Below, one piece after another: positions 1 through 64,000 of a stretch of DNA of 64,000 bases. Location of the stretch: contig NC_015562.1 of NCBI RefSeq assembly GCF_000214415.1, forward strand, positions 1,302,001 to 1,366,000, given 5' to 3'. Origin of the DNA: Methanotorris igneus Kol 5 (GTDB lineage: Archaea > AGJL01 > Methanococci > Methanococcales > Methanococcaceae). The translations under genes were made by a program, and so were the position numbers. Below the pieces are notes generated by a model. The model was given only the letters and a program-made list of their open reading frames with translations. It did no database searches and was not told where the DNA came from. Within the stretch, counting starts at the first letter, position 1, and every line of letters begins with the position of its first letter.

Positions 1-460
<460 letters not shown>

Positions 461-570
461 ATAGTTGTTTGCCTTACAAATGAATGAAGACTTCATTAAA
501 TTATATGAAGTAATTGACCTTTATTTGGAATATTAAATGGCAAAACAAAGTTTTGCCGTATAAAAATTAG
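461..570 (+). repeat. MITE-like dispersed repeat with palindromic hairpin
   Basis: The segment begins ATAGTTGTTTGCCTTACAAA and continues with TCATTAAATTATA and ACCTTTATTTGGAAT. The same ordered blocks occur at 38172-38256, next to another gene. It contains GGCAAAACaaaGTTTTGCC at 539-557, an 8-bp perfect stem shared with many other intergenic spots in this window. The right terminal repeat is not clear, so this copy may be truncated. It ends about 30 bases before cofH and may carry part of its promoter. Confidence 0.7.
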
Positions 571-602
571 TTTGAGTTGTATAAGTTCTTAGTGGTGGTC
601 GA

Positions 603-1682
603 ATGGATTTAGAAAAATTTAGAGAAAAAGAAATTTCAAAGAGAGAGTGTTTAGAATTGTTTGAAAATGATGAGTTATTTTTTGATGTTTTAAGATTTGC
701 CGATGAATTGAGGAGGGAAACTGTTGGAGATATTGTTACCTATGTTGTTAATAGGAATATAAACTTTACAAATATCTGTATAGGGGATTGCAAATTTTGT
801 GCATTTAGAGTTAACGAAAATGACAAAAACGCCTATTTCTTAGATATCGATGAAATAGCAAGGAGGGCCTTGGAAGCTAAAAAGATTGGGGCTACTGAGG
901 TCTGTATTCAAGGGGGTTTGCATCCTAAGGTTGATACATACTTCCAAATAGAGATATTGAAAAAAGTTCATGAAATAACAAAACCTTATGGGGACATCCA
1001 TATCCATGCGTTTTCTCCAATGGAAGTTTATTTTGCCGCTGAGAATGCAGGACTTGATGTTAAAGAAGCGTTAAAAATGCTCAAAGAGAACGGGTTAAAT
1101 TCAATGCCTGGAACCGCTGCGGAGATACTTGACGATGAAGTAAGGAGGGAACTCTGTCCACACAAAATATCAACAAAGCAATGGGTAGATATAATAAAAA
1201 CCGCCCATAAGTTGGGGATTCCAACAACATCAACAATGATGTATGGCCATATTGATGAATATAAACATTGGGTTAAGCATCTGTTTTTGCTGAAAGAGAT
1301 TCAAAAAGAGACAAATGGATTTACGGAGTTTGTTCCTTTGAGCTTTATGCACAAATATGCACCAATTTACAAAGAGGGGAGGGCAAAGGCAGGTGCAACT
1401 GGAATAGAGGATTTAAAGGTCTATGCAGTTAGTAGGATTGTTTTAAATGATTATATAAAAAATATTCAGGTCTCGTGGGTTAAATTGGGGCAAAAGATGG
1501 CCCAGATTGCTTTAAAATGTGGGGGTAATGATGTTGGTGGAACATTGATGGAAGAGAACATCTCAAGAGCCGCAGGGGCGGAGTATGGGGTGAGTATGAG
1601 CGTGGAGGAAATAAGGAATATGATAGAGAGAATAGGGAGAATTCCTAAGGAGAGGACAACGTTATATAAGATTTTGGAATAG
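603..1682 (+). CDS. cofH: FO synthase subunit 2 (CofH), radical SAM
   Basis: CofH, with CofG, builds the deazaflavin FO of coenzyme F420; it joins a tyrosine-derived 4-hydroxybenzyl group to 5-amino-6-ribitylaminouracil. The 359-residue protein has the radical-SAM cluster motif C59-x3-C63-x2-C66 (CIGDCKFC), followed by EVCIQGGLHP and the MPGTAAEIL stretch typical of CofH and MqnE/MqnC relatives. Length is normal for the family. The ATG is preceded by GGTGG. It starts a co-directional run with the PUA, methyltransferase and NIF3 genes, though spacing of 68 bases to the next gene leaves co-transcription open. Confidence 0.93.
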   Translation: MDLEKFREKEISKRECLELFENDELFFDVLRFADELRRETVGDIVTYVVNRNINFTNICIGDCKFCAFRVNENDKNAYFLDIDEIARRALEAKKIGATEVCIQGGLHPKVDTYFQIEILKKVHEITKPYGDIHIHAFSPMEVYFAAENAGLDVKEALKMLKENGLNSMPGTAAEILDDEVRRELCPHKISTKQWVDIIKTAHKLGIPTTSTMMYGHIDEYKHWVKHLFLLKEIQKETNGFTEFVPLSFMHKYAPIYKEGRAKAGATGIEDLKVYAVSRIVLNDYIKNIQVSWVKLGQKMAQIALKCGGNDVGGTLMEENISRAAGAEYGVSMSVEEIRNMIERIGRIPKERTTLYKILE

Positions 1683-1750
1683 AAAATTTAAAATAAAAAA
1701 TAAACAAAAAGTAAAATTATAAAATTAGAAGTAATTAATATGGTGAGATT

Positions 1751-2233
1751 TTGGAAATAAAGAGAAGATACCACTTAAAAAAGAAAGAATTGAAACAAAT
1801 TAAGGAGGAATTAAGTAAGTTTTTTACGGACATTGATGACATAATTCCAAAAAAGGCAAATGTGGAGATAGCGATAACGGACAAGTATGACATGATTTTG
1901 GTGGATAATAAGCCAGTTGCTGTGAGATTAAACAATAAACTCTATCCAACATTAAAGGTTCTTTTAGATAAAGATATAAAAGAAAAGAGAGTTGTTGTTG
2001 ACATGGGAGCTGTTAAGTTTTTGGCGAATGGGGCAGATGTGATGGCCCCGGGGATTGTTGATGCAGATGAGAATATTAAAGAGGGAGATGTAGTTTTTGT
2101 TGTTGATGAAAAACACAACAAGCCGTTATGTGTTGGAGAGGCGTTGATGGATGGAAAAACAATGAAAGAGGCAAACAAAGGAAGGGCAATAAAAACCGTC
2201 CACCATGTAGGGGATGATATTTGGAAATTCTAA
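1751..2233 (+). CDS. PUA-domain RNA-binding protein
   Basis: A 160-residue protein with a basic, helical N-terminal part (residues 1-70) and a C-terminal PUA domain (about 75-150). Recognisable PUA features are VVDMGAVKFLANGADVMAPGIV and the closing strands VVFVVDEKHNKPLCVGEALM. PUA domains bind RNA in modification enzymes and in MCT-1/Tma20-like translation factors, which this architecture resembles; the exact role is unknown. The start is TTG at 1751 with GGTGA four bases upstream; the only nearby ATG (1740) opens a six-codon dead end. Confidence 0.85.
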   Translation: MEIKRRYHLKKKELKQIKEELSKFFTDIDDIIPKKANVEIAITDKYDMILVDNKPVAVRLNNKLYPTLKVLLDKDIKEKRVVVDMGAVKFLANGADVMAPGIVDADENIKEGDVVFVVDEKHNKPLCVGEALMDGKTMKEANKGRAIKTVHHVGDDIWKF

Positions 2234-2264
2234 TTGAAACATCAAAAATAAAGTGTGTAAGATT

Positions 2265-2873
2265 ATGAAAACCATCAAAATAGGGGATATTATCATAAAA
2301 ACACACCCACAAGTTTATGAGCCCGCGGAGGATAGTGAATTATTGATGGAGAATTTGGTTGATGTAAAAAATAAGGTAGTTTTGGATGTTGGAACTGGAA
2401 CAGGCATTCAGGCAATAAATGCGGCAAAAAAAGGGGCAAAAATAGTTGTTGGTGTTGATATAAATCCATATGCAATACAAATAGCAAAGGAAAACGCAAT
2501 ATTGAATAATTTGGAATTGAATAAAAAAATCTTCTTTTTTGAGAGTGATTTATTTGAAAATGTTGAGGGAAAGTTTGATGTGATATTGTTTAATGCCCCA
2601 TATTTGCCTACATCCGATGAGGAGAGGTTAGAGGGTTGGTTAAATTATGCCTTTGATGGAGGGGAGGATGGGAGAGAGGTTTTAGATAGGTTTATTGAAG
2701 AAGTTGGAGATTACTTAAAAGAAAATGGAATAGTTCAAATACTACAATCTTCCCTAACGGGGGAAGAGAAAACCATTAAGATGCTTAATAAACAGGGCTT
2801 TAAAGCTAAAAAAACCGCATACAAAAAGTTTCCTTTTGAAGAGTTGCAAGTTATCACTGCATGGAGGGATTGA
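2265..2873 (+). CDS. HemK2/Mtq2-type N5-glutamine methyltransferase
   Basis: A class I SAM-dependent methyltransferase of about 202 residues. Motif I is LDVGTGTGIQ (about 40-49) and the catalytic tetrapeptide is NAPY (110-113), the variant of NPPY found in archaeal and eukaryotic HemK2 (N6AMT1/Mtq2). Family members methylate the GGQ glutamine of release factor 1, so aRF1 is the likely substrate; this is inference. A GTG at 2253 would add four residues, but I prefer the ATG at 2265. Its stop is one base before the next gene's ATG, so the two are probably co-translated. Confidence 0.85.
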   Translation: MKTIKIGDIIIKTHPQVYEPAEDSELLMENLVDVKNKVVLDVGTGTGIQAINAAKKGAKIVVGVDINPYAIQIAKENAILNNLELNKKIFFFESDLFENVEGKFDVILFNAPYLPTSDEERLEGWLNYAFDGGEDGREVLDRFIEEVGDYLKENGIVQILQSSLTGEEKTIKMLNKQGFKAKKTAYKKFPFEELQVITAWRD

Positions 2874-2874
2874 T

Positions 2875-3606
2875 ATGAAGGCATATGAGATAATAGAGAT
2901 AATAGAAAACTTTGCTCCAAAGGAATTGGCGATTGTTGGGGATAATGTAGGACTTCAAGTTGGAGATAATTTAGATAAAGAAGTTAATAAGTTGGGGATT
3001 GCATTGGATCCATCTTTAAACGTTATAAAAAAAGCAAAAAAGGAAGGAGTTGATTTTCTCTTCACCCACCACCCAATCTTAAAAAACCCAATAAAAAATT
3101 TTACAGGGATTATGTATGAAAAATTAAAAATTCTGATGGAGAATGATATTATCTTATACTCTGCACATACAAACCTTGATATCTGCAAAGATGGTTTAAA
3201 TGATGCACTTGCTGAGTTGTATAAATTAAAAGATGTTGAAAATCTCTATGAGAATGGTTTGGGGAGAGTGGGAATTTTTGAAGGTTCTTTTGAAGAATTA
3301 TTGGATATTACAAAAAAGTATATCGTTGAAAGTCCAGTAGTTGTTGGAAATATTGATGGAGATAATTTCAAATTGGCAGTTTTATCTGGATATGGATTAT
3401 CTCAGGATGCTATTAGATATGTTGCAGAGAAGGCGGATGTTTATTTGTCAGGGGACTTAACTCACCACTCAAAGATATTAGCAGAGGAATTGGGGCTTGT
3501 TGTTGTTGATGGAACTCACTATGGAACGGAGGTTTATGGGTTGAGGAAATTTATGGATTATTTAAAGGATATGGTAGATTGTGAGGTTGTAAGTTTGGAT
3601 TTCTAA
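2875..3606 (+). CDS. NIF3 / YbgI-like dinuclear metal protein
   Basis: A 243-residue NIF3-family protein (DUF34). Metal-ligand motifs are visible: FTHHPIL near residue 63, SAHTNLD near 100 and SGDLTHH near 200. Family members form toroidal hexamers with two metals; the biochemical role is debated, and the label GTP cyclohydrolase I type 2 used in databases is weakly supported. The ATG at 2875 is chosen because GGAGGGAT precedes it and the upstream in-frame codons overlap the methyltransferase gene. It closes the four-gene run that begins with cofH. Confidence 0.88.
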   Translation: MKAYEIIEIIENFAPKELAIVGDNVGLQVGDNLDKEVNKLGIALDPSLNVIKKAKKEGVDFLFTHHPILKNPIKNFTGIMYEKLKILMENDIILYSAHTNLDICKDGLNDALAELYKLKDVENLYENGLGRVGIFEGSFEELLDITKKYIVESPVVVGNIDGDNFKLAVLSGYGLSQDAIRYVAEKADVYLSGDLTHHSKILAEELGLVVVDGTHYGTEVYGLRKFMDYLKDMVDCEVVSLDF

Positions 3607-4017
3607 GGAGTTAAAAATAAAACTCCAATTCCCATCACGTATTTAAATATTTACGAATGTTAATTGATTTTTTTATCTTTTTAATGGTATTGCTTTTTAA
3701 TAATAAGGCTATTAGAAATAATATTAGTTAGTAATGTTTTTGCATTTATATCACACCCAAAGATCTTAATATTTTTGGCATTTCCTAAAAGGTAAGGTGA
3801 GGTTATCTTAACACTCCTATTGTATGATTACAGATATATCACTTCAATTCTATAAATCATTATAATATTTTAAAATTTCAATCTAACATTTCATTATTTG
3901 GAAGCGTTGCCCGTTGCAGTATAGTCGTTCTACAATTAGATGACAGTCAACTATAATTCAACAGAACCTAATGCAATGAGCATTAAGCCTTCATCCACAT
4001 TTTTGTTTAAATAGCCA
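3607..4017 (-). pseudogene. Gene-poor stretch with possible decayed coding remnants
   Basis: No intact gene is seen. On the minus strand a short open stretch ending with TAA at 3681-3683 reads ITSPYLLGNAKNIKIFGCDI and onward, which looks protein-like. A second one just downstream of the next gene reads YLNKNVDEGLMLIALGSVEL before a stop. Both lack starts and lie on the same strand as the surface-protein operon, so they may be relics of genes that once followed it. I do not recognise the family. Two related TATAGT/AACTATA-type ends lie near 3919-3955. Confidence 0.3.
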
Positions 4018-4257
4018 CTACTCAAGAACTATGGGTGGTGTGTGAAGAATCAGATAAAGACCAATAGCAAGGAAAAGCGGTGATACAATTATGAGCATTA
4101 CTGCAAATACAATTCCGAGATCGATTACACCTATCAAAATCAAAATGGCAATCTGTGTAAGTATGAGTGATAATGATACCAAAATTGCTCCAAGAAGTGT
4201 CCTTTTTTTTCTTGCCGATGATATTTTGGCTAATTTCTCTGTAAGTTCTTTATCCAT
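4018..4257 (-). CDS. Small two-helix membrane protein
   Basis: A 79-residue protein: a charged N-terminus (MDKELTEKLAKISSARKKR), then two hydrophobic segments (about 21-43 and 46-71) and a short tail. No family is recognised. The ATG has GGGTGAT just upstream. It is the last gene of the minus-strand surface-protein operon, 61 bases after the anchor protein, and may help insert or hold that complex in the membrane; this is a guess from position only. Confidence 0.65.
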   Translation of the reverse strand: MDKELTEKLAKISSARKKRTLLGAILVSLSLILTQIAILILIGVIDLGIVFAVMLIIVSPLFLAIGLYLILHTPPIVLE

Positions 4258-4318
4258 ATTTTAATCACCCTTTGTGTATAATGACATCTTACCATATAAA
4301 TAAATTTTTTAGTAACTT

Positions 4319-5839
4319 TTATAACATTTCAGGAATATAGACGGCATCTAATCCAAGACGCAGTGCAACTTTGTAAGCTTTAAAATCACTCAGGAAAACT
4401 CTTCCGTTGCACTTTATCGCTATGGCTATGGCTTCTGCAGATCGCAGAGGAATGTCGTAGTATTCGTGTATATCCCTTGCTAACTCGCTATCTGGAACGA
4501 CAAAACTGACATTTCCTGGAAGTATTTTCCCCATATTACACTTAATTGGTACATATACCGTTCTACCAAATGTTGCTATTTCCTCTGGTCTGAATAATCC
4601 CCTATCAACAACATTTGGCCTACTGACAATGAGCGACAGTAAAAAGGTTGATAACGGTAGTGTTATCGTGAAAAATGTTGCAATAGCGGTACTTGTTTTT
4701 TTATCAAGTTTGACAGCATTTATTTTAACTCCTGTTACAGTTACCGTTTCTTTAACTTCAGGAGTTTTTACCGGAAATGTCCGTGTGGGAGATGTTTGTT
4801 CCGGTGTTGGTGTTGTTTCTGGAGTCGATGTTTGTGTAGGTTTCGATGGAGGCGTTGGTTTTACTGGTTGAGTTGGAGTTGATGTTGGCGTGGGTGTTGG
4901 CGTGGTTGGTGTGGGTGGTAAACTACCCCCTCCACCTCCATTACCCCCGCCAGTTGGCGGTTTTGGAATAATTTTATTCATAACGATTGCCTTTCCAAGG
5001 ATGTATTTACTCCCAGGATTTGAAATATTTGATGGATAGGCTGGATTTATTGTTACGTTCCACACCGTAATATTTACAGCCTTACATGCTATGTAAAAGA
5101 CCGGTACGCTTTGGGATTCCACAGAACTGCTCGTGTTCCATTCACCGTAAGGTTCAATGGCTGTAAAGTTGCTTGAAAGGTTGTATCTTTCTCCATCAAC
5201 TTCGTACCAGGTTTTTATCCTCGCAAATATGGATCCGTTGTAGAGGTTTTTAACCTCAAACTTCGCATGCCATATTCCATTGTACTCCTTTTCTACGGAA
5301 ACAGTAACCGGAGCTGTTATATTAACTCTTGCCGGAGATGTGAAGTTAAACGTTAGGTATGATTTACCAACTTCGAAGGGTAATGCAGGAGGTTTTATGT
5401 AAAGCAAACCGGTACTGTGTGGAGGTATTGAGAAGTTAGCCTTTATATCGTTACTATCTAAAGTTGCGTTGATGCAGTGATCACCGCACCTAATGCTTCC
5501 AGTTGTGTTAATTATGTTCAAATTAATGTTTAGGGGAAAGTTGTAGTCATTCTTTATCTTGTAGATAACCTCTTGCCCATTGAAATCTATGAAGATAGAA
5601 ATATTAAATGGTTTGTGTGGAATTTTGAAAGTGTAGTTGCCAGAAGAGGGGATTTGGAGTGTGTCGCTGTAGAATATATTCACTCCGTATCTTTCGGTTA
5701 CATTTGCCAAAACCCAGTCAGCGTAAACTGTTTGAGTTCCGTTGGGATAGAAAACCACAACCCTGTATTCCGTGAGCTCGCTAGCAGATGCTGGGAATGT
5801 GAGCGTAAAGAGAATTAGAAGGATTTTTATCGATTTCAT
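4319..5839 (-). CDS. Secreted/membrane anchor protein with PIN-like cytoplasmic tail
   Basis: A 506-residue protein with a signal peptide (ILLILFTLTFPASA), a glycosylation-rich extracellular region, a Gly-rich then Thr/Pro-rich linker (about 300-375, repeated TPT units) and one transmembrane helix near 385-410. About 95 residues follow on the cytoplasmic side. That tail, with SAEAIAIAIKCNGRVFLSDF and a run to KVALRLGLDAVYIPEML, resembles the second half of PIN-domain nucleases (AEAIALA..., TDD.KA..A..LG). The first PIN acidic residue is not evident, so activity is doubtful. Its ATG overlaps the stop of the giant surface gene by four bases, implying coupled translation and a joint complex. Base composition is G+C-richer than the core genes. 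Confidence 0.72.
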   Translation of the reverse strand: MKSIKILLILFTLTFPASASELTEYRVVVFYPNGTQTVYADWVLANVTERYGVNIFYSDTLQIPSSGNYTFKIPHKPFNISIFIDFNGQEVIYKIKNDYNFPLNINLNIINTTGSIRCGDHCINATLDSNDIKANFSIPPHSTGLLYIKPPALPFEVGKSYLTFNFTSPARVNITAPVTVSVEKEYNGIWHAKFEVKNLYNGSIFARIKTWYEVDGERYNLSSNFTAIEPYGEWNTSSSVESQSVPVFYIACKAVNITVWNVTINPAYPSNISNPGSKYILGKAIVMNKIIPKPPTGGGNGGGGGSLPPTPTTPTPTPTSTPTQPVKPTPPSKPTQTSTPETTPTPEQTSPTRTFPVKTPEVKETVTVTGVKINAVKLDKKTSTAIATFFTITLPLSTFLLSLIVSRPNVVDRGLFRPEEIATFGRTVYVPIKCNMGKILPGNVSFVVPDSELARDIHEYYDIPLRSAEAIAIAIKCNGRVFLSDFKAYKVALRLGLDAVYIPEML

Positions 5840-8800
5840 TTTGGATCAACTCCTATTATGTAAGCTTCGCTCAATCGGAAGTCTTTTGTTACGTTGAAGT
5901 TCACATAAATGTGTTTGACCTCTTCATCTCCTATTTTATCGAAATACCACCAGTAGACGTTTCCTGAACTTCCGTTCGAGTCGTAATCTCCGCTCATACT
6001 TGATATTGTTGTGTTGTTCGGTTTCACCCAGTAAACTATTATATTGTGAGTTTCGTTGTAAGCTTTTACCGAGATTGTCACGTTGAAATGATCTCCCTGC
6101 CAGAATAAGGTTATACCAGCGGAGATGTTTATCTTTTTTATTAATTTATAATCTGGCCCAAATTCGGAAGTACTTCCGTTTAATGTTGCCGTTGCTGTTA
6201 TCAAAGCACGATTTTCAACGCTCTTACCACTAACATTGATCCAGCCTTTAAAGTCCCCACTGCCATTAGCTGTTAAACTACCTAAGTAAATCCAGCCCTC
6301 ACCATAGTGGTTGGATAAAACACTTCCATCTGATGATATATTATTCCCAACTAAATCATCACCTTCTGTAGGGTTCTTAACGAGATAAATATCCACAGTT
6401 GCATTTGCAAAGTTTGAACTACCTCCAATACTTTCATTCCCAATGAAGCCTTCAACATAGAGATAGGTTCCGTTAAATTCAGCGTAGGTTATTACTGGAT
6501 AATCCATACCATAGTTTGGCTGATTTGCGTTAAGTTGTCCGTCATTAAGAGTTACGTTATCCCAGTTAAGATCAATGCCCAGATAAGAGTTGTTGTAAAT
6601 CGAGTTTTTGGATATTTTGATTCTCACGGGACTTCCGCTGTAATCACTTACCACCACTCCTCCCGTAGTGTTGTAGATTATGTTGTACTCAACTGTCCCA
6701 TCGTCACTGTCGTCATCAAAATAAACACCCGCTGAGGATGTGTTGGAGATGGTGTTACCCCTAACTATTATCCCATTAGCATTGTACCTGATTTCAACGC
6801 CTTTTCCAGCACTTCTTGGGTTGGTGCCAGCCCCCATGTAGACGTTGTATATCAGGTTTTCTTCGACTGTGACGTTGTCAGCGTACACTGAGATTGCGTC
6901 TGGATACTTGTAGTTCGAGTCTTTACCTGCGTCAAAAACTTCGTTCCACCTGATTACTGTTTTCAAGGGTTCATCTCCGGTAGTTTTTGAAAGTCCAACA
7001 CTTATACCGTAATCCTCGCAGTAGCCCACGTAGTTCTTCTGAATCGTCCCCCCGACGCTGGGGTAGGAATAATCGTAAACTTTTATCCCATCTCCCTTTA
7101 TCCTGTCCGCCGCGTCTGGATATGTTCCGTCTGCTCTCATGCCTATTATGTTCTCCTCAATCAGAAAGTTGTCGCTACCTCCATTAACCCTGATTCCATC
7201 GTCCCCAGAACCTATGATAGCAATTTTCCTTATAGTTACGTTCGCTGGCGTTTCAGTACTACTCCCAATGTAGAAGATATATGACTCGCCGTTTCCGTCG
7301 ATTTCAAACTCAGGTTTATCAAACCTCGGTAAAACCGCCTCGTCGCCCGTATTCGGAATGCCATCCGGTCCGGTTCCAACAGTTCCACCTGTTCCCACCT
7401 TTCCAGGGTTGTCGTCTCTAACCGTCATGTTCGGATAGTAAGCAGTCCCGTCTATGGTGGTGTTGTCGTCCAAGATATTTGGAAGTTCCCCAATGGTTGA
7501 GTTAACCACGAGTTTCCACCACTCTCCAGTTCCATCATTCTCGTTTGGACTCACCATTGGGATGAAGTACATATGGTCGGCACCTTTGATCGCATTTGCA
7601 TTAAGTATGAACTGCCTGAGCGTCCCCTGGGCGTACCTGTTTGATGACGTATCGTCGTCTGCATCTTTTACGTTCACGATAACATCGAAGTTGAATCCGA
7701 AGATTATATTCTCGCCTTTGTATTTCGAGCAGTTAATCTTCACGTAGTGCTCGTAAACTCCGGCACTCCAGTCATCACTTTTTGTTGCATTCCTACCTCC
7801 AAAGAATGGGATTATCTGGGAGTAGTTGGATTCGTTTGTTTGGTATGTCTCTTCAGCCCAGATGTCGCTGGTTGTATAGCCTGAATTTAGCCCTCTCGTG
7901 GTGTTTATGCTTGAAGAATTAACCGCAACGAAATAAATTGCCGAAGTATCGGTTATCGTGAAGTTGTAATAACCACTTGAATTTGTTTTCGTTGTCGTAA
8001 CAAGCGTATCGTTCGTATCAAGTTTTCCTATTATTCCGGCTATGGTGTTGTCCTTGAACAATGCTACGGTAACATTGGGAATTGGTTTATCCTGCGAATC
8101 GTAAGCTCCTAAGATTCCAAAATCCTCATATATGTATCCTTCAATTGCCGTATTGCCCAGTACTGTAATGTATGTTGTGTTGCTGGCTTTGACAAAATCG
8201 TTGGATGCATTGATCTTCACCTCATACAATCCTGAATCGCTGGCTGTTACCGTGAAATTGATTGCTACAATCTCGTTCGGCAGTATGTAGCTTACAGTTT
8301 TCGAAGTCTCTCCCGTCAAGCCGGATGGTAGGTTTATTGTTACGTTTATGTTTTCTAAATCAAAATCTCCAATGTTTTTCACATAAACCGTGATGTTGAA
8401 AGTATCCCCAACGCTAACGGTTTTGTTGTATGAGTAAATTGTGACATTCAGTTCATTTTCATCACTTGCCATGAATATGGGTTTGTTTGATGCGATTCTG
8501 TAGAGGTTTCTATTGCTAAATGTAGTTGATCCGATAGAATCATCAAATGATATGTCTGTCTCTTCAACCACTATTTTATACAATCCGGCTACATCTGACG
8601 TTACTGTTATTACATCCCAAGTGTTATTTCCTGTTAGATGAAATACACCGTACTGCGTTCCGTTTGGATAGTAAACCGTAACATTTAGATTATCGCTATC
8701 GTATATTGCAACTTCAAAACTTCCGTTTGAAAGCACGTAGTAGGATTCACTCTGCAGTGTATTTGAGTTATAACCTAACATGTAAATAAATGGTGTCGTG

Positions 8801-10953
8801 GTGAAATTTTCTCCGTTTATTTCAACACTTTCGTTCCACGATAACAACTCGTTCGTTACGTTCAGTCCATAATAGTCTCCATACTTATAGGTAGAGGTTC
8901 TATACAACTCGAATTTCCACCATCCGTATTGTCCGTTTGTGTTGATTGTAAATGTTGCCCATTCTCCAAAGTTATTACTTGTATCGTTTACGTCATAGAA
9001 TTCGCCATAGAATGTTCCATTGGGATAGTAAACTTTTAACCTCACGCTGTCCATGTCTTCAACCGAAATGTTAAACGACGATTTTCCGTAGGGAACTAAC
9101 GTTTTATACCAGTGGTGGAGAACAGGATTTGCCGTCACACCGATAGTTGCTATATTCGGCTTGGTAAAACCAACCCATCCAACACCACCGTCATCCACTA
9201 TAACTCCATTGGTTTTTCCATCATCATCCCCAAGAGATCCATCTTTAAGTGTGAATGTAATTGTAGTTCCATTTCTCATCACAGGTATATTGTACCATTT
9301 CAATGTATTTGGATTGAATTTATAATAATAAACTATTCCTCCATCCCCTACTGAAAGTTTTGGGTAAGTTATATTAACCTTGACTTTAGACCCGTTTGGA
9401 ATATCAGTAATTTTAAATTTAATTAAATTATATGGTAAGTTAACATTGCTTTTAATAGGGATATTGTCTGTATCAACAAAATACAAATAATCAAATTTTC
9501 CTTTGTCAATTTTTATAGTAATGTTATATGATTCATTTCTTTTTAAATCATGCACATGTAAAATTCCAGTTTTATTATTATCCATAAATTCTGTTTTTAC
9601 ATTAAATTTTGGAATATAAAACTTAAATGAGCCTGTAATTTTTCCACTTTCTTTTTTATGTTTATTAGTTTTCTTATCTTTTAAAGACATAACAACATAT
9701 TTTCTATTTTTTTTATGACTATCAATCCCCTCATCTTTTAAGAATATAACAACATGCTTTCTATCCTTTAAAATTGTGTAATTTATTGGAGTTAATTTTC
9801 CATTAACATTTGCCCAATAATATATATGCATACCACTTGGAACTTCAAAAGGTAATTCAATAGTTAAATTAACAATGCGGCTCCCTGAAAAATTATCAAT
9901 TTCTAAAAAAACACTATTGTTATTAATATCAATGTCGAATTTTTTAAATTTTCCTCGATTTATATAAAAGTTGAATGGCAGATTATTATAAATAATTGTT
10001 TTTTTATCAGAATAATTATTATACGGCAAATATATCGTTTTATTTAATGTCTCGTTATTGAATTTTGAATAAAGAACAATCGTGGAGTTTAGCAATAATG
10101 GATATACAATATATTCCGAATTATTTAATTTTTTTATGGATATATTTACTTTTTTATTCAATATTGTTGCTGTGAGCTCACCATTTGTAAATACTTTTAA
10201 CTTGTAATTTTCAATAGATACATTTAAATAGTGTTCTTCCTTTGGTTTGGTGTAATTTAAGAATATTGTTTTATTCAGTGTTTCATTGTCAAATTTAGAG
10301 TAAATTATAACTGTATTGTTCAATATTAATGGATAAACTCGATATAAGTCATGTCCAATTTTTGCTACCTTTGCTGATATATTCATAGAATCATATACAA
10401 TCTGTAATTTTCCATTGGTTTTTATTATTAATGAATTATTTTCATATTTTGTAATTAAATATGGTTTATCAGTTCTTGTGATGGTAGTATGATTTAAACT
10501 ACAATTTAAGAATATGGTTCTATTAAGTATTTTATTTCCATCATATTTAGAGCAAATAGTTATTGGAACATTTAATACCACAGGATGCACCACATATTCA
10601 TCATTACCAATTTTAATAAATTCCAAAGAAATATTATTCGTTATAGATTGATTGGACGAAGATATGTATCCAAAAGGTTCTCCATCTGTTTTTATTATTA
10701 TTTTATAACCTTCAATTTTAATATCTAAATAATTATTATTTGTTAAGTTTGTATTTTTAGTTTTGATGGAATTATTTGTATTATTTAGGCTTTCCAAGTT
10801 GTTGATGTGTGGGTCTGTTTGGTTATCTATTATAGTTCCATTTGATTGGGTTGTGGCATTTGTGCAATTTGCTCCACTACCAACAACAGAGTTTAAAAGT
10901 ATTATTCCAAAAATAGTAATTGCCAATATTTTTAATATTTTCAAGTTAATCAT
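5836..10953 (-). CDS. Giant secreted beta-helix surface glycoprotein
   Basis: About 1705 residues. An N-terminal signal peptide (INLKILKILAITIFGIILL) is followed by three roughly 80-residue repeats, each ending in a KTIFLN/KTIYLP strand. A choice-of-anchor-U-like module comes next (GDDDGKTNGVIVDDGG, near 595), then Ig/CARDB-like beta domains, an SdrD-B-like segment and a right-handed beta-helix (VRGNTISNTSSAGVYFDD and similar rungs, roughly 1150-1450). There is no C-terminal anchor; it ends IIGVDPK, a motif also seen near the end of the 13320-15179 protein. Many NxS/T sites suggest N-glycosylation. The start at 10953 is supported by GGGTGTTG; an upstream ATG at 10986 is less likely. Composition shifts sharply near 9300: the N-terminal third is AT-rich, the rest G+C-rich, so the gene looks mosaic. 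Function is probably cell surface or adhesion. Confidence 0.8.
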   Translation of the reverse strand: MINLKILKILAITIFGIILLNSVVGSGANCTNATTQSNGTIIDNQTDPHINNLESLNNTNNSIKTKNTNLTNNNYLDIKIEGYKIIIKTDGEPFGYISSSNQSITNNISLEFIKIGNDEYVVHPVVLNVPITICSKYDGNKILNRTIFLNCSLNHTTITRTDKPYLITKYENNSLIIKTNGKLQIVYDSMNISAKVAKIGHDLYRVYPLILNNTVIIYSKFDNETLNKTIFLNYTKPKEEHYLNVSIENYKLKVFTNGELTATILNKKVNISIKKLNNSEYIVYPLLLNSTIVLYSKFNNETLNKTIYLPYNNYSDKKTIIYNNLPFNFYINRGKFKKFDIDINNNSVFLEIDNFSGSRIVNLTIELPFEVPSGMHIYYWANVNGKLTPINYTILKDRKHVVIFLKDEGIDSHKKNRKYVVMSLKDKKTNKHKKESGKITGSFKFYIPKFNVKTEFMDNNKTGILHVHDLKRNESYNITIKIDKGKFDYLYFVDTDNIPIKSNVNLPYNLIKFKITDIPNGSKVKVNITYPKLSVGDGGIVYYYKFNPNTLKWYNIPVMRNGTTITFTLKDGSLGDDDGKTNGVIVDDGGVGWVGFTKPNIATIGVTANPVLHHWYKTLVPYGKSSFNISVEDMDSVRLKVYYPNGTFYGEFYDVNDTSNNFGEWATFTINTNGQYGWWKFELYRTSTYKYGDYYGLNVTNELLSWNESVEINGENFTTTPFIYMLGYNSNTLQSESYYVLSNGSFEVAIYDSDNLNVTVYYPNGTQYGVFHLTGNNTWDVITVTSDVAGLYKIVVEETDISFDDSIGSTTFSNRNLYRIASNKPIFMASDENELNVTIYSYNKTVSVGDTFNITVYVKNIGDFDLENINVTINLPSGLTGETSKTVSYILPNEIVAINFTVTASDSGLYEVKINASNDFVKASNTTYITVLGNTAIEGYIYEDFGILGAYDSQDKPIPNVTVALFKDNTIAGIIGKLDTNDTLVTTTKTNSSGYYNFTITDTSAIYFVAVNSSSINTTRGLNSGYTTSDIWAEETYQTNESNYSQIIPFFGGRNATKSDDWSAGVYEHYVKINCSKYKGENIIFGFNFDVIVNVKDADDDTSSNRYAQGTLRQFILNANAIKGADHMYFIPMVSPNENDGTGEWWKLVVNSTIGELPNILDDNTTIDGTAYYPNMTVRDDNPGKVGTGGTVGTGPDGIPNTGDEAVLPRFDKPEFEIDGNGESYIFYIGSSTETPANVTIRKIAIIGSGDDGIRVNGGSDNFLIEENIIGMRADGTYPDAADRIKGDGIKVYDYSYPSVGGTIQKNYVGYCEDYGISVGLSKTTGDEPLKTVIRWNEVFDAGKDSNYKYPDAISVYADNVTVEENLIYNVYMGAGTNPRSAGKGVEIRYNANGIIVRGNTISNTSSAGVYFDDDSDDGTVEYNIIYNTTGGVVVSDYSGSPVRIKISKNSIYNNSYLGIDLNWDNVTLNDGQLNANQPNYGMDYPVITYAEFNGTYLYVEGFIGNESIGGSSNFANATVDIYLVKNPTEGDDLVGNNISSDGSVLSNHYGEGWIYLGSLTANGSGDFKGWINVSGKSVENRALITATATLNGSTSEFGPDYKLIKKINISAGITLFWQGDHFNVTISVKAYNETHNIIVYWVKPNNTTISSMSGDYDSNGSSGNVYWWYFDKIGDEEVKHIYVNFNVTKDFRLSEAYIIGVDPK

Positions 10954-10993
10954 ATATACAACACCCATCTTATGGCTACTATCCATTATATTT

Positions 10994-12151
10994 CTACAAT
11001 TTGGAGTTTACAGTGTATATTATCTTATTGCCTTCCTCATAACTATCCACAATTCCCAATTCCTCCATTTTTCTTAAATTATATCTCACAGTTTCAACTG
11101 GTATATCTAAATCTCTGGATATTTTTCGTAAATGAGCAGGATTTTTTAATAAATATTCATAAATCTTTTTTGAAAGTTTATTATTTAAATATATAAGTTG
11201 CAAATCTCTAACATCCATGCCTTTTGGATAATATATACGCTTATTTCCCACTTTCTTACTTCGAATTAAGTTTGCTTTTTCAAGTATTCTTAAATGCCAT
11301 ATAATTGTGCTTACACTTTTGTTTAAATTTTTTGCTATCTCCCTTAAATGTACTCCTGGATTGTTTACTATATAGTTATAGATTTCTTTTCTAGTATCAT
11401 TTAAAAGAACTTTTTCTTTATTATTAATAGATACCCTTCCAGTAATAATTATTAAATAAGCTCCGGATTTTAATATAATTTCTTTAATTCTTTGGGATGT
11501 AATGCTTAAATAAGATATTATTCCAAGGAATAAGGTACCAAATATTAATCCATAAGGAATATTTACAATATTTTTAGCATTTTTAATCATAAAAATATAT
11601 ATTAAATTATACAAAACTTCTTTATTTGGTTTAAAACCGCAATATATTTTATTATTTAATTTAATACATGCCGGAGAACCATCACTATATACTGCAATAA
11701 TTTCTCCTTTTTTTGGGAGTTTATACTTTGCAATCACAACTGATGATTTATAATTTAATGGATCAATTTTCCAGTTTATCAAAGTTGCTGTTTCCCTATT
11801 TAAATTAGTTGAACCATTTATTGGAATAAAAAGTATGGCATTTTTATTTGTTTCAACTGTTCTATTTGATATTAAAACATCATAATCATCTTTATCCAAT
11901 ATAAATCCCATATCATTTAATAAAGATCTATTTACTCCAATAACATTGATTTTTACGGGAGCTATATAATAATCTTTTGGAGTATTTACATAAAATATTG
12001 GATTATGTTCTTTATCATATTCTAAAAATAATGTAGTGTTATAACTCATTTTTGTTATTTCACGGATGTCATAGAATTTATCAATTCCATAGATGCTCAT
12101 TATATTGCTCAATAACAATATTAAATATATAAATATAATTATTAATTTCAT
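10994..12151 (-). CDS. Membrane-bound sensor-regulator with two winged-helix domains
   Basis: A 385-residue protein. A signal-anchor-like N-terminus (IIIFIYLILLLSNIMS) leads into a 180-residue extracytoplasmic domain with NxS/T sites. A transmembrane helix (IPYGLIFGTLFLGIISYLSI, about 198-217) and a second hydrophobic stretch follow. The cytoplasmic part holds two winged helix-turn-helix domains: REIAKNLNKSVSTIIWHLRI near 275-295 and RKISRDLDIPVETVRYNLRK near 345-365. The layout is that of a one-component transmembrane regulator. It lies 40 bases upstream of the giant surface gene on the same strand and is likely co-transcribed with it. A motif upstream of it (12278-12300) recurs upstream of the other surface gene, a candidate operator. 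Confidence 0.8.
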   Translation of the reverse strand: MKLIIIFIYLILLLSNIMSIYGIDKFYDIREITKMSYNTTLFLEYDKEHNPIFYVNTPKDYYIAPVKINVIGVNRSLLNDMGFILDKDDYDVLISNRTVETNKNAILFIPINGSTNLNRETATLINWKIDPLNYKSSVVIAKYKLPKKGEIIAVYSDGSPACIKLNNKIYCGFKPNKEVLYNLIYIFMIKNAKNIVNIPYGLIFGTLFLGIISYLSITSQRIKEIILKSGAYLIIITGRVSINNKEKVLLNDTRKEIYNYIVNNPGVHLREIAKNLNKSVSTIIWHLRILEKANLIRSKKVGNKRIYYPKGMDVRDLQLIYLNNKLSKKIYEYLLKNPAHLRKISRDLDIPVETVRYNLRKMEELGIVDSYEEGNKIIYTVNSKL

Positions 12152-12277
12152 AACTGACTCCCTACATCTTCGCTGAATTAATTTAAAATAAAGCTAAATA
12201 ATTTTAAAATAAATATGCTATAGACATATTAATAATTAAAAATCTCAAAAATAACATTACACATTTCCATATATTAA

Positions 12278-12300
12278 TTTTATAGAACATTTTTCGGACA
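12278..12300. promoter_or_regulatory. Candidate operator shared by two surface-gene promoters
   Basis: TTTTATAGAACATTTTTCGG followed by ACA lies about 130 bases upstream of the membrane regulator gene. An almost identical string, TTTTATcGAACATTTTTAGACA, lies at 15373-15394 upstream of the 619-residue surface protein. The common core is TTTTAT.GAACATTTTT and then GACA. Two copies in promoter regions of related genes suggest a regulator-binding site, possibly for the winged-helix protein encoded at 10994-12151. The remaining 12152-12436 gap is AT-rich and holds nothing else I can name. Confidence 0.4.
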
Positions 12301-12436
12301 TTTTTCTTATTATTTTAATGAAATAAAAAAATAAAATTGATAAAAAATAAATATAATAATATTTTAAGAATATTTAAGTTATAAAATTGTTCTTTTATAT
12401 TTCCTTATAATCATTCCCATCTACTTCTTTATTTTC

Positions 12437-13177
12437 TTACTTATCGCCTTTCTTACTACCGCCCATTCCTTTTATTTCGTAGTATGCAAATATTAAAACC
12501 AATATCGTCAAGATTGTTAGCCAGAATAATACATATCCATATGTTGGGAGCTCAGGGAACGGCAATATTGAAAATTCTGCATTTATCATAAATAATGTAT
12601 TTTTTGGAATATGCATATTTTTATCGGCTGGGTTTTGATAAGTTTTATATTCACTCGATTTAAAATTAATATTAAAATTATCAATCTCCATATCACATCC
12701 AACAGGAATAGATACTGTTTTAAATAACAATCCATTATCAACAATATCCTCTGCATCATATTCAATAACTAAGGTTATATTGCCCTTTGGGTCGATTGGT
12801 TCCCAGATTTCATAATAAATAACCGTATAATTATCAAAATATTTTACCTTAGTATCCATATCTGTTTTAGTTCCACCATAATAATAATATCCTTTCAAAT
12901 TTTTAACTTTAATTGGTTCTTTTGATTCTGTAAATGGAATTGGGATTATCCACAATTTTTTTGGGGTCTGTTTTTGAAGTCTAAGTTCTCCAATACCTAA
13001 AACTAATGGATATTTGACAAGATTTTGAATTGTTATGGTATTAACTACATGCGACGGATTTGAATCTACATTAACAGACATGTTGTAATATGAAATTTTT
13101 GTTACATCTGCATATGCTGATTGTGAAACGCCTATTGATAATAACAACAGGATGAGTAAATACTTTATTTTTATCAT
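12437..13177 (-). CDS. Secreted protein with C-terminal membrane anchor
   Basis: A 246-residue protein with an N-terminal signal peptide (YLLILLLLSIGVSQSAYA), an extracellular beta-rich region with NMS and NIT glycosylation sites, and a C-terminal transmembrane helix (VLFWLTILTILVLIFAYY, about 213-232). A short basic tail ending GGSKKGDK follows. No family is recognised. It lies between the sensor-regulator and the larger surface protein on the same strand, 142 bases after the latter, so the two may be expressed together. Confidence 0.72.
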   Translation of the reverse strand: MIKIKYLLILLLLSIGVSQSAYADVTKISYYNMSVNVDSNPSHVVNTITIQNLVKYPLVLGIGELRLQKQTPKKLWIIPIPFTESKEPIKVKNLKGYYYYGGTKTDMDTKVKYFDNYTVIYYEIWEPIDPKGNITLVIEYDAEDIVDNGLLFKTVSIPVGCDMEIDNFNINFKSSEYKTYQNPADKNMHIPKNTLFMINAEFSILPFPELPTYGYVLFWLTILTILVLIFAYYEIKGMGGSKKGDK

Positions 13178-13319
13178 GGTATCACATATATTATGATATA
13201 ATACAAGCTTATAATTTCTTTATTTAATAAAAATGTATATTAAAGTTATTGTCAATAAAATCGGTAATATCACCCAATGTTAAAATTCAATTTAAAAAAG
13301 AAGAAAAAATATTGGTTAA

Positions 13320-15179
13320 TTAATTATTTTTATATTTTCCTTTGGTTTTTCTTCTCAATATAGCCCCAATTCCTATCATACCACTTGCAAGAGCCAACAA
13401 TGACTCAAAGTTGTTAGATACAGCCCCTCCTGCTAATACAGTTTTTGGAGAGGTTGATGGTGCCAATGAATGCTTAGGGTCAATACCGACCAAGAATGCA
13501 TCTGTTGGTTTGAATTCCCCAGTTCCGTTAAGTGTGTAGTGAATTACTACGGTTTGGTTATTATTTATTTCAGTGGCATCATTGTAATCTCCGTCCCCAT
13601 CTGCATTTGGATATATGCTATTTAATGCCCACCAATAACTTAGTGAGTAATCTCCTGATAATGTTTTATTTCCTGTATAATTATTATTAGGATCACCATC
13701 TGCATGCTGAGCAAGCATCTCTGATCTATTTACCCACATGTTGCTAACATTGAAGTTATTAGGTATTAAATCGTAGACATATACATAAGGTGATTTTTCA
13801 GAACCTATGTTTTCCACTACAAGATATACATCATAGGTTCCATCTGAATTTGGAATTATATGCTTGGTTACTTTGATTAAGTAGCTTCCTACAACATATA
13901 TTTCTTCTATAACAATGTAGGAGCTTCCATATTCTGAATCATAGGCATGAACTGTTCTATTTAATAATGTAATGTTATCTTCTGCGACTGTAAAGGTACA
14001 GTTTGCCCATACAACAGGCACATCATCAAATGTGAAGTTGTATGTACCAGTGCTCCAAGATTCTCCTGGATTAATAAGTGTATATGGTGTGAATGAATGA
14101 CTACTTCCAGGAATCAACAGAGAGCTGTTGAATGGATTTACATTTGTAGGGTCACTTCCATTTATTGCCCATAAATTCATTCTTGTTACATTGAATGCAT
14201 AACTACTTGCTGTGTTTTCTATTGTTGCATTTTCATACCATATATTATATTTACCAGTAGTGGTATTTTTATAAGGACCATCTTTAACTGCGTTGATTCT
14301 TCCCATACCTGTTGCATAAATACCACATATTTTGCTTCCACTTACAGTTCCATCGTAGCTAAATGTAATCACTGCGAAACCATATTTCAATTTTATTGGG
14401 GATCTATTTTGGTAGGTGTTGATCCCTGTTACATTAAATTCAATTGTTCCATTTTGTGCATTGTTTAATATTACCCCTGTCCAGTTCAATGAATCATTTG
14501 CAGCCCCTGTGAAGTATGGGCCATCCCAGAGTGTTGTAGTACCTTGAGTAGATGAAACTCCGGATATATTTAATTTAGTCCAGTATTCACTTCCATAGTT
14601 ATTAGAATCATTGCTTAAATATTTGGTCATATTTACATAAACTACGGTATTTGGATCTGGTAGGGCTGATGTATTCCTACTTATGTTTATATATACAGTC
14701 CAATTTGATTCCTTCCCTGCTGGAATCTTATCTGCACTGTACGCCTCATCTACAAGTATTGGCACTCCAAATTTAGATGTGTTGATACCAAATGAATACT
14801 GCACATATGAATTGGGTAGTAGGATTGGTATGTGTATGTACAAATCTGCACTACCTAACCCAGTATATGCTGGCGCTGAGCTCTCAATGAATACACCTTT
14901 TGGTGTTCCATTATAAACGAGTGTTAATCCTGTAATGTTATTGCTTATATTTACTGCAACCCATACATCGTATAAAGTATCGTTAATATCCGTTGCTGTG
15001 TTGTTGATGGTTATATACCCTGTTATATTGTTAATAGAGTAGATTGTTGAGCCATCTCCACTAACATATGCAGATACATTATATTTTTCTGTGTAATCTA
15101 CATATAGGGGATTTGCAGAAACAACAGCTATCATCCCGAATACAATCAATAGTCCAAGACCTATTAGCATTTTTTTCAT
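13320..15179 (-). CDS. S-layer-like surface glycoprotein
   Basis: A 619-residue protein with a signal peptide (MLIGLGLLIVFGMIAVVSA), a long Asn/Thr/Ser/Tyr-rich ectodomain with many NxS/T sequons, and a C-terminal hydrophobic segment (ESLLALASGMIGIGAIL) followed by RRKTKGKYKNN. The late motif DAFLVGIDPK matches the end of the giant protein at 5836-10953, so the two probably share a terminal domain. The ATG is preceded by GAGGGAT. The C-terminal tripartite signal (linker, hydrophobic helix, Arg/Lys cluster) resembles sorting signals of archaeal surface proteins, but I cannot name the sortase class. A cell-envelope role is likely. Confidence 0.78.
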   Translation of the reverse strand: MKKMLIGLGLLIVFGMIAVVSANPLYVDYTEKYNVSAYVSGDGSTIYSINNITGYITINNTATDINDTLYDVWVAVNISNNITGLTLVYNGTPKGVFIESSAPAYTGLGSADLYIHIPILLPNSYVQYSFGINTSKFGVPILVDEAYSADKIPAGKESNWTVYINISRNTSALPDPNTVVYVNMTKYLSNDSNNYGSEYWTKLNISGVSSTQGTTTLWDGPYFTGAANDSLNWTGVILNNAQNGTIEFNVTGINTYQNRSPIKLKYGFAVITFSYDGTVSGSKICGIYATGMGRINAVKDGPYKNTTTGKYNIWYENATIENTASSYAFNVTRMNLWAINGSDPTNVNPFNSSLLIPGSSHSFTPYTLINPGESWSTGTYNFTFDDVPVVWANCTFTVAEDNITLLNRTVHAYDSEYGSSYIVIEEIYVVGSYLIKVTKHIIPNSDGTYDVYLVVENIGSEKSPYVYVYDLIPNNFNVSNMWVNRSEMLAQHADGDPNNNYTGNKTLSGDYSLSYWWALNSIYPNADGDGDYNDATEINNNQTVVIHYTLNGTGEFKPTDAFLVGIDPKHSLAPSTSPKTVLAGGAVSNNFESLLALASGMIGIGAILRRKTKGKYKNN

Positions 15180-15227
15180 GATTATCCCTCATATATTTAT
15201 GTTTATGAATATATTATTAATTATAAT

Positions 15228-15241
15228 CCACATATCTGTGG
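15228..15241. promoter_or_regulatory. Small palindrome upstream of surface gene
   Basis: CCACATATCTGTGG has five-base inverted arms (CCACA/TGTGG) about 50 bases before the start of the 619-residue surface protein. It is directly followed by GAACATTT, resembling the candidate operator motif. It could be a repressor site; only its position supports this. Confidence 0.3.
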
Positions 15242-15372
15242 AACATTTAGCACTCCATAAAAATAGATATTTACAATATATAGAATAATAAATTATTTTA
15301 CCTTACGGAATTTATGGTATAATTACAGATGCTACATTATAGATACAAATGTTTTAATTATATATATATATA

Positions 15373-15394
15373 TTTTATCGAACATTTTTAGACA
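15373..15394. promoter_or_regulatory. Second copy of the shared surface-gene motif
   Basis: The sequence TTTTATCGAACATTTTTAGA and CA matches the motif at 12278-12300 with the same GAACATTTTT core. It lies about 200 bases upstream of the surface gene at 13320-15179 and next to the left end of the insertion-sequence remnant. Confidence 0.4.
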
Positions 15395-15406
15395 AAAACT
15401 ATAAAA

Positions 15407-15864
15407 AGAGGGTGGTGCATAATTAAAAAATTTAAATATGGTGAGTCAAAAATAGAATACAAAAAGTGATAAAAATCGAATGGTGAATACCCATAGACGC
15501 CGTTAAGATAGTTATAACTTTGATAGATAAATACCTTACTGATAAAATCGAACAACCAAAACGTAGGGGACTTAAGGATTATGATTTAGTTTTGGAGTTA
15601 AGGTTGCTGGTTTATGGGGTTAAAAGGATTGTATTATACGAGAGAATTGGTGAGATATTTAAAGAAGTATTATAAAAAACCAGATTATGAATAGATTCTG
15701 GACAAATGTAAAAGATTTTAAGAAAAAATACGTTTTCTGTATGTTATCGGTTGTAACCGCACAGATATTTAGCTTTACAACCTAAAAACATAATGGTTAC
15801 CCATTAATGAGGATTAAAGATGTTAGGGCATAAATTTAGATGTATCAATTATGCACCACCCTCT
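15407..15864 (+). mobile_element. Decayed insertion sequence with intact terminal inverted repeats
   Basis: Perfect 18-bp inverted repeats, AGAGGGTGGTGCATAATT at 15407-15424 and its reverse complement at 15847-15864, bound a 458-bp element. Inside, one frame reads LIDKYLTDKIEQPKRRGLKD and then YDLVLELRLLVYGVKRIVLY before a stop. Further on, another piece reads FKKKYVFCMLSVVTAQIFSF. This looks like an internally deleted, frameshifted transposase, probably of a DDE type; I cannot fix the IS family. No clear target-site duplication is visible. It is a non-autonomous relic that could move only if a full-length relative exists elsewhere in the genome. Confidence 0.8.
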
Positions 15865-15906
15865 CTAAATAATCTTCAATAAATAAAAATAAAGTTGTCA
15901 TCGCTA

Positions 15907-16197
15907 TTATTTCTTCCTTCTTTCAAATTCTGCCATTAATTCATCATATTCAATACCCAAATAAGCAAGTAAAACCATAATGTGAAATATCAAATCGGCA
16001 CTCTCGTAAATTACCTCATCTTTATTGTTGTCCTTTGCAGCCAATATTAACTCTGTTGCCTCCTCTCCTATCTTCTCACATATTTTGTTTATTGCCTTCT
16101 TTTTATCATCAGTTGTTAATTTTGCTACATAAGAACCTTCTGGCTTCTCTTTTATTCTCTGCTGAATTATTGCATATACCTCCCTTAAAACATCCAT
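15907..16197 (-). CDS. hisE: Phosphoribosyl-ATP pyrophosphatase
   Basis: HisE hydrolyses PR-ATP to PR-AMP in the second step of histidine synthesis. The 96-residue all-helical protein has the MazG-like metal motif [14 protein letters not shown] (about 42-55) followed by [18 protein letters not shown]. Length is normal for a stand-alone HisE. It is 21 bases downstream of ribH on the same strand, and the pair may be co-transcribed although the pathways differ. Confidence 0.93.
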
Positions 16198-16218
16198 TCA
16201 CATCAACCTTATTGTTTT

Positions 16219-16638
16219 TTATTGCTCATCTAATGCCTTTAACCTCTTAACCATCTTCACAGCCGCTTCAACTGCTCTCTTACCATAATCTATTCTATCC
16301 TCTGCCTGCAATCTTGTCATTCCTGGCCCAGATATTCCAAGTGTAACTGGTTTATTGTATTCTAACGCTAAATCCGCTATCTTCCTTGCCGCATTGTGGA
16401 CAACAATTTCATCATGCTCTGTCTCTCCTTCAATAACACATCCAAGTGTAACAACAGCATCTACATCTTCCTTTTCCAATAATCTTTTAACTGCAAGGGG
16501 CATGTCAAATGTCCCTGGAACAACAATCTTGTATTTTACCTTTGCCCCCAAAAACTCTGCATGCTCCTCTGCAACCTTCTCCATCATGTATGTTATCTCT
16601 CTATTAAATTCAGCGATTACAAAAGCAAGATTTACCAT
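16219..16638 (-). CDS. ribH: 6,7-dimethyl-8-ribityllumazine synthase
   Basis: RibH condenses 5-amino-6-ribitylaminouracil with dihydroxybutanone phosphate to give lumazine, the riboflavin precursor. The 139-residue form starts [17 protein letters not shown], with [17 protein letters not shown] and [19 protein letters not shown] as substrate-binding segments. The start at 16638 has GGTGA upstream; an upstream in-frame ATG (16686) would add a non-conserved tail. The same uracil substrate feeds CofH, whose gene lies at the left of the window. Confidence 0.94.
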
Positions 16639-16694
16639 TAATCTCACCTTAATGTTTTTTTGTGATAATTTTTTGTTTGATTGCATTTATAATT

Positions 16695-16812
16695 CTCTTT
16701 TAGTAAAAGGTTGATCAATTAGATGAAATCCTTTGGGTTTCATTGCCCAAACCTTCAGTTTGGAACGAATGCGTTGATTCGTTTCACTCAACAACGCCTC
16801 TTAGATTTTATT
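16695..16812. repeat. Composite palindromic repeat
   Basis: Tandem hairpins: TTTTAGTAAAA, GATGAAATCctttGGGTTTCATT, CCAAACcttcaGTTTGG and a GAATGCGTTGATTCGTTTCA module, closing with CCTCTTAGA. The same order with base changes occurs at 28398-28506. The end string CTCTTAGA is shared with the elements at 26190-26262 and (inverted) 44905-44975. It fills the space between ribH and the upstream acetyltransferase-fold gene. Confidence 0.75.
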
Positions 16813-16859
16813 TAAATTTAATTTTAAATTTTATTTAACGTAGATACTTTTCAGATAAA

Positions 16860-17345
16860 CTATATAATTTTTTCTTTTATTAGGATTTTCTTTGCTAAAT
16901 CAATATATCTCAATGCATTCTCTTTAATGGATTTTATTTCCTCCTCACTCAACTCTCTAACAACCTTTCCAGGAACTCCTAAAACCAAACTATTTGGTGG
17001 AATTTCTTTGTTTTGAGTAACTAAAGCATTGGCTCCAATAATGCAATTGTCCCCAATCTTTGCACCATTTAAAATTGTTGTGTTCATTCCAACTAAGACG
17101 TTATTTCCTATTTTGCATCCATGTAACACTGCTCCGTGCCCTATTGATACATACTCGCCAATTATTGTCGGATATCCCTTTGAAACATGAATCACACAAT
17201 TATCTTGGACATTTGAACCTCTCCCAACAATAATTTTATCCAAATCCCCCCTCAATACTGCATTATACCATACACTAACATCCTCTTTAAGTTCAACGTC
17301 CCCAACAATGGTTGCATTTTTTGCAATCCACACATTTTTCATCAT
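16860..17345 (-). CDS. Gamma-carbonic anhydrase family protein
   Basis: A left-handed beta-helix (hexapeptide repeat) protein of about 161 residues starting MMKNVWIAKNATIVGDVEL. Zn-ligand positions are visible in DNCVIHVSKG and SIGHGAVLHGCKIG, the pattern of the Cam/CamH gamma class and of paralogues often called ferripyochelin-binding protein. Members hydrate CO2, although some lack activity. The ATG at 17345 is preceded by GAGGAGG and lies one base after the upstream gene's stop, so the two genes are translationally linked. Confidence 0.87.
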   Translation of the reverse strand: MMKNVWIAKNATIVGDVELKEDVSVWYNAVLRGDLDKIIVGRGSNVQDNCVIHVSKGYPTIIGEYVSIGHGAVLHGCKIGNNVLVGMNTTILNGAKIGDNCIIGANALVTQNKEIPPNSLVLGVPGKVVRELSEEEIKSIKENALRYIDLAKKILIKEKII

Positions 17346-17346
17346 G

Positions 17347-17613
17347 TTATTCCTCCTCGTAAATTGCCTCTTCAATATTGACAATATGCTCAGATATATC
17401 AACATAGTTCTTATTTGACTTTAGACCATCTATCAGTGTTTCATATGCTTTCATCATCTTCTCCTCATCTTCAAAATATAACAACAAAATCCTCTTAACA
17501 CCATTTTCAAAGGGCGTCTCTCCTATAGCAATGCATGAACTCTCAAAATCACACCAAAACTCCCCCATCAAATTCAAATTAATAATGTGGTTATCACCAA
17601 TTTTTACCCACAT
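17347..17613 (-). CDS. Conserved small acidic protein, unknown
   Basis: An 88-residue protein beginning MWVKIGDNHIINLNLMGEF; an alternative GTG at 17622 adds three residues, but GGGGTG fits the ATG at 17613 better. It is acidic at the C-terminus (IVNIEEAIYEEE) with the alternating strand/helix look of a small alpha-beta fold. No family is recognised. It directly precedes the gamma-carbonic anhydrase-like gene with a one-base gap. Confidence 0.7.
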   Translation of the reverse strand: MWVKIGDNHIINLNLMGEFWCDFESSCIAIGETPFENGVKRILLLYFEDEEKMMKAYETLIDGLKSNKNYVDISEHIVNIEEAIYEEE

Positions 17614-17710
17614 TTTAGACACCCCAACAACACTTAACTAAAAAATAAAAGAGCAAAAATATAATTTATTTAGATAAACTAAAAATACAAAAAATAAGAT
17701 CAAAATTACT

Positions 17711-18181
17711 TTACAGCTCATCCAACAACTTTTTGAGTGTATCTTTAACTTTGCCTAAGTTCTCTTCCAGGGTTTTTTTCTGTTCTTCAAGTTCTTTAAC
17801 TTCCTCTTCCAACTTTTTAATTTTCTCTTCGGCAGATATTAATTCTACTTGTGCCTCTAAATCACCCAACTTTAACTCTCCTTTTTTCAAGAGCTCGTAT
17901 GTTTCTTTTACAAATTCTCCAGCTTTAGTTTCTCCTTTTAAGTGTTTTCTTATAGTTTGCTCTGTTCTTCCAAGTTCTTCTGCTATTTCACTAACTGTCA
18001 TCCCTGCCTTTTCTCTTGCCAATGCTCCAGATGCTACTGCCAATGAATCTACCCATGTTAATTTCTCAACTGGGTCTTTAATAATTTCTAAAACCTTTGG
18101 TTGGAGTAATGTTCCAAGTAACAACATGGTTTCTAATTGGTGTATTTCTCTTCTACTTTTTGGTACTATTGGTACTTCCAT
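17711..18181 (-). CDS. HTH protein with C-terminal coiled coil
   Basis: A 156-residue protein. Residues about 60-90 (MTVSEIAEELGRTEQTIRKH) form a helix-turn-helix resembling sigma-region-4/LuxR recognition helices. Residues 105-156 are a leucine-heptad coiled coil rich in K and E (KIKKLEEEVKELEEQKKTLE). GGGGGGA precedes the ATG. It likely binds DNA as a dimer or trimer. It lies 118 bases downstream of a KaiC-like ATPase gene on the same strand; such pairings suggest an ATP-dependent signalling or transcription role, which is inference. Confidence 0.75.
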   Translation of the reverse strand: MEVPIVPKSRREIHQLETMLLLGTLLQPKVLEIIKDPVEKLTWVDSLAVASGALAREKAGMTVSEIAEELGRTEQTIRKHLKGETKAGEFVKETYELLKKGELKLGDLEAQVELISAEEKIKKLEEEVKELEEQKKTLEENLGKVKDTLKKLLDEL

Positions 18182-18299
18182 GAAAATCCCCCCAACTTTT
18201 TACTTATCCCATTTTTGTTTTTCATATTCTATTTTTTATTTGGTAGTTATTTAATAATGTTTTTGTTTAATTCTTTAAGTTTTTTATTATTTTTGAAAT

Positions 18300-19025
18300 T
18301 TACATTTTCAAGACCTTATCTGAATGGACGATAATTCCCTTATTGGTTATTTCAAATGGGTGTCTTCTCATAGAGTGGGATGTCCCCCTCATTTTCCAAA
18401 CAATTAAACTCCTCTTCAACTCCCCATCAATTTCATCCAAATCCAACTTTATAATACCATCAACTGCATGCTCTACTCCAGGACCTCCAAACCCCCTCTC
18501 CCCAACGGAAATTTGAGATACAAACAACGCCGTGCATCCCAAACCAGCAAGCACCTTTTTTAATAAGAATACGGTTTTTCTTGCCATCATCGGCTTGTTT
18601 AAATATAAGGTAGTTACAGAGTCAATTCCAACCCTCTTAGCCCCAATTTCCTCTATCGCTTCTTTCATAACATCTATCAGTTCCATTTCATCATTTGGGT
18701 CTCTAACGATGTATTTTTCTCTCTTTGCCGCACTGCCTATTCCAGATGTGAAGGCATCCACTATGGCAAATTTCCCTTCCTTTTCATGTTTTCTTACATC
18801 CCAACCAAACTGCTCCATGTTTATTCTAATTTGGACGGGGTGTTCCTCTAATGCAATTAAAATTCCTGGTTCATCATATTCCTCAATACCTTTAAACAAA
18901 AATTGCTGACAAAAAATACTCTTTCCAGTCCCTGGTCCCCCCGAAAGAAGGACTACATTTCTTTCTGGGATTCCACCATGTAATATTTCATCCATTCCAG
19001 GAATACCTGTTTTTACTCTATGCAT
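18300..19025 (-). CDS. KaiC/RadA-like RecA-fold ATPase
   Basis: A 241-residue single-domain KaiC-family ATPase. Walker A is GGPGTGKS (29-36), Walker B-like [14 protein letters not shown] near 130-143, with the [17 protein letters not shown] signature of archaeal KaiC-like proteins. These proteins hydrolyse ATP in signalling, motility (FlaH) or recombination-like settings; the specific job here is unknown. The ATG follows GGGTGAT. It probably shares an operon with the HTH coiled-coil gene downstream. Confidence 0.87.
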
Positions 19026-19084
19026 AGTATCACCCTTAATAATTAATACAATAACAAAACAATAATATTACAAAGCAGTGAGTG

Positions 19085-19135
19085 TCAGTATTCTTCCCTA
19101 TAAAATGATTCCCACTTCTTCTCATAATCACCCAT
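19085..19135 (-). CDS. Possible 16-codon small ORF
   Basis: After the gene at 19159-19362 a small frame reads MGDYEKKWESFYREEY and then TGA. The frame stays open upstream and overlaps the previous gene's end. Its charged, aromatic composition resembles a real protein tail. It could be a small protein or a relic of a C-terminal extension; there is no strong ribosome binding site. Confidence 0.2.
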   Translation of the reverse strand: MGDYEKKWESFYREEY

Positions 19136-19158
19136 AAATATCAATGTCTTCTCAATCT

Positions 19159-19362
19159 CTAATGCACAAACTTTTTTAGATCTATAATTGCGAATTTCTT
19201 TTGTTCATGATTATACAATATTGCCCCATTTGCCCTACCTGTATCGAGATATCTCAAATACTTTTCTTTTAATTTAGCAACTACATCAAAATCAAAATCC
19301 CTTTCTAAGACAACTCCTGGATAATATACTTTAACATGTAGTGTAGCAGATTTCTTCGCCAT
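19159..19362 (-). CDS. Small basic protein, unknown
   Basis: A 67-residue protein starting MAKKSATLHVKVYYPGVVLE, with the ATG preceded by GGGGGTG. It ends IIDLKKFVH. Predicted strands followed by a central helix (VVAKLKEKYLRYLDT) and a closing strand suggest a compact alpha-beta fold. No family is recognised. It lies upstream of the KaiC-like gene on the same strand with a 133-base gap. Confidence 0.7.
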   Translation of the reverse strand: MAKKSATLHVKVYYPGVVLERDFDFDVVAKLKEKYLRYLDTGRANGAILYNHEQKKFAIIDLKKFVH

Positions 19363-19545
19363 AAAACACCCCCTAAAATTTAAAGGAATCAAAGTTTCTA
19401 TTGTATATATTTAGGTTTTGGTTATTATTAAATCTTGTGATTTATATTTGTTTGCGTAGTGGATGTAAGCAGGCCATAAAATTTTAATAAATTGCTAAAA
19501 ACCATACATTTCAAAATACAAAAATAAATATTAGCTGTCCCTAAA

Positions 19546-19682
19546 TTGAAATAACGCTTTATATAGTCAGTGACAAAACTTTCTGAATTAAATAAGGAAT
19601 ATTTGACTACCTTCCTAATGGAAGGTAGTCATTTTTACCTTATTAATTTTATTACCTTTTGTCACTGACTATAATTTCAATA
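19546..19682. repeat. Nested palindromic element with 17-bp terminal repeats
   Basis: Outer arms ATTGAAAT/ATTTCAAT, then perfect 17-bp arms TATAGTCAGTGACAAAA (19562-19578) and its inverse (19657-19673). A central stem GACTACCTTCC-taat-GGAAGGTAGTC (19605-19630) lies in a longer imperfect AATAAGG/CCTTATT helix. The whole unit is a nearly complete palindrome and could move as a MITE or fold as one long RNA hairpin. It abuts the 5-prime end of the B12/radical-SAM gene. Confidence 0.8.
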
Positions 19683-19704
19683 AAATTTCTTGGAGGTGTG
19701 TCCA

Positions 19705-20859
19705 ATATCTAACGCAAACGACCACAATTTGAATATTGGATTTAGATTAACTTCAAAAAATAGATACAGTGTCTCAAAGCTCTACCCATTAATTGGTGGG
19801 AAATTATTCAAGGACTTTAACAAACTAATTAGTAATATTGAAGATTTGGATATTTTAATATATTCGTTCATGACCATGCAGAGAGATAATGTATTGGAGG
19901 AAATAAATAAAATAATTCAGATAAAAAAAGAAAAAGAATTAGAAAAGCCAATTTTAATTGCGGGTGGTCCTCATCCATCTGGAAATCCAAAAGATGCCAT
20001 AAATATGGGATTTGATTATGTAATTGTCGGAGAAGGAGAGATAACACTACCAAAATTAATAAACAAACTAAAAAAAGAAAAAATTGAAGAAAGGATTATT
20101 ATTGGAGAGAGAGTTAAGAATTTGGATGAATATAATGAAATTTATCCAATGACACCAATTGAGATAACAAGAGGCTGCCCCTTCAACTGCAGATTTTGTC
20201 AAACTCCTCAAATTTTTGGTAAAGAAGTTAGGCATAGGAGTATAGAGAATATTGTAAAGCTTGTTAAAAATATGGGAGATTTGAGGTTTATAACACCAAA
20301 TGCATTTTGTTATGGTTCAAAAGATGGATTAAAACCAAATATTGAAAAATTAGAGAGGTTGTTGAGAGAATTAAGTAAAGTTAAAGGAAGATTATTTTTC
20401 GGTACATTTCCATCAGAAGTCAGGCCCGAATTCATTAAAAAAGAGACTATTGAACTTGTAGTTGAGTATTGCGATAACAAATACCTCCATTTTGGGGCTC
20501 AAAGTGGTAGTGATGAAATGCTTAGATATATAAGGAGAGGACACACGGTCGATGATGTTTTAAATGCTATTGATCTATGCGTTGAATACGGCTTAATCCC
20601 AAAGGTTGATTTTATCTTTGGATTTCCAAATGAGAACGAACACCACAGAAAAGAGAGCATAGAACTAATAAAATACATCATAAAGAAGAATGGAAAGGTT
20701 CATGCCCACTACTTTATGCCGTTGCCTGGGACTTACTTTGAGAATTCTTCCCCAACACCATTGGATAAAGAAACACTAAAGATCTTAGGAAAATTGGCAC
20801 AAAAAGGATTAATTAGCGGTTCTTGGGGATACCAATATATGAAAAACGTTAATCCTTAA
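19705..20859 (+). CDS. B12-binding domain/radical SAM protein
   Basis: A protein of about 384 residues with an N-terminal Rossmann-like cobalamin-binding region (ILIAGGPHPSGNPKDAINMG, VIVGEGEITLPKL) and a radical-SAM core with RGCPFNCRFCQTP (C-x3-C-x2-C). HFGAQSGSDEMLRYIRRGH follows, a pattern shared with MiaB/elongator-like enzymes. It fits a methanogen B12-radical-SAM family of unknown substrate. The start is unclear. Alignment sense suggests the conserved part begins at LNIGFRLTSKNRYS (TTG at 19729). The only strong ribosome binding site, GGAGGTG at 19692-19698, is spaced six bases from an in-frame ATA at 19705; a TTG at 19690 overlaps that site. I list the ATA option. Confidence 0.8.
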   Translation: MSNANDHNLNIGFRLTSKNRYSVSKLYPLIGGKLFKDFNKLISNIEDLDILIYSFMTMQRDNVLEEINKIIQIKKEKELEKPILIAGGPHPSGNPKDAINMGFDYVIVGEGEITLPKLINKLKKEKIEERIIIGERVKNLDEYNEIYPMTPIEITRGCPFNCRFCQTPQIFGKEVRHRSIENIVKLVKNMGDLRFITPNAFCYGSKDGLKPNIEKLERLLRELSKVKGRLFFGTFPSEVRPEFIKKETIELVVEYCDNKYLHFGAQSGSDEMLRYIRRGHTVDDVLNAIDLCVEYGLIPKVDFIFGFPNENEHHRKESIELIKYIIKKNGKVHAHYFMPLPGTYFENSSPTPLDKETLKILGKLAQKGLISGSWGYQYMKNVNP

Positions 20860-20958
20860 GTTTATAGTCCATAATGAAACTTTTTAAAGATAAATTTGAT
20901 ATGCATCAATATTTAAAATACACCACCGATAAACTCTAAAAGATTTATGTCTTATTAT

Positions 20959-20981
20959 GGCAAAATTTCTTGGATTTTGCC
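20959..20981. repeat. Dispersed GCAAAAT hairpin
   Basis: GGCAAAATttcttggATTTTGCC forms an 8-bp stem between the radical-SAM gene and the convergent CBS-domain gene. It is one copy of the window-wide hairpin family. The rest of 20860-21129 shows no gene. Confidence 0.7.
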
Positions 20982-21129
20982 AAAGATTTTTTTTCAAATA
21001 AAACAGATTATATTTTGTATTTTTTTGTGTTGTTCATTATTGAATAGTGCAGAAGTTGTGGGATAATAAATTTTAGTGCAGACTGTTGAAAGTCATGAAA
21101 ATGTGGGGAGTTCTGTTATTTTTCTGTTT

Positions 21130-22101
21130 TTATTGTTTAGCCGCTGTTTCTATTTGTTGGGTATCACATTTACTGCATTTACTTGGTTCCATATCTGAGA
21201 GTTTTTTTATTACATTTGGAGTTAGCACGCCTTCTATTAACCTTAATATATCAGTTCTTGTTATAATACCTACGACTTTATTGTTGTCATCTACAACTAT
21301 TAACCTACCAACATCATATTTATCCATTGTTAAGAGGGCATTGTAGATTTTTTCTTTTGCTGAGATGGTTATAGGTCTTTTTGACATGATTTTCTCGACT
21401 TTCTCATCAACCTTTCCATCTGCAAGGGCTAATGCAACATCATGGAGGCTTAAAATTCCAACAAGTTTATCTCCTTCCATTACTGGAGCTCCACTAATGT
21501 TGTTATATGCCAACAACTTAGCAGCGTCTTTTATGGTATCATCTGGCTTAAGGTAGTAGAGTTTTTTCTTAATCCCCACATCTCCAACAAGTAAATTTGG
21601 AACACTTGCAACTCCCATGACATCAAGTAAGAGAATGTGGTTTATATCATCTCTTCCAACAACTTTACCAATAATTACGATTTTGTTGTGGTAGGTTGGA
21701 CCTATCTTTAAAACATCCCCAACATTAAATTTCTTTGTGTCTCCTCTTATGTATATTTTAGATGAGCAGTGTTTTTCGTGTGTAACCGTGTCAAATTCAA
21801 TTTTTACAACAGAAACTCCTTCGACTCTCTCATCCCCCTTGTAAATAGGGACAATTATCTCCTCTTCTTCATCAAGACCTAAAACCCTATATGCTTCACT
21901 TGTAGGCACATACCCCCCTTTTGGGCCAGGAACACCATCTACAAGGTTTAAAGCCCTTAATGCCTGCATTTGATTTCTTATAGTTCCGGGATTTCTGTTT
22001 AACCTTATAGCGATTTCAGTTCCTTTAACAGCCCTATTTTTTTCTTTATATATTGCTATTAGCTCTTGGAGTATCTCTTTTTGAATAACGGTAAGTTCCA
22101 T
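21130..22101 (-). CDS. HTH regulator with two CBS domains
   Basis: A 323-residue protein starting MELTVIQKEILQELIAIY. Residues 1-65 form a winged helix (GTEIAIRLNRNPGTIRNQMQ). A middle beta-rich region (about 75-165) precedes paired CBS domains (about 185-300; YNNISGAPVMEGDKLVGILS and KYDVGRLIVVDDNNKVVGII). A Cys-pair tail (KCSKCDTQQ) could bind metal. CBS pairs sense adenine nucleotides or SAM, so this is probably an energy- or metabolite-responsive transcription factor. The ATG at 22101 has GGTGG upstream. Confidence 0.87.
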   Translation of the reverse strand: MELTVIQKEILQELIAIYKEKNRAVKGTEIAIRLNRNPGTIRNQMQALRALNLVDGVPGPKGGYVPTSEAYRVLGLDEEEEIIVPIYKGDERVEGVSVVKIEFDTVTHEKHCSSKIYIRGDTKKFNVGDVLKIGPTYHNKIVIIGKVVGRDDINHILLLDVMGVASVPNLLVGDVGIKKKLYYLKPDDTIKDAAKLLAYNNISGAPVMEGDKLVGILSLHDVALALADGKVDEKVEKIMSKRPITISAKEKIYNALLTMDKYDVGRLIVVDDNNKVVGIITRTDILRLIEGVLTPNVIKKLSDMEPSKCSKCDTQQIETAAKQ

Positions 22102-22247
22102 AATCCCACCAACACATATAAATGACAAATGATTATAAATAATGATTATAAATCGTGATGGTATAAATAGTTAACTAAATATTTTCAAAAGTAATTAGAG
22201 TAGTTAATACCTAATAAATAAATAAAAAATTAAAGTAGGTAATTTTT

Positions 22248-23078
22248 ATGTTTTGGATAACATATAGAGAGGCACAAAAAATACTAAATGCAAAAAATAG
22301 CGTCTCTCTTAACCTTGATTTAGAAAAAACTTCAAAAACATGGGTAGTTGAGATTGTGGATAATAAGGCAGTGTTTCCAGATGGCAGTGAGATTGATTTA
22401 AGTATCATGGAAAAAATAGCTAAAGATGAAAGCACCGTTTATTTTGTTAGGGATGGGGAGGTTTATAAGGCGGCAATATCTAATGATGGGTATTATAAGC
22501 TTGTTTCCACAATTCCCCCAACCATAGAGATTAATGGTATAAGGATGCACAGAACAAAGGATACAAATCCTTACAAGGATACACTTGAAAAAATCAACAC
22601 TATAAAACCAAAAAAAGGGGAGTTTATCCTTGATACATGTATGGGTTTGGGGTATACGGCTATAGAATGTGCTAAGAGAGGAGCAAGAGTAATAACCATA
22701 GAAAAGAACCCAAATGTTTTGGAAATTGCAAAAATAAACCCATATAGTGAGGAACTCTTCACAAACAAAAATATAGAAGTAAGGATGGGAAATGCCTTCG
22801 ATGTTGTTAAAGAATTTGAGGATGGGACCTTTGATGCTATTGTTCACGACCCACCAAGGTTTAGTTTGGCGGGAGAACTTTATAGCGAGGAGTTCTATAG
22901 GGAACTTTATAGGATTTTAAAACCGGGAGGAAGGTTATTCCATTATGTTGGCAACCCTGGGAAAAAGTATAGACACAAGGATTTGCAGAGGGGTGTTATG
23001 GAGAGATTGAGGAATGTTGGTTTTGTTGATGTTAAGAGGGTTGAAGAGGCGTTGGGAGTTGTTGGTAAGAAGGTTTAG
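22248..23078 (+). CDS. SAM-dependent methyltransferase, class I
   Basis: A 276-residue protein with an N-terminal archaeal-specific region (about 1-95), then a Rossmann methyltransferase domain: FILDTCMGLGYTAIECAKRG (motif I), VITIEKNPNVLEIAK (motif II) and VHDPPRFSLAGELYSEEFYR (motif IV, DPPR). YRILKPGGRLFHYVGNPGKK comes later. The DPPR motif and spermidine-synthase-like fold suggest a small-molecule or RNA substrate; I cannot choose. GGTAA precedes the ATG. It is divergent from the CBS regulator with 146 bases between. Confidence 0.82.
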   Translation: MFWITYREAQKILNAKNSVSLNLDLEKTSKTWVVEIVDNKAVFPDGSEIDLSIMEKIAKDESTVYFVRDGEVYKAAISNDGYYKLVSTIPPTIEINGIRMHRTKDTNPYKDTLEKINTIKPKKGEFILDTCMGLGYTAIECAKRGARVITIEKNPNVLEIAKINPYSEELFTNKNIEVRMGNAFDVVKEFEDGTFDAIVHDPPRFSLAGELYSEEFYRELYRILKPGGRLFHYVGNPGKKYRHKDLQRGVMERLRNVGFVDVKRVEEALGVVGKKV

Positions 23079-23123
23079 GTCTGCGGAATTCATGCTAATT
23101 ATTCAACTACAACAAAATTATAC

Positions 23124-23142
23124 GGCAAAACCTTGTTTTGCC
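23124..23142. repeat. Dispersed GGCAAAAC hairpin
   Basis: GGCAAAACcttGTTTTGCC, an 8-bp perfect stem with flanking TATAC/ATTA context as in other copies, just downstream of the methyltransferase gene. Confidence 0.75.
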
Positions 23143-23264
23143 ATTAATTTTTGAAAGAGCAACGAATCACATGTAAAATTTCAAAATTAGCATAATTATG
23201 CTTTTAATTTTATTAAAAATATCGAAAATTAGCCATTTATAATGTATTAAGATTCAGGAATCAT

Positions 23265-23441
23265 TATAGTTGTTCGCGTTAATAATTGGTTATAACCGCT
23301 AATAAATTTAAAGGTGGGATAGTCCATTTTTATAATTAAACTCCTGATTTATTCTCCTTTCAAAAAATTCATTATATTTATAAGTGTAAAAAATTGATGG
23401 CAAAACCCCAGTTTTGCCGTATAATTTCACGAACAACTATA
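23265..23441. mobile_element. MITE-like element with TATAGTTGTTCG terminal repeats
   Basis: Perfect 12-bp terminal inverted repeats, TATAGTTGTTCG at 23265-23276 and CGAACAACTATA at 23430-23441, bound a 177-bp AT-rich element without an ORF. It carries GGCAAAACcccaGTTTTGCC at 23399-23418. The same ends flank a 147-bp element at 38172-38318 and occur singly at other repeats, so this is a dispersed non-autonomous family. No transposase for it is seen in the window. Confidence 0.75.
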
Positions 23442-23446
23442 GTTTT

Positions 23447-23506
23447 GTGGGGATGATGAGTGATTGGCCGGCTGATTTTTGTGATGAGCGAGAACTTCTG
23501 GCCCAC
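23447..23506 (+). ncRNA. Candidate C/D-box sRNA
   Basis: In order: stem GTGGG (23447-23451), C box ATGATGA (23453-23459), 12-nt guide GTGATTGGCCGG, D-prime box CTGA (23472-23475) and spacer. Then come C-prime box GTGATGA (23481-23487), a 10-nt guide GCGAGAACTT, a D-like box CTGG (23498-23501) and closing stem CCCAC (23502-23506) pairing with the first stem. Spacing and G+C content, high against an AT-rich background, fit archaeal C/D sRNAs that guide 2-prime-O-methylation of rRNA or tRNA. The final D box differs from CTGA at one base, which is the main doubt. The rest of 23507-23713 is AT-rich and empty. Confidence 0.6.
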
Positions 23507-23713
23507 ATTTTGTTTGTAGAATTTGGTATAGTGTTATTTTTAATATTAAGATAATTCGTATATCTAATAATCTATATATTTGAATTAATTGATTTTTTAT
23601 ATCCAAAATTGTAATATTTTTTCGCTCGTAGAAAAGTAAGAAAAGAAAATAAAAAATAATAAAATTAAGAAATCCAGCATTAAAACATTAAATATGCTAA
23701 TAACATTATTCGC

Positions 23714-25276
<1,563 letters not shown>

Positions 25277-25321
25277 TCATAATCATTATTATTATATTTA
25301 AAGTATTTTTTGGTGGTTGTT

Positions 25322-26179
25322 ATGTTTTTTGAGAGTTATATAAAAGAACCTTTGAAATATGCTCTATCGGATACAAAAAAATTGTTTGTTGGGGGCGTTA
25401 TATTATTAGTTGGGATGATAAGTATTTTGTTTGGAATGTTTTTAATAATTTTGGGAATAATGCCACATATGATGCCTGAAAATATACAACATTTACAAGT
25501 TTTTGGGGTATTGGGAGTAATTTTAGGGGGAGGATTTAGTTTAGTTGGATTGTTGTGCTCATTGGTCATTTCTGGCTATTATATGCAAATAATTAAGTAT
25601 ACGTTGAATGATAAAAATGAACTTCCAGAATGGGAAAACTTCTTAGATATGATTAAAAAAGGGTTTTTATATATGGTGGGTGTTTCAATACTCAGCATAT
25701 TAATAAATATCCCAAGTTATTTATTTGCTATAATACATGTATTTAATAACTCACTGATAATCTCCATTCTTGACAATATAATTTCCATAATATGTTCGTT
25801 AGTTGCATGGCTGATAATCCCATTGGCAACAGTGAATTTTGTGGCAAAGGATAGGTTTTTTGCATTTTTTTATCTTAGAGAGATAATAAGGATGATGTCC
25901 TTTGAGTATGTAGGTGTTTTATTTGCAATAGCTGTCATATCATTTGTGATAATAATTTTATATATATTAGTTGTGGTTATGTTTGGAGTAGCACTTTGGT
26001 TTGTTAGTAAATTACTTATGGTTATAATTATTGCCCTATTCATTCTGACATTTCCATTTGTAGATATATTTATAAAAGTGTTTTCAAATAGGGCATACGC
26101 AAAATACTATAAGAATTACACAAACAAAATTCATAAAAATAACGGAGAAACAGAAAAAATTCATAATGAAACCTTTTAA
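25322..26179 (+). CDS. DUF4013-like polytopic membrane protein
   Basis: A 285-residue protein with about six to seven hydrophobic helices (for example LFVGGVILLVGMISILFGMF and VGVLFAIAVISFVIIILYIL). The soluble pieces include YIKEPLKYALSDTKKLFVGG at the start, as in DUF4013 proteins of methanogens, whose function is unknown. The ATG at 25322 follows GGTGG. The last codons (IHNETF and stop) lie in a GAAACCTTTT/AAGGTTTC hairpin, so a repeat element has replaced or trimmed the native C-terminus. Confidence 0.78.
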   Translation: MFFESYIKEPLKYALSDTKKLFVGGVILLVGMISILFGMFLIILGIMPHMMPENIQHLQVFGVLGVILGGGFSLVGLLCSLVISGYYMQIIKYTLNDKNELPEWENFLDMIKKGFLYMVGVSILSILINIPSYLFAIIHVFNNSLIISILDNIISIICSLVAWLIIPLATVNFVAKDRFFAFFYLREIIRMMSFEYVGVLFAIAVISFVIIILYILVVVMFGVALWFVSKLLMVIIIALFILTFPFVDIFIKVFSNRAYAKYYKNYTNKIHKNNGETEKIHNETF

Positions 26180-26292
26180 AAAGGTTTCATCGAAACTTTT
26201 AAAAAAAGTTTCATCAAAATGGGATGCATTGCTTCGCTTCGCTCAGCAATGCCTCTTAGATACATTATTTGGCAAAACCTTTAGGTTTTGCC
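26168..26292. repeat. Cluster of four palindromic modules
   Basis: Consecutive hairpins are GAAACCTTTTaaaAAGGTTTC (26168-26188), GAAACTTTTaaaAAAAGTTTC (26192-26212), GCATTGCttcgcttcgctcaGCAATGC (26226-26252) and GGCAAAACCtttaGGTTTTGCC (26271-26292). The middle two form the same composite unit, in inverse orientation, as the one inside the first CRISPR array (44905-44975). CTCTTAGA follows the third module. Confidence 0.8.
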
Positions 26293-26297
26293 GTATA

Positions 26298-26458
26298 ATT
26301 TGGAAATATGCTATTGGTAAATTTTTAAGGATTGTACAATCATTCTAAATTTTAATGAATGAATAACAATTATTTGGAAATTCATTAACGTATAAATAAA
26401 AAATTAATGGCAAAACCCAAAGGGTTTTGCCGTATATATTCCGCACACGACTATGATT
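26298..26458 (-). repeat. Dispersed repeat, inverted copy of 30383-30532
   Basis: Read on the minus strand, the order is ATAGTCGTGTGCGGAATATA, hairpin GGCAAAACCCtttGGGTTTTGCC (26409-26431), ACGTTAATGAATTT, TACAATCCTTAAAAATTTACC and CATATTTCCAAATT. The same series in the plus orientation is at 30383-30532 with scattered substitutions. It carries the TATAGTTGTTCG-like end variant and belongs to the same MITE-like superfamily. The remaining bases up to cimA hold its promoter region. Confidence 0.75.
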
Positions 26459-26566
26459 ATAATCATCTCTTTCAAAATTTTATTATGCTCAACTAAATGA
26501 TAAAAATTCCGCAAACACCTATACTCTCCATATATCTCAACTATAAAAAGATTTAAAGTGATTTTT

Positions 26567-28039
26567 ATGAAGGTTAGAATATTTGACACAACTTTAAGGG
26601 ATGGAGAACAAACACCAGGGGTTTCATTAACTCCAAATGAAAAATTGGAGATAGCACTAAAGCTGGATGAGTTAGGAGTTGATGTTATAGAGGCAGGAAG
26701 TGCCATAACTTCAAAAGGAGAAAGAGAAGGGATAAAGTTAATTACAAGAGAAAATTTAAATGCTGAGATATGTTCATTTGTCAGGGCATTGCCAATAGAC
26801 ATAGATGCTGCATTAGAATGTGATGTAGATAGCGTTCATTTGGTAATCCCAACATCAGACATCCATATGAAATATAAGCTTAAAAAAACACCACAAGAAA
26901 CACTGGAATGTGCTGCAAATGCTGTTGAATATGCAAAAGACCATGGGTTGATTGTAGAGCTTTCAGCAGAGGATGCTACAAGAAGTGATGTGAATTTCTT
27001 AATCGAGTTGTTTAATAAAGGTATAGAATTAGGGGCAGATAGGGTTTGCGTGTGTGATACTGTTGGTGTATTAACCCCAGAAAAATCCATAGAATTATTC
27101 AAAACATTAAAAGAACATATAAAAGTTCCAATTTCAGTGCACTGTCATAATGATTTTGGGATGGCTACTGCTAATACTGTCTGTGCCATCAGAGGAGGGG
27201 CAGTGCAGTGCCACGTTACTGTGAATGGAGTAGGAGAGAGGGCAGGAAATGCCTCCTTAGAAGAAGTTGTTATGGCATTGCAAGTTCTCTATGGTTATGA
27301 AACAAATATAAAAACAGAGAAACTTTACGAAACCTCAAGGGTAGTCTCAAGATTAATGAAACTTCCAGTACCTCCAAATAAAGCAATAGTTGGAGATAAT
27401 GCATTTGCTCATGAGGCAGGAATACACGTTGATGGGTTAATCAAGAATACCCAGACTTATGAACCAATTCAGCCAGAACTTGTTGGTAATAGAAGGAGAA
27501 TTATACTTGGGAAACACAGCGGAAGGGCAGCATTGAAGTATAAACTCAACTTAATGGGAATAGAGGTAAGTGAAGAGCAATTAAATGAAATATATGAGAA
27601 AGTTAAGCACTTTGGGGATTTAGGAAAATATATCTCTGATATTGATTTGAAAGCAATAGTTAACGAAGTTACTGGAAAACATGCAGAGGAAAAAATAAAA
27701 TTGGATGAATTGACTGTTGTATCTGGAAATAAAATAACCCCAATAGCGTCTGTAAAATTGCACTTTGCTGGAGAGGACAAACATTTAATAGAGACGTCCT
27801 ATGGTGTTGGTCCAGTTGACGCTGCAATAAATGCAGTTAAGAAGGCAATAAGTGGAGTTGCAGATATAAGGTTGGAAGAATATAGAGTTGAGGCAATGAG
27901 TGGAGGAACTGATGCGTTGATAGAGGTTGTTGTTAAGTTGAGGAGAGGAAGTGAGGTCGTAGAGGTTAGAAAGTCCCACGGAGATATTATAATGGCGTCT
28001 GTAATGGCAGTTATGGAAGGAATAAACATGCTGCTCTAA
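26567..28039 (+). CDS. cimA: (R)-citramalate synthase
   Basis: Condenses acetyl-CoA with pyruvate to give citramalate, the first step of the threonine-independent isoleucine route. The 490-residue protein has the DRE-TIM signature [13 protein letters not shown] near the start, metal-ligand [14 protein letters not shown], and the second signature [14 protein letters not shown]-terminal LeuA-like regulatory domain (about 370-490; [18 protein letters not shown]) follows. Its close match to what I recall of M. jannaschii CimA, and its length, favour CimA over LeuA or homocitrate synthase, but paralogues are hard to separate by eye. The ATG at 26567 follows a weak GTGAT. Confidence 0.83.
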
Positions 28040-28216
28040 TTTAATCTTATTATTTTTGATCTTAGTTTTTTATTATTGTTTTCCATTATTTATTGGACAA
28101 TTGTATTTAAATATATAAATATTTCAATTATGTTGTTTATAAAACTATACAAAACAATTGAAATTAATTATAAAAAAGATAAGGTACAACAAATCGAAAT
28201 AAAATAGGAGTTTTAA

Positions 28217-28321
28217 TTATTTCTTCTGTCTTTTCTCTCTTTTCATTCTTCTTAATCTCTTCTTGTACCATTTCCATCTCATTCTACCTTTTTTCTTCCA
28301 TCTTCTTGAACTCCTCTTTAT
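28217..28321 (-). CDS. rpl41e: 50S ribosomal protein L41e, apparently with ATA start
   Basis: A 34-codon gene whose product is almost only Lys, Arg and Trp: KRSSRRWKKKGRMRWKWYKK and then RLRRMKREKRQKK. The KKKGRMRWKW block is typical of L41e, the smallest ribosomal protein. No ATG, GTG or TTG lies between the in-frame upstream stop and this block except the internal Met within RMRW. A strong GGAGG sits eight bases before an ATA codon at 28321, so ATA appears to be the initiation codon. A TATA-like sequence lies upstream at 28377-28389. Confidence 0.82.
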   Translation of the reverse strand: MKRSSRRWKKKGRMRWKWYKKRLRRMKREKRQKK

Positions 28322-28376
28322 AGTCCCAGCCTCCTTTTAGTTTTTGGTTTTTATGTTTAATTTACTGAACTGATAT

Positions 28377-28389
28377 TTATATATTTAAG
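28377..28389 (-). promoter_or_regulatory. TATA box for rpl41e
   Basis: On the minus strand, CTTAAATATATAA lies about 56-68 bases upstream of the L41e start, with a normal distance to a start site shortly before its leader. It lies just beyond the end of a palindromic repeat. Confidence 0.45.
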
Positions 28390-28397
28390 TTCAAACT

Positions 28398-28506
28398 TTT
28401 ACTAAAAGTTTGATCAATAAGATGAAATCTTTCGGGATTTCATTACCCAAATTTTTCGGTTTGGAACAGATAAGATGCCTCTCTGTACTCAACATCCCCT
28501 CTTAGA
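28398..28506. repeat. Composite palindromic repeat, relative of 16695-16812
   Basis: Modules ACTTTTACTAAAAGT, GATGAAATCtttcGGGATTTCATT, CCAAATTTTTCGGTTTGG and GATGCCTCTCTGTACTCAACATC, ending CCTCTTAGA, in the same order as at 16695-16812 but with changes in both arms of stems. The flanking 28040-28216 stretch is AT-rich and without a gene. Confidence 0.7.
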
Positions 28507-28536
28507 CGTTCCTACTGCAAATACTTTTTGGATGGG

Positions 28537-28776
28537 TTAATTGCTCCACTTACCCTTTTCAACAACAACGTATCCGTCTTTTGTTTTTGGAGCTATGCTT
28601 AAAACATCATCTCTAAAGTTTTCATCTAAAGATGGTTCATCGTCAGTTCTTAAAACATTTTTTGTATCAAGGATGTAGTAGGTTTCTTCCTCATCCAATT
28701 CAAAACTTTCAAGAACCTTTGAAAATTCTTTAATAATTTCATCTGCTTCTTTTTTTATCTTTTCGATATCAACCAT
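28537..28776 (-). CDS. GatC-like amidotransferase subunit
   Basis: A 79-residue acidic protein starting MVDIEKIKKEADEIIKEFSK. The C-terminal pattern VLRTDDEPSLDENFRDDVLS then IAPKTKDGYVVV matches the end of GatC (LR.DE..PSL.R...L..AP...DGY..V), the small subunit stabilising GatA-GatB in Asp-tRNA(Asn)/Glu-tRNA(Gln) amidotransferase. I therefore call it GatC-like, with caution because the N-terminal helices diverge. The ATG at 28776 has GGTGA upstream and lies 12 bases after dapA, so it is likely in the same operon. Confidence 0.55.
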   Translation of the reverse strand: MVDIEKIKKEADEIIKEFSKVLESFELDEEETYYILDTKNVLRTDDEPSLDENFRDDVLSIAPKTKDGYVVVEKGKWSN

Positions 28777-28788
28777 CAAAATCACCAA

Positions 28789-29658
28789 TTATTTCAAAAG
28801 CCCAAGGTTTTTCAAAACTTCTTCCAACTTTTTCTTATTTTCTTCCTTCATCTTGCAGAGAGGCAGTCTTAACTCTCCAGATGGCATTCCAAGCATGTTC
28901 ATAGCAGTTTTTATTGGGATTGGGTTGGTTTCAATAAACATTGCCTTCATTAATGGGTATAGCTTATAGTGTATCTCTCTTGCCTTGTCAAACTCTCCCT
29001 TTAATGCATAATCAACCATTTCAACAAACTCTTTTGGGACAATATTTGCTACGACACTAATAACTCCTTTACCGCCAAGGGCGATGATTGGTAAAGTGAG
29101 CTCATCATTTCCAGATAGGACTGTTATATTACATTCCCTTATAATCTCTGATACTTGTGAGAGGTTTGGATTTGCCTCTTTTATTGCTGTTATGTTGCTG
29201 TATTCTTCTGCCAAATATTTTACTGTTGACGGCTCTAAGTTTACTGCTGTCCTTGATGGAACATTGTAGAGGATAATAGGCAAGTTAATGCTTTCTGCAA
29301 TGGTTCCAAAGTGCTTTTTTAACCCTTCTTGTGTTGGTTTGTTGTAATAGGGAGTTATTGATAATACTGCGTCTGCTCCAACATCCTCTGCAAACTGTGA
29401 AAGTTCAACTGCCTCTGCTGTGGAATTGGAGCCAGCTCCTGCAATAACTGTTACTCTTCCATCTACTATTTCTACGGCTTTTTCTATAACCTTTTTGTGC
29501 TCTTCATGGGATAGCGTAGGGGACTCTCCTGTTGTTCCAACGGCTACAATCCCACTAACGCCATTTTCAATTAAAAAATTTATGTTCTTTTCTAATCCTT
29601 CAAAATCAATCTCCCCATTTTTAAAGGGGGTTATAATTGCAGGAAAAACCCCTCGCAT
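28789..29658 (-). CDS. dapA: 4-hydroxy-tetrahydrodipicolinate synthase
   Basis: Condenses aspartate semialdehyde with pyruvate in lysine synthesis. The 289-residue TIM-barrel protein has GTTGES at 41-46, the catalytic Tyr131 in YNVPSRT and the Schiff-base Lys160 in ITAIKEAN. Length is normal for the family. The ATG is preceded by GGAGA. It is followed closely by the GatC-like gene and preceded by rps17e (13-base gap) and chorismate mutase on the same strand, a mixed amino-acid and ribosome operon. Confidence 0.95.
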   Translation of the reverse strand: MRGVFPAIITPFKNGEIDFEGLEKNINFLIENGVSGIVAVGTTGESPTLSHEEHKKVIEKAVEIVDGRVTVIAGAGSNSTAEAVELSQFAEDVGADAVLSITPYYNKPTQEGLKKHFGTIAESINLPIILYNVPSRTAVNLEPSTVKYLAEEYSNITAIKEANPNLSQVSEIIRECNITVLSGNDELTLPIIALGGKGVISVVANIVPKEFVEMVDYALKGEFDKAREIHYKLYPLMKAMFIETNPIPIKTAMNMLGMPSGELRLPLCKMKEENKKKLEEVLKNLGLLK

Positions 29659-29671
29659 AAAAATCTCCTCT

Positions 29672-29863
29672 TTATTGACTCATTTGTTTCATTTTGTGGG
29701 TTATATATCCTGCAATTCTGTTTCTTAATCTTTTTGTGGAAATTAATGCTACTTCTTGGACAATTTTTTTGTTAGTCTCGAAGTCTGTTGTGAATTTGTC
29801 TTTGTATTTCTCAATTAACTCGTCTCCAATTCTCTTTATGAATGATTGCCTAATCCTTCCCAA
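29672..29863 (-). CDS. rps17e: 30S ribosomal protein S17e
   Basis: A 63-residue basic protein beginning [20 protein letters not shown] and containing [16 protein letters not shown], the S17e signature. S17e is a small-subunit protein of archaea and eukaryotes. GGGTGAT precedes its ATG. It lies between chorismate mutase and dapA. Confidence 0.94.
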
Positions 29864-29921
29864 TGTATCACCCTCATGATTTTGTGCATTTTTTGCATGG
29901 AGTATATTTGTTTAATAATTT

Positions 29922-30209
29922 TTATTTTTTTAGGTATTTAGATTGTATAGCTTTATTATGCTCAACGAGTATTTTAATGATTTTTACGCCAATTTCTTCA
30001 TCAAAGTTGTATTTGTTGCATAATTTTCGTGTTTTTTCATAAACTTCTTTTTCTCGTTTACTGTCATTTATTGGCATATTTAAAGCTTTTTTTAACATGG
30101 CAATATCTTTTGCAAAATTCGTTCTCTCAGCCATTAGTTTTATCAATTCCTCGTCAATCTCATCAATTCGTTTTCTAATGGCTTCGAGTTGTGTCTTTGC
30201 ATCATTCAT
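29922..30209 (-). CDS. aroQ: Chorismate mutase, AroQ class
   Basis: Converts chorismate to prephenate for Phe and Tyr synthesis. The 95-residue helical protein has LEAIRKRIDEIDEELIKLMA, then RTNFAKDIAMLKK and SKREKEVYEKTRKLCNKY. These carry the usual Arg, Lys and Glu ligands of the AroQ fold. It is a stand-alone domain without prephenate dehydrogenase or dehydratase fusion. It heads the operon with rps17e and dapA. Confidence 0.92.
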   Translation of the reverse strand: MNDAKTQLEAIRKRIDEIDEELIKLMAERTNFAKDIAMLKKALNMPINDSKREKEVYEKTRKLCNKYNFDEEIGVKIIKILVEHNKAIQSKYLKK

Positions 30210-30382
30210 TTTATCTCCAGTTAACTATAATTAGCTTATCAAAGTTTTAATTATGTATTATTTAAATTTAACTGTGCCACTTTGATAGTTAGGTCAGTAT
30301 TTATTAGGTAGTATAAAATAGAAATGCGGACATTACAAAAGTATTGTAATTATGTATTTTTTATTTAAATGTATTGTCTATT

Positions 30383-30532
30383 TATAGTTGTGTGCGAAAT
30401 ATATGCGGCAAAACCCTTTGGGTTTTGCCATTATATTTATACGTTAATGAATTTTTAAATAGTCGTTATCCTTCATTAGAATTTGAAATAATTCTACAAT
30501 CATTAAAAATTTACCAACAGTATATTTCAAAT
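30383..30532 (+). repeat. Dispersed repeat with TATAGTTGTGTGCG end
   Basis: Begins TATAGTTGTGTGCG, then hairpin GGCAAAACCCtttGGGTTTTGCC (30407-30429), ACGTTAATGAATTTT, TACAATCATTAAAAATTTACC and TATATTTCAAATT. It is the inverse partner of 26298-26458. Open frames across it are products of the repeat. The rest of 30210-30732 is AT-rich spacer with the rpiA promoter. Confidence 0.75.
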
Positions 30533-30732
30533 TTGCACTATAAACGAAAAATTATAAAAATAAATGCATGGCATAGTTTCTCGACGAATGAATATTACAA
30601 ACAATTTTAAATTCTAATGTCATATTTAATCTGATTTTAAATAAGATACATTAATAAGTATTGGGAAACTAAAGTGATATTAAAATTCCAAAGTAATCAA
30701 TTAAAACGAACAAAAATAATCATGGTGATATT

Positions 30733-31428
30733 ATGGAAAATGCAAAGTCATTGGTTGCAAAAGAAGCAGCAAAATTAATAGAGGATGGGATGGTTGTTGG
30801 TTTAGGTTCAGGTTCAACAGCAGGGCTCTTTATTATGGAGCTTGGTAAGAGGATACAAGAGGAAGAACTTACTGTTTTTGGTGTACCTACGTCATTTGAA
30901 GCGAGGATGTTGGCGTTACAATATGGTGTTCCTTTGGTATCTCTCGATGAGTATGATGTGGATATAGCAGTAGATGGAGCGGATGAGGTAGAAAAGGATA
31001 CACTCTATTTAATAAAAGGCGGGGGAGGTTGCCATACACAAGAAAAGATTGTTGACTATTCTGCAAAGGAATTTGTCGTTATTGTTGATGAATCCAAATT
31101 GGTTAATAAATTAGGTGAGAAATACCCAATACCAGTAGAAGTCGTGCCTTTTGCTTATTCAGTAGTAATTAAGGAACTTATAAATATGGGAGGAAATCCA
31201 ACAATAAGGTTAGGGGAGAGGAAAAGAGGTCCTATCATCACTGATAATGGAAATATGATTATAGATGTTAGTATGGATATAGATAATGCTGAAAAACTTG
31301 AAAAAGAACTCAACAGTATCCCAGGGGTTGTTGAAAACGGTATCTTTACAAAAGTGGATAAAGTTTTGGTTGGAACTGCTAAAGGTGTAAAAACATTAAA
31401 AAAGAAAAAGAAGAAGGGTAAAAAGTAA
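30733..31428 (+). CDS. rpiA: Ribose-5-phosphate isomerase A
   Basis: Interconverts ribose 5-phosphate and ribulose 5-phosphate. The 231-residue protein has VGLGSGSTAGLFI, VDGADEVEKD (catalytic Asp), KGGGGCHTQEKI and DESKLVNKLGEKYPIPVEVV, all RpiA hallmarks. The C-terminal KKKKKKGKK is unusually basic and may be a lineage quirk. GGTGATATT precedes the ATG. In methanogens this enzyme works with the ribulose monophosphate route to pentoses; prs lies at 38991. Confidence 0.95.
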   Translation: MENAKSLVAKEAAKLIEDGMVVGLGSGSTAGLFIMELGKRIQEEELTVFGVPTSFEARMLALQYGVPLVSLDEYDVDIAVDGADEVEKDTLYLIKGGGGCHTQEKIVDYSAKEFVVIVDESKLVNKLGEKYPIPVEVVPFAYSVVIKELINMGGNPTIRLGERKRGPIITDNGNMIIDVSMDIDNAEKLEKELNSIPGVVENGIFTKVDKVLVGTAKGVKTLKKKKKKGKK

Positions 31429-31697
31429 GTAGTTTTATAGTCCTGAACATTAATAAGTGGAAAATTATTAAGTTGGATTTTTAAACTTCAAATGTTTATC
31501 CTTGTTGAAAGTTTTTATTTTTTTGATTTAAAGGGTTTTTTATCTTTATTTTTTAATTTTAATCGCGAATCTCACGCATTTTAAGATAATTTTATAAATT
31601 TGGATTTATCAATTTACTGAGATTTTGACTATTTAAGGTTTTAAAATTATTTTTATCAATTTTTCCTTAAAATTTTTGTTTATTTTTTTATTTTTTT

Positions 31698-31744
31698 GAT
31701 GAAACTTTTTAAAAGTTTCAATTAGAGTATAGTGGGATGGAAAT
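31698..31744 (+). repeat. Hairpin followed by CRISPR-repeat-like fragment
   Basis: GATGAAACTTTTTaaaAGTTTCAATTAGAG is followed by TATAGTGGGATGGAAAT. Both CRISPR arrays contain the same join: GTTTCAATTAGAG, then CC(T/A)TAGGGGGATG. The last 11 bases equal the 3-prime end of the CRISPR repeat. This looks like a detached or displaced piece of an array end. Confidence 0.5.
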
Positions 31745-31887
31745 CTTATGATTGAATATATCTTCATTGTTATTATGTGTTGTTGGAATGGTATATTAAA
31801 AATTACAAATTTATATATGTGGAAGACAAAAAAGAGAAAAAAGAATAAAAATAAAAAAGATGAAGTATATCATCATTAAAAGCAAAA

Positions 31888-31898
31888 AGTATATAAAC
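31888..31898 (+). promoter_or_regulatory. TATA box for hfq
   Basis: AGTATATAAAC with purine-rich AAAAGCAAAA just upstream (BRE-like), about 35 bases before the hfq ATG at 31929. The implied leader is short. Confidence 0.5.
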
Positions 31899-31913
31899 CA
31901 ATCATACTATTGA

Positions 31914-32159
<246 letters not shown>

Positions 32160-32357
32160 ATTTCCTTCATCCCCATATTTTTTAATTTTAGTTTTTGTTA
32201 TTTTATATTTTATTTTTAATTTATATATTCAAATATTATAATGATAACCAATATATGTTTGCAGAAGAAAGATACTTAAAAAATTTAGAAGTATAAATAA
32301 AGTATCGAAAAAAGCTTGAAGTAGAAACACAACTATAAATTTAGCGATGGTGGAATT

Positions 32358-32645
32358 ATGCCTAAGATGGTGCTCCTTCCAAAACTTACAATGGCTCTTG
32401 GAGGATATATTAGAGAGACAGTAATGCCATATAGTGAAGATGAGGCAAAGCCATTCCCATACAGGAATGTTATCGTAGGAAATCCAACAGATGAACCAAT
32501 AAAAATAGATGTGCCTGCGTACGATGAGGATTGGATAGAAAGGCATAGGAAATTAGGTCTAATTGTAGTTCCTGTTACAGAAAATGATGATTTCGTTGGT
32601 TTATTTAAGATGGTTGAAGAGAAGGTTAAAAGAGGAGGAAAATAA
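32358..32645 (+). CDS. Conserved methanogen protein, unknown
   Basis: A 95-residue protein starting MPKMVLLPKLTMALGGYIRE. A strand-rich middle (VIVGNPTDEPIKIDVPAYDE) and a C-terminal helix with basic end (VEEKVKRGGK) follow. No domain is recognised by eye, although the even codon use and the GGTGG before the ATG show it is real. It lies downstream of hfq and is followed by a cluster of palindromic modules. Confidence 0.75.
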   Translation: MPKMVLLPKLTMALGGYIRETVMPYSEDEAKPFPYRNVIVGNPTDEPIKIDVPAYDEDWIERHRKLGLIVVPVTENDDFVGLFKMVEEKVKRGGK

Positions 32646-32653
32646 TAAATATT

Positions 32654-32746
32654 AGGCAAAAACTCCTGTGGAGTTTTCACTGCTCGAAGCTTCGCTTCGA
32701 TTAGGCGAAATCAAAGATTTCACTGCTCGAACCTAACGGTTCGATG
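32654..32746. repeat. Tandem palindromic modules
   Basis: Four successive hairpins: AAAACTCctgtgGAGTTTT, CGAAGcttCGCTTCG, GAAATCaaaGATTTC and CGAACCtaacGGTTCG, joined by CACTGCTCGA twice. The last stem also appears nested in the second CRISPR array (CGAACCgtaaGGTTCG at 51079-51094). They sit between the 95-residue protein gene and the HAD gene. Confidence 0.7.
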
Positions 32747-32831
32747 ACTAAAATCTTCAATGAAATTAAAAAGACAATTATACTTATTTGAATTATTACC
32801 TCTTTAATTTTGCTTAGCAGACGGTGAAATT

Positions 32832-33518
32832 ATGATAAAAGGAATATTTTTTGATTTAGATGATACTCTATATGATTCTTCAAATTTTGTTGATATAGCA
32901 AGGAGAGAAGCAATAAAATCCATGATAGATGCTGGTTTAAAAACTACTGAGGAAGAGGCGTACAAAATCTTACAAAAGATTATAAAAGATAAGGGTTCTA
33001 ATTATGGAAAGCATTTTGATGATTTGGTAAAGGCAGTTATGGGTTATTATGACCCAAAAATCATCTGCATGGGGATAATCACCTACCATAATGTGAAATT
33101 TGCTTTATTAAGGCCCTACCCAGACACAATAAAAACATTGATAGAATTAAAGAAAATGGGGTTAAAATTGGGGGTTATTACTGATGGAATAACAATAAAA
33201 CAATGGGAAAAACTTATAAGGTTAGGGATTCATCCATTTTTCGACGTTGTTGTTACATCAGAAGAGTATGGATTGGGAAAGCCACATTTGGAATTTTTTG
33301 AGTTTGGATTGAAAAAGATGGGGTTGAAGGCAGAAGAGGTTATTTATGTTGGAGATAGGGTTGATAAGGATATAAAACCTGCAAAAGAACTTGGAATGAC
33401 AACTATAAGAATTTTAAAAGGAAAGTATAAGGATATGGAGGGGGAGAGTGATTATACGGTTACCAAATTGCCAGAGATAGTTGATATAGTAAAAAATTTG
33501 ATAGAAAAAAATGAATAA
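32832..33518 (+). CDS. HAD-superfamily phosphatase
   Basis: A 228-residue haloacid-dehalogenase hydrolase: motif I FFDLDDTLYDSS, helical cap (about 20-90), motif II VITDGITIKQ, motif III K in GLGKPHLEFF and motif IV YVGDRVDKDIKPAKELG. The substrate is unknown. Its position 96 bases upstream of cobS makes an adenosylcobalamin-5-prime-phosphate or alpha-ribazole-phosphate phosphatase role conceivable, but this family also holds generic sugar-phosphate phosphatases. GGTGA precedes the ATG. Confidence 0.85.
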   Translation: MIKGIFFDLDDTLYDSSNFVDIARREAIKSMIDAGLKTTEEEAYKILQKIIKDKGSNYGKHFDDLVKAVMGYYDPKIICMGIITYHNVKFALLRPYPDTIKTLIELKKMGLKLGVITDGITIKQWEKLIRLGIHPFFDVVVTSEEYGLGKPHLEFFEFGLKKMGLKAEEVIYVGDRVDKDIKPAKELGMTTIRILKGKYKDMEGESDYTVTKLPEIVDIVKNLIEKNE

Positions 33519-33614
33519 TTAACATAAAAAAATAAGCATAAAAAAGTGAAACCATTTTCTGACATGGTTTTAGGAATGGTTGATTTTCAATATAAGAATA
33601 CAAAAAGTGAAACC

Positions 33615-34391
33615 ATGATTGAAGATATCAGGAATCTCATCGCCTTTATGACAAGAATACCAATAGGGACTGAAAATTTTGATTTTGAGAAGATAGCAGA
33701 GTATTTCTTTATAATTCCAATTATTGGATTAATTATTGGTGGATTTGGGGCATTGTTAGCGTATATTCTGAGTTATATTTTCCCATCGACCATTGTTGGT
33801 ATTATTGTGATGTTCTTTTTACTTTATGTGCAGGGGTTTCATCATGTTGATGGTTTAGCGGATTTTGGGGATGCATGGATGTTGATGGGTTCTCCAAAAA
33901 GGAAGTTAGAAGTTATGAAGGATGTTTATATGGGTATAGGAGGATTGATTTTTGTATTTTTTGTGGAATTAATCTCTATATTCGCTATTATTTATGCTAT
34001 TGAATTTTCAGTAGTTTATATCTTAATTGCTGAGATTTGCTCAAGATTGGGAATGTTGGCATGTGCATGCTGTGGAACACCATGTAGTGAAGGAACTGGA
34101 AGATATTTTGTAAAAAAGAGTGATGAAAAATTTATTGTTATGGGATTAATGCTGACTTTGCTCATAGTATTCCCATTGGCTGGAAAGTTGGGGGTTTTAT
34201 GCGTAATTTTGGCAATATTAACTGGAGGATATATAGCAAGAGTGGCAAATAAACATTTCAGATGTGTTAATGGTGATGTTTTGGGAGCTACCAATGAAAT
34301 AACGAGGATGGTTGTTTTGTTGGGTATTGTGTTTTACCTATACGCTAACCAATCACTTCAGCCCCTCCATAATCTAATTCAGATGATATAA
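33615..34391 (+). CDS. cobS: Adenosylcobinamide-GDP ribazoletransferase (cobalamin synthase)
   Basis: Joins AdoCbi-GDP to alpha-ribazole phosphate in the last assembly step of vitamin B12. The 258-residue membrane protein has the catalytic [14 protein letters not shown] motif and several hydrophobic helices, with CSEGTGRYF in a loop. The ATG at 33615 (GTGA upstream) is preferred over a GTG at 33546. Its 3-prime end overlaps the convergent shikimate kinase gene by 47 bases, so the tail [11 protein letters not shown] is antisense to kinase codons. Confidence 0.9.
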
Positions 34392-35202
34392 CTCTCCCGT
34401 ATTTTTCAAGGGTTTTTTTTACTTTTTCAACATCCTCCTCATAGCACAATGCAATGTATGATGGCCCTGTTCCAGAGAGACCTGCGGTTACTGCGTTGTT
34501 TTCGATTGCTTCTATTGCAATGTTTGTTGGGAAGTTTAAGGCAGACGCATATAAAATCCCATTTAAAAACAAAGCTCTGTAGTAGTTTCCGTTTAGACAT
34601 TCATTAAAGGCAACTTCAACATAATCCTTTAAAAGTTTCATCCTATTCACATCAACGTTCTTTTTTAGGTTTGGAATTAAAACTAAAACTTTTAAATCAT
34701 CCTTAAATTTATCCCTTTTTAGAATTTTCCTTTCAATGTTGTCTGTTATTGTAATTCCACCATAATAAGAGGCAGTTGCATCATCATAAGCTCCAGTAAC
34801 AGTTAGTTTCTCATCAAATGATGATTTTATCCCCAAATCTAAAACTAATTCATCATCTATCTTTTCCCCCAATGCTGCAAAAGTTGCCAACACAACGGCG
34901 TTTGATGTTGCACTACTACTACTCAATCCTGATTTTATTGGAATTTGCGTCTCTGTCTCCACTTTTGCAGAGTAATTTAGCCCAAAATAATCTAAAACAT
35001 TCTTCACACATCTTTTAATCAAATTTGGTTTGACTTTTGGGTTATCTTTAACAATTCCTTCAATTTTATTTTTCCCATCATCAAAAAGTTCAACTGTTGC
35101 TTTAACCTTCAAGTTTATCCCAAATGCTGAACCCTTTCCAGTGGCTATGGCATTTATGATTGTTCCAGATGCAGATGCTATGGCAGTTGCTTTCATACTC
35201 AT
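34345..35202 (-). CDS. aroK: Archaeal shikimate kinase (GHMP family)
   Basis: Phosphorylates shikimate in aromatic amino acid synthesis; archaea use a GHMP-type enzyme unrelated to bacterial AroK. The 285-residue protein has ATP-binding [20 protein letters not shown] (about 90-110), [14 protein letters not shown] and the C-terminal [13 protein letters not shown]. The ATG at 35202 is preceded by GGTGATAAC. The 3-prime end overlaps cobS on the other strand. Chorismate mutase, further down the pathway, is at 29922. Confidence 0.92.
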
Positions 35203-35372
35203 GTTATCACCAATTATCACTTAAAAAATTATTTTTAAAACAAAATTTTTACTTCTTTTTATGTTGAAAAATTAATAAACTCTAAACATAACATAAATAA
35301 TATAATAATATATTTTTGTTAATGATGTTGATAACTTGATAGCATAAAAATAAACAAAAAATATCACAGCGG

Positions 35373-36608
35373 ATGATAAACGTGTTAAGGAAAAGGGCAA
35401 TGTTAATTTTAAGAAAAGAATTTAGCGAGAGGAAAAATATTGAGGAATTGAAGGAATTGGCGAGTGTTTTGTATGAACCAGTTGAGTGTGTAGTCCAAGT
35501 CCGCCCTCCACATCCAAAGTATCAGATAGGTAGTGGATTAGTGGAGAAATTGGTAGAGAAGATAAAAGAAAAGGACATAGAGATTGTGATTTTTGATAAT
35601 CGACTTTCCCCAACCCAAAAATACAACTTGGCTGGGAAATTTGGTGTTGAAGTTATAGATAAGGTTGAATTAGTTTTGAGGATATTCTACAAGCATGCCC
35701 ATACAAAAGAAGCACAGTTGCAAGTTAGGTTGGCAGAACTTCAATATGAACTACCCCAAGCAAAAGAAAAGGTTAGATTGGCAAAATTGGGGGAGAGGCC
35801 AGGATTTGGAGGATATGGGGACTATGAGGTTAATAAATACTACAACAAAATAAAGAGGGAAATTGCCATCATAAAGGAAAAATTAAAAAAGATCAGGGAG
35901 CATAGGAAACGTCTAAGAAAGAAGAGGAAAAAGTTCGAGGTTGTTGGGTTAATTGGCTACACAAACGCTGGAAAAACAAGTTTGTTGAATGCTTTAACAG
36001 GGGAAAATAAAACATCAAAAAACCAGGTATTTACAACATTAACCACAACAACGAGGGCCATAAAAAATGCCCCAAGGAAAATTTTAGTTACTGATACAGT
36101 TGGATTTATGGAGGATTTGCCACCGTTTATGATTGAGGCGTTTTTATCAACTATTGAGGAAAGTGCAGAGAGTGATTTAATTTTGATTGTTGTTGATGCA
36201 TCTGATAGCATTGAAGATATCGAGAGGAAGTTAAAGACAAATTACGAAATTTTGAGTAAGATTGGTTGCAGTGCTCCAATAATAACAGTGTTTAATAAAT
36301 GTGATAAGATAGATGAGGAAAAGAAAAAAGAGATTTTAACGTCATTGGAGAGGTATATAGTGAGCCCCATATTTGTCTCAGCAAAATACCACATCAATAT
36401 AGATAAGCTTATTGAACTAATTTTAGAAAAGTTAAACGCAAGCATTGGAGTTGTGGAAACGTCAGATATGAAATTAATATCATACTTATATGAAAACACC
36501 GAAATTATAGAGAAGATTGAGGAAAATGGAAAATATATTGTAACATTTAGAGCAAAGGAAGAAGAAGTTAATAGAATTTTAAGGATAGCCAACAAATTGG
36601 GGGGATAA
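35373..36608 (+). CDS. hflX: HflX-type GTPase
   Basis: A ribosome-associated GTPase of 411 residues. The N-terminal HflX domain (VRPPHPKYQIGSGLVEKLVE, FDNRLSPTQKYNLA) and linker helices rich in R/K (REHRKRLRKKRKK) precede the G domain: G1 GYTNAGKTS, G3 DTVGFMEDLPP and G4 NKCD. The usual GPGET...E.DRR segment is changed to GERPGFGGYGDYEVNKYYNK. HflX splits ribosomes after stress. The start could be ATG 35373 or GTG 35382. The next gene begins one base after its stop. Confidence 0.92.
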   Translation: MINVLRKRAMLILRKEFSERKNIEELKELASVLYEPVECVVQVRPPHPKYQIGSGLVEKLVEKIKEKDIEIVIFDNRLSPTQKYNLAGKFGVEVIDKVELVLRIFYKHAHTKEAQLQVRLAELQYELPQAKEKVRLAKLGERPGFGGYGDYEVNKYYNKIKREIAIIKEKLKKIREHRKRLRKKRKKFEVVGLIGYTNAGKTSLLNALTGENKTSKNQVFTTLTTTTRAIKNAPRKILVTDTVGFMEDLPPFMIEAFLSTIEESAESDLILIVVDASDSIEDIERKLKTNYEILSKIGCSAPIITVFNKCDKIDEEKKKEILTSLERYIVSPIFVSAKYHINIDKLIELILEKLNASIGVVETSDMKLISYLYENTEIIEKIEENGKYIVTFRAKEEEVNRILRIANKLGG

Positions 36609-36609
36609 T

Positions 36610-38151
36610 ATGCAATTAAACTTAAAAAAGAAACTTTATACACTAATTTTTGTGATATTGGGGTTAATTTTATTGTATGCTATCTCTCCAATACTTCATC
36701 CTTTTTTCATGTTTTTTTATAAGAATCCATCAACAATTGAGTTAGGTTTTTTAGTCGTGGGAATTATCGTATTCTTAGCATATAGGCAGAGAGAAATTAA
36801 CAGAATTATGTATACCATCCTAATGCTCATTTTAGGGTATTTTGTTGTTTTATCGCCAGTGCTCTATATAGCAAATGCATATTCATTAACGACACTCCAA
36901 AAGGAAAATATTCCAAAAGATATTGAGAATTTTGATGGGTTAGAGTTTGATAATGGGGGAGGATTTTTAAGAATATTGCCAAAAAAGGTTGCAGAGACAT
37001 ATATGATCTCATCATTAGAATATCCAAGATACACAATAGACAGTGTTCATATAACAACATTCAACAACTCCATGTTTTGGTTTGCATATTTAGAGCCGGA
37101 TGGGTTATTTAATAGGGTAATACTCAAATCAAAAGGTATCTTTATGATTCCAGTTAACACAACCGAGAGAGTTGTGATAAGGGAGGAGAAAAATATTGAG
37201 TACACTCCAGGGCAATTAATCACTGATAACCTTTATTGGAAGTTGTATAGGGTTGATTACTTTGCTGACTATGGAAAGCCGAGAGTTGTTGTTAAAGAAA
37301 ATAAAATATACACAATAGTTCCACAAATAAAATATAGGTTCCATGGATTCTATACAACTCCATATTGGAGTGGGATTGTTGTTTTGGATGAAGAAGGAAA
37401 TATAAGATATTACTCAAAAGAAGAGGCACTGAAGAGATTTGGGGATTCCCCAATATTTCCAGAAAGTTTGGCAAGGAGGATTGTGGAGTCCCAAAACTAT
37501 TGGAAATCATCCCCAATAGCAAATATATTAAATCTCTGGTTTAAGCATGAAAATGAGATTGAGTTAGTTGATTCTGATGAGAATAAACAACCATACCTAA
37601 TTATGGTAGATAAAAAACCATATTGGGTACTTGCAGTTGAACCGTATGGTAGGGCTTATGGAATTTCAAGAATCTATGTTATAGGCATGGATGGAAATAT
37701 TATGCAATACAAATTTAGTGATCCAAAAATAGGGCCTATAAAAGGCATGGATTACGTGCAAAAATCCCTCCCAACTTACGATTGGGATAAGTTTGAAATT
37801 GTTGAACCATTGCCGATATTTGTGGATGGTAAATTATATTGGAGATATATAATTATCCCAAAATCAGGAGGGGGTATTTCAAAGATAGTTTTAGTTGATG
37901 TGGAAACTGGAGACGTTGAAATATTTAATTCCTATGATGAATACTCCTCATTTATAAAAAATGGGGGAACTGAGAGTATTAAAAAGGTTACTATTAAAGA
38001 TATTATAAAATACGAGAAAAATGGGAACACACATTGGTTGATTATCTTGAGCAATGGCTCTTATGTTGATTTGTCTGCTGGAGAGTTGAATATTGAGGGG
38101 ATTATTAAAATAAGCAAGTTAAAGGTTGGAGATGTCTATAATTCAAAATGA
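36610..38151 (+). CDS. Membrane protein with large extracytoplasmic domain, unknown
   Basis: A 513-residue protein. Three hydrophobic helices occupy about residues 10-95 (LIFVILGLILLYAISPI, LGFLVVGIIVFLAY, MYTILMLILGYFVVLSPVLY). About 400 residues follow with repeated beta-like units (IVVLDEEGNIRYYSKEEALK, IYVIGMDGNIMQYK, IVLVDVETGDVEIFNSYDEY), suggesting a propeller-like or PepSY-like extracytoplasmic fold. I do not recognise a named family. Tight linkage to hflX (one-base gap) implies co-translation. Confidence 0.8.
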   Translation: MQLNLKKKLYTLIFVILGLILLYAISPILHPFFMFFYKNPSTIELGFLVVGIIVFLAYRQREINRIMYTILMLILGYFVVLSPVLYIANAYSLTTLQKENIPKDIENFDGLEFDNGGGFLRILPKKVAETYMISSLEYPRYTIDSVHITTFNNSMFWFAYLEPDGLFNRVILKSKGIFMIPVNTTERVVIREEKNIEYTPGQLITDNLYWKLYRVDYFADYGKPRVVVKENKIYTIVPQIKYRFHGFYTTPYWSGIVVLDEEGNIRYYSKEEALKRFGDSPIFPESLARRIVESQNYWKSSPIANILNLWFKHENEIELVDSDENKQPYLIMVDKKPYWVLAVEPYGRAYGISRIYVIGMDGNIMQYKFSDPKIGPIKGMDYVQKSLPTYDWDKFEIVEPLPIFVDGKLYWRYIIIPKSGGGISKIVLVDVETGDVEIFNSYDEYSSFIKNGGTESIKKVTIKDIIKYEKNGNTHWLIILSNGSYVDLSAGELNIEGIIKISKLKVGDVYNSK

Positions 38152-38171
38152 AACCTTTATTTTCTCTTGAG

Positions 38172-38318
38172 TATAGTTGTTCGCCTTACAAATGCACTAA
38201 ATCCTCATTAAATTATAAGGGATAATTAACCTTTATTTGGAATTTTGCAATATAGTTTATTACCTTTAAAAAATTTGATTGCATCTAAATCCGTGCAAAA
38301 AATTGGCGAACAACTATA
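38172..38318. mobile_element. MITE-like element with 14-bp terminal inverted repeats
   Basis: TATAGTTGTTCGCC (38172-38185) and GGCGAACAACTATA (38305-38318) are perfect inverted ends of a 147-bp element with no ORF. Its left half (TTACAAATG, TCATTAAATTATAAGGGATA, ACCTTTATTTGGAAT) matches 471-530. It lies between the membrane-protein gene and the DUF447-type gene and probably carries or neighbours the latter's promoter. Confidence 0.8.
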
Positions 38319-38366
38319 GTTATTGCAAAATACTTTTTTTAGGAACACTATAGAATAAGGGATATT

Positions 38367-38987
38367 ATGATACATGAGGTTGTTATAACATCTGGGAAAA
38401 AGAATAAAGCACCGATAGGCATTTATTTTAGAGCAAAATCCGAAGGATTTTGCAACTCTACGCTTCGCTCCGATAAAGAAAAGGAAGTAGTATTGCATTT
38501 GTTTGAGGGTTCTCATACATATGAAAACCTAAAAAATGATGATTATTTTGTAGTAAATGTTTGCCATCCAATAGATATTGCAGAGGCGGTTTTGGACGAT
38601 GAGGATGATTATGGTTATTTGGATTGGAATGGCAAAGAATTACCTTATTTAAAAAATGCATACAAAATTTTTGTTGTTAAAATAAACAAAAGGAAATTTA
38701 TAACAAAGAGAGACAACTTTGGAGAGTCAAAACTTATGGTTGTTAACGGGGAAATTGTATTTGAGAAAGAATTGAACAATATAATAACACCCTACAACAG
38801 GGCAGATGGACTTTTGGTTGAGATGGCAGTCATTTACTCTCGACTAAATAATGAAAAAATAATAATGAAAAATGATGATAGAGAGGCAATGAAAAAAGAT
38901 ATGGAAAAATACTTCAAAATAATAAAAAAAGTAGGTTCAAAAAAACATGTTGATTTGGCAAAAAGATTTATGGAGTTAATTAAATAA
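38367..38987 (+). CDS. DUF447-type flavin-binding-like protein with inserted palindromic peptide
   Basis: A 206-residue protein: MIHEVVITSGKKNKAPIGIY at the start, then VVLHLFEGSHTYENLKNDDY and FVVNVCHPIDIAEAV, the pattern of DUF447 proteins, which adopt an FMN-binding split-barrel fold. Residues about 23-36 (AKSEGFCNSTLRSD) are encoded by a GCAAAATCC/GGATTTTGC hairpin and a CGCTTCGCTCC module. These are the same repeat modules that fill intergenic regions, inserted in frame between two conserved strands. The gene stays open throughout. It is convergent with prs with a three-base gap. Confidence 0.8.
   Translation: MIHEVVITSGKKNKAPIGIYFRAKSEGFCNSTLRSDKEKEVVLHLFEGSHTYENLKNDDYFVVNVCHPIDIAEAVLDDEDDYGYLDWNGKELPYLKNAYKIFVVKINKRKFITKRDNFGESKLMVVNGEIVFEKELNNIITPYNRADGLLVEMAVIYSRLNNEKIIMKNDDREAMKKDMEKYFKIIKKVGSKKHVDLAKRFMELIK
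38433..38474 (+). repeat. Palindromic module inserted in frame in a coding gene
   Basis: GCAAAATCCgaaGGATTTTGC (38433-38453), then AACTCTACGCTTCGCTCCGA. The length is 42 bases, a multiple of three, and it adds about 14 residues to the DUF447-type protein. The hairpin matches the intergenic GGCAAAA family, and the second part matches the CGTAGCGAAGCGGAG module at 40617-40631 in inverse orientation. Confidence 0.8.
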
Positions 38988-38990
38988 GAA

Positions 38991-39947
<957 letters not shown>

Positions 39948-40060
39948 TTAGGTTATGATGAATGTTATTCAAAATTTTAAGAAGGCATATAATAAAGTTA
40001 AAAATTTCCCACATTATAATTTTCCACTTAATTGTTGCTATAAATTTTTTAGGTGTTGTG

Positions 40061-40588
40061 ATGGAAGCGTTAGGATTGAAAGAATTTTTGGAAAATTGTG
40101 AAAAGTTGGTTATAATGGGGATAGGAAATGAGATGAAAGGTGATGATGGAGTTGGAATATATATTGTTAAAGAAATTGCCAAACGCTTTGGAAAAGACGT
40201 TAATGACATTAATAGTGAAGTTATAAAAATCAGTGAAAATATTATTTTATTAAACTGTGGAACCGTTCCAGAAAACTTTACAGATGTTTTGAAGAGAGAA
40301 AGCCCAACACACATTATAATGGTTGATGCTGCATTGATGAATGAGGAAATTGGAACAATAAAGGTAATAAATCCAGAAGATATTGCAGATGTTGGATTTT
40401 CCACACATGCATTGCCATTGTCAATAATTGTTAAGTACATTAAGAAATCTATAAATACCAAAATAATAGTAATAGGTATAGAGCCAAAAATCATAGATTT
40501 TGATAAGCCGTTGTCTGATGAGGTTAGACGATGTGCAGACAATTTTGTTGAATATTTGATTAAGATAATTAACACTATTTTTTGTTAG
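40061..40588 (+). CDS. hycI: Hydrogenase maturation protease HycI family
   Basis: A 175-residue endopeptidase that trims the C-terminus of the [NiFe]-hydrogenase large subunit after nickel insertion. It has IMGIGNEMKGDDGVGIYIVK (first acidic Ni-probe residue), HIIMVDAALMNEEIGTIKVI (second acidic ligand) and STHALPLSIIVKYI (His ligand). The HycI subgroup serves energy-converting hydrogenases (Eha/Ehb). The ATG at 40061 with GGTGTT upstream is chosen; the in-frame stretch before it is AT-rich. Confidence 0.86.
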   Translation: MEALGLKEFLENCEKLVIMGIGNEMKGDDGVGIYIVKEIAKRFGKDVNDINSEVIKISENIILLNCGTVPENFTDVLKRESPTHIIMVDAALMNEEIGTIKVINPEDIADVGFSTHALPLSIIVKYIKKSINTKIIVIGIEPKIIDFDKPLSDEVRRCADNFVEYLIKIINTIFC

Positions 40589-40611
40589 ATGTTAATCTTA
40601 AAAAATTTACG

Positions 40612-40656
40612 CTTATCGTAGCGAAGCGGAGAGCTGCGAAAACCATAAATTTTCGC
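40612..40656. repeat. Palindromic modules ahead of lonB
   Basis: CGTAGCGAAGCGGAG and GCGAAAAccataaatTTTTCGC (40636-40656) sit 24 bases before the lonB start. The first module is the inverse of the one inside the DUF447-type gene. Confidence 0.6.
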
Positions 40657-40679
40657 TCAATTTATTTAAGGTGGAATAT

Positions 40680-42617
40680 ATGGAAGTATTTTCAGTTAAG
40701 TTTAAGACTACAGAGGAATTGCCTGAACCTTCACCAAGGTTAATAGACCAAGTTATTGGTCAAGATGAGGCGGTTAAAGTAGTGTTAAGTGCAGTTAAAA
40801 ATAAAAGGCATGTCCTCCTTTTAGGAGATCCTGGAGTAGGAAAGTCAATGATAGTTAAGGCAGTTGGGGAAATATTGGATGAATTTGATAACTTTACACC
40901 ATATACCATAATAGCAAAACCAAATTTAAAAAATCCAGAAAAGCCAATAGTAGAACTTATAGAGGGAGAATATAAGGAAGATACTAAAGAGGAAAAAATA
41001 AGCATCCCTACACAGCCACCAAGTTTGATGACTTTATTTTTAATAATGATAGCATTTACTGTAATCTTATCATGGTTGATGGGGGGACTACCAGAGAGTA
41101 AAATGCTCGCTACCATAGCAATTGTGGCAATTGTTGGTTCTTTAATTGCCTTTGTATCTATTTTCTTAGGAGTTCTTGGAGCTACAAAATCATCAATGCC
41201 AAATGCTATAAACCCAGCGGATTTAAAACCAGTTGTGTTATATGAGTGCAAAAAAAGACCACTTGTGAGAGCAAGTGCATACAACGTAACAAAATTACTT
41301 GGAGATGTTAAGCACTGTCCATTAGGGGGAAGACCACCACTTGGAACCCCTCCACACAAAAGAATAGTCCTTGGAGCGATTCACGAGGCACATAAAGGAA
41401 TTTTGTATGTAGATGAGATAAAAACCATGCCACTTGAAGTTCAAGATTATATTTTAACAGCTCTCCAAGATAAACAACTTCAAATTAGTGGTAGAAACCC
41501 AAATTCAAGTGGAGCAACAGTCGAAACTAACCCAATACCATGTGATTTCATCTTAATAATGTCTGGGAACATGGATGACGTTCACAATTTAAGAGCCCCA
41601 TTATTGGATAGGATTGACTATAAGATAGTCCTAAAGAACAAAATGGACAATACCTTAGAAAATAGGGATAAATTATTGCAATTTATTGTCCAAGAGATAA
41701 GAAATAACAACTTAAATCCAATGACCTATGATGCGTGCTGTGAAATTGTCAAACTTGCCCAATTATTGGCAGGTTCAAGGGATAAATTGACATTGAGGTT
41801 GAGGAAATTATCAAACATTATTAAGATGGCAAATGATATTGCTCTTGGTAAGGATATAGAGGAGATTAAAGGCAATATAGAAAAGGATGAGTATAAGAGT
41901 ATTGGAAATAGCAACAAAAAGGTTTACATTACAGCAGAGCACGTTAGAAAGGTTATAGAAAGTGGAATTTACAGTTTATCAAAACAAGTAGCACTTGAAT
42001 ATTTAAGAGACTTTAAAAGATACAAACACATCGTTCCAAATGATGAACCAAAAGTTGGAATTATCTATGGTCTTGCTGTGCTTGGGGAAGATGGTTTGGG
42101 AGATGTAACAAAAATCATTACACAAATAGTAGATTCAAAGAATCCAGGAACTCACCTCCTAAACATATCTGGGGACTTGGCAAAGCATTCCATAACCCTT
42201 GCGTCAGCATTATCAAAAAAACTTATTGCAGAAGGAAAATTACCGTTACCTAAGAAGGATATTGACTTAACATCAAAAGAGATATATATCCAATTTAGCC
42301 AATCTTACTCAAAAATTGACGGGGATAGTGCAACAGCAGCAGCTTGCTTAAGCATAATCTCAGCATTGTTAGAGATTCCATTAAAGCAAGACTTTGCTAT
42401 AACTGGAAGTTTGGATTTGAGTGGCAATATTCTTGCAGTTGGGGGAATTAATGAAAAGATAAATGCTGCAAAGGAGTATGGATTTAAGAGGGTTATTATA
42501 CCTGAGGCAAATATGATTGATGTTATAGACCCTGAAGGGATAGAAATAATTCCAGTTAAAACCTTAGATGAGTTAATACCACTTGTCTTTGATTTAGATT
42601 CAATATCTAAAAATTAA
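40680..42617 (+). CDS. lonB: Archaeal membrane-bound Lon protease
   Basis: ATP-dependent membrane protease for protein quality control. The 645-residue protein has AAA+ Walker A GDPGVGKS (49-56), two transmembrane helices inserted in the nucleotide-binding domain (about 115-165), and GILYVDEIKTMPLEVQDYIL as Walker B. A C-terminal serine-lysine protease domain carries catalytic Ser in DGDSATAAACLS (near 550) and Lys in INEKINAAKEYG (near 593). The TM insertion defines the LonB type. The ATG at 40680 has AAGGTGG upstream. Confidence 0.95.
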   Translation: MEVFSVKFKTTEELPEPSPRLIDQVIGQDEAVKVVLSAVKNKRHVLLLGDPGVGKSMIVKAVGEILDEFDNFTPYTIIAKPNLKNPEKPIVELIEGEYKEDTKEEKISIPTQPPSLMTLFLIMIAFTVILSWLMGGLPESKMLATIAIVAIVGSLIAFVSIFLGVLGATKSSMPNAINPADLKPVVLYECKKRPLVRASAYNVTKLLGDVKHCPLGGRPPLGTPPHKRIVLGAIHEAHKGILYVDEIKTMPLEVQDYILTALQDKQLQISGRNPNSSGATVETNPIPCDFILIMSGNMDDVHNLRAPLLDRIDYKIVLKNKMDNTLENRDKLLQFIVQEIRNNNLNPMTYDACCEIVKLAQLLAGSRDKLTLRLRKLSNIIKMANDIALGKDIEEIKGNIEKDEYKSIGNSNKKVYITAEHVRKVIESGIYSLSKQVALEYLRDFKRYKHIVPNDEPKVGIIYGLAVLGEDGLGDVTKIITQIVDSKNPGTHLLNISGDLAKHSITLASALSKKLIAEGKLPLPKKDIDLTSKEIYIQFSQSYSKIDGDSATAAACLSIISALLEIPLKQDFAITGSLDLSGNILAVGGINEKINAAKEYGFKRVIIPEANMIDVIDPEGIEIIPVKTLDELIPLVFDLDSISKN

Positions 42618-42674
42618 ATTTTGGGTTTGGTTTTAAAATTTTTAATTTTTTATTATTTTTGTGAAGTGGTTGTT

Positions 42675-42956
42675 ATGGATGATATCGAGGAAAAACTGGA
42701 ACTGCTAAGTAAAAAAATGGTTGAACTTGAGAAACGGATTGATGCAAAAATGAAAGAAAGTGAAAAAAAGGTAGATAAAAAGATACAGGAATTTTCCAAA
42801 CAAAATTCCATGTTTTTAGTTGCCATGTATATAAAAATGCTCAATGATATTGCAAAGGAATTAAAAAGGATAAAATATTTTTTATTGTTATTAAATTTGG
42901 TGTTTTATCTGGCAGTATTTGGAATATTTATGTATTTTGTTTTTAATCTTAGGTGA
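42675..42956 (+). CDS. Coiled-coil protein with C-terminal membrane anchor
   Basis: A 93-residue protein. The first 55 residues are a charged coiled coil ([38 protein letters not shown]), and the last 25 are a transmembrane helix ([20 protein letters not shown]). No family is recognised. The ATG at 42675 has GTGG upstream. Its stop overlaps the ribosome binding site of the following aldolase, implying coupling; it follows lonB by 57 bases. Confidence 0.7.
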
Positions 42957-42961
42957 TGAGA

Positions 42962-43510
42962 ATGGATGCTAAGTTATTTGTGGATATATGTCACAAATTA
43001 TATGAGAGAAAGTATTTGGTCGGCAGTGGAGGGAACGTTTCGGTTAGGGAAGAGGACTTGGTCTATGTAACACCGACTGGTTCTATTTTAGGTTTTTTGA
43101 AAGAGGAAGATATATGCGTTGTTAATATTGATGGGGAAGTAATAAAAGGAAAACCAACATCTGAAATAAATATGCACCTCAATCTATATAGGAAGAGGGA
43201 AGATATAAATGCAATAATACATGCCCATTCATTGTATTCAACTGCATTCTCAATTGCAGATAAAAAAATAGAACTTTTAACTCCTGAGGCAGAGATATTT
43301 TTAAAAGAGATTGGGTATGTAGATTACTTTGAGGCGGGAAGTTTGAAACTTGCAGAGGAAGTTGCAAAAAGAGATGAGGATGTAATTATTTTAAAAAATC
43401 ATGGTGTTGTTTGTTTGGGCAAGGATTTAATAGACGCATATATAAAAATAGAGGTTCTTGAAGAAGTAGCAAAATTAAACCTCATAGTAAATACACTAAG
43501 TCAAAAATAG
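42962..43510 (+). CDS. fucA: Class II aldolase, L-fuculose-1-phosphate aldolase type
   Basis: A 182-residue AraD/FucA-family aldolase. Conserved segments are [40 protein letters not shown] (catalytic Glu), [10 protein letters not shown] (Zn His pair) and [11 protein letters not shown] (third His). The M. jannaschii homologue makes lactaldehyde, possibly for the phospholactate of F420; that link is from memory. GGTGA precedes ATG 42962, overlapping the end of the coiled-coil gene. Confidence 0.88.
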
Positions 43511-43515
43511 AGAAT

Positions 43516-43794
43516 TTACTCATTTTTGACAGTCTCTAATTCACTTACAATACTCCAAATTTGGGTTCTTGTGTGTAAAGGCATGTTTGGGTCATCACTT
43601 ATGTCATCTAAAATTTGGATTGCAGTTGCACTTTTAACAATTGGCTCTTCTCCTTCTTTCAAAATAGTTTCTTTTGCTTTTTCAGCAGCAGCCCTTATGT
43701 TTCTTGGAACTGTTGTATCGTTGATGATTTCATCCAACATCATAGCGATTTGTTGCAATTTTTCCTCAGGAGTTAATTTCTTTGGTGCAAACAT
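43516..43794 (-). CDS. UPF0147 family protein
   Basis: A 92-residue helical protein beginning MFAPKKLTPEEKLQQIAMML, with NDTTVPRNIRAAAEKAKETI and DDISDDPNMPLHTRTQIWSI, the hallmark text of UPF0147. It is conserved in most euryarchaea and its function is unknown. It is convergent with the aldolase (5-base gap), and its promoter (TATTTAAAT near 43830) faces the first CRISPR leader. Confidence 0.9.
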   Translation of the reverse strand: MFAPKKLTPEEKLQQIAMMLDEIINDTTVPRNIRAAAEKAKETILKEGEEPIVKSATAIQILDDISDDPNMPLHTRTQIWSIVSELETVKNE

Positions 43795-44031
43795 CTGGTA
43801 TCACCCCGCAACATGTTTATGCAAAAACATTTAAATACTGCCTATATATTTTAATAGAAAAAATTTGATGCCTAAAAATCTTTATGTCAAAAACATGCAC
43901 AACAAAAACCAAAAACCCAAACCAAAATTAATTCCAATTTTAACAATCTCTAAAGTTATAATATATATAAGTTATATTTAAGTTTGTTGGTCAAATGCAT
44001 CTTTAATTATGGAATAAATGTAAAAACGTAT

Positions 44032-44390
44032 CTCGCTAAAAATTTTTATTTTTTAGTTTACTAAATTTTCAGGCAATATTTTTTAATTTTAAGGATTTTT
44101 ATCAAATTTCGGAGGGTGCTTTATTTTGAAAGATTTGCATATTTAAATTTAAGGATTTATTGAGATTTTTGGATTTTAAGGAATAATAGGAATTATTTCA
44201 AATTTTCCCCGATTGATAGGGTTTATTTAACGATTTAAATAGATTTTAAAAAATTATTTCGAATTTAAACGATTTTTAGGGAAGTGCAGAGGTATATAAA
44301 TGAACACTGTTAATACCCCTTTGAAAATTAACGTCCCAAAAAGAAGCAAATAGAAACCTTTATATAGGAAAAAGAGCAAAATATTGTCCT
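44032..44390 (+). promoter_or_regulatory. CRISPR leader 1
   Basis: About 360 AT-rich bases directly before the first repeat, nearly identical to 50065-50424 before array 2. It contains two TATA boxes: GGTATATAAATG near 44291-44302 and TTTATATA at 44359-44366. The second is 25 bases from the first repeat, so pre-crRNA transcription probably begins at the repeat edge. The preceding 43795-44031 stretch holds only the UPF0147 promoter region. Confidence 0.85.
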
Positions 44391-45110
44391 GTTAAAATCA
44401 GACCCTTAGGGGGATGGAAATATTGTAAATTGGTTCAAAGATTATGGCATTGATGTGTTAAAATCAGACCCTTAGGGGGATGGAAATTTTCACACTTGTT
44501 TATTATGAAATCCATACAAATCTTGTTAAAATCAGACCCTTAGGGGGATGGAAATTAGTCGTAACATCTTCTTATAGTTTTATCGTTAAATAGTTAAAAT
44601 CAGACCCTTAGGGGGATGGAAATCAATTTTCCGTCAGATTAAAATTTTGAAATCATTATATCCGTTAAAATCAGACCCTTAGGGGGATGGAAATATCCCA
44701 CAGCGGTCTGATTTTAAAAAGTAAATTAACAGTTAAAATCAGACCCTTAGGGGATGGAAATTTCTGTGAAATTGAAACCGAAATACCATGGCAGTTAAAA
44801 TCAGACCCTTAGGGGGATGGAAATAGCGATAAAATCAATATCAAAAATAAAACAAAATCAAGTTAAAATCAACCCTTAGGGGTGGAAATTTTATATTTAT
44901 CTAAAAGAGGCATTGCTGAGCGAAGCGAAGCAATGCATCCCTTTTGATGAAACTTTTTTTAAAAGTTTCAATTAGAGCCTTAGGGGGATGAAGGGTTGCA
45001 TACTTCTTAATTAGTTCTATGATTGCATCACTTCCGTTAAAATCACCCTTAGGATGGAAATTTTTCTATTAATTTTTTAAGATTTTTTGATTTTTATGTT
45101 AAAATCAGCC
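44391..45110 (+). CRISPR. CRISPR array 1
   Basis: Seven clear repeats of 30-31 bases starting GTTAAAATCAGACC, with centre CTTAGGGGG and end GATGGAAAT, at 44391, 44457, 44525, 44593, 44664, 44732 (one G short) and 44794. Spacers are 32-40 bases. Repeats at 44862 (28 bases), 45036 (26 bases) and 45098 (truncated to GTTAAAATCAGCC) are progressively degenerate, as expected at the trailer end. A palindromic repeat interrupts the array at 44905-44975, followed by a half repeat. The repeat resembles the M. jannaschii type. No cas1/cas2/cas6 lie in the window. Confidence 0.97.
44905..44975. repeat. Palindromic composite inserted in CRISPR array 1
   Basis: AGAGGCATTGCTGAGCGAAG (stem GCATTGC/GCAATGC), ATCCC, then GATGAAACTTTTTTTaaaAGTTTCAATTAG. 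The inverse complement of this unit occurs at 26190-26262, so it is a genomic repeat that invaded the array rather than a spacer. Confidence 0.8.
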
Positions 45111-45238
45111 ATGAATTTTTTCAAAATATAAATTTATATATTTAAATTAACAAATTAATGAATGACAAAAACACACATATACACCAACAACATAATTTCT
45201 AAACATCATGCTCATCATTAATAGTCATGGGGATGATT

Positions 45239-48200
45239 ATGGTTCATGTCGCATGCTCTGAAAAAATGAAAAAATACTTTGATGATATTGTAAATGAAGT
45301 CAAGAGAATTTACAAAATAGCAGAAGAATGTAGAAAAATGGGTTTAGATCCAGTAGATGAAGTTGAAATTCCATTAGCGAATGATATGGCGGATAGGGTT
45401 GAGGGACTGGTAGGGCCAAAAGGCGTGGCTGAGAGAATTAGAGAATTAGTTAAAGAAATGGGTAAAGAGCCAGCGGCATTAGAGATTGCAAAGGAAATTG
45501 TGGAGGGCAAGTTTGGAAAATTTGATAGAGAGAAAGCTGCAGAACAGGCAGTGAGGACAGCATTGGCTGTCTTAACAGAGGGTATTGTTGCTGCTCCATT
45601 GGAAGGGATTGCCCAAGTTAAAATAAAAAAGAACTCTGATGGGAGCGAGTATCTTGCTCTTTATTTTGCAGGGCCTATTAGGAGTGCAGGGGGGACTGCA
45701 CAGGCGTTAGCTGTTTTAGTTGGGGATTATGTTAGGAAGGCAATGGGGTTGGACAGATACAAACCAACAGAGGATGAGATAGAGAGATATGTGGAAGAAG
45801 TTGATTTATATCAATCAGAAGTTGGTAGTTTCCAGTATTCTCCAACTGCAGATGAAATAAGGACTGCAATAAAAAATATTCCAGTTGAGATTACTGGAGA
45901 GGCAACAGATGATGTTGAGGTCTCTGGGCATAGGGATTTGGAGAGAGTTGAGACAAACCAGCTAAGGGGAGGGGCTTTATTAGTTTTGGTTGAGGGGGTT
46001 TTGTTAAAGGCACCAAAGATATTAAGGCACGTAGATAAGTTAGGTATTGAAGGTTGGGAATGGTTAAAAGATTTAAAAGGTAAGAAAGAAGAGGAAGAAA
46101 AAGAAGAAGATGAATTAAAAAGCGATGAAAACATAGAGGAGGAGGATGAAGAAGATAAAAAATATGATGATGTTGAGATTGAAGCAAACAAAAAGTTTAT
46201 AAGTGAAGTTATTGCAGGAAGGCCTGTCTTTGCCCACCCATCAAAGGTTGGTGGATTTAGGTTGAGATATGGGAGAAGTAGGAACACTGGCTTTGCAACA
46301 GATGGTTTTCATCCAGCGTTGATGTATTTGGTTGATGAATTCATGGCTGTTGGAACTCAACTAAAAACCGAAAGACCCGGAAAGGCTACATGTGTAGTTC
46401 CGGTTGATAGCATAGAGCCACCAATTGTAAAACTTAAAGATGGAAGTGTTATTAGGGTTGATACAATAGAGAAAGCGATAGAAGTTAGGAATGCTGTTGA
46501 GGAAATCTTATTCTTAGGAGACATTTTGGTTAATTTTGGGGATTTCTTAGAAAACAACCACCCATTAATACCAAGTTGTTGGTGTGAAGAGTGGTATGAG
46601 AAGATTTTGATAGCAAATAACATCCCATATAAGAAGGAATTCATAAAGAACCCAGACCCAATAGAGGCTGTGAAATTTGCCATAGAGACAAAGACCCCTC
46701 TTCACCCAAGATATACATACCACTGGCATGATGTTTCAAAGGAAGATATATTATTACTTAGAAGTTGGCTTTTGGGAGGTAAAGAAGAGAAAATTGATGG
46801 AAAAAATGTTTGGGTTGTAGATTTTGATAAAAAGGCAAAGAGGGTTTTGGAATTAATAGGATGTTGTCACTTAGTTAGAAACAAGAAGGTTATTATTGAA
46901 GAGTATTATCCATTGCTATATTCCTTAGGTTATGATGTGGAAAATAAGAAAGATTTAGTCGAAAATGTGGGAGAATTACTAAATAAGGCAAAGAATAGTA
47001 TGCATTTCATTAATTTGCTGTCTCCATTTGAAATTAGGAGAAATGCCTATGTCTATGTTGGGGCAAGGATGGGAAGACCAGAGAAGGCAGCGGCAAGGAA
47101 AATGAAGCCACCGGTCAATGGTCTCTTCCCAATAGGTAATGCAGGGGGGCAAGTGAGGTTGATAAACAAGGCAGTCGAGGAAGGAAACACTGATGATATT
47201 GATGTTTCCTATGCGATATGTCCAAAATGTAGAAGAATAAGTTTATACAAAACATGCCCATTCTGTGGAACAAAAGTGGAACTCAAAGGTCCAGAAAAAA
47301 TAAAGGCTCCACTAAAAGATTATTGGTATAAGGCATTGGAAAGATTAAAAATAAACAAGCCAGGGGATGTTAAGTGTATTAAAGGTATGACTTCAAGAGA
47401 AAAAATCGTAGAGCCTTTGGAAAAGGCAATTTTGAGGGCAATGCACAATGTATATGTATTTAAAGATGGGACTACAAGATTTGACTGCACGGATGTGCCA
47501 ATAACTCACTTCAAACCAAATGAAATAAATGTAAGCGTTGAGAAGTTGAGAGAGTTGGGATATGAGACAGATATCCACGGGAATCCTTTAGTTGATGGGG
47601 AGCAAGTTGTTGAGTTAAAACCACAAGATGTAATTTTGCCTGAGAAATGTGCAGAGTATTTTGTAAATGTTGCAAACTTTATTGATGATTTGTTAGAGAA
47701 ATTCTATAAAAAAGAGAGATTCTACAATGTGAAGAAAAAAGAGGATTTAATTGGACATTTGGTTATAGGAATGGCTCCGCACACCTCTGCAGGAATGGTT
47801 GGAAGGATTATTGGTTATTGTAAGGCAAATGTCGGTTATGCTCATCCCTACTTCCACGCATCAAAGAGGAGAAACTGCTTCCCACCAAACACTGAAATTT
47901 TAGTTAATGTTGATGGAAATATTGAGCGACTAACATTAAAAGAACTCTACGAGTTGTTTGATGAAAATGAAGAGGTATTTGAAAAAGACGCATTCATTAG
48001 AAGAAAACCAAAGAAAAATGTTAAAGTTTATTCTTTTGATAGAGAAAACAGAAAGGTTGTTCTAACAGACATTGAGGAAGTTATGAAAATCCCTTCCCCA
48101 AATCATCTCATAAAAATAAATACAGACGATGGAAGGGACTTTACAACAACTCCTGACCATCCCGTTATGGTTTATGAAAATGGAGAGTTTGTTAAAAAAT

Positions 48201-50059
48201 TGGCAATGGATGTTAAAGAAGGAGACTTAATATTAATTCCAAAAATTGAGTTTGAAGAAGAGGATATTGAGGCATTTGATTTATTAAAAGAATTCTCAAA
48301 AGATGAATTTAGAGAGTTTTGGGGCACTTTGAGAGTTAGGGGAATTAGTGATTGGATTAAAAATAATATTGATAAAAAATTAATTGGGGAGTTAAAATTA
48401 AACGACTATTTAAGATGCGATACAATTCCTTATGATAGATTATTGGAATTGCTAAAAAAATCAAACCTAACCATAGATGATGTTCCGAAGGATTGCTATG
48501 TTGCAGTTGAAGATGCTGAGTATATTAAAAGAATCATTAAAATTGAACCATTATTAAAATTGATTGGTTATTATCTCTCTGGGGGATATGCAAAGGAATC
48601 AAAAAGCATTTATCAGATAACCTTCTCAAATTCAGAAGAAGAAATTAGAGAAAATATAAAGAATGCAATAAAAGAGGCATTTGGGGATGTGAATGTTTAT
48701 GAAAATAAAGAAGATGGAAAATTAGCATTATCGTCAAGAGTTGTTTATTTATTCTTTACAAAAATATTGAAGATTGGAAAGAAATCAAAGAGAATTCCAA
48801 GTTTTGTATTTAAATTGCCAAAAGAAAAGGTTAGATTAATGTTATCATCTTATTTCGATGGAGATGGAATCGCTTTAAGAACAACACCAAAAATTGTAGT
48901 TTATAGTGCAAATAAAAGGTTGTTGGGAGATATTGATTTGCTATTGAATAGGTTTAAAATTAAAACATATTGGACAGTTGATAAAAATGCAGATGAAAGG
49001 GAAGGAAGATGCTATGAGGAAAAGGACAAAGAAACACCAAAATCAGTTGTTTATGCATTAAATATAACAGGATACTATTATGAAAGATTCTTCAAAGAAA
49101 TTGGATTTTCCTTAGAAAGAAAACAGAAAATATTTGAGTTGCACAAAAATAAAAAATGGAAAATTGATGAAAGTGATTGGGAATTTGGATGGTTATGTTC
49201 AGTTAGAAAGGTAGAAATAATAAAAGCAGAAGATGAATTTATTTACTCATTAAACGCTAAAAAATACCATACTGTAATAATAAACAATAATATATCCACA
49301 TTCCAATGTGATGGAGACGAAGACGCTTTATTCTTGCTTTTAGACGCGTTTTTAAACTTCTCTAAGAAATTCCTGCCAGATAAGAGAGGAGGACAGATGG
49401 ATGCTCCACTTGTATTGACAACGATATTAGACCCAAAAGAGGTTGACGGGGAAGTCCACAACATGGACACCATGTGGGAGTATCCATTGGAGTTTTATGA
49501 AAAGACCCTTGAAATGCCATCTCCAAAAGAAGTCAAAGAGTTTATGGAAATTGTTGAGGATAGGTTAGGAAAACCAGAGCAATATGAGGGGATTGGTTAC
49601 ACTCACGAAACAAGTAGAATTGACAATGGGCCATTAGTTTGTGCATATAAGACATTAGGTTCAATGCTTGAGAAAACAGAGGCACAATTAAGCGTTGCTA
49701 AGAAGATTAGGGCTACAGATGAGAGAGATGTTGCTGAGAAGGTTATTCAGTCCCACTTTATCCCTGATTTGATTGGAAACCTTAGGGCATTTTCAAGGCA
49801 AGGAGTTAGGTGTAAATGTGGAGCAAAATATAGAAGGGTTCCATTAAGGGGGATTTGCACAAAGTGCGGAAGCAACTTGATATTAACCGTTTCAAAAGGT
49901 GCTGTGGAGAAATACATGGAGGTTTCCCAGAAAATGGCAGAGAAATATAACGCAAATGACTACATAAAACAAAGATTGATGTTAATTAAGGAAGGTATTG
50001 ACTCATTGTTTGAAAATGAGAAGAATAAGCAAGTTAAGTTAAGTGATTTCTTCAGGTAA
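45239..50059 (+). CDS. polC: DNA polymerase D large subunit DP2, with intein
   Basis: Catalytic subunit of the replicative archaeal family-D polymerase. The 1606-residue precursor has N-terminal [20 protein letters not shown], zinc motifs [16 protein letters not shown] and [19 protein letters not shown], and the active-site region [20 protein letters not shown]. An acidic Lys/Glu-rich insert (about 285-320) is a low-complexity linker. The conserved ASKRRN-CDGDED block is split by a 477-residue intein at 47876-49306, leaving an extein of about 1129 residues. The start is ATG 45239 with GGGGATGA; ATG 45227 is possible. The gene is flanked on both sides by CRISPR arrays. Confidence 0.95.
47876..49306 (+). 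other. Intein in DP2 with LAGLIDADG endonuclease
   Basis: 477 residues from Cys ([14 protein letters not shown], block A) to Gln before CDGDED. Block B is [14 protein letters not shown]. Endonuclease blocks are [10 protein letters not shown] (block C, acidic residue replaced by Gly) and [12 protein letters not shown] (block E, Asp kept). Block F/G is [14 protein letters not shown] followed by C. The usual His-Asn end is Phe-Gln, so splicing chemistry relies on Gln cyclisation without the penultimate His. C-terminal Gln is known for the Pyrococcus abyssi PolII intein, as I recall. Confidence 0.93.
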
Positions 50060-50064
50060 TCTTC

Positions 50065-50424
50065 CCTCGCTGAAAATTTTTATTTTTTAGTTTACTAAAT
50101 TTTCAGGCAATATTTTTTAATTTTAAGGATTTTTATCAAATTTCGGAGGGTGCTTTATTTTGAAAGATTTGCATATTTAAATTTAAGGATTTATTGAGAT
50201 TTTTGGATTTTAAGGAATAATAGGAATTATTTCAAATTTTCCCCGATTGATAGGGTTTATTTAACGATTTAAATAGATTTTAAAAAATTATTTCGAATTT
50301 AAACGATTTTTAGGGAAGTGCAGAGGTATATAAATGAACACTGTTAATACCCCTTTGAAAATTAACGTCCCAAAAAGAAGCAAATAGAAACCTTTATATA
50401 GGAAAAAGAGCAAAATATTGTCCT
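50065..50424 (+). promoter_or_regulatory. CRISPR leader 2
   Basis: Near-identical copy of leader 1 beginning directly after the polC stop (shared from CTCGCT onward; A/G difference at the next base). Same TATA boxes, TTTATATA 25 bases before the first repeat. Confidence 0.85.
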
Positions 50425-51343
50425 GTTAAAATCAGACCCTTAGGGGGATGGAAATATTGTAAATTGGTTCAAAGATTATGGCATTGATGTGTTAAAATCA
50501 GACCCTTAGGGGGATGGAAATTTTCACACTTGTTTATTATGAAATCCATACAAATCTTGTTAAAATCAGACCCTTAGGGGGATGGAAATTAGTCGTAACA
50601 TCTTCTTATAGTTTTATCGTTAAATAGTTAAAATCAGACCCTTAGGGGGATGGAAATCAATTTTCCGTCAGATTAAAATTTTGAAATCATTATATCCGTT
50701 AAAATCAGACCCTTAGGGGGATGGAAATTAAATCCCCATCATCATCAATCCAATATGGTAAGCGTTGTCGTTAAAATCAGACCCTTAGGGGGATGGAAAT
50801 TAAATCCCCATCATCATCAATCCAATATGGTAAGCGTTGTCGTTAAAATCAGACCCTTAGGGGGATGGAAATACATTATATTAACACTTTGCGCTTGCCA
50901 GATAAAATTGTTAAAATCAGACCCTTAGGGGGATGGAAATGTTTTTAAAGAAAAAAAAGTTTAAAGTTTAAAGGGGAATTAATATTCGTTAAAATCAGCC
51001 CTTGGGATGGAAATTTTATTTTTACCTAAAAGAGGCACTGCCGAGCGTAGCGAGGCAGTGCATCCCTTTTGATGAAATCGAACCGTAAGGTTCGAGCTGC
51101 AAAACCGACAGGTTTTGCTTAACTTTTCTAAAGTTTCAATTAGAGCCATAGGGGGATGGAAATGAAAGTATTTAATTGAATATTAAAGTTAAAATCAGGC
51201 CATTGTGGGAATTATTTTCAAAAAAAATTTAATCAAACCAAAAATCAAAATATTTAAATATATAAATACCAATTAAAAAAATAAAAAATTATTGAGAAAT
51301 GCAAAAGCAACAAGTTAAAATAAAATCATTGTTGGATGGAAAT
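50425..51343 (+). CRISPR. CRISPR array 2
   Basis: Eight full 31-base repeats at 50425, 50491, 50559, 50627, 50698, 50770, 50842 and 50910. Degenerate repeats follow at 50988 (27 bases), about 51146, 51188 (truncated) and 51314-51343. Spacers 1-4 are the same as in array 1. Spacers 5 and 6 (50729-50769 and 50801-50841) are identical to each other. A nested palindromic element lies at 51028-51145. The last degenerate repeat overlaps the 3-prime end of the neighbouring CARF-HEPN pseudogene. Confidence 0.97.
51028..51145. repeat. Nested palindromic composite in CRISPR array 2
   Basis: Starts AGAGGCACTGCCGAGCGTAG (stem GCACTGCC/GGCAGTGC, 51035-51061), ATCCC, GATGAAA. Two extra hairpins are then inserted, CGAACCgtaaGGTTCG and GCAAAACCgacaGGTTTTGC, before CTTTTCTAAAGTTTCAATTA resumes. 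It is homologous to 44905-44975, with paired changes in both arms of the first stem. Confidence 0.8.
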
Positions 51344-52791
51344 ATTCTCCATGATTTTTTCGATTTTTTTAAGAATTTCTGATGCTTTTCTTTGAACAGT
51401 TTCCACATTAGGTCTCTCTTTTTTCATTCCAGCGTGGGCAATTGTATTTCTCATCTCTCTGACTTCATCCCATAACTTTCCGAGGTCATCCATAACTTCA
51501 TTTTCCTTAACCGATGGCAAATACTTTGTTTCTTTAAGTTCTTTGTTTTGTTTCTTGTTTTTAGAACTTGGGGCAAACCACTCCAAAGTTTTTTCTGCTT
51601 CGTTTCTAACTTCTCTCTTCAACCACTCATCTTCACCGACAAGTAATATAACTGCATTAACTATCCATTCTCTCATCAGTTCAAAGGCATTTGCCACCAT
51701 ACCTTTTTCCAAGAGATATCTAATTATTTCAACCTGTACTTCAAGGCATTCCTTCCCAAATTTTTTACAGCTAAAAGACGTTAATCGCTCAATTTCACTA
51801 AGGTGTGTTTAATAGGGGGTATATATTCTGTCACTTCGCTTTTGAATTTCTCATAATTCTCTTTGGCTTTTGATGAGTACTCAATGAAAGTTGAAATTTG
51901 ATTCAGTTGAAGACTGAGTGAAAGGAGGTTAATGAACTTAGCATAGCTACTCAATGATTTTGGTTTCTTTGGAAAATTTCCAGTATAAAGTTTTTTATTT
52001 ATCTCACTTATTAATTCTGCCAATCTCTCCCGTTCTGGTTATCCGCTACTTTTGAAACATACGAAACTATCGTAGCGGATAACCTTCCACCCTCCCATCT
52101 TCATTGGCTGGCTTTCGGGGGGAACGGAAACTCCCCACATCTTCAAAGCTCTCAACAGTCCCCATTCGGGCTTAAGACCCCACATATCGGAGACTGTACT
52201 GTCATAAATAATTAATATTTCATGATATATAAAAATTACGCTACTCGAAAATACACAAACTTTGCGCTTGTTGCTATCTATGAAACAGCCCCTTCCATAT
52301 TTTTTCAAATCTCTTATTTCATAGAGCCACTCAGCCAAGTTCAGAAGGGAACTTAAATCAAAAATCGGAGCCTTATTATAATCTTTCATAAATGCACCGT
52401 AATAAATCCCCTTTATTTTAACATTTTTAACCTGTTGGAGATACAGGAGGACAATAAAAGACATGAAGGGTATATGTCTGAAAGCATGGGTTATATCAAA
52501 AATTATTTCATCATTATCATTAACACTTTCAACAATTTTTTCAAAGAGATCCCATAAATCTTCCTGACTTTTTGGAATTTCAATTTGAACAAAGGATACA
52601 TTGCCGAGTTCTTTTTTTATGCTATCGCCATGTTCTTTGTAAGCTTCATTAGTTACAAATATTACAACCTCATCTGGTTTAAAAATCTCTGAAAGAACCT
52701 TTTGAATATATCTTGTTTTAACTTCTTTTCCTTCATGGGTATAAACAACTTCTGAATATTTGGTAGTACCAAGAAATGTTAGCAGTTTTAT
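51326..52791 (-). pseudogene. Broken CARF-HEPN nuclease (TM1812/Csx1-Csm6 type)
   Basis: Read from 52791, KLLTFLGTTKYSEVVYTHEG, then EIIFDITHAFRHIPFMSFIV, is a CARF sensor domain of the TM1812 family. The C-terminal REMRNTIAHAGM contains the HEPN RxxxxH ribonuclease motif. Such proteins are activated by cyclic oligoadenylates from Cas10. The gene is disrupted three ways: the expected start codon is ATA (after GGGGGG), about 260 foreign bases interrupt it at 52037-52296, and a frameshift lies near 51805 (IPPIKHTLVKLSD versus HLSEIERLTSFS). It lies beside the csm operon but on the opposite strand. Probably non-functional, unless rescued by recoding. Confidence 0.82.
52037..52296 (-). mobile_element. 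Insertion in CARF gene, possibly an IS200/IS605 end fragment
   Basis: The segment breaks the CARF-HEPN frame between LAEWLYEIRDLKKYGR and ERLAELISEINKKL. One end is a perfect 13-bp hairpin, GGTTATCCGCTAC and GTAGCGGATAACC, separated by 22 bases (52037-52084), like the subterminal hairpins of IS200/IS605 elements. On the minus strand it reads MWGLKPEWGLLRALKMWGVS, VPPESQPMKMGGWKV, which resembles TnpB C-terminal tails; this family call is from memory and tentative. It is G+C-richer than the host gene. Confidence 0.5.
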
Positions 52792-53026
52792 ATTTACCCC
52801 CCTTTTCTTTCATGTAGTTATTTACACTTTTATTTTTTACATTAATTAGATATTTAAAAATATGCTTTTTATATTCCTTAGAATTTTTAAGTTCGTTAGT
52901 AAATTAAAAGAATAACTTAAAGAATAAGCTTAAAGTATAACAAATAATAAAGTATAAATAATAGTAGTAAATACTAAATGAATATAACAGGTACTATAAT
53001 GCAAGTTAAGAAATTAGTTTTGGATT

Positions 53027-53042
53027 CAGATTTCTAAATCTG
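53027..53042. promoter_or_regulatory. Palindrome ahead of the csm operon
   Basis: CAGATTTCTAAATCTG has seven-base inverted arms 23 bases before the csm1 GTG. It overlaps the end of a 12-codon frame (ATG 52999; MQVKKLVLDSDF). It could be an operator or a short RNA hairpin in the leader. The rest of 52792-53064 is AT-rich promoter DNA. Confidence 0.4.
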
Positions 53043-53064
53043 CTTAGGTAGGGAGGGGTTTTTT

Positions 53065-55572
53065 GTGGAGAAGCTTGGAGAGATTATAGCTTTGGGTGGT
53101 TTGCTCCATGATATTGGTAAAGTTGCCCAAAGAATTAGTGGGGGGAAACATTCATCAATAGGTGCTGAATTTCTTAGAGATCTTGCAAATAAAACAAAAA
53201 TTAAAGAATATGAAATCTTAGCCCTTTTTTCAGAGTTTCATCATAAGGGAGATATGGTAAATGAAAAGGGTGAAATAAAGGAAGAACTAAAAGAAAAAAT
53301 AAAAAAGGTTGCTGAAGAATTTAAAATATCTGAAAGGGAGTTAATAAATGCATTATGGCTTGTTTATGAGTCAGATAACATTTCATCAAGTGAAAGGGAA
53401 GAAGCTTCAAAATTAAATATTAGAAATCCTTTAAAATCAATCTTTACATCAATTGATATTGGAAAGGGAAGTGTGGAAAGCAAATATTATCCTTTAATGC
53501 CATTAGAGTTTAAACGAGAATTTCCAAGCCCACAAAAGAATATTGAAGAAAAGAAGATAAAAGAGGATTATATAGATTTAAAGAATAATATCTATGATGA
53601 TCTCAAAAAACTAAAAAAGATTAGCATTGATAGAATTTTGGTAATTTTAGAGCATTATTTAACTTTTGTTCCAGCTATGACCTCAAAAGAAAATGACATT
53701 TCTCTTTATGACCATTTAAGAATGACAAGTGCCATAGCACTTGCCCTATATCACTACCACAAGAATGACTTTAATATGGACCCAAAAGATTTCATAAATA
53801 AGCTAAATAATGATGAAATGAAATTTCTCCTTATTGAAGCTGATTTTTCTGGTATTCAGGATTTTATATATACCATAAATATAAGAGGGGCATTGAAATA
53901 CCTTAGAGCAAGATCTACTTACCTTGATTTGCTTAGCTGGGATATTGTAATGGAGATAATTGAGCGCTTAAATTTAACAAGGGCAAATGTAATTTACAAT
54001 GGAGGGGGTAATTTTATAATCTTAGCCCAAAATACAGAGGAAGCTAAATCCAAACTTAAAGAAATTAGAAAAGAAGTGTGTAAATGGTTATATGATAAAT
54101 TTGAAGGGAGTTTATACCTTGCAATGGAATGGATTGAGATAACTCCAAAAGAACTTAAAGATTTTAAAAATGGGGAGTTGTGGAAAGAGTTAAAAGCCAA
54201 AGTGGATGAAAGAAAAAATAAGAGATTTGTTGATATTATTAATGAAATCTCACTTATTGATAGGGATGGCTTTGAAAAGAAAAAAGAATGTGATGTATGC
54301 AAAAAACAGGTTAAAGAAGGAGAGCTTGAATACATTGAAGATAAAGACATTCATGTATGTAAAATGTGCAAGTATTTATGGAATCTTGGCGATAGACTTC
54401 CAAAAGTTCAGGGGTTTTTGAGGATGAAGGGAAAGATTGACGATACTGACATTAAATACCCATCCATTAAATGCCCATTCTCAACGTTTTATGCTATCGA
54501 ATCTTTGGAATCTATTACAAATAAATTTATAAATAAATTTAGAGGAATTGTGTTCCTCAAAAATTCTTTTGATATTTTTGCTGTTCCAGAAAACTTTGAG
54601 ATATTGCCTTATATAGTTGCTGATTATGCAAAGATAGCTGATGAAACTAAACATATAATATCTTTTGATAAGCTTGCGGAATATTCAATTGGGGCAAAGA
54701 AAATTGGAGTATTAAGGGCAGATGTTGATAATTTAGGTTTAATCTTTGCGAAGGGTTTGAAAAATACATCACCATCAAGGCTTGCAACACTTTCAAGGTT
54801 CCTTGATTACTTCTTTAAAGGATACTTAAACCAAATAATTCAAGGAAAGTTTCAGAATGCAATTGAAGACGTCCCAATGTTAAGGGTGGAGGAAGAATTA
54901 AAGCCAAATAATGAGAAGGCAAATATTGTGGTTGTTTATGCTGGTGGTGATGACCTTTTTATTGTTGGTTCATGGAATGAAGTATTTACCCTTACTTTCA
55001 AAATTAGAGAATTGTTTAAGAAATATGTTGGTGAAAATCCAAACATAACCCTCTCTGCTGGAATTGGATTTTTTGATGAGAAGTATCCATTAGCAAGAAT
55101 GGCAGAAGTTACCAAAGAACGATTAGAAAAAGCAAAGGATGAGGGTAAAAATAGGGTTATGCTCCTTGAGAGGTTTGAAATAGATTTTCCAGAGTTTGCA
55201 GAGACGCACAAGGTTTCATACGGGTGGGATCACTATAAAGACCTATGGAAAAAATATGCAGAGAGCATTTATAAAATAAATAAGGAGAAGAAGGAAATTG
55301 AATTAATTGAATTAAAAGAAACCAACGGCAAAGGCAAAAAGCTTAGTAAAAGTCTCATTTGGAAGATTATTCAGGCTCAGGAACTTTATGCAAGAAATCC
55401 AAAAAGTATAAGGTGGGCATACATTTTGGCATATTACTTAGGAAGGCATGGTGCTGAAAAGATATTCAAAGATCTTCTAACCATAGATATTTCCAAAGCT
55501 CGAAATAAACCACAAGAAATTTATTTTGTTGATGGGGTTTTAAAGGTGTTATTATTTGCTATTAGGAGGTGA
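53065..55572 (+). CDS. csm1: Cas10/Csm1, type III-A effector
   Basis: Large subunit of the type III-A complex; the HD domain cuts DNA and the Palm domain makes cyclic oligoadenylate. The 835-residue protein has HD motif LLHDIGK near 12-18 and HHKGD. A Zn-finger CDVCKKQVKE...CKMC lies near 410-440, and the GGDD active site is in VYAGGDDLFIVG (about 627-638). Both active sites look intact. The start is GTG 53065 with GGGAGGGG upstream. The stop overlaps the csm2 ribosome binding site. Cyclic oligoadenylate would have no partner here if the adjacent CARF gene is dead. Confidence 0.95.
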   Translation: MEKLGEIIALGGLLHDIGKVAQRISGGKHSSIGAEFLRDLANKTKIKEYEILALFSEFHHKGDMVNEKGEIKEELKEKIKKVAEEFKISERELINALWLVYESDNISSSEREEASKLNIRNPLKSIFTSIDIGKGSVESKYYPLMPLEFKREFPSPQKNIEEKKIKEDYIDLKNNIYDDLKKLKKISIDRILVILEHYLTFVPAMTSKENDISLYDHLRMTSAIALALYHYHKNDFNMDPKDFINKLNNDEMKFLLIEADFSGIQDFIYTINIRGALKYLRARSTYLDLLSWDIVMEIIERLNLTRANVIYNGGGNFIILAQNTEEAKSKLKEIRKEVCKWLYDKFEGSLYLAMEWIEITPKELKDFKNGELWKELKAKVDERKNKRFVDIINEISLIDRDGFEKKKECDVCKKQVKEGELEYIEDKDIHVCKMCKYLWNLGDRLPKVQGFLRMKGKIDDTDIKYPSIKCPFSTFYAIESLESITNKFINKFRGIVFLKNSFDIFAVPENFEILPYIVADYAKIADETKHIISFDKLAEYSIGAKKIGVLRADVDNLGLIFAKGLKNTSPSRLATLSRFLDYFFKGYLNQIIQGKFQNAIEDVPMLRVEEELKPNNEKANIVVVYAGGDDLFIVGSWNEVFTLTFKIRELFKKYVGENPNITLSAGIGFFDEKYPLARMAEVTKERLEKAKDEGKNRVMLLERFEIDFPEFAETHKVSYGWDHYKDLWKKYAESIYKINKEKKEIELIELKETNGKGKKLSKSLIWKIIQAQELYARNPKSIRWAYILAYYLGRHGAEKIFKDLLTIDISKARNKPQEIYFVDGVLKVLLFAIRR

Positions 55573-55577
55573 AATAT

Positions 55578-56189
55578 ATGAGAAATGATAATAAACAAAT
55601 CAAAATTGATAATAATATCTATAAAGAATTAAAGGAAATTTCTGAAAAAATACAAAGTAAAGAAGTTCTTAATCCAATATCCTTAAGTTCTAAAATTGAA
55701 AAAGTAAGTAAGTACTTTAAAAATAAGAAAAAAGAGAAAGATAAAATTTTAGAAAAATTCTGGAATGAGGAGTTAAGCAGGCAGTTTTCAGCACCAATTT
55801 GTGCAAACTTTGCTGATGGGTGGAAAGAAGAAGATATAATTAAAAAAGCAATGCTACTTTCGATATATCTAAGACTTGATGGGTTAAAATCTTCTCAGCT
55901 TAGGAAGTTTTTAGATTTAGCAACTAATGTACATAACCTTATTAAATATCAAAAACATCAAAAAAATTTGCATGAGGAAATATTACCCAGAATAATAAAA
56001 ATGAGGTATATTTTAGCTTATCAAGCAGGAAAAGAAAGAACAGTTGAAAAACTCTATGCTGTCCTTGATCCAATGCTCCAAATACTCCAAAAAGCAGATG
56101 ATAATAACTTTAAAAAGAATTTTGGAAAGTTTTATGAATTTTTGCAGGCTATTGTTGCCTACCACAAATTCTTTGGAGGTGCTGACTAA
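55578..56189 (+). CDS. csm2: Csm2, small subunit of type III-A complex
   Basis: A 203-residue helical protein. The C-terminal part (LRLDGLKSSQLRKFLDLATN, MRYILAYQAGKERTVEKLYA) is typical Csm2, which forms the minor filament binding target RNA. The N-terminal 50-residue Lys-rich extension (KIEKVSKYFKNKKKEKDKIL) is longer than in most Csm2 proteins. The ATG at 55578 is preceded by GGAGGTGA. Confidence 0.9.
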   Translation: MRNDNKQIKIDNNIYKELKEISEKIQSKEVLNPISLSSKIEKVSKYFKNKKKEKDKILEKFWNEELSRQFSAPICANFADGWKEEDIIKKAMLLSIYLRLDGLKSSQLRKFLDLATNVHNLIKYQKHQKNLHEEILPRIIKMRYILAYQAGKERTVEKLYAVLDPMLQILQKADDNNFKKNFGKFYEFLQAIVAYHKFFGGAD

Positions 56190-57004
56190 TGAATAAAGAA
56201 TCCTATGATAAAAATAGGGCATTTTATGGCAAAATAATTCTTAAAGGAAATATTAAAGCAGTTACTGGACTCCACATAGGGGCTCAAAGAGAAGTTTCTG
56301 AAATAGGGGGTATTGATAATCCAGTTATAAAAGATCCTGTAACAGGCCTGCCTTACATTCCAGGGTCATCATTAAAGGGACGATTGAGGTCTCTGCTTGA
56401 GATTGCAGTAAATTCAAAGCAACCTAAAGAAAAGCAAGGCACTGGCGAGGAGAAGTTTTTTAATACGAAAGTACATAATATTTGGATTCATGTATGTAAA
56501 AAATACGATCATGCAATAGAATGTGAAGTATGTCGGTTATTTGGAGCAAGTGGGGAAGAGAACTTTCCATCAAGAGTTATTGTTAGAGATTCTCAATTAA
56601 CCGAAGAATGGAAAAAAAGATTTGAAAGTGGTGAAGTTTTTACTGAAGCAAAGGTGGAAACTGCAATTGATAGAATTACCTCAGCTGCAAGTCCAAGGCA
56701 GAGTGAAAGGGTTCCAGCGGGAGTGGAATTTGAATTTGAAATAATTTACAATATTGAAGATGAAAATTGGAAAGATGATTTAAAGAACCTTCTCAGTGCA
56801 ATGAAAATGCTTGAAGACTCTTATTTGGGGGGATCTGGTTCAAGAGGTTATGGAAAAATTAAATTCAAACTTAAAAATCCAATTTTTAGAAGCAGGGAGT
56901 TTTACTTTGGAAAGAAAGAGGAAGAAGAAATTGAACTCGATACAGAAGACATTAAGGAATTGTTAGATAAATTTGAAGAGGTATTTGGGAAAATAACCAT
57001 TTAA
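56189..57004 (+). CDS. csm3: Csm3, backbone RNase of type III-A complex
   Basis: A 271-residue RAMP protein. IGGIDNPVIKDPVTGLPYIP contains the catalytic Asp for target-RNA cleavage, SSLKGRLRSLLE the conserved RAMP helix, and GGSGSRGYGKIKFK the glycine-rich loop. CKKYDHAIECEVC with neighbouring His suggests a Zn site. The C-terminus has an acidic extension. Its ATG overlaps the csm2 stop (TAATG). Confidence 0.94.
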   Translation: MNKESYDKNRAFYGKIILKGNIKAVTGLHIGAQREVSEIGGIDNPVIKDPVTGLPYIPGSSLKGRLRSLLEIAVNSKQPKEKQGTGEEKFFNTKVHNIWIHVCKKYDHAIECEVCRLFGASGEENFPSRVIVRDSQLTEEWKKRFESGEVFTEAKVETAIDRITSAASPRQSERVPAGVEFEFEIIYNIEDENWKDDLKNLLSAMKMLEDSYLGGSGSRGYGKIKFKLKNPIFRSREFYFGKKEEEEIELDTEDIKELLDKFEEVFGKITI

Positions 57005-57015
57005 TGGTGAAGATA

Positions 57016-57948
57016 ATGCAGATGAAAGCAATAAAACTTTATTTTCAAACTCCACTATATATGGGTGGTGAAAGGGGGGCTATAATTCCAGTGCATTCTG
57101 ATACAATCTTTGGTGCCATAATAAATGCACTCATCTACCTTAATGTTGATATTGAACCTTTTGTTGGAGCATTTGAAGAAAATAGATTTTCAATATCCTC
57201 TGCATTTCCGTTTAGGGGGGAGAAATTATTTTTTCCAAAGCCATTTCATATCAATAGTTACATTAATAAAAAAATTGATAAAGACCCTAACTTGGAGGGC
57301 TACTTAAAGTTAAAAAAATTTAAGAAAAAGAAATTCTTTGACAAAGAAAACTTTGAAAAAATGATAAATGGCAAAATTCCAGATCTTGATGAGATAAATT
57401 ATGAAGAAAAGTATGGTTATAAAGTTGCAGATATCCCAAAAATTGTTCTTGACAGGATTACAGTAAATTCCCATCTCTACCATATTTCTCAGGTGTTTTT
57501 TGAGGATAATGCTGGCCTTTACTTTCTATTCCAAGGAGATGATGAAATTTTTAAAAATTACATAAAGCCGGCTATAAGGTTATTGGGGGATGAAGGTATA
57601 GGGGGCAAAAGAACTTGGGGACTTGGGAAGTTTAAACCTAAATTTGAAGATATTGCATTAAAAACTCAGGAATCTGATTTGTTTGTAACGCTTTCATTGA
57701 CCATTCCAAAAAATAAAAATGTTCTACATTTATGGGATTTTATTAAGAGAGGGGATTGGATTTTCACAAGAAATGGAAAGCCAAGAAGAAAGCCTACGAT
57801 AATGATGGTTAAAGAAGGTTCAATACTTAATAAAGACCCTGGGGAAATTATAGATTTAGATAACTATGGTAATTTTTCAGGTGAAATTGGACATAAAGTT
57901 TTGGTAAATGCAAAATCATTTTTAATTCCTGTGAGGTGGAAGCATTGA
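57016..57948 (+). CDS. csm4: Csm4, crRNA 5-prime-handle binding subunit
   Basis: A 310-residue RAMP protein: KLYFQTPLYMGGERGAIIPV, HSDTIFGAIINALIYL near the start and GDEGIGGKRTWGLGKFKPKF as Gly-rich loop. Csm4 caps the complex by binding the crRNA 5-prime tag and Cas10. The start at 57016 has GGTGA upstream, although ATG 57004 overlapping the csm3 stop is possible. Confidence 0.92.
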   Translation: MQMKAIKLYFQTPLYMGGERGAIIPVHSDTIFGAIINALIYLNVDIEPFVGAFEENRFSISSAFPFRGEKLFFPKPFHINSYINKKIDKDPNLEGYLKLKKFKKKKFFDKENFEKMINGKIPDLDEINYEEKYGYKVADIPKIVLDRITVNSHLYHISQVFFEDNAGLYFLFQGDDEIFKNYIKPAIRLLGDEGIGGKRTWGLGKFKPKFEDIALKTQESDLFVTLSLTIPKNKNVLHLWDFIKRGDWIFTRNGKPRRKPTIMMVKEGSILNKDPGEIIDLDNYGNFSGEIGHKVLVNAKSFLIPVRWKH

Positions 57949-59039
57949 AGCTTGAAATGCTCTCCCCTCTTCATATTGGTTCAGGAGAAACACTAACACC
58001 AGCAGATTTCATAGCTAATGAATCAGAAATAATTGTCTTAGATCTTAATAAGCTCTTTAATATGCTAATTTCAATAGGAGCCAACATTGATGAGATAACA
58101 GAGATTTTAGAAACTGAATCATATCCTTGGAAGAAAATTTTGAAAAAATATAATCTAAATCCAAAGGAATTTGAGAGATATTCCCTTAAACTGATAGGAA
58201 ACAAAGGAAAATACTCCATGCAAGTTAGAGCATTTATAAAAAGTGGAGGTTATCCCTACATTCCGGGTTCTTCAATAAAAGGGGCAATAAGGACGGCAAT
58301 CATGTATAAAATTGTTAAAAATAATCCAGAACTTTTAAATCAGGCAGTTAGAAAGTTATATAATGAAGTAAAAGATTTAAATTCAAGAGGTATTGGAAGA
58401 GTAATAAAAACAGCAGATAACTGGCTTGAAGCCCGAATTTTTGGATGCAATAATAGAGGCTACTATGAGCCGAAAAAAGATACCTTAAAGGGGTTAATTA
58501 TTAGGGACAGCGAAAGGATAAGCCCAAGAAAACTCAAAGTTTATGGAGTTTGGACAATTGGGGAAAGAGGTACAATTCCTCAGTACGTTGAAGGGTTGGA
58601 AAATGTTAAAATAGATTTTGAATTCACAATCGATGAAAACCTTCTTAAACTTAACTATGGGGAGTTTAATGGGACTTTAAAAGATATAAACTGGGAGTTT
58701 ATTGAAAATGCCCTTAGAGAGTTTTATGAGGAAGTGATAAAGGTTGAACTCAGGGAAATTCATAAGTATGGTAGGTATAGAGATGAGGTTTTGGAGTTCT
58801 ATCAAGATATGCAGATGAAGTTGGAGAGTGGAGAAATTCCAATAAGAATAGGTTGGGGAAGTGGATGGTATTCAACAACTCTTGGAGTTTTACTGAAAAC
58901 TCATCCAAATTTTGAAAATCTTAGAAGGAAGCTTGGCTTAGGGAGAAATCCAAAAACCAAGAAAATTGTGAATGATTTCCCAAAGACAAGGCGCGTAGCA
59001 AATAAAAAGCCATTGGGCTGGTGCTTCTTAAAGTGCTGA
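57945..59039 (+). CDS. csm5: Csm5, 3-prime-end subunit of type III-A complex
   Basis: A 364-residue RAMP protein starting (TTG) KLEMLSPLHIGSGETLTPAD, with GGYPYIPGSSIKGAIRTAIM and IRIGWGSGWYSTTLGVLL, the Csm5 signatures. It ends KKPLGWCFLKC, near the usual GWV end. TTG 57945 has AGGTGG five bases upstream and overlaps the csm4 stop (TTGA). It is the last gene of the operon. Confidence 0.92.
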   Translation: MKLEMLSPLHIGSGETLTPADFIANESEIIVLDLNKLFNMLISIGANIDEITEILETESYPWKKILKKYNLNPKEFERYSLKLIGNKGKYSMQVRAFIKSGGYPYIPGSSIKGAIRTAIMYKIVKNNPELLNQAVRKLYNEVKDLNSRGIGRVIKTADNWLEARIFGCNNRGYYEPKKDTLKGLIIRDSERISPRKLKVYGVWTIGERGTIPQYVEGLENVKIDFEFTIDENLLKLNYGEFNGTLKDINWEFIENALREFYEEVIKVELREIHKYGRYRDEVLEFYQDMQMKLESGEIPIRIGWGSGWYSTTLGVLLKTHPNFENLRRKLGLGRNPKTKKIVNDFPKTRRVANKKPLGWCFLKC

Positions 59040-59357
59040 CTATAAAAAATTGTTTTTTGGTTTTGAGAGTTTGGATTTTTCAAAAGGTGCTGGAAATAAA
59101 AGTGAAGATTTTTCATTGGGATTTATGAGGGGGTTTTAGCATTTTTAAATTTAATGAATAACAATTGCGACATTTAACTAATATTATGCCTATTTTTTTT
59201 AAATTGGGAATTTTAAACTTTTATCTAAAAAACTTTTTAAAAACTTTTTTCTTAGATGTAATTTTAAGGAAAAATTTTATATTGGTTTCACTATATTCTA
59301 TGCAAATAACATGTCTAAAAATACTAAGACCTAATTAAATTAAATAGGGTGATTATT
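59040..59357. other. Gap between csm5 and pscS
   Basis: Just after csm5, a stop-free stretch reads SADYKKLFFGFESLDFSKGA and GNKSEDFSLGFMRGF before TAG at about 59147-59149, without a start codon. It may be a relic of a gene end. The rest is AT-rich promoter DNA. Confidence 0.3.
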
Positions 59358-60500
59358 TTGGAGATTAATTTGGATAAGTATAAAAATCTCACAAGAAATT
59401 TTGAAAGGGGAATTATAAATCTAAATCCAATTCAGAGAGGAGGAATTTTACCAGTCGAAGCAAGAAAAGCAGTTTATGAGTTTTGGGACGGTTATAGTGT
59501 ATGTGATTACTGCGGTGGGAGGTTAGATGAGATTTCTACACCACCAATATGTGAGTTTTTAGAGGACTTTTCAAAGTTTGTAAATTTGGATATCTCAAGA
59601 CCGACACATGGAGCAAGGGAAGGAAAATTCATAGTTATGCACTCAATTTGTAATGAAGGGGATTATGTGGTTGTTGATGGGAATGCTCACTACACAACTT
59701 ATGTTTCTGCTGAAAGGGCAAGGTTGAATGTTGTAGAGGTTGAAAGTGAGGGATACCCAACATTTAGAATAAATCCAGAGAAATATAAAGAGGTTATTGA
59801 CAATTTGGAGGATAAAGGTAAAAATATAGGCCTAATTTTATTGACCCATGTCGATGGAAATTATGGAAATGTTAGCGATGCCAAAAAGGTTGGAAAGATA
59901 GCAAAAGAAAAGGGATATCCATTTTTATTGAACTGTGCTTACAGCGTTGGGAGAATGCCAGTAGATGGGAAAAAATTAAATGCTGACTTTATTGTGGCAT
60001 CAGGACATAAGAGTATGGCAGCATCTGGACCGTGTGGAGTATTGGCGTTTAGGGATGAATTTGCAGAGAAAATATTAAAAACCTCATCAAAATTCCCAGT
60101 TAAAGAAATTGAAATGTTGGGATGCACAAGTAGAGGATTGCCTATAGTTACATTAATGGCAAGTTTTCCACATGTAGTTGAGAGGGTAAAGAGATGGGAT
60201 GAAGAGGTTAAAAAAGCAAGGTATGTTGTTGAGGAGTTGGAGAAAATAGGATTTAAGCAATTGGGGGTAAAGCCAAAGGAACATGATTTAACTAAGTTTG
60301 AAACACCAGTATTAGATGAAATTGCTAAAAAAGATAAGAGAAGAGGATTCTTCTTCTATGAAGAGCTAAAGAAGAGAGGTATTGGTGGAATTAAGAGGGG
60401 AGTAACAAAGGAAATTAAAATGAGTGTTTATGGCTTAACATGGGAACAAGTAGAGTATGTTGTAAATGCTATTAAAGAGATTGTTGAAACCCATAAGTGA
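59358..60500 (+). CDS. pscS: Sep-tRNA:Cys-tRNA synthase
   Basis: PLP enzyme converting O-phosphoseryl-tRNA(Cys) to Cys-tRNA(Cys), the main cysteine source in these methanogens. The 380-residue protein has the essential Cys pair in SVCDYCGGRLDE, a third Cys in MLGCTSRG and the PLP Lys in VASGHKSMAASG (near 217). The start is TTG 59358 with GGGTGAT upstream (a GTG at 59349 overlaps it). The partner gene sepS follows 212 bases downstream on the same strand. Confidence 0.94.
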   Translation: MEINLDKYKNLTRNFERGIINLNPIQRGGILPVEARKAVYEFWDGYSVCDYCGGRLDEISTPPICEFLEDFSKFVNLDISRPTHGAREGKFIVMHSICNEGDYVVVDGNAHYTTYVSAERARLNVVEVESEGYPTFRINPEKYKEVIDNLEDKGKNIGLILLTHVDGNYGNVSDAKKVGKIAKEKGYPFLLNCAYSVGRMPVDGKKLNADFIVASGHKSMAASGPCGVLAFRDEFAEKILKTSSKFPVKEIEMLGCTSRGLPIVTLMASFPHVVERVKRWDEEVKKARYVVEELEKIGFKQLGVKPKEHDLTKFETPVLDEIAKKDKRRGFFFYEELKKRGIGGIKRGVTKEIKMSVYGLTWEQVEYVVNAIKEIVETHK

Positions 60501-60555
60501 TGATATTTGATGATAATGCTTTAAATAGAAATTGGAATTAAAATTGGTAATTTAA

Positions 60556-60654
60556 ATGGAATTTTTTAATAAAGGATTTAATTTTATGTTATTCAAGAAA
60601 GTATTGGGTGGGGACGTTAAAGAATACTGCAAAAAATTAGGTAGTTATAGTTAA
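60556..60654 (+). CDS. Possible 32-residue small protein
   Basis: A frame MEFFNKGFNFMLFKKVLGGD then VKEYCKKLGSYS lies between pscS and sepS. Composition is protein-like, with one Cys, but there is no clear ribosome binding site and no family. Confidence 0.2.
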   Translation: MEFFNKGFNFMLFKKVLGGDVKEYCKKLGSYS

Positions 60655-60712
60655 AAGATTTGTATATGCTTTGGAAGATGAAAATAGTAAAATAAGTATG
60701 TAAGGGGAAAAC

Positions 60713-62329
60713 ATGTTTGACAAAGAAAAAATTTTGGAAATGGCAAATAAGGATTTTGAGAAGGCATGGAGAGAAACAAAGAAGTTGATAAAGAGGAAAC
60801 ATGTTGATTTGAGATATCCGAGGATAAAACCCCACTATGGAAAACCACATCCAGTAATGGAGACCATAGAAAGATTGAGGCAAGCATATTTGAGGATGGG
60901 GTTTGAAGAGTATATAAACCCAGTAATTGTTGATGAGCAAGATATCTACAAGCAATTTGGGCCTGAAGCGATGGCAGTTTTGGATAGATGCTTTTATTTG
61001 GCTGGATTGCCGAGACCTGATGTTGGTTTGAGTGAGAGTAAAGTGGAAGAAATAAGAAAGTTAGGTATTGCTATTGATGATGAGAAAAAAGAGAATTTGA
61101 GGAAGGTTTTGCATCAATATAAAAAGGGAACTATAGATGGGGATGATTTGGTTTTTGAAATTGCAAAGGCATTAAATACAAGTAGTGAAATGGGTTTAAA
61201 GGTTTTAGAAGAGGTATTTCCAGAATTTAAAGACCTAAAACCAGAGGCAACAACACTAACATTAAGAAGCCACATGACCTCTGGATGGTTTATAACTGTT
61301 GGAGAGTTAATAAAGAAAAAGCCTTTACCATTCAAATTATTCTCAATAGATAGGTGCTTTAGAAGAGAGCAGAGAGAAGATAAAAGCCATTTAATGACTT
61401 ACCATTCTGCTTCATGTGTGGTTGTTGGGGAAGATGTGGATGTCGATGATGGAAAAATTGTTGCAGAGGGGTTGTTGTCCCAATTTGGATTTACAAAATT
61501 TAAATTCAAGCCAGACGAAAAGAAAAGCAAATATTACACCCCAGAAACACAAACAGAGGTCTATGCCTACCACCCAAAACTAAATGAGTGGATTGAGGTT
61601 GCTACATTTGGTGTCTATTCACCAATCGCATTGGCAAAGTATGGCATAGATGTGCCTGTTATGAATTTAGGTTTGGGTGTTGAGAGATTGGCTATGATTA
61701 TCTATGGATATGAGGACGTTAGGGAGATGGTTTATCCGCAATTCTATGACAATGTTTTGAGTGATAGGGAAATTGCGGGGATGATAAGGATTGACAAGTT
61801 ACCAATAACCAATGAACTCTATGCATTGACTGATGAACTTATTGATTTGTGTATAGCAAATAAAGATAAAGAAAGTCCATGCTCTGTTGAACTTAAAAAG
61901 GAAATCAACTTTAACAAAACCAAAAAAACTATAAAGATAAGAATATTTGAGAATGAAGAAGGTAAAAAACTACTTGGTCCTTCAATACTGAATGAGGTTT
62001 ATGTTTACGACAGCAATGTTTATGGAATCCCACAGAGTTTTGAAGGGGTTAAGAAGGAATATGTAGATATTTTAAAGAAAGCAAAAGAAGAAGGAGTCCC
62101 AACGGGAATAAGATATATAGATGGAATCTGTTATAAGATAACGGCAAAGATTGAGGATATGCTTGTAACTAACCAAAAAAATGCTAAGATAAGAGTTCCA
62201 ATTGTTAGAAGTTTGAGTGATATAAACTTAAAGATAGATGAACTTGCATTAAGGCAAATTATGGGAAGAAATAGGGTTATTGATGTAAGGGGACCAGTAT
62301 TTTTAAGTGCTGAGATTGAAATTAAGTAA
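60713..62329 (+). CDS. sepS: O-phosphoseryl-tRNA(Cys) synthetase (SepRS)
   Basis: Class II synthetase charging tRNA(Cys) with phosphoserine, the step before pscS. The 538-residue protein has motif 2 FSIDRCFRREQREDKSHLMT, motif 3 NLGLGVERLAMIIYG and the specific SHMTSGWFITV and ATFGVYSPIALAKYGIDVPV segments near the phosphate-binding site. The C-terminal part is the anticodon-binding region. The length equals that known for the family. GGGGA precedes the ATG. Confidence 0.96.
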   Translation: MFDKEKILEMANKDFEKAWRETKKLIKRKHVDLRYPRIKPHYGKPHPVMETIERLRQAYLRMGFEEYINPVIVDEQDIYKQFGPEAMAVLDRCFYLAGLPRPDVGLSESKVEEIRKLGIAIDDEKKENLRKVLHQYKKGTIDGDDLVFEIAKALNTSSEMGLKVLEEVFPEFKDLKPEATTLTLRSHMTSGWFITVGELIKKKPLPFKLFSIDRCFRREQREDKSHLMTYHSASCVVVGEDVDVDDGKIVAEGLLSQFGFTKFKFKPDEKKSKYYTPETQTEVYAYHPKLNEWIEVATFGVYSPIALAKYGIDVPVMNLGLGVERLAMIIYGYEDVREMVYPQFYDNVLSDREIAGMIRIDKLPITNELYALTDELIDLCIANKDKESPCSVELKKEINFNKTKKTIKIRIFENEEGKKLLGPSILNEVYVYDSNVYGIPQSFEGVKKEYVDILKKAKEEGVPTGIRYIDGICYKITAKIEDMLVTNQKNAKIRVPIVRSLSDINLKIDELALRQIMGRNRVIDVRGPVFLSAEIEIK

Positions 62330-62487
62330 TTTACTTAATTAGATTTTTTAATTCCATTTTAATGTATGCATCATAAAATATATATAATATAACAACAAAA
62401 CCTTCGTATTATGTAGGGTGGATATAGCATTCCACCAATTTAAGCAAACAGATATTTAAAATCTAAAGATAAAAGGAGTTGATTCAT

Positions 62488-62949
62488 TTGATAAAAAAAG
62501 GCGATAAAGTTAAGGTGCACTATATTGGAAGACTTGTAAATGGAGAAATTTTTGATACATCAATGGAAGACGTGGCAAAAGAAGAAGGTATCTACAATCC
62601 TGAGAGAGTTTATGAACCAATAGAATTCGTTGTTGGTGAAGGGGCTCTAATTGAAGGTTTTGAAGAAGCAGTTATTGGTATGGACATTGGGGAAGAGAAA
62701 ACTGTAACAATTCCTCCTGAGAAAGCGTATGGAGAAAGAAATGAAATGCTTGTTCAAAAAGTGCCTTTAAGTGCATTTGAGGGTGCTGACTTTGAGCCAG
62801 AGGAAGGTATGATGATACTTGCTGAGGGAATTCCTGCAAGGATCACTGAGGTTACAGATGAATATGTAACTTTAGACTTCAATCACGAATTGGCGGGGGA
62901 GGATTTGGTATTTACAATTATCGTTGTGGGTAAAGAAGATAATGAATAA
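62488..62949 (+). CDS. FKBP-type peptidyl-prolyl isomerase (SlyD-like)
   Basis: A 153-residue protein from TTG 62488 (GGAG nine bases upstream). It has an FKBP domain with the IF chaperone insert: [40 protein letters not shown], then [20 protein letters not shown] and [20 protein letters not shown]. It catalyses prolyl isomerisation and acts as a folding helper. An inverted repeat GGTGGA/TCCACC lies upstream at 62417-62436. Confidence 0.92.
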
Positions 62950-63135
62950 TTTGACAATTTCTCTATAATTTTTATTTTTATTTTTTCTGTATTTTTGAAT
63001 TTGAATAGGATTATTTTAATTTATTTTATTGAGTAATTTAAAAAATTTTAATCAGAAAACAGAGTAAAAATAATTAGGTTTGTTGAAAAAAGTAATTGTC
63101 TATTTTTAATAGCGTATTAATGTTTTTTTAATTTA

Positions 63136-64000
63136 TTATTTATTTTTTAACTCTCTTATAACTTCATCTACGATTTGTGGGGCTAATCCAATATAGGTTT
63201 TTGGATTCATTAACTCTTCTAATTCTTCTTTTGTTAAATATTTCATTACCTCTTCATTTTCTAATAAGACCTCTTTTAAATGTCTCTTTTCGTCATATGC
63301 TTTCATTGCACATTTTCTAACAACTTCGTGGGCTGTTTGCCTACCCATTCCTCTTTTCGCGAGTTCGATCATTATTCTCTCTGCCATGATAAGACCTTTT
63401 GTCAATTCAAGGTTTTTCTCAACATTCTCAATATTTACTCTTAACTTTTTAATCCCTTTAACTGCCAAAGTTAAGATGTGGTCTAATAAAACACATGCCT
63501 CAGCAAAGATACATCTCTCTGCTGATGAGTTTGTTAAATCCCTTTCTTCCCACAGGGGAATGTTGTCAAACTCTGCCAATGCCAAACTTTTAACGACTCT
63601 TGATAAACCACAAATTTGCTCAAATGTGATTGGGTTTCTCTTGTGTGGCATTGTTGAAGAGCCTGTCTGTTTTGTTGGGTCGAATTCTTCCTCTAATTCT
63701 CCAATTTCAGTTCTCTGCATGCTCCTAACAGTAACTCCAATCTTATTCAATGTTTGAGCAATTAAAGCGAGAAGTGCAATAAACTCTGCATGTCTATCTC
63801 TCTGAATAACTTGGTTGGATATTAAAACAGGATTTAATCCCAAAATTTCTCCGACTCTTTTATGCACTTCTAAACCTTTCTCACCAAGTGCTGCCATTGT
63901 TCCTACTGCACCAGTTATCATTGAAACACAAATCCTCTCTTTGCACTGCTCCAATCTCTCAATGTGCCTCTGTATCTCAGATGCCCATAAAGCGAATCTC
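63136..64000 (-). CDS. purB: Adenylosuccinate lyase, C-terminal part
   Basis: The reverse-strand frame enters from the right edge (RFALWASEIQRHIERLEQCK) and ends at 63136, so about 287 C-terminal residues are present. The fumarase-superfamily signature GSSTMPHKRNPITFEQICGL is complete, with the catalytic Ser loop. PurB cleaves SAICAR and adenylosuccinate in purine synthesis. It is convergent with the FKBP gene. Confidence 0.95.
   Translation of the reverse strand, partial: RFALWASEIQRHIERLEQCKERICVSMITGAVGTMAALGEKGLEVHKRVGEILGLNPVLISNQVIQRDRHAEFIALLALIAQTLNKIGVTVRSMQRTEIGELEEEFDPTKQTGSSTMPHKRNPITFEQICGLSRVVKSLALAEFDNIPLWEERDLTNSSAERCIFAEACVLLDHILTLAVKGIKKLRVNIENVEKNLELTKGLIMAERIMIELAKRGMGRQTAHEVVRKCAMKAYDEKRHLKEVLLENEEVMKYLTKEELEELMNPKTYIGLAPQIVDEVIRELKNK

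What the first reader, a model, noticed from the sequence alone, without database searches (positions are those of the whole stretch)
38433..38474. Palindromic repeat module inserted in frame inside a protein gene
A 42-bp stretch holding GCAAAATCCgaaGGATTTTGC and a CGCTTCGCTCC module lies inside the DUF447-type gene. It adds about 14 residues (AKSEGFCNSTLRSD) between the conserved pieces APIGIYF and EVVLHLFEGS. The same modules are intergenic elsewhere in the window. This resembles Rickettsia palindromic elements, which invade coding sequences, but in an archaeon. A repeat that can live in both coding and non-coding DNA may be an undescribed selfish element or a source of new protein segments.
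Basis: partly seen in the sequence, partly recalled or inferred. Interest (0 to 1): 0.85.

Follow-up and report, generated by a model that had tools for sequence, protein, structure and literature searches.

The report
Mobile hairpin DNA inside archaeal genes
A 45-letter hairpin-forming repeat has inserted itself, without breaking the reading frame, into a protein gene of a heat-loving methane-producing archaeon; the same repeat family has done this in at least a dozen other genes of related species and was moving recently, although such gene-invading repeats were already known in Rickettsia and in one related archaeon.

Summary
The DUF447 gene (38367-38987, +) carries an in-frame 45-nt insert (38430-38474; RAKSEGFCNSTLRSD in the protein) that is absent from all 17 orthologues compared, including a congener with a clean empty site in the DNA. 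It is one copy of a dispersed hairpin element: 82 copies in this genome and copies in 16 of 36 genomes of the order, with stem changes that preserve pairing. Verified in-frame copies sit in about a dozen other genes (HemC, CobN, an aminotransferase, a glycosyltransferase and others). The net insert is typically exactly 15 codons, in several frames and both orientations. One IS1595 transposase copy has the 45-bp element while two almost identical IS copies in the same genome lack it, so it moved recently and left no target duplication longer than 1 bp. How it moves is unknown; its presence tracks TnpB-bearing IS605-type elements, and the host lacks a Y1 transposase.

The parts
38430..38474 (+). 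Element copy: 45-nt (15-codon) in-frame insert AGAGCAAAATCCGAAGGATTTTGCAACTCTACGCTTCGCTCCGAT (ends may slide one base to 38429-38473)
   Evidence: DNA-level empty site in congener G021; absent from 17 orthologues; model R1 hit 38427-38475, 63.3 bits, E=3.6e-16
38433..38453 (+). Hairpin stem of the element, GCAAAATCC gaa GGATTTTGC
   Evidence: Pairing kept by two-sided changes across 15 family members: 97% of cells paired, 18 both-side changes, 0/500 shuffles; z -2.2 as RNA, -2.9 as DNA
38454..38474 (+). Conserved 3' module of the element, [A/G]CTCTnCGCTTCGCTnCGAT
   Evidence: Alignments A1/A2; genome pattern search
38367..38987 (+). Host gene, DUF447 protein (206 aa), reading frame kept through the insert
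   Evidence: PF04289 5e-16 and PF20766 1.9e-11; dN 0.08, dS 0.53 against G021 outside the insert
40614..40662 (-). Second full element copy, at the 5' edge of the next + strand ORF (not internal to it)
   Evidence: R1 64.9 bits, E=1.2e-16
32650..32702 (+). Third element copy, GAAGC-TTC-GCTTC subtype
   Evidence: R1 44.5 bits, E=1.5e-10
51076..51124 (-). Fourth element copy, downstream of the second CRISPR array
   Evidence: R1 41.3 bits, E=1.3e-9
25196..25216 (.). Look-alike, not the same family: GGCAAAATCC..GGATTTTGCC palindrome; similar ones at 20960, 26410 and 30408
   Evidence: outer G..C pair, no 3' module

Best explanation
The insert is a copy of a dispersed, non-autonomous hairpin element with a modal unit of 45 nt: one strong stem-loop followed by a conserved ~20-nt module. 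SHOWN: it inserts as a precise unit with no target duplication beyond 1-2 bp of ambiguity; the stem is kept by compensatory changes; it was mobile recently; inside genes it persists when its length is a multiple of three and the frame is open, adding typically 15 residues (sometimes two units, 30) at positions where the orthologues have none. INFERRED: it spreads selfishly, through its hairpin, by a machinery supplied in trans. Copies in genes are tolerated passengers, kept because the peptide falls in permissive positions such as a surface turn, not because the peptide does something: the peptide differs by frame and strand. GUESSED: TnpB-bearing IS605-type elements carry it between genomes and may help it move.
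For: Empty sites: DUF447 in 17 orthologues and at DNA level; carbamoyltransferase at DNA level; 12 host genes beyond DUF447 aligned with element-free orthologues. Same peptide in the same frame in DUF447 (AKSEGFCNSTLRSD), carbamoyltransferase (AKSKGFCGSSLRSD) and HemC (TKSFGFCNSSLRSD). Recent move: IS1595 copies at C1:625041 and 770302 match the excised sequence at ~100% over 257 nt, and copy 981743 has exactly 45 bp more (family confirmed). Nested 45 + 45 nt in TnpB. Stem covariation. Copies: 82 in G000, 81 in G020, 22-25 in three genomes, 5 in one, 0 in 16 others of the family; 16 of 36 genomes in the order. Presence against TnpB: 15 both, 1 R1 only, 2 TnpB only, 18 neither, Fisher p=5e-7; IS1595 control p=0.30.
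Against: No mobilising enzyme identified: Y1/RAYT transposase is absent from G000 and the left flanks share no target tetranucleotide (my reading). The TnpB correlation ignores phylogeny. Copies vary a lot in sequence, so some of the 'family' may be convergent hairpins. In the gene shared by G025 and G028 the element is better conserved than its flanks, which could mean gene conversion, repeated insertion or selection rather than a neutral passenger. Translation of the inserted residues was not observed.
Confidence: 0.9

Rival explanations
1. The 15 residues are an ordinary lineage-specific loop of DUF447 that merely looks palindromic.
For: It lies in a turn between two strands, where indels are common (G020, G013 and G017 have indels elsewhere).
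Against: Full element match E=3.6e-16; the same unit occurs in unrelated genes and between genes; the congener at 86% nt identity lacks exactly 45 nt.
Confidence: 0.02
2. The copies in genes are domesticated: the inserted peptide or the RNA hairpin has a selected function, for example in regulation or protein interaction.
For: Element better conserved than flanks at a shared site in G025/G028; same peptide type in three genes.
Against: At least five different reading frames and both strands are used, so no single peptide is conserved; homologues work without it; also found in inteins and transposases.
Confidence: 0.08
3. The element is an end hairpin of IS200/IS605-type transposons that spreads REP-like through the Y1 transposase.
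For: Copies lie in or beside TnpB genes in G009, G010, G016, G021, G025 and near a Y1 gene in G021; no TSD, as in IS605 transposition; presence correlates with TnpB.
Against: In TnpB it is a 45-nt insertion absent from other TnpB copies, so not an intrinsic end; no Y1 in G000 despite recent movement and 82 copies; no common target tetranucleotide.
Confidence: 0.15
4. Copies arise by replication template switching or gene conversion from existing palindromes, without a dedicated enzyme.
For: Loop inversion (GAA/TTC) at shared sites, nested insertion into a stem, and head-to-tail arrays.
Against: Clean 45-nt insertion of a whole unit into unrelated sequence with at most 1 bp of microhomology.
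Confidence: 0.2

Closest known systems
Methanocaldococcus jannaschii palindromic repeats (Suyama, Lathe and Bork 2005, FEBS Lett 579:5281)
   Same: Same order of archaea; palindromic; some copies fused in frame into protein genes (PMC2229807, PMC2996958). Family R1 found here has 14 matches in the genome whose 1,664,970-bp chromosome fits M. jannaschii, with coding copies in TnpB, an intein-bearing helicase and an ATPase.
   Different: The original paper is not held, so sequence identity with its groups was not tested. From memory its units average ~100 bp and are described as old; here the unit is 45 nt and at least one copy is very recent.
Rickettsia palindromic elements (RPE) and Wolbachia counterparts
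   Same: Hairpin repeats both between genes and in frame inside conserved genes, absent from orthologues, in housekeeping genes.
   Different: RPEs are ~105-150 bp (PMC2229807, PMC10969869), bacterial, and reported with a conserved peptide; this one is 45 nt, archaeal, and used in at least five frames.
REP elements and RAYTs
   Same: Short dispersed hairpins, arrays, no enzyme of their own.
   Different: REPs are extragenic and depend on a Y1-type transposase, which G000 lacks.
MITEs
   Same: Small, non-autonomous, sometimes in frame.
   Different: No terminal inverted repeats spanning the unit and no target duplication at the fresh site.

Membership tests
Protein-coding palindromic elements (general kind: RPE, WPE, M. 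jannaschii repeats) | Repeated hairpin sequence present in both intergenic and coding DNA | tested here: met
   131 copies mapped in six genomes, 22 of them internal to long ORFs
Protein-coding palindromic elements (general kind: RPE, WPE, M. jannaschii repeats) | In-frame insertion in conserved genes, absent from orthologues | tested here: met
   DUF447 and 12 further genes
Protein-coding palindromic elements (general kind: RPE, WPE, M. jannaschii repeats) | Inserted residues are translated | not testable with these tools
   No transcript or proteome data available
Rickettsia palindromic element (RPE) | Length about 105-150 bp | tested here: not met
   Net insert 45 nt at DNA-level empty sites
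Rickettsia palindromic element (RPE) | Sequence homology to RPE families | not tested
   No RPE sequences fetched; no Rfam match
M. jannaschii palindromic repeats (Suyama 2005) | Found in M. jannaschii with a few coding copies | tested here: met
   G025 (1,664,970 bp; identity inferred from length): 14 hits; of six examined three are inside ORFs
M. jannaschii palindromic repeats (Suyama 2005) | Sequence match to the published groups | not testable with these tools
   Paper not held
REP/RAYT system | Y1 (RAYT) transposase in the genome | tested here: not met
   PF01797 absent from G000, present in G021
MITE | Target site duplication | tested here: not met
   Fresh IS1595 insertion: at most 1 bp

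The most novel reading that the evidence does not exclude
A currently mobile 45-nt hairpin unit, moved by an undescribed mechanism without target duplication and carried between species on TnpB-bearing insertion sequences, adds residues to proteins across the Methanococcales in fixed steps of 15.
Probability: 0.35. Interest if true: 0.8.

Novelty: new member of a known kind. Interest (0 to 1): 0.62.

Why it matters
How gene-invading palindromes spread has been open since they were found in Rickettsia in 2000. Here an almost pristine before/after pair exists in one genome (IS1595 copies), the unit is exactly defined (45 nt), and the family is patchy across closely related, partly cultivable archaea, so the mechanism and its effect on proteins become testable. 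It also shows in-frame invasion of at least a dozen archaeal genes, more than the earlier single-species report as I recall it.

Tried and rejected
The palindrome alone as family marker was rejected: 33 of 35 exact copies are another family. Y1 transposase as driver was weakened. Target duplication of 3 bp (ATT), suggested by the aminotransferase and the glycosyltransferase sites, was rejected by the IS1595 and TnpB sites. Element as intrinsic IS605 end was rejected by element-free TnpB copies. Selection for open frames: non-coding copies have 3.5 of 6 frames open against 3.1 in dinucleotide shuffles and 2.7 in random genomic 45-mers, only a mild excess. Single-sequence AlphaFold model of the DUF447 protein was too poor to use (pLDDT 46). 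Papers on Methanotorris repeats: none relevant.

Full report
What is there. The gene at 38367-38987 (+) encodes a DUF447 protein (PF04289 and PF20766). It contains the palindrome GCAAAATCCgaaGGATTTTGC and the CGCTTCGCTCC module. Compared with 17 orthologues from four genera of the GTDB family, only this protein has the extra RAKSEGFCNSTLRSD. The congener G021 is 85% identical in protein and lacks exactly 45 nt at this place. The insert is therefore 38430-38474, 15 codons, in frame. In solved DUF447 structures (2ptf, 2nr4) the place falls between the segments aPiGvylkdk and evvlhlyegsht, which I read as a strand-turn-strand (inference). Outside the insert dN/dS between the two species is 0.08/0.53, so the gene is under purifying selection, though much of that comparison may predate the insertion.

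What family. Only 2 of the 35 exact genome copies of the palindrome lack the outer G..C pair; the other 33 are GGCAAAATCC..GGATTTTGCC, and the examined ones are mostly embedded in intergenic mosaics with CGTATA-type borders. The in-gene copy belongs to a composite element, stem-loop plus [A/G]CTCTnCGCTTCGCTnCGAT. Its stem varies by paired changes: 97% of cells paired, 18 two-sided changes, covariation score above all 500 shuffles and far above all slid controls. A covariance model (R1) finds 82 copies in this genome, 81 in G020 (another genus), 25, 23, 22 and 5 in G009, G016, G021 and G010, and none in 16 others of the family. In the order, 16 of 36 genomes have it at E<=1e-4. Only the 150 best candidates per genome are scored, so counts are lower bounds.

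Other coding copies. ORF mapping, Pfam and alignment with element-free orthologues (DNA for one) give in-frame insertions in: a carbamoyltransferase and a radical SAM protein (G000); a class I/II aminotransferase, porphobilinogen deaminase, a Radical_SAM_N protein, CobN, a DEAD helicase, a CCG/iron-sulphur protein, a metallo-beta-lactamase-fold protein, a polyferredoxin and an unknown protein (G020); and a glycosyltransferase (G010). The helicase, unknown-protein and metallo-beta-lactamase junctions are less exact than the rest. Internal copies without such an orthologue alignment include an archaeal ATPase (G021), a Hef-type helicase-nuclease and an intein in a T2SSE protein (G020), and an intein and an ATPase in G025. 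The net gain is 15 residues in DUF447, carbamoyltransferase, aminotransferase, glycosyltransferase, the Radical_SAM_N protein and CobN, about 15 in porphobilinogen deaminase, and 30 in the polyferredoxin. Sense and antisense and at least five frames are used. The sense frame that begins with the TNN stop of the element's 5' end is almost always closed (5% open in non-coding copies) and I saw no coding copy using it.

Recent movement. An IS1595-type copy at C1:981743 contains the element between ACTG and TGG; two other copies in the same genome (625041, 770302) match the sequence with the 45 bp removed at about 100% over 257 nt (family confirmed by PF12762). This fixes the unit at 45 bp with at most one base of ambiguity, so there is no target duplication of 2 bp or more. 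Here the element brings a TAA and interrupts the transposase ORF. In TnpB genes one can read the stages: no element (L256-L258, L270), one 45-nt palindrome of a related subtype (L255, L260, L263), and a second 45-nt R1 element nested in the stem of the first (L253 G021, L254 G016, L271 G025).

How it works. Best reading: a selfish, non-autonomous hairpin element mobilised in trans; 45 nt happens to be 15 codons, so copies that land in genes in an open frame add a short peptide and survive in permissive positions. Steps shown: precise insertion, recent activity, structural constraint, in-frame tolerance. Steps inferred: selfish spread, neutrality of the peptide, translation. Unknown: the enzyme, and whether the intermediate is DNA or RNA. 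Y1 transposase is absent from G000. Presence of the family follows presence of a TnpB subfamily across 36 genomes (15/1/2/18, p=5e-7), whereas IS1595 does not (3/13/1/19, p=0.30), and several copies lie inside or next to TnpB elements. This may mean IS605-type elements are vehicles, but phylogeny is not corrected for. Orthologous copies with reverse-complemented loops (GAA/TTC) in G025/G028 and in TnpB suggest that the hairpin flips in place.

What is known. In-frame palindromic repeats are known in Rickettsia, Wolbachia and the archaeon M. jannaschii (PMC2229807, PMC2996958, PMC10969869). The M. jannaschii paper is not held. Since R1 has 14 copies in the genome that fits M. jannaschii, the family is probably related to those repeats, and I file the finding as a new member of a known kind. 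No Rfam family matches at 38000-41000. New here, as far as I could check: the range across genera, the number and variety of coding copies, the exact 45-nt unit, the fresh insertion, nesting, and the TnpB association.

Noticed in passing
window 38172-38318: A ~147-bp sequence with perfect 14-bp inverted ends TATAGTTGTTCGCC...GGCGAACAACTATA lies directly upstream of the DUF447 gene; a related left part is at 460-534. It looks like a MITE; similar TATAGTCGTGTGCG ends flank many GGCAAAA palindrome mosaics in the fetched loci.
   Followed up: partly
G000 genome, 33 sites such as window 25196-25216: A second palindrome family, GGCAAAATCCnnnGGATTTTGCC (plus GGCAAAACCC versions), in intergenic mosaics with CGTATA borders; its exact core is absent from the 21 other genomes of the family searched.
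   Followed up: partly
window 44032-44842 and 50066-50958: Two CRISPR arrays with the same repeat share a 300-bp identical upstream stretch and several identical first spacers, suggesting a recent duplication.
   Followed up: no
G025 (L236) and G028 (L180): The same ATPase gene carries the element at the same site; the element is almost identical apart from a reverse-complemented loop and one end base, while the flanks are more diverged.
   Followed up: partly
L253, L254, L271 (TnpB C-termini): A 45-nt element nested inside the stem of another 45-nt element within TnpB genes of three genomes.
   Followed up: yes
G020 L126 and G025 L237: Elements of this family sit inside inteins (T2SSE protein and DEAD helicase), a mobile element within a mobile element.
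   Followed up: no
G000 e.g. C1:1022177-1022272, 49440-49535, 1461416-1461511: Head-to-tail arrays of elements whose matches overlap by 4 bases, as if the 3' end of one copy is a favoured site for the next.
   Followed up: no
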